A stretch of 12,869 nucleotides of DNA from an uncultured Bacteroides sp. Lineage in GTDB: Bacteria; Bacteroidota; Bacteroidia; Bacteroidales; Bacteroidaceae. Below are positions 1 through 12,869 of the stretch, piece by piece. Below the pieces are notes generated by a model. The model was not told the DNA's origin, did not search any database, and worked only from the letters and a program-made list of their open reading frames with translations. The stretch spans positions 1-12,869 of the forward strand of contig CAAEFE010000004.1 of NCBI GenBank assembly GCA_900755095.1, written 5' to 3'. Within the stretch, counting starts at the first letter, position 1, and each line of letters begins with the position of its first letter. Position numbers and translations under genes: made by a program.

Positions 1-20
1 AGTAAAGAAGAGTAAGTAAA

Positions 21-56
21 AGTATTATTTCTGTTATAAACAACAGCAATAATACT
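21..56. terminator. AT-rich hairpin, possible terminator of an upstream minus-strand gene
   Basis: Two arms of 15 bases (21-35 and 42-56) pair as 9 bp, one T/C mismatch, then 5 bp, around a 6-base loop. On the + strand the hairpin is followed by GGGCAG, so it does not look like a + strand terminator. On the minus strand it is followed by a TTTTAC-type T-rich tail, so it could end a minus-strand transcript. No gene is visible beside it, so the role is inferred. Confidence 0.35.
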
Positions 57-149
57 GGGCAGAGAAGATGGCTTTGGATGCTGCCGTTGTCGGTTCGGAC
101 CACTTCGTCGGTGCCGTTTCTGTTCCCGTGTCCCTCATGAACTGTTCGT

Positions 150-259
150 CCGGCAGATAACCGACTTTTGTCTGGTAGGTTGTTGATGCTCGCCCGGTGG
201 GTAACGGACATTCACACGGTAGGTAACGTACGTTTGTACGTTAGGTAAATTCTATATTA
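150..259 (+). repeat. Degenerate 22-bp tandem repeats, about five units
   Basis: Five consecutive blocks of exactly 22 bases align: 150-171, 172-193, 194-215, 216-237 and 238-259. The shared core is close to CGGTAGGTAACGGAC. The third and fourth units agree best (about 15 of 22 positions), and the first, second and fifth have diverged. The region 84-149 has weaker resemblance and may hold older copies. Within the fourth unit and into the fifth, TAACGTAC (224-231) and GTACGTTA (236-243) form a perfect hairpin with a GTTT loop. The 22-bp spacing is two helical turns, which would suit a series of protein sites on one DNA face, but no function is known. Confidence 0.6.
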
Positions 260-396
260 TTTCACGGGCTACCGTTTCAATACTTGTTTGCTAAAGTATC
301 ATTTGCTTCAAAACCGCCTCTAAAATCCGCTAATTTGGTAAATTTTGTAATAAGTGACAGTCTCATTTACAAAAATACAGAAAATATCGAAGAAAA

Positions 397-454
397 CAAG
401 TTGGTTCTTTCTCTTTCGTATCAGGACGAAAGAAAAAGAATATCCCCCAACTTG
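397..454. repeat. Long imperfect inverted repeat overlapping the -33 box
   Basis: CAAGTTGG (397-404) pairs with CCAACTTG (447-454). Inside this, 405-418 pairs with 427-440 at 13 of 14 positions around an 8-base loop (419-426), with a one-sided 6-base bulge at 441-446. The right arm contains the TTG of the -33 promoter box of the B12 operon. It may be an operator-like dyad, a remnant, or a terminator for transcription from outside. The sequence alone does not decide. Confidence 0.55.
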
Positions 455-482
455 GAAAAAACAAATAAACTCCCTATCTTTG
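452..482 (+). promoter_or_regulatory. Promoter of the B12 uptake operon
   Basis: TATCTTTG at 475-482 is an exact match to the Bacteroides -7 consensus TAnnTTTG. A TTG at 452-454 lies 20 bp upstream, the usual distance for the -33 box. Transcription should start near 487-490, so the RNA begins almost exactly at the first helix of the riboswitch. Confidence 0.75.
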
Positions 483-486
483 TCCC

Positions 487-660
487 GCATTGGTTTGCGA
501 CTCCCTTACGGGGGAAGTAATTAAAAGGGAATCAGGTGTAAATCCTGAACAGTCCCGCTGCTGTAAGTTCCATGCATGTTACAAGCAATTCACTCATTGC
601 CACTGGAGAATAATCTGGGAAGGCGTTTGTAACAGGAATAAGTCAGAAGACCTACCATGC
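487..660 (+). ncRNA. Cobalamin riboswitch aptamer
   Basis: The conserved cobalamin core is easy to read: GGGAATCAGGTG near 527-538, an AAATCCTGA half at 541-549 and the CCCGCTGCTGTAAG block at 554-567. The B12 box follows as GTCAGAAGACCTACC at 642-656. A closing P1 helix can be drawn between 487-494 (GCA, bulged T, TGGT) and 654-660 (ACCATGC). TCAGG/CCTGA pairing fits P5, and a CTCCC/GGGGG hairpin sits at 501-514. The aptamer lies directly at the predicted transcription start and just ahead of a BtuB-type transporter, as expected for feedback by adenosylcobalamin or a related corrinoid. Which corrinoid it prefers cannot be told here. Confidence 0.93.
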
Positions 661-857
661 AATTATGTTTCACTGCTTTCGAGGAAAAAGCGTTGAGTCT
701 AATGAACCGGACAAGTCGTCTATCATTTCATTCATCACTCTAATTCAGAGAAAGTGTGTTAAAACGAATAAACTCTGCCAAGTTTATTTATGCGTGTCCG
801 GTCGAAGGGATTTCGCCCGGACACTTTTAAATAGCAACAGACTGAAATAAGGAATAA
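661..857 (+). promoter_or_regulatory. Riboswitch expression platform
   Basis: Between the aptamer and the transporter start, 197 bases hold several structures. A hairpin at 675-691 (GCTTT/AAAGC) lies just after P1. CCGGAC at 707-712 is complementary to GTCCGG at 796-801, the left arm of the terminator stem, so it could form a competing antiterminator. A perfect 8-bp hairpin (767-774 with 781-788) sits directly before the terminator. This layout suggests control by premature termination: with ligand the terminator forms, and without it the 707-712 segment sequesters the left arm. The pairing is seen; the switching logic is inferred. Confidence 0.65.
794..828 (+). terminator. Intrinsic terminator of the riboswitch
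   Basis: GTGTCCGG (794-801) pairs perfectly with CCGGACAC (817-824). After one T/C mismatch, CGAA (803-806) pairs with TTCG (812-815). TTTT follows at 825-828. The hairpin is GC-rich in its base and lies 30 bases before the transporter start codon, so it is well placed to decide whether the operon is transcribed. Confidence 0.8.
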
Positions 858-2903
858 ATGAAAGAGAGAACATTTAAGAAAATGATCTTTGCAGTATTCT
901 GCTGCCAATTCTTATCCATACCACTTTTTGCACAACAGCAAAAGGTAGATACGACACATACATATTCTATTCCTGAAATAACAGTATCAGATATCTATCA
1001 GACTCGCGAAGTACGTTCTACCGCTCCCCTGCAAGTATTCTCCAAAGACGCCCTGAAAAACCTGCACGCCCTGCAAGTATCCGACGCAGTGAAACACTTT
1101 GCCGGAGTGACCGTAAAAGACTACGGAGGTATTGGCGGACTAAAAACAGTATCCATACGAAGCCTGGGAGCACAACATACCGCTGTTGGCTATGACGGGA
1201 TCACCCTAACCGATTGCCAAACGGGACAAATCGACATCGGGCGTTTCTCGCTTGATAATGTTGACCAACTCTCTTTAAGCAATGGTCAAAGTGACAACAT
1301 TTTCCAGCCCGCCCGCTTCTTTGCAGCAGCAGGTATCTTGAATATCCAGACACTCACTCCCCGCTTTGAGAAAGAAAAAACAACCAATATAAGTGCATCT
1401 TTCAAAACCGGTTCATGGGGGCTGGTCAATCCCTCCATACTATTAGAACAACAATTAAACTCCAAATGGACGGTATCAGCCAATGGTGAATGGATGTCTT
1501 CCGATGGACATTATCCATATACCCTACACTATGGAGATGCAAAAGAAGATCTGACCTCTCGTGAAAAGCGAAAGAATACAGACGTGCAGACTTTTCGTGC
1601 TGAAGCGGGACTTTATGGCATTTTTTCTGATAAAGAACAGTACCGACTTAAAGCATATTATTTTCAGTCTTCCAGAGGACTACCCAAAGCCACCACTCTT
1701 TACAATGACCATTCTCTACAACAATTGTGGGATAAAAATACATTTGTACAAAGCCAATACAAAAAAGAATTCAGCCGCCAATGGGTATTCCAATCTTCTG
1801 CCAAATGGAACTGGAGTTATCAGCGTTATCTGGACCCAGACACTCCAAATTCTAAAGGTAAGACAGAAAACAGTTATTATCAACAAGAGTATTACCTCTC
1901 TGCTTCTGTCCTCTACCGGATGTTGGACAATCTTTCATTCTCTCTTTCTACAGATGGAAGCATCAATACAATGAATGCTAATCTTAATGAGTTTGCACAA
2001 CCTACACGTTATTCATGGTTGACAGCTTTTGCGGGGAAGTACATGAATGATTGGCTAACAATCTCTGCATCAGCTTTAGCAACAATTATCAACGAGGATG
2101 TAAAAGAAGGGGGTAGTGCCGGCAACCATCGTAAATTAACACCGTATATAAGTGCTTCATTCAAACCATTTTATCACGAAGAATTCCGTATTCGCTTCTT
2201 TTATAAAGACATTTTCCGTTTACCTAGTTTCAATGATTTATATTATCAGGAAGTGGGAAACACTAAATTAAGACCGGAAAACGCACGACAATACAACGTA
2301 GGTCTGACATATAGCAAAAACGTATGTCCGTTCTTACCTTATTTATCTGCCACAATCGATGCATATTACAACAAGGTGACAGATAAAATCATCGCCTACC
2401 CAACTAAGAATCTTGCCGTATGGAGTATGAGAAATTTGGGTGAGGTTGAAATCAAAGGAATTGACGCCACGGGTAGTTTATCTCTTCAGCCCTGGGAAAG
2501 AATCCGTATTAATCTCTCCAGTAATTATACCTACCAACAAGCTTTGGATATAACTAATTCTGACCCCACTACCGAAGCAGGGAGGACTTACAAACATCAG
2601 ATAGCTTATACTCCTCGTGTATCCGGTTCGGGACAAGCCGGCATCGAAACACCGTGGATCAACTTTTCGTATTCATTCCTCTTCTCTGGGAAACGGTATG
2701 TGCAGAATGAAAATATAGCCGAGAATAGTATGGAGGGTTATAGCGATCATAGTATTTCAATAAGTCGCAGTTTTCACATTCTAAAAACTCATACTTCAGT
2801 CAGTGTAGAAGTACTAAACATAGCCAACAAAAACTATGAGATTGTGAAAAACTTCCCCATGCCAGGGCGCTCCGTCAGAGCAACTTTAAATATAAGATAT
2901 TAA
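858..2903 (+). CDS. btuB: TonB-dependent outer-membrane corrinoid transporter (BtuB-type)
   Basis: This 681-residue protein is an outer-membrane receptor that would import vitamin B12 or other corrinoids using energy passed on by TonB. A signal peptide covers about residues 1-25, ending in LFA before QQQ. A TonB-box-like segment (EITVSD) sits near residues 40-45. The plug domain follows at roughly 50-165 (SDAVKHFAGVTV, SIRSLGAQHT), then a 22-strand barrel to the C-terminal aromatic residue (LNIRY). Length and layout match BtuB-like receptors; there is no N-terminal carboxypeptidase-like domain as in SusC. Substrate is inferred from the cobalamin riboswitch in its leader. A lipoprotein gene starts about 20 bases after its stop, so the two are likely one transcript. 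The start at 858 follows an AAGGAATAA stretch. Confidence 0.92.
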   Translation: MKERTFKKMIFAVFCCQFLSIPLFAQQQKVDTTHTYSIPEITVSDIYQTREVRSTAPLQVFSKDALKNLHALQVSDAVKHFAGVTVKDYGGIGGLKTVSIRSLGAQHTAVGYDGITLTDCQTGQIDIGRFSLDNVDQLSLSNGQSDNIFQPARFFAAAGILNIQTLTPRFEKEKTTNISASFKTGSWGLVNPSILLEQQLNSKWTVSANGEWMSSDGHYPYTLHYGDAKEDLTSREKRKNTDVQTFRAEAGLYGIFSDKEQYRLKAYYFQSSRGLPKATTLYNDHSLQQLWDKNTFVQSQYKKEFSRQWVFQSSAKWNWSYQRYLDPDTPNSKGKTENSYYQQEYYLSASVLYRMLDNLSFSLSTDGSINTMNANLNEFAQPTRYSWLTAFAGKYMNDWLTISASALATIINEDVKEGGSAGNHRKLTPYISASFKPFYHEEFRIRFFYKDIFRLPSFNDLYYQEVGNTKLRPENARQYNVGLTYSKNVCPFLPYLSATIDAYYNKVTDKIIAYPTKNLAVWSMRNLGEVEIKGIDATGSLSLQPWERIRINLSSNYTYQQALDITNSDPTTEAGRTYKHQIAYTPRVSGSGQAGIETPWINFSYSFLFSGKRYVQNENIAENSMEGYSDHSISISRSFHILKTHTSVSVEVLNIANKNYEIVKNFPMPGRSVRATLNIRY

Positions 2904-2922
2904 GAATAAAAGCAGGTAAATT

Positions 2923-4933
2923 ATGAATATAAGAACAAAAATATTATATATATCAAACACTATTTTGCGCATTCCTGTCACTCTTCGTAGCTTGCGATGA
3001 CTTAGAAGACAAGTCGACTTCAACAACCATAGATGGTAATATTACAGAAACCGGAACAGCCGAAATATACATATTAAGTGAGGGTTTGTTCAACTTGAAC
3101 AATAGTTCATTAGCTAAATATTCATTCAAAAGCAACAAACTAGTCAAAAACTATTTTAAAGACTTGAATAAGCGTGGGCTAGGTGATACAGCCAACGACA
3201 TTGCACTCTACGGAAGTAAACTGTATATTGTAGTGAATGTATCAAGTACCATTGAAGTAATTGACTTCCAAACAGGTATATCGATCAAACAAATCCCCAT
3301 GTTTACGGATAATGGAAGTTCCAGACAACCACGCCATATCGCTTTCTATGAAAACAAAGCATATGTATGTTCGTTTGATGGAACAGTAGCACGTATTGAT
3401 ACGACTTCGCTGCAAATAGAAAGTTTCACAAAAGCCGGAAGAAATCCGGAAAACATTTGTGTTAAGAATAAGAAATTGTATGTCTCCAACTCTGGAGGAT
3501 TAGACTATTCGGAAGGATTAGGGGTAGATAATACAGTCTCCGTTATCGACATCGAATCTTTCACCGAAATAAAAAAGATAGAAGTTGGTCCTAACCCCGG
3601 CTGTATTTCACCAGGACCGGACGAAGCGGTCTATGTGGCAACTTATGGAAGCAATATTGCAGACGGAGATTTTAACTTTGTGAAGATTAATAGCCAAACG
3701 GACGAAGTAGAACGCATTTATAACGAAAAAGTGATGAACTTTGCCATCGATAATAACAACATAGCCTATCTATATAATTATAATTACAATACCGAAGCAT
3801 CGTCTATCAAAGTACTAAACTTAAGAACCGGAGAGACGATACGGGAGAATTTCATCACAGATGGAACTAAGATTAGTACTCCATATAGCATTAATGTCAA
3901 CCCTTATAGTGGTAATGTGTATATCACAGAAGCATATAGCTATACGATAACCGGAGATGTATTATGTTTCAATACAAACGGTCAATTATTATTCAGATTA
4001 AACCGTATCGGTCTCAATCCCAACAGTGTCATATTTAGCCAAAAAGCATCGACTGGGGATAGTGACGGAGAAGAATCCGACCCGAATGCCCCCTCTGCTT
4101 TTGCCAATAAAGTATTAGACTACAATCCGGCTCCCAGTCAATATATGAATACTGTTACCACTGCTTATAAAGAGAATTATACCGCTGAAGAGGTTAGAAA
4201 ATATGCAGAAGAACAATTGAAAGATACCGACCTATGCTTGATTAGTCTTGGAGCATATGGTGGTTATATCACAGTAGGATTCGATCATACCGTTCCTAAT
4301 GTCCCGGGTGAATACGATCTTAAGATATATGGTAACGCATACTATGATATGTTCGGAACATTGACCGGTGCTCTCGGGGGAAGCTCTGAACCTGGTATTG
4401 TATTAGTGTCCAAAGACACTAATGGAAATGGATTAGCAGATGATGAATGGTATGAACTGGCAGGAAGTGAATATAACTCTCCTGCTACGACCAAAAATTA
4501 TACAATCACATATTATCGCCCATCCTCTCCGAAAGAAGATGTTAAGTGGACTGACAATAAAGGTAATGAAGGATATGTATATCGGAATGATTACCATACA
4601 ACAAATTCTTATTACCCAGCATGGATAAAGGAAGATCAAATCACATTCCACGGAAGTCGTCTGAAAGATAATACAGTGAATGAACCGCATGAAAATATGC
4701 CCGAACATTGGGTGGGTTATTGTTATGCCTGGGGATATGCCGATAATCATCCGAATGGAGAAGAACAATGTAAATTCAAAATAGACTGGGCAGTAGATAA
4801 GAACGGAAATCCTGTCGTATTAGATGGAATCGATTTTGTAAGAATCTATACGGCAGTCAACCAAAATAGTGGATGGATGGGAGAAATCTCCACAGAGCTA
4901 CAGGCCGTTGAAGATTTACATTTCAAGAAATAG
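2923..4933 (+). CDS. Surface lipoprotein, beta-propeller plus C-terminal domain (BtuG-like), frameshifted in the signal peptide
   Basis: The body is an intact frame of about 650 codons. It holds a YncE/BtuG-like beta-propeller (from YILSEG near 3068 to about 4030), an acidic linker (GDSDGEESD), and a C-terminal domain with a calcium-loop-like DTNGNGLADDEW stretch and WGYAD and GWMGEIS motifs, as in Bacteroides 'cell surface protein' entries. The lipobox LFVAC is in this frame with the lipid cysteine at 2993-2995, followed by DDLED, which suits surface export. However, the only good start, ATG at 2923, is in another frame and stops at 2998-3000 after 25 codons; the body's own frame has TAA at 2930-2932 and no ATG in between. 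Two added bases in the TATATATAT tract (2945-2953), or one base fewer in A5 (2937-2941), would give a normal protein of about 670 residues. It may be a pseudogene, a phase-variable gene or a sequencing error. The B12-binding role is inferred from position and family. Confidence 0.8.
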
Positions 4934-4973
4934 AAAGAAAATAAACTATGTATAATTTATTAATTCAAGAAAA

Positions 4974-6293
4974 ATGAAGAAAATGAAATTCCTAATCAGC
5001 CAACTTTATCTGTTGGCATTATTCGCACTGCCATTTGTTTCAACATCATGTAGTGATGACGATGACAATAGCACAAAAGTAGAAATTTCCAGTTTAGGTG
5101 TAGAAGATGGAACTACTATAGTAACAGGACAAATTATTCAACTTGAAGCTCAATTAAGCAACCCACAAGGAGAAGTTCATTACTCATGGTCAACAGCTGG
5201 AAAGGAAGTCTCTACCCAAAGCACTTATACTTTTCAAAGTGATGTCACAGGAACTCACACGATAACGCTAACTGTAACAGCCAACAATGAAGCGCAGGAA
5301 AAAAGTATTAATATAATAGTCGTTAAACCACCATTCTATGTTATTAATGAAGGTCAAGGCAAAGGTTCTGTTAATAGATACAAACAGGAACAATGGCAAT
5401 ATAATATAGTAGAAGGACTAGGAGTAACTTCAACTGTAGGTATTATCAATAACGGTTATATGTATATCGTTAGTAAAAAAAGTCCTTTCCTTGTTAAAAT
5501 GAATTTGGAAAATAACCAAATTGTAAATAAGATAGAAGACGGGTTGGACCAGAATGCACAAGGACAAAACTTTTGCATTGTTAATAATGAAACTGGTATT
5601 CTTACAACTAGTAATGGAGCATTCAAAGTTAATTTAAAGCAATTGACATTAGGTGAAAAGTTATCAGGTTTAGATGCAGTTAGTAGCGATAATGAAGATA
5701 TATATAAAACAGACAAATACATATTTATTAGTAGCAAAAACACAATTAAAGTATATAATACTAATGATCTTTCCTTTAAACAAGACATAGCCTACCAAAT
5801 AAAAACAGGATTCGCCCAAACCAAGGATGGCACATTATGGGGCGCAAATGGCAACAAATTAATTAAAATCAATGTAGAGACATTAGATTATGAAGAAGTT
5901 GAATTACCTAACGGACTTAGTGTTTTTTATAACCAGTGGGCCTATACTCCTACAGGATTATGTGCATCTATAACAGAGAATGCATTATATTTAGTACAAA
6001 TGTTTGAAGAAGGTTACAGTGTATATGGCAAGAACATTTATAAATATAATGTAGAAACAAAAAATGCTACCCTATTCTTCTCTGCTCCTGCTGCTGATAA
6101 ATCGGTATATGGAGCAGGTGTTCAAGTCGATCCCAGAAATGGAGATGTATACATTATCTATACAGAAGACGGATGGTCGACACATTATTTAAATACTAAT
6201 ATTTACATAGCAAATGGAGTCACTGGTACTCAAAAAGAAGTAATTGATTATACTGGTACTTATTGGTTCCCATCGACTATAGCCTTTCAATAA
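4974..6293 (+). CDS. Surface lipoprotein with PKD-like domain and beta-propeller (DUF5074/BtuG-like)
   Basis: This 439-residue lipoprotein probably helps bind corrinoids at the cell surface. A lipoprotein signal peptide ends at STSC with the lipid cysteine at residue 26, followed at once by SDDDD, an acidic run typical of surface-exported Bacteroidetes lipoproteins. Residues about 36-117 look like a PKD/Ig-like beta-sandwich (YSWSTAGKE, GTHTITLTVT). Residues about 119-439 form a propeller-like repeat opening with YVINEG, which resembles YILSEG at the start of the preceding gene's propeller, so the two bodies appear related. It lies 40 bases after that gene and before a strong terminator, so it is probably the last gene of the B12 operon. 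Codon use is noticeably AT-rich compared with the downstream housekeeping genes. Databases may name it DUF5074 or YncE-like; the exact corrinoid role (BtuG or BtuH type) is not proven. Confidence 0.85.
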   Translation: MKKMKFLISQLYLLALFALPFVSTSCSDDDDNSTKVEISSLGVEDGTTIVTGQIIQLEAQLSNPQGEVHYSWSTAGKEVSTQSTYTFQSDVTGTHTITLTVTANNEAQEKSINIIVVKPPFYVINEGQGKGSVNRYKQEQWQYNIVEGLGVTSTVGIINNGYMYIVSKKSPFLVKMNLENNQIVNKIEDGLDQNAQGQNFCIVNNETGILTTSNGAFKVNLKQLTLGEKLSGLDAVSSDNEDIYKTDKYIFISSKNTIKVYNTNDLSFKQDIAYQIKTGFAQTKDGTLWGANGNKLIKINVETLDYEEVELPNGLSVFYNQWAYTPTGLCASITENALYLVQMFEEGYSVYGKNIYKYNVETKNATLFFSAPAADKSVYGAGVQVDPRNGDVYIIYTEDGWSTHYLNTNIYIANGVTGTQKEVIDYTGTYWFPSTIAFQ

Positions 6294-6328
6294 ACATAGT
6301 ACTACATTAGAAATCATCCTATAATTTT

Positions 6329-6366
6329 AAAGAGTCAGATATTCCCAATGGAAGTCTGACTCTTTT
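6329..6366 (+). terminator. Terminator ending the B12 operon
   Basis: AAAGAGTCAGA (6329-6339) pairs perfectly with TCTGACTCTTT (6355-6365). An inner TTCC/GGAA stem (6342-6345, 6350-6353) encloses a CAAT loop. The T-run at the end of the right arm continues as TTTTCATTTC. It lies about 35 bases after the last lipoprotein stop codon. Confidence 0.9.
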
Positions 6367-6452
6367 CATTTCTCCACCCACTATATTTTGATTTCCCACT
6401 ATTTCACAAAAAGGCATCCGCATCAGTCAAACTTACAAAAAGTCATCATATA

Positions 6453-6484
6453 TTTGTTAATCACGCATATTTTAGCTACATTCG
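6453..6484 (+). promoter_or_regulatory. Promoter of tnaA
   Basis: TTTG at 6453-6456 and TACATTCG at 6477-6484 (one base off TAnnTTTG) are separated by 20 bp, fitting the Bacteroides sigma factor. The expected start near 6490 leaves a leader of only about 20 bases. No TnaC-like peptide with a tryptophan codon is visible upstream, so the E. coli type of tryptophan-induced antitermination is not apparent here. Confidence 0.65.
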
Positions 6485-6511
6485 TCGTTCAAAACTATTA
6501 AATCTACAACA

Positions 6512-7885
6512 ATGGAATTACCTTTTGCTGAATCATGGAAAATCAAGATGGTAGAACCCATCCGGAAAAGCACACGTGAAGAGCGTGAGCAATGGATTAA
6601 AGAAGCACATTATAATGTCTTTCAACTCAAATCAGAACAAGTTTATATCGATCTCATCACCGACTCCGGCACCGGAGCGATGAGTGACCGTCAATGGGCG
6701 GGAATGATGCTAGGTGATGAAAGCTATGCCGGAGCGACCTCATTCTTCAAGTTGAAAGAGATGATTACGAAACTAACAGGATTTGAATACATCATACCAA
6801 CCCATCAGGGACGTGCCGCTGAAAATGTTCTTTTCTCTTATTTGGTACATGAAGGAGACATTGTGCCCGGCAACTCACATTTTGACACCACCAAAGGGCA
6901 CATCGAGGGACGTCATGCCATCGCATTAGACTGCACCGTCGATGCAGCCAAACAAACCCAACTAGAAATACCGTTTAAAGGAAATGTAGACCCTGATAAA
7001 TTACAGAAAGCCCTCACAGAATACGCTGAACGGATTCCTTTTATCATCGTCACCATCACCAACAATACAGCCGGAGGACAACCCGTCTCCATGCAAAACC
7101 TGTACGAAGTACGTGCCATCGCCGACAAATATGGCAAACCTGTACTTTTCGACTCTGCACGTTTTGCCGAGAATGCCTACTTCATCAAAATGCGCGAAGA
7201 AGGTTACCGAGACAAAACGATCAAAGAAATCACACGGGAAATGTTCTCTCTTGCCGATGGCATGACAATGAGCGCCAAGAAAGACGGAATCGTCAATATG
7301 GGCGGATTTATTGCCACGCGACGTGCAGACTGGTATGAAGGCGCAAAAGGCTTCTGTGTACAATACGAAGGCTATCTCACCTACGGAGGCATGAACGGAC
7401 GGGATATGAACGCCCTCGCCATCGGACTGGACGAAAACACCGAATTCGACAACCTCGAAACACGTATCAAACAAGTGGAATACCTGGCAAAGAAACTGGA
7501 TGAATACGGAATCCCTTACCAACGCCCAGCCGGAGGACACGCCATCTTCATTGATGCGCCTAAAGTGCTGACACATGTTCCTCGAGAAGAATTCCCGGCA
7601 CAGACGCTAACTATAGAGCTCTACCTGGAAGCCGGTATCCGTGGATGTGAAATCGGTTATATCCTTGCCGACCGTGATCCGGTGACCCATGAAAATCGCT
7701 TTAACGGCCTTGACCTACTTCGTCTCGCAATCCCCCGCAGAGTATATACCGACAATCACATGAATGTAATAGCTGCCGCCCTCAAAAATGTATATGAACG
7801 CAGAGAAAGCATCACTCATGGAGTACGTATCGCCTGGGAAGCTCCCTTAATGAGACACTTCACAGTTCAATTGGAAAGATTATAA
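6512..7885 (+). CDS. tnaA: Tryptophanase (tryptophan indole-lyase)
   Basis: This cytoplasmic PLP enzyme splits L-tryptophan into indole, pyruvate and ammonia. At 457 residues it has the normal family length. The PLP lysine is the second K of MSAKKDG (residue 257). THQGRAAEN (97-105) and DSARFAENAYF (214-224) are cofactor-site motifs. Two sites separate it from tyrosine phenol-lyase: FDTT at 124-127, where the lyase has FTTT, and Ile381 in CEIG, where the lyase has an arginine that binds the phenol ring. Both favour tryptophanase. The gene has its own promoter and follows a strong terminator, so it is independent of the B12 operon. A hairpin follows its stop. It resembles the Bacteroides tryptophanases known to make gut indole; PLP and not B12 is the cofactor, so adjacency to the corrinoid genes is not functionally obvious. 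Confidence 0.95.
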   Translation: MELPFAESWKIKMVEPIRKSTREEREQWIKEAHYNVFQLKSEQVYIDLITDSGTGAMSDRQWAGMMLGDESYAGATSFFKLKEMITKLTGFEYIIPTHQGRAAENVLFSYLVHEGDIVPGNSHFDTTKGHIEGRHAIALDCTVDAAKQTQLEIPFKGNVDPDKLQKALTEYAERIPFIIVTITNNTAGGQPVSMQNLYEVRAIADKYGKPVLFDSARFAENAYFIKMREEGYRDKTIKEITREMFSLADGMTMSAKKDGIVNMGGFIATRRADWYEGAKGFCVQYEGYLTYGGMNGRDMNALAIGLDENTEFDNLETRIKQVEYLAKKLDEYGIPYQRPAGGHAIFIDAPKVLTHVPREEFPAQTLTIELYLEAGIRGCEIGYILADRDPVTHENRFNGLDLLRLAIPRRVYTDNHMNVIAAALKNVYERRESITHGVRIAWEAPLMRHFTVQLERL

Positions 7886-7935
7886 ACTTGGAGAATATTT
7901 GTTCGCGTAAAACAAAAGTGTTCCCCAAGTGTTTA
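7886..7935 (+). terminator. Hairpin after tnaA, probable weak terminator
   Basis: ACTTGGAGAA (7886-7895) pairs with TTCCCCAAGT (7921-7930) with one mismatch. An inner TTTGTT/AACAAA stem (7898-7903, 7911-7916) can extend it. The tail GTTTATATTATAA is only moderately T-rich, so termination may be partial. It starts at the base after the tnaA stop codon. Confidence 0.5.
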
Positions 7936-7965
7936 TATTATAATCGAACTTAATACGTAAAAATT

Positions 7966-8268
7966 ATGGCAGAAGATTATAAATAAATAGACAAGGAAGA
8001 AAAACATCGGTATGAATTTCAGATCGATGGCAAAATAGCTGAAATAGACTATATCAAATCAAGCAATGGAGAAATATACCTTGTACATACCGAAGTACCC
8101 GCCTCATTAGGCGGCAAGGGAGTAGGCTCACAACTTGCGGAAAAAGCATTGGCAGACATCGAGCGACAAGGTCTACGCCTGGTACCGCTTTGCCCGTTTG
8201 TAGCCGGATATATTCACAAACATCCGGAATGGAAGCGAATTGTAATGCGTGGTATTCATATTAAATAA
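7966..8268 (+). pseudogene. Small GNAT-type N-acetyltransferase (YjdJ-like), stop at codon 7
   Basis: Reading from ATG at 7966 gives MAEDYK, then TAA at 7984-7986, then an uninterrupted frame of 93 further codons to TAA at 8266-8268. The downstream part has the small COG2388-type acetyltransferase signature: YLVHTEVPASLGGKGVGSQL (acetyl-CoA loop, about residues 46-65), VPLCPFVAGYIHKHPEW near the end. The full 100-residue length is normal for the family. A single T-to-A change (TTA to TAA) would explain the stop. No ATG, GTG or well-placed TTG lies in frame just after it, so restart of translation looks unlikely and the gene is probably inactive. It is followed 8 bases later by a Fer4_19 protein, the same partner as in the E. 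coli yjdI-yjdJ pair. The biological substrate is unknown. Confidence 0.75.
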
Positions 8269-8276
8269 ATACATAT

Positions 8277-8501
8277 ATGGGAAAAAAAATTGAATATACC
8301 AATGGTGAACTGACCATTGTGTGGCAGCCTGAATTATGTCAGCACGCCGGAATATGTGTAAAGATGCTACCCAATGTTTATCATCCCAAAGAAAGACCCT
8401 GGGTGCAGATTGAAAATGCGACAACAGAAGAATTAATTGCACAAATCGGCAAATGTCCGTCAGGAGCATTGAGCTATCGACTTAATAAAAAAGAGAAATA
8501 A
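8277..8501 (+). CDS. Small iron-sulfur (Fer4_19, YjdI-like) protein
   Basis: This 74-residue protein matches the divergent single 4Fe-4S cluster family (Fer4_19, COG3592). Its cysteines are Cys21, Cys27 (in CQHAGIC) and Cys60 in KCPSGALSY, with His23 between the first two. Only three cysteines are present, which is usual for this family and leaves the fourth ligand open. IEYTNGELTIVW at the start and PWVQIEN in the middle are also typical. It lies 8 bases after the acetyltransferase frame and is probably co-transcribed with it. A terminator follows. Its role, perhaps electron transfer or cluster-dependent sensing, is not known. The start ATG at 8277 gives the normal family length. Confidence 0.88.
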   Translation: MGKKIEYTNGELTIVWQPELCQHAGICVKMLPNVYHPKERPWVQIENATTEELIAQIGKCPSGALSYRLNKKEK

Positions 8502-8542
8502 CCCAATAGTGAAAGACTTCGCTTGAAAGGCTTTGAATTCAT

Positions 8543-8588
8543 AAAAATGAGATTGCTTCAAAATAAAAAATGAGGCAGTCTCATTTTT
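8543..8588. terminator. Bidirectional terminator between convergent genes
   Basis: AAAAATGAGATTGC (8543-8556) pairs with GCAGTCTCATTTTT (8575-8588), 14 bp with one G-T wobble. A second, mutually exclusive hairpin is possible: AAAAATGAG (8566-8574) with CTCATTTTT (8580-8588), loop GCAGT. The flanking A and T runs supply a T tail on both strands, which suits the meeting point of the iron-sulfur gene and the minus-strand operon. Confidence 0.8.
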
Positions 8589-8661
8589 CGTTTTAGAAAG
8601 ACACTACATTCGGACAATGATAACACACCGAGAAAAGAACCTCACACATTTCCTCGTCCGT

Positions 8662-9294
8662 TCAATTCAATGTCCACGTCAATACAAAGTCCGGACAAAT
8701 ACGATAACCGACAGAATAAAGTTCTTGCTGCGCCGTAACTAACTCCTGAACCTGAAACGTCCCCTCCTCTTGAGGAATAAAATGCGTCAGCCGGAGTTTA
8801 CGAAGATCAGCATCCGCATTTTCCATCCGCTTGAAAACAGCTTCCTTTGCCGACCAATGCAATAACAGCCCCCAAGTTATATCTCCCTGATAAGATTCTA
8901 CTTGCTCGTCAGGACGGACATAGCGGTCGCATACCTTGTGAACCCGTTGGGCATATTGTTCAATGTCAATGCCTACCGGAACCGAAGAAGCAAGCATCAC
9001 CGCCACATAACCTTTCGTATGAGAAATACTGATAAAAAAAGAATGATCTGTGAGATAAGGTTTCCCCTCGGGAGAGTAACCGATTTCCTTATCCTCCTGC
9101 AACATGGAATACAACAGAACACGAACCGACAACCATTCCATCTTACGACGTTCGGAGACAAAGCGATTCAATTCCTGCTCACAGAAAGCTCTTCGCGCAC
9201 CGGGCAAAAGAAGCAATAAAACATCCAAAGACTCTTCCATCTTCCAGACAGCCCACTGTATGCCATTCGTCTTATACTGCAGAAACGACGCCAT
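8662..9294 (-). CDS. 4'-phosphopantetheinyl transferase (Sfp type)
   Basis: This 210-residue enzyme would move the 4'-phosphopantetheine arm of coenzyme A onto a serine of carrier proteins such as acyl carrier protein. The hallmark motifs are in order: FISISHTKGYVAV (87-99), VGIDIEQ (107-113; Asp110 and Glu112 bind magnesium) and the WSAKEAVFKR block (147-156; Lys150 and Glu151). The length fits the Sfp/AcpT-like group better than the 120-residue AcpS type. Its ATG lies 23 bases inside the end of gldE, so translation is probably coupled and it is the last gene of the mutY-ssb-gldE operon. Whether it serves fatty acid synthesis or a secondary pathway cannot be told. Confidence 0.9.
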   Translation of the reverse strand: MASFLQYKTNGIQWAVWKMEESLDVLLLLLPGARRAFCEQELNRFVSERRKMEWLSVRVLLYSMLQEDKEIGYSPEGKPYLTDHSFFISISHTKGYVAVMLASSVPVGIDIEQYAQRVHKVCDRYVRPDEQVESYQGDITWGLLLHWSAKEAVFKRMENADADLRKLRLTHFIPQEEGTFQVQELVTAQQELYSVGYRICPDFVLTWTLN

Positions 9295-10627
9295 CTTCCA
9301 TTTCTTTCGGCAGAATTGTAAACTTAACTTTCAATATACGGCGACTATCCATTTCGAGCACTTCAAACTCATAATTGTGATACGTCACTTTCTCATGCAG
9401 CGCCGGGAATTCACCTTTAATTTCGAGCAACATACCTGCCAATGTATCTGCATCTCCCACCACCTTTTCAAATTCGTCTTCGTCTACTTTTGCAATCTTA
9501 TAGAAATCCGTCAACTGCGTTTTCGCTTCAAATATCCAGGTATGGTCATTCAAGACAACGTATGTACGCTCTTCATCATCGTATTCGTCGTGAATCTCAC
9601 CTACAATCTCTTCGATAATATCCTCCATCGTTACCAGTCCGGAAGTTCCTCCAAACTCATCCACAACAATAGCAATATGAATCTTATTCGCCTGGAAGTC
9701 ACGCAGCAAATCATCAATCATCTTCGTCTCCGGCACAAAATAAGCCGGGCGAATCAATGACTGCCAACGGAAATTATCCCCCTTATTGACATGAGGCAGA
9801 AGGTCTTTAATATACAGCACCCCTTTAATATTGTCCCGTGAACCGGAATAGATAGGAATACGTGAATAAGCATTTTCAATGATACATTGCATCACCTCCT
9901 TGAAAGATGTACGGATATCCAGATCGACCATATCCAGACGTGATGTCATCACCTCCTTCACGGTTTCCCCACCGAAACGGATAATTCCCTCCAGAATATT
10001 ATTCTCTTCAGAAAGCTCCGCTTTATCCGTCAATTCCAACGCGTGCGACAGTTCATCCACAGAAATATTGTGACTCTTCTTCACAAAATGCTTATTCAGA
10101 AAAGTTGTCGAACGCACAAGCACAGTAGCTATCGGACGGAATACCTTTTCCAGAAAGTAAATTCCCGGTGCCGAAAAACGGCAAAAGGCCAATGTTTTCT
10201 GTGCCGAATAAATCTTAGGCATAATTTCACCGAACAACAACAGGAGGAAGGTCAGGATGACGGTCAGTATCAGGAACTCTGCCAACGGAGAATGGAAAAC
10301 AAACACATTCATAAAGAAGAAATTGCAGAGCATGATAATGGTCACATTCACAAAATTGTTCGTAATCAATATCGTTGCCAAGAGACGTTCGGTGTCCCCA
10401 AGAAGAGCACTTATTTTATCGTCGGAAGGATGATTGCGCTCATCAATATCATTCCGATCAGAAGGAGATAGCGAGAAAAAAGCTATTTCGGAAGCCGAAG
10501 CAAAGCCGGAAGCAAGCAGGAGCACACCTGCCAGCGCTATGGCAATAATAGCAGAGATAGAAGGAGTGTTTACGGTAATACCGTTGAAAATGTCAGCCAA
10601 TTGGCTTAAATAACCATCTGAGTCCAA
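9272..10627 (-). CDS. gldE: Gliding-motility-associated GldE, CNNM/CorC-family membrane protein
   Basis: This 451-residue inner-membrane protein has a DUF21/CNNM domain with about four membrane segments (roughly 24-46, 82-108, 114-140 and 150-172), including SEIAFFSLS and FGEIMPKIYSA. A CBS pair follows at about 224-346, with SRIPIYSGSRDNIKGVLY and the VVDEFGGTSGLVTMEDI stretch (321-337), then a CorC/HlyC C-terminal domain (about 355-440). Family members are linked to magnesium or other ion transport; in gliding Bacteroidetes, GldE works with GldD. Bacteroides do not glide, so the role here is probably general envelope or ion homeostasis. The order mutY, ssb, gldE is common across Bacteroidetes, which supports the name. 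Its end overlaps the transferase gene by 23 bases. Confidence 0.9.
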   Translation of the reverse strand: MDSDGYLSQLADIFNGITVNTPSISAIIAIALAGVLLLASGFASASEIAFFSLSPSDRNDIDERNHPSDDKISALLGDTERLLATILITNNFVNVTIIMLCNFFFMNVFVFHSPLAEFLILTVILTFLLLLFGEIMPKIYSAQKTLAFCRFSAPGIYFLEKVFRPIATVLVRSTTFLNKHFVKKSHNISVDELSHALELTDKAELSEENNILEGIIRFGGETVKEVMTSRLDMVDLDIRTSFKEVMQCIIENAYSRIPIYSGSRDNIKGVLYIKDLLPHVNKGDNFRWQSLIRPAYFVPETKMIDDLLRDFQANKIHIAIVVDEFGGTSGLVTMEDIIEEIVGEIHDEYDDEERTYVVLNDHTWIFEAKTQLTDFYKIAKVDEDEFEKVVGDADTLAGMLLEIKGEFPALHEKVTYHNYEFEVLEMDSRRILKVKFTILPKEMEDGVVSAV

Positions 10628-10639
10628 AGAGTTTATATT

Positions 10640-10692
10640 TTAGTTAAACAAAAGATAATGTGCCAATGAGTTAGAAAAAATCGATTGGCACA
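10640..10692 (-). terminator. Inverted repeat between ssb and gldE, possible attenuator
   Basis: TGTGCCAAT (10659-10667) and ATTGGCACA (10684-10692) are a perfect 9-bp inverted repeat with a 16-base loop. On the minus strand the hairpin is followed by TTATCTTTTGTTT, a moderately T-rich tail. It may lower expression of gldE and the transferase relative to ssb. It could equally be an RNA-stability hairpin protecting the ssb message. Confidence 0.5.
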
Positions 10693-10704
10693 CTATCACA
10701 TTAT

Positions 10705-11184
10705 TTAGAACGGCAAATCATCTGCCGGATTATCTTGTACAGGTTGCGCCTGCGACTGCTGCGTTTGTTGCGGCTGGCCGGCAACCGGTTGTTGCTGCTG
10801 TCCCATAGCAGGCTGTCCGGAAGCAGAAGCTCCCGCACCCGGGTTGGCTCCTTTCGGAGACAACATTTCCATATTATCCACATAAATTTCAGTGATATAG
10901 CGCATAGCACCCGACTGATCGCTGTAAGAACGCGTTCTTATCTTCCCTTCCAGATACAGCTTGTCACCTTTGTGCACATATTTATCTACAATCTCTGCCA
11001 AACGGTTAGATGCAACGATATTATGCCACTCTGTTCTTTCGGGAATCTGGGTTCCATTAGCCAACGTATATCCACGATCCGTCGTAGCCAATGGGAAAGT
11101 TGCTACTGCCGAACCTGTATCGAAGTATTTCACCCGAGGATCTTGTCCTACATTTCCTACCAATATCACTCTATTTACTGACAT
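10705..11184 (-). CDS. ssb: Single-stranded DNA-binding protein
   Basis: This 159-residue protein coats single-stranded DNA in replication, repair and recombination. I place the start at the ATG at 11182-11184, because the conserved family opening SVNRVILVGNVGQDP begins there; a further upstream in-frame start would add 24 unrelated residues over the predicted promoter. The OB-fold spans about residues 3-108 (EWHNIVASNRLAE, KGDKLYLEGKIRTR, YVDNMEML). A flexible tail rich in glutamine, proline, glycine and alanine follows (109-153), ending in the partner-binding tip DDLPF (155-159). It lies 91 bases after mutY and has a promoter in that gap, so it can be made independently of mutY. Confidence 0.95.
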   Translation of the reverse strand: MSVNRVILVGNVGQDPRVKYFDTGSAVATFPLATTDRGYTLANGTQIPERTEWHNIVASNRLAEIVDKYVHKGDKLYLEGKIRTRSYSDQSGAMRYITEIYVDNMEMLSPKGANPGAGASASGQPAMGQQQQPVAGQPQQTQQSQAQPVQDNPADDLPF

Positions 11185-11225
11185 ATCTGTATCAAGTTTA
11201 TGATTCTTAAAATTAAATCTGCTGC

Positions 11226-11257
11226 CAAAATTAAACAGAATAACAATAGGATGCAAG
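11226..11257 (-). promoter_or_regulatory. Promoter of ssb
   Basis: On the minus strand TAATTTTG (plus positions 11226-11233) matches TAnnTTTG exactly, and CTTG (11254-11257) lies 20 bp upstream as the -33 box. A start near 11220 would give a leader of about 35 bases. This lies in the mutY-ssb gap and also argues for the shorter ssb start. Confidence 0.65.
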
Positions 11258-11275
11258 AATTTTAAGTATTAAAAC

Positions 11276-12325
11276 TTAATACTTGCCATTTAGTGCTTGC
11301 AGCAGAGTTTGCACCAGCCTTGAAATAGCGTACTGCTCCAGTTCCTCCACTTTTATTTTCTGGAAATCACCGAAAGAAGTCAAATTTTCAGATAATGTTA
11401 CTTCATACAGATTAGCATAAATCACCCGGTGAGACAACACATGCTTCACTTCCCTGCAAACAGAACGTACCACCGGCACTTCCCCTGATGCAAAGAATGC
11501 ACGGAATTCTGGCAAAGCAAGAAACTCTTCTTCCGAAAGAGCCGTCGGAGTCTCTATCAATGGCAATTCGAACAGATTCTTCCAAATATCATTTCCTGTT
11601 CGTTTATTTATAAAGGTATACGCGCCCGCACGTACATAAATATAATTGAAGTAACGGTTGGTAGTCTTTGTCTTATGCTGTTTCACCGGAAGCTTTGTCA
11701 TTAACCCCTTCGAAAGTGCCGAGCAACCGCCTGCCAACGGACAGAACAAACAGTTGGGCGACTGCGGAGTACACTGAATCGCTCCGAAATCCATTATCCC
11801 CTGATTGTAAACAGCCGGATGCTTTTTATCCAACATCTCATCTGCCAATGCTGCAAAGAGTTTTTTTCCTTCCGTCGAATCAATCGGAGTATCTATACCG
11901 AAATAACGTGAAAGCACCCGATACACATTGCCATCCACCACCGCATAAGGCATACCGTAAGCAAACGAACAGATAGCTGCCGCCGTGTACTCCCCCACTC
12001 CTTTCAGAGCCAGCACTTCCGGATATGTTTTCGGGAAAACACCATTCATGCTTTTGGCGGCAGCATGAAGATTGCGGGCACGCGAATAATACCCCAACCC
12101 CTGCCAATACTTCATCACCTCGTCCTCATCCGCAGCAGCCAAAGTCTGTACATCGGGAAAACGCTTGATAAAGCGAAGAAAATAATCATACCCCTGCGCC
12201 ACCCGCGTCTGTTGAAGAATAATCTCCGAAATCCAGATCAGATACGGATCGGCAGACTCCCTCCAGGGCAGTTCACGTTTATTCTCTTCATACCACTCTA
12301 CAATCGTTTTCGTAAACTCGTTCAT
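11276..12325 (-). CDS. mutY: A/G-specific adenine glycosylase
   Basis: This 349-residue DNA repair enzyme removes adenine mispaired with 8-oxoguanine. The catalytic glutamate is Glu34 in WISEIILQQT (31-40), and the helix-hairpin-helix is LKGVGEYTAAAI (107-118). The active-site aspartate is Asp131 in VDGNVYR. The 4Fe-4S cluster ligands are Cys185, Cys192, Cys195 and Cys201 with the family spacing C-x6-C-x2-C-x5-C. The C-terminal part from about 220 is the NUDIX-like domain that recognises 8-oxoguanine, with the LSHR stretch near 297-300. All key residues are intact. It is the first gene of the minus-strand operon and diverges from the HU gene. Confidence 0.95.
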   Translation of the reverse strand: MNEFTKTIVEWYEENKRELPWRESADPYLIWISEIILQQTRVAQGYDYFLRFIKRFPDVQTLAAADEDEVMKYWQGLGYYSRARNLHAAAKSMNGVFPKTYPEVLALKGVGEYTAAAICSFAYGMPYAVVDGNVYRVLSRYFGIDTPIDSTEGKKLFAALADEMLDKKHPAVYNQGIMDFGAIQCTPQSPNCLFCPLAGGCSALSKGLMTKLPVKQHKTKTTNRYFNYIYVRAGAYTFINKRTGNDIWKNLFELPLIETPTALSEEEFLALPEFRAFFASGEVPVVRSVCREVKHVLSHRVIYANLYEVTLSENLTSFGDFQKIKVEELEQYAISRLVQTLLQALNGKY

Positions 12326-12384
12326 ATCCTCATTCCTAATGTATTATCTAACATTTATCTTGTATATCCTACTCAAAAGGCACA

Positions 12385-12392
12385 CAAAAGTA
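12385..12392 (-). promoter_or_regulatory. Possible -7 box of the mutY promoter
   Basis: On the minus strand TACTTTTG fits TAnnTTTG exactly, about 60 bases before the mutY start codon. I see no clear TTTG at the proper -33 distance, so the call rests on the single box. Confidence 0.4.
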
Positions 12393-12477
12393 ACTCTTTT
12401 AGCTCTAAGAAAACCCTATGCCACTATTTTTTTAGAAAAATGTGCAGAATATATTTTTTTAGGAGCTTAAAAAGCTA

Positions 12478-12485
12478 TATATTTG
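12478..12485 (+). promoter_or_regulatory. -7 box of the HU gene promoter
   Basis: TATATTTG at 12478-12485 matches TAnnTTTG. The -33 region is a T-run (12453-12460) without a clean TTTG. Just upstream of the box, AGCTT (12464-12468) and AAGCT (12472-12476) form a small palindrome that could be an operator. The leader would be about 45 bases and ends in a TAAGGAAAAATG start with a usable ribosome binding site. Confidence 0.55.
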
Positions 12486-12536
12486 CAGTCCAAAAAATTA
12501 GCAATAACATAGTAATAATATTTTTTTTAAGGAAAA

Positions 12537-12812
12537 ATGACTAAAGCAGATATTGTAAACGAGATTACAAAGAAAACTGGGATTGATAAGCAGACAGTTC
12601 TTACAACAGTTGAGGCATTTATGGATGCAGTAAAGGATTCACTGTCTAATGATGAGAACGTATACCTGCGTGGGTTTGGTAGTTTCGTAGTAAAGAAAAG
12701 AGCACAGAAAACTGCTCGTAACATTTCTAAAAACACTACGATCATTATTCCGGAGCACAACATTCCGGCTTTCAAACCGGCTAAGACATTTACAATTTCA
12801 GTAAAGAAATAA
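12537..12812 (+). CDS. HU-family DNA-binding protein
   Basis: This 91-residue basic protein bends and compacts DNA as a dimer. The N-terminal helices (about 1-40) are followed by LRGFGSFVVKKR (44-55), the family signature, and by the beta-arm from about 55 to 75. The C-terminal PAFKPAKTF is also typical. One point is odd: where E. coli HU has the RNP tip whose proline slips between bases, this protein has RNI (Ile63), so DNA bending may differ. Bacteroides HU proteins of this type are, to my memory, alike in this, so it is probably lineage-wide. The gene diverges from mutY and has its own promoter. Confidence 0.93.
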   Translation: MTKADIVNEITKKTGIDKQTVLTTVEAFMDAVKDSLSNDENVYLRGFGSFVVKKRAQKTARNISKNTTIIIPEHNIPAFKPAKTFTISVKK

Positions 12813-12846
12813 TAAACAAGAGTATTAACCCATAAAATGTGAAGCT

Positions 12847-12869
12847 ATGCCAAGCGGAAAAAAGAAAAA
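12847..12869 (+). CDS. Start of a small basic protein, cut by the window end
   Basis: ATG at 12847 opens MPSGKKK before the window ends. In Bacteroidetes a very small lysine- and arginine-rich protein beginning this way (COX24/AURKAIP1-like, probably ribosome-associated) usually lies between the HU gene and a ribonuclease E/G gene. Only seven full codons are visible, so this rests on recalled gene order and the first residues. Confidence 0.5.

Follow-up and report, generated by a model that had tools for sequence, protein, structure and literature searches.

The gene described so far that lies closest to the one treated here is BtuG1/BtuGH of Bacteroides thetaiotaomicron (BT_1490), whose product is chain B of the BtuB1-BtuG1 complex 8BLW. 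It is a full-length two-domain protein with a lipoprotein leader, and the gene adjoins btuB and has a cobalamin riboswitch upstream. The name btuG1 is found in PMC6143338, BT_1490 is tabulated as BtuGH in PMC12751083, and genes of the btuG1/btuGH type and their pairing with btuB are treated in PMC10404256 and PMC12751083. The gene presented below has the same two domains and the same setting, but differs in that its start codon and its lipobox are split between two reading frames.

A frame that hangs on a repeat of non-triplet units just after the start codon is also what characterizes the simple-sequence-repeat contingency genes of Neisseria, Haemophilus and Campylobacter. The tract in our gene is however far shorter than the tracts held to switch, and btuG1 is without demonstrated on and off alleles and its orthologs are constant in frame. 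For dinucleotides, PMC5953494 gives a cut-off of at least 8 units in its methods and of 6 in a table note; the same paper omits dinucleotide groups from one of its counts with the reason that evidence is lacking, and mentions switching at dinucleotide tracts in other Gram-negatives. For CA repeats, 4-10 units are classed as 'mutable' in PMC4235727, with 1e-7 to 1e-5 events per division, and more than 10 units as hypermutable. Within the genus itself there is the phase variation of surface nutrient capture by invertible promoters (PMC11868660), which resembles our case in function but works by DNA inversion, whereas the btuG1 described here appears to have lost one repeat unit.

Results

The window, by which we mean the whole analysed stretch of 12,869 nucleotides from an uncultured Bacteroides sp., contains a B12 locus on the plus strand. 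It begins with a cobalamin riboswitch aptamer (RF00174, 474 to 673; 92.9 bits in Rfam against a gathering threshold of 31.5), upstream of an intact btuB1-like gene for a TonB-dependent B12 transporter of 681 aa (858 to 2903). This product has the Pfam TonB receptor and plug domains, its top NCBIfam matches are B12 receptors, all scoring under the cut-offs of their families, and its residues 1-681 align at 83% to those of the B. finegoldii locus L004. The gene that follows (2923 to 4933) is by homology a btuG1/btuGH gene, encoding a propeller that binds B12, to which a BtuH domain is fused. Its body matched 8blw_B over query residues 1-614 (E 1e-264), the solved chain 8ptd_A matched the G domain at query 1-323 (window 3086 to 4054), and 7biz_A, which is BtuH2, matched the last ~280 residues at query 334-611 (window 4085 to 4918). 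Both the pairing of a propeller G domain with a BtuH domain and the position beside btuB in a locus under riboswitch control are thus as in BtuG1/BtuGH, and the trait that is absent is a start codon in frame with the signal peptide and lipobox.

On the 3' side of btuG1 lies an intact lipoprotein gene with PKD and DUF5074 domains, also on the plus strand (4974 to 6293; Pfam, ORF list and L004 alignment), where BT_1490 is instead followed by btuJ1 (IPR027828, PMC12751083). It is a second propeller lipoprotein within the B12 locus, and a relative at 60% is found at the equivalent position in L004. Being downstream of btuG1, it may suffer polarity from the frameshift. Tryptophanase (TnaA, 6512-7885; ORF list and family matches) comes after the B12 locus in the window and was unmatched in the 9.8 kb of L004, so the neighbourhood of the locus is not alike between the species. 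The Bacteroides promoter pattern gave 0 matches in the window with 0.56 expected, which is uninformative.

The ATG at 2923-2925 opens a frame of 25 codons that ends in a TGA at 2998-3000. The body frame (codons 2924+3k) opens after the TAA at 2930-2932 and continues to the TAG at 4931-4933. It holds EQKYYIYQTLFCAFLSLFVAC|DD, first the remainder of a signal peptide with the lipobox Cys (2933 to 2995, plus strand; the Cys of ...LFVAC|DD at 2993-2995), which has no start codon, and then the mature body with its two domains (2996 to 4933), and there are 646 codons from the lipobox Cys to the final residue. In the leader there is an A5 run at 2937-2941 and the tract TATATATAT of 4.5 TA units at 2945-2953. 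The first ATG, GTG or TTG of the body frame, and the sole one ahead of the G domain, is the TTG at 3086, which is 31 codons beyond the lipobox Cys and was rejected as an alternative start as it is past the lipobox; with CTG or ATA as the start, the leader would, as we read the sequence, be too short or uncharged. An earlier sequence-only reading had placed the ATG, the A5 run, the TA tract and the stop after 25 codons correctly. It was also right in that the body frame is without a start codon of its own, in its arithmetic that two bases more or one fewer would join the frames, and in its view that a B12 surface lipoprotein has here had its lipobox cut off from the start codon by the break; this lipoprotein can now be named BtuG1/BtuGH.

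Extra stops, frameshifts and excess replacements, as would be expected of a decayed pseudogene, were not found in the rest of the gene, which agrees with what the same reading had claimed. The body is open to 4931, and its alignment to P0002, a protein that represents 1101 member sequences, has 6 differences in 662 residues. Compared to L004 the body is 84, 92 and 49% identical at codon positions 1, 2 and 3, and NG86 estimates are dN 0.12 with saturated dS for the btuG body, dN 0.11 and dS 3.8 for btuB, and dN 0.29 and dS 3.3 for the PKD-DUF5074 gene. To judge from the alignments the btuG body has the look of one on which selection has acted for a long time, dN/dS being a measure that reflects old selection and is silent on the time since the frame break. 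The tested genes are free of any further frame break: BtuB and the PKD-DUF5074 lipoprotein align to L004 over their full length, TnaA is matched by its family over 1-457 of 457, and MutY has the same length as a 99% relative. An undecayed body implies that the break is either recent or an error.

Among the best 120 of 2838 matches in the protein search, 23 proteins were examined, and 8 of them (P0002-P0008 and P0019) are apparently from the same species. The tract is in the off state in the window and in the on state in these proteins, all 8 crossing it in a single frame, a count to be read with the bias of protein databases for full-length proteins, by which off-state copies could be hidden. 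They have in common the leader MNIRTKILYI-Y/C-Q-T/A-LFCAFL-S/P-LFVAC, residue 11 being Tyr in 7 and Cys in 1 (P0008). The two frames of the window encode the same residues up to the tract and from it onwards, so that the difference is one TA unit inside the tract; the tract is thereby implied to be one unit shorter than in the intact copies, which would have 5.5 units as deduced from the protein. A break in the A5 run was rejected, since the relatives retain the residues 5' of the tract (MNIRTKIL), and of the two sites that had been suggested earlier only the TA tract is left. In six of the proteins (P0003, P0004, P0005, P0006, P0007 and P0019) the match is near-perfect until residue ~490-610 and the BtuH part is strongly divergent, which could be due either to paralogs having exchanged their H domains or to chimeric metagenome assemblies. 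No genome of the same species was present among 158 Bacteroides genomes, the best match having 74% DNA identity, and a search for the gapped pattern across the tract in viral contigs found nothing.

The ortholog survey matched 48 Bacteroides genomes, loci from 30 were fetched with the 18 weaker ones left out, and leaders were read at 39 of the 40 fetched loci, L010 being without a G domain. Start and lipobox are joined in frame in all 31 distinct leaders (39 loci), 27 of them with ATG and 4 with GTG, and the break in the window is, at the level of sequence, a real departure from its orthologs. The GTG leaders belong to L015, L016, L017 and L026, which have no ATG leader start and were considered as off-state orthologs until their DNA showed GTG starts in frame. 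The apparent GTG start lies within VKRKLIYIF, and near relatives have an ATG slightly upstream. TA tracts in the distinct leaders measure 3 to 10 bases, with at least 8 in 15 of the 31. Counting TA units across related genomes had been proposed as a check on switching; the lengths vary but the frames are never broken, and from these leaders tract length among orthologs seems simply to drift without frame breakage. They may well be a side effect of the Tyr and Ile codons that such an AT-rich leader uses.

The tract itself does not stand out clearly from what chance would give. In the window TATATATAT has 2 matches with 0.27 expected, and at least 2 were obtained in 12 of 200 shuffles. The other copy is at 5698-5706 on the minus strand, inside the PKD-DUF5074 gene, where it leaves the frame unharmed. 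TA 11-mers occur 7 to 34 times per genome, counted over both strands together, in six Bacteroides genomes, and such tracts are thus normal but sparse; long TA repeats were not found in these six, in which the longest run is 14 bases.

Discussion

The explanation that we prefer, and hold to be rather probable, is that the window carries a recent frameshift null allele of btuG1/btuGH, arisen at an ordinary low rate by the loss of one TA unit in the signal-peptide codons. What we observe is two frames, a unit missing in comparison to the same-species proteins, and a body without decay. The unit was probably dropped in an ordinary low-rate replication slip, after which translation from 2923 would yield only a peptide of 25 residues. 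A body without its signal peptide would not be exported, and BtuG1 would be missing from the surface, while a restart at the TTG at 3086 would produce a leaderless protein. We infer that the cell does carry this change and that it lacks the product. BtuB1 would then be left without its BtuG1 lid and other B12 loci would have to compensate. That such a loss is tolerated is plausible, as multiple btuB-btuG loci are frequent in Bacteroides; B. thetaiotaomicron has three, and its strains with BtuB1 only are poor competitors (PMC10404256).

Next after a recent null allele we rank the possibility that the gene is intact in the cell and that the missing TA unit is a sequencing or assembly artefact, which we find doubtful but worth taking seriously. 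An artefact would leave the remainder of the gene undecayed, just as it is, and the same-species proteins, 8 of 8 in frame, are also what an error would predict. On the other side, BtuB, the PKD-DUF5074 lipoprotein, TnaA and MutY have no further frame break, and a dinucleotide tract of 9 bases is read easily by most methods.

The sequence-only reading had left the choice between recent loss and reversible slipped-strand switching. The undecayed body and the in-frame proteins of apparently the same species fit a recent loss or an error, and the short tract and the 31 of 31 leaders in frame speak against switching. Phase variation in the proper sense, where frequent and reversible changes of tract length toggle BtuG1 in the population, we regard as very unlikely even if it has some features in its favour: a difference of one repeat unit right after the start codon is the classic geometry, 15 of 31 distinct orthologous leaders likewise have TA tracts that measure 8 to 10 bases, and Bacteroides do switch outer-membrane genes for nutrient uptake, though via DNA inversion (PMC11868660). 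The number of repeats is however not in the hypermutable range that defines phase-variable genes, as 4.5 units, and the 5.5 implied in intact copies, are under the published cut-offs. Within the 'mutable' class of 4-10 units both numbers are near the bottom. All 31 distinct leaders are in frame and their tract length is unconserved, the tract does not clearly exceed chance, and in P0008, apparently of the same species, a Cys inside the tract interrupts the repeat. Besides the window there was no off-state copy among the 31 distinct orthologous leaders or the 8 apparently same-species proteins, and a literature search, judged by title, gave nothing on Bacteroides B12 genes that switch by way of repeats. 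The idea of phase variation as a layer of control over the riboswitch thus finds a short tract, leaders that are all in frame and no second off copy.

A slow reversion of the allele is possible, and rare reversion is plausible from the 1e-7 to 1e-5 per division given for the class of 4-10 dinucleotide units (PMC4235727). One can extend this to a slow stochastic switch on top of the riboswitch, acting on BtuG1 as the lid and B12 trap of one uptake complex. By gain and loss of a TA unit in the signal-peptide codons of btuG1, a small part of the population would shed a surface protein that is costly or exposed to phage, and be fed by sister B12 loci; the switch would draw its raw material from the TA tracts measuring 8 to 10 bases that roughly half of the orthologous leaders have, but we see this as a long shot, about as improbable as frequent switching. 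Least probable of all is low-level expression by a ribosome or RNA polymerase that slips one unit on the TA tract, in the ribosomal version by a Tyr tRNA that re-pairs two bases back to regain the body frame, since the geometry of the TAT/ATA codons would allow such a slip to reach the body frame but two-base backward slips are rare, a known recoding signal was not identified and the 31 distinct orthologous leaders require no slip.

Conclusions

On present evidence the frame break in btuG1 marks either a commonplace frameshift allele or an error. If the tract were to switch, a nutrient-uptake lipoprotein would here be controlled by slippage, in a genus where phase variation is ascribed to DNA inversion (PMC11868660). 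BtuG lipoproteins are central in the competition for vitamin B12 in the gut, and if the allele is real, a natural BtuG-loss strain would be a ready test of how far the btuB-btuG loci of Bacteroides can substitute for each other.
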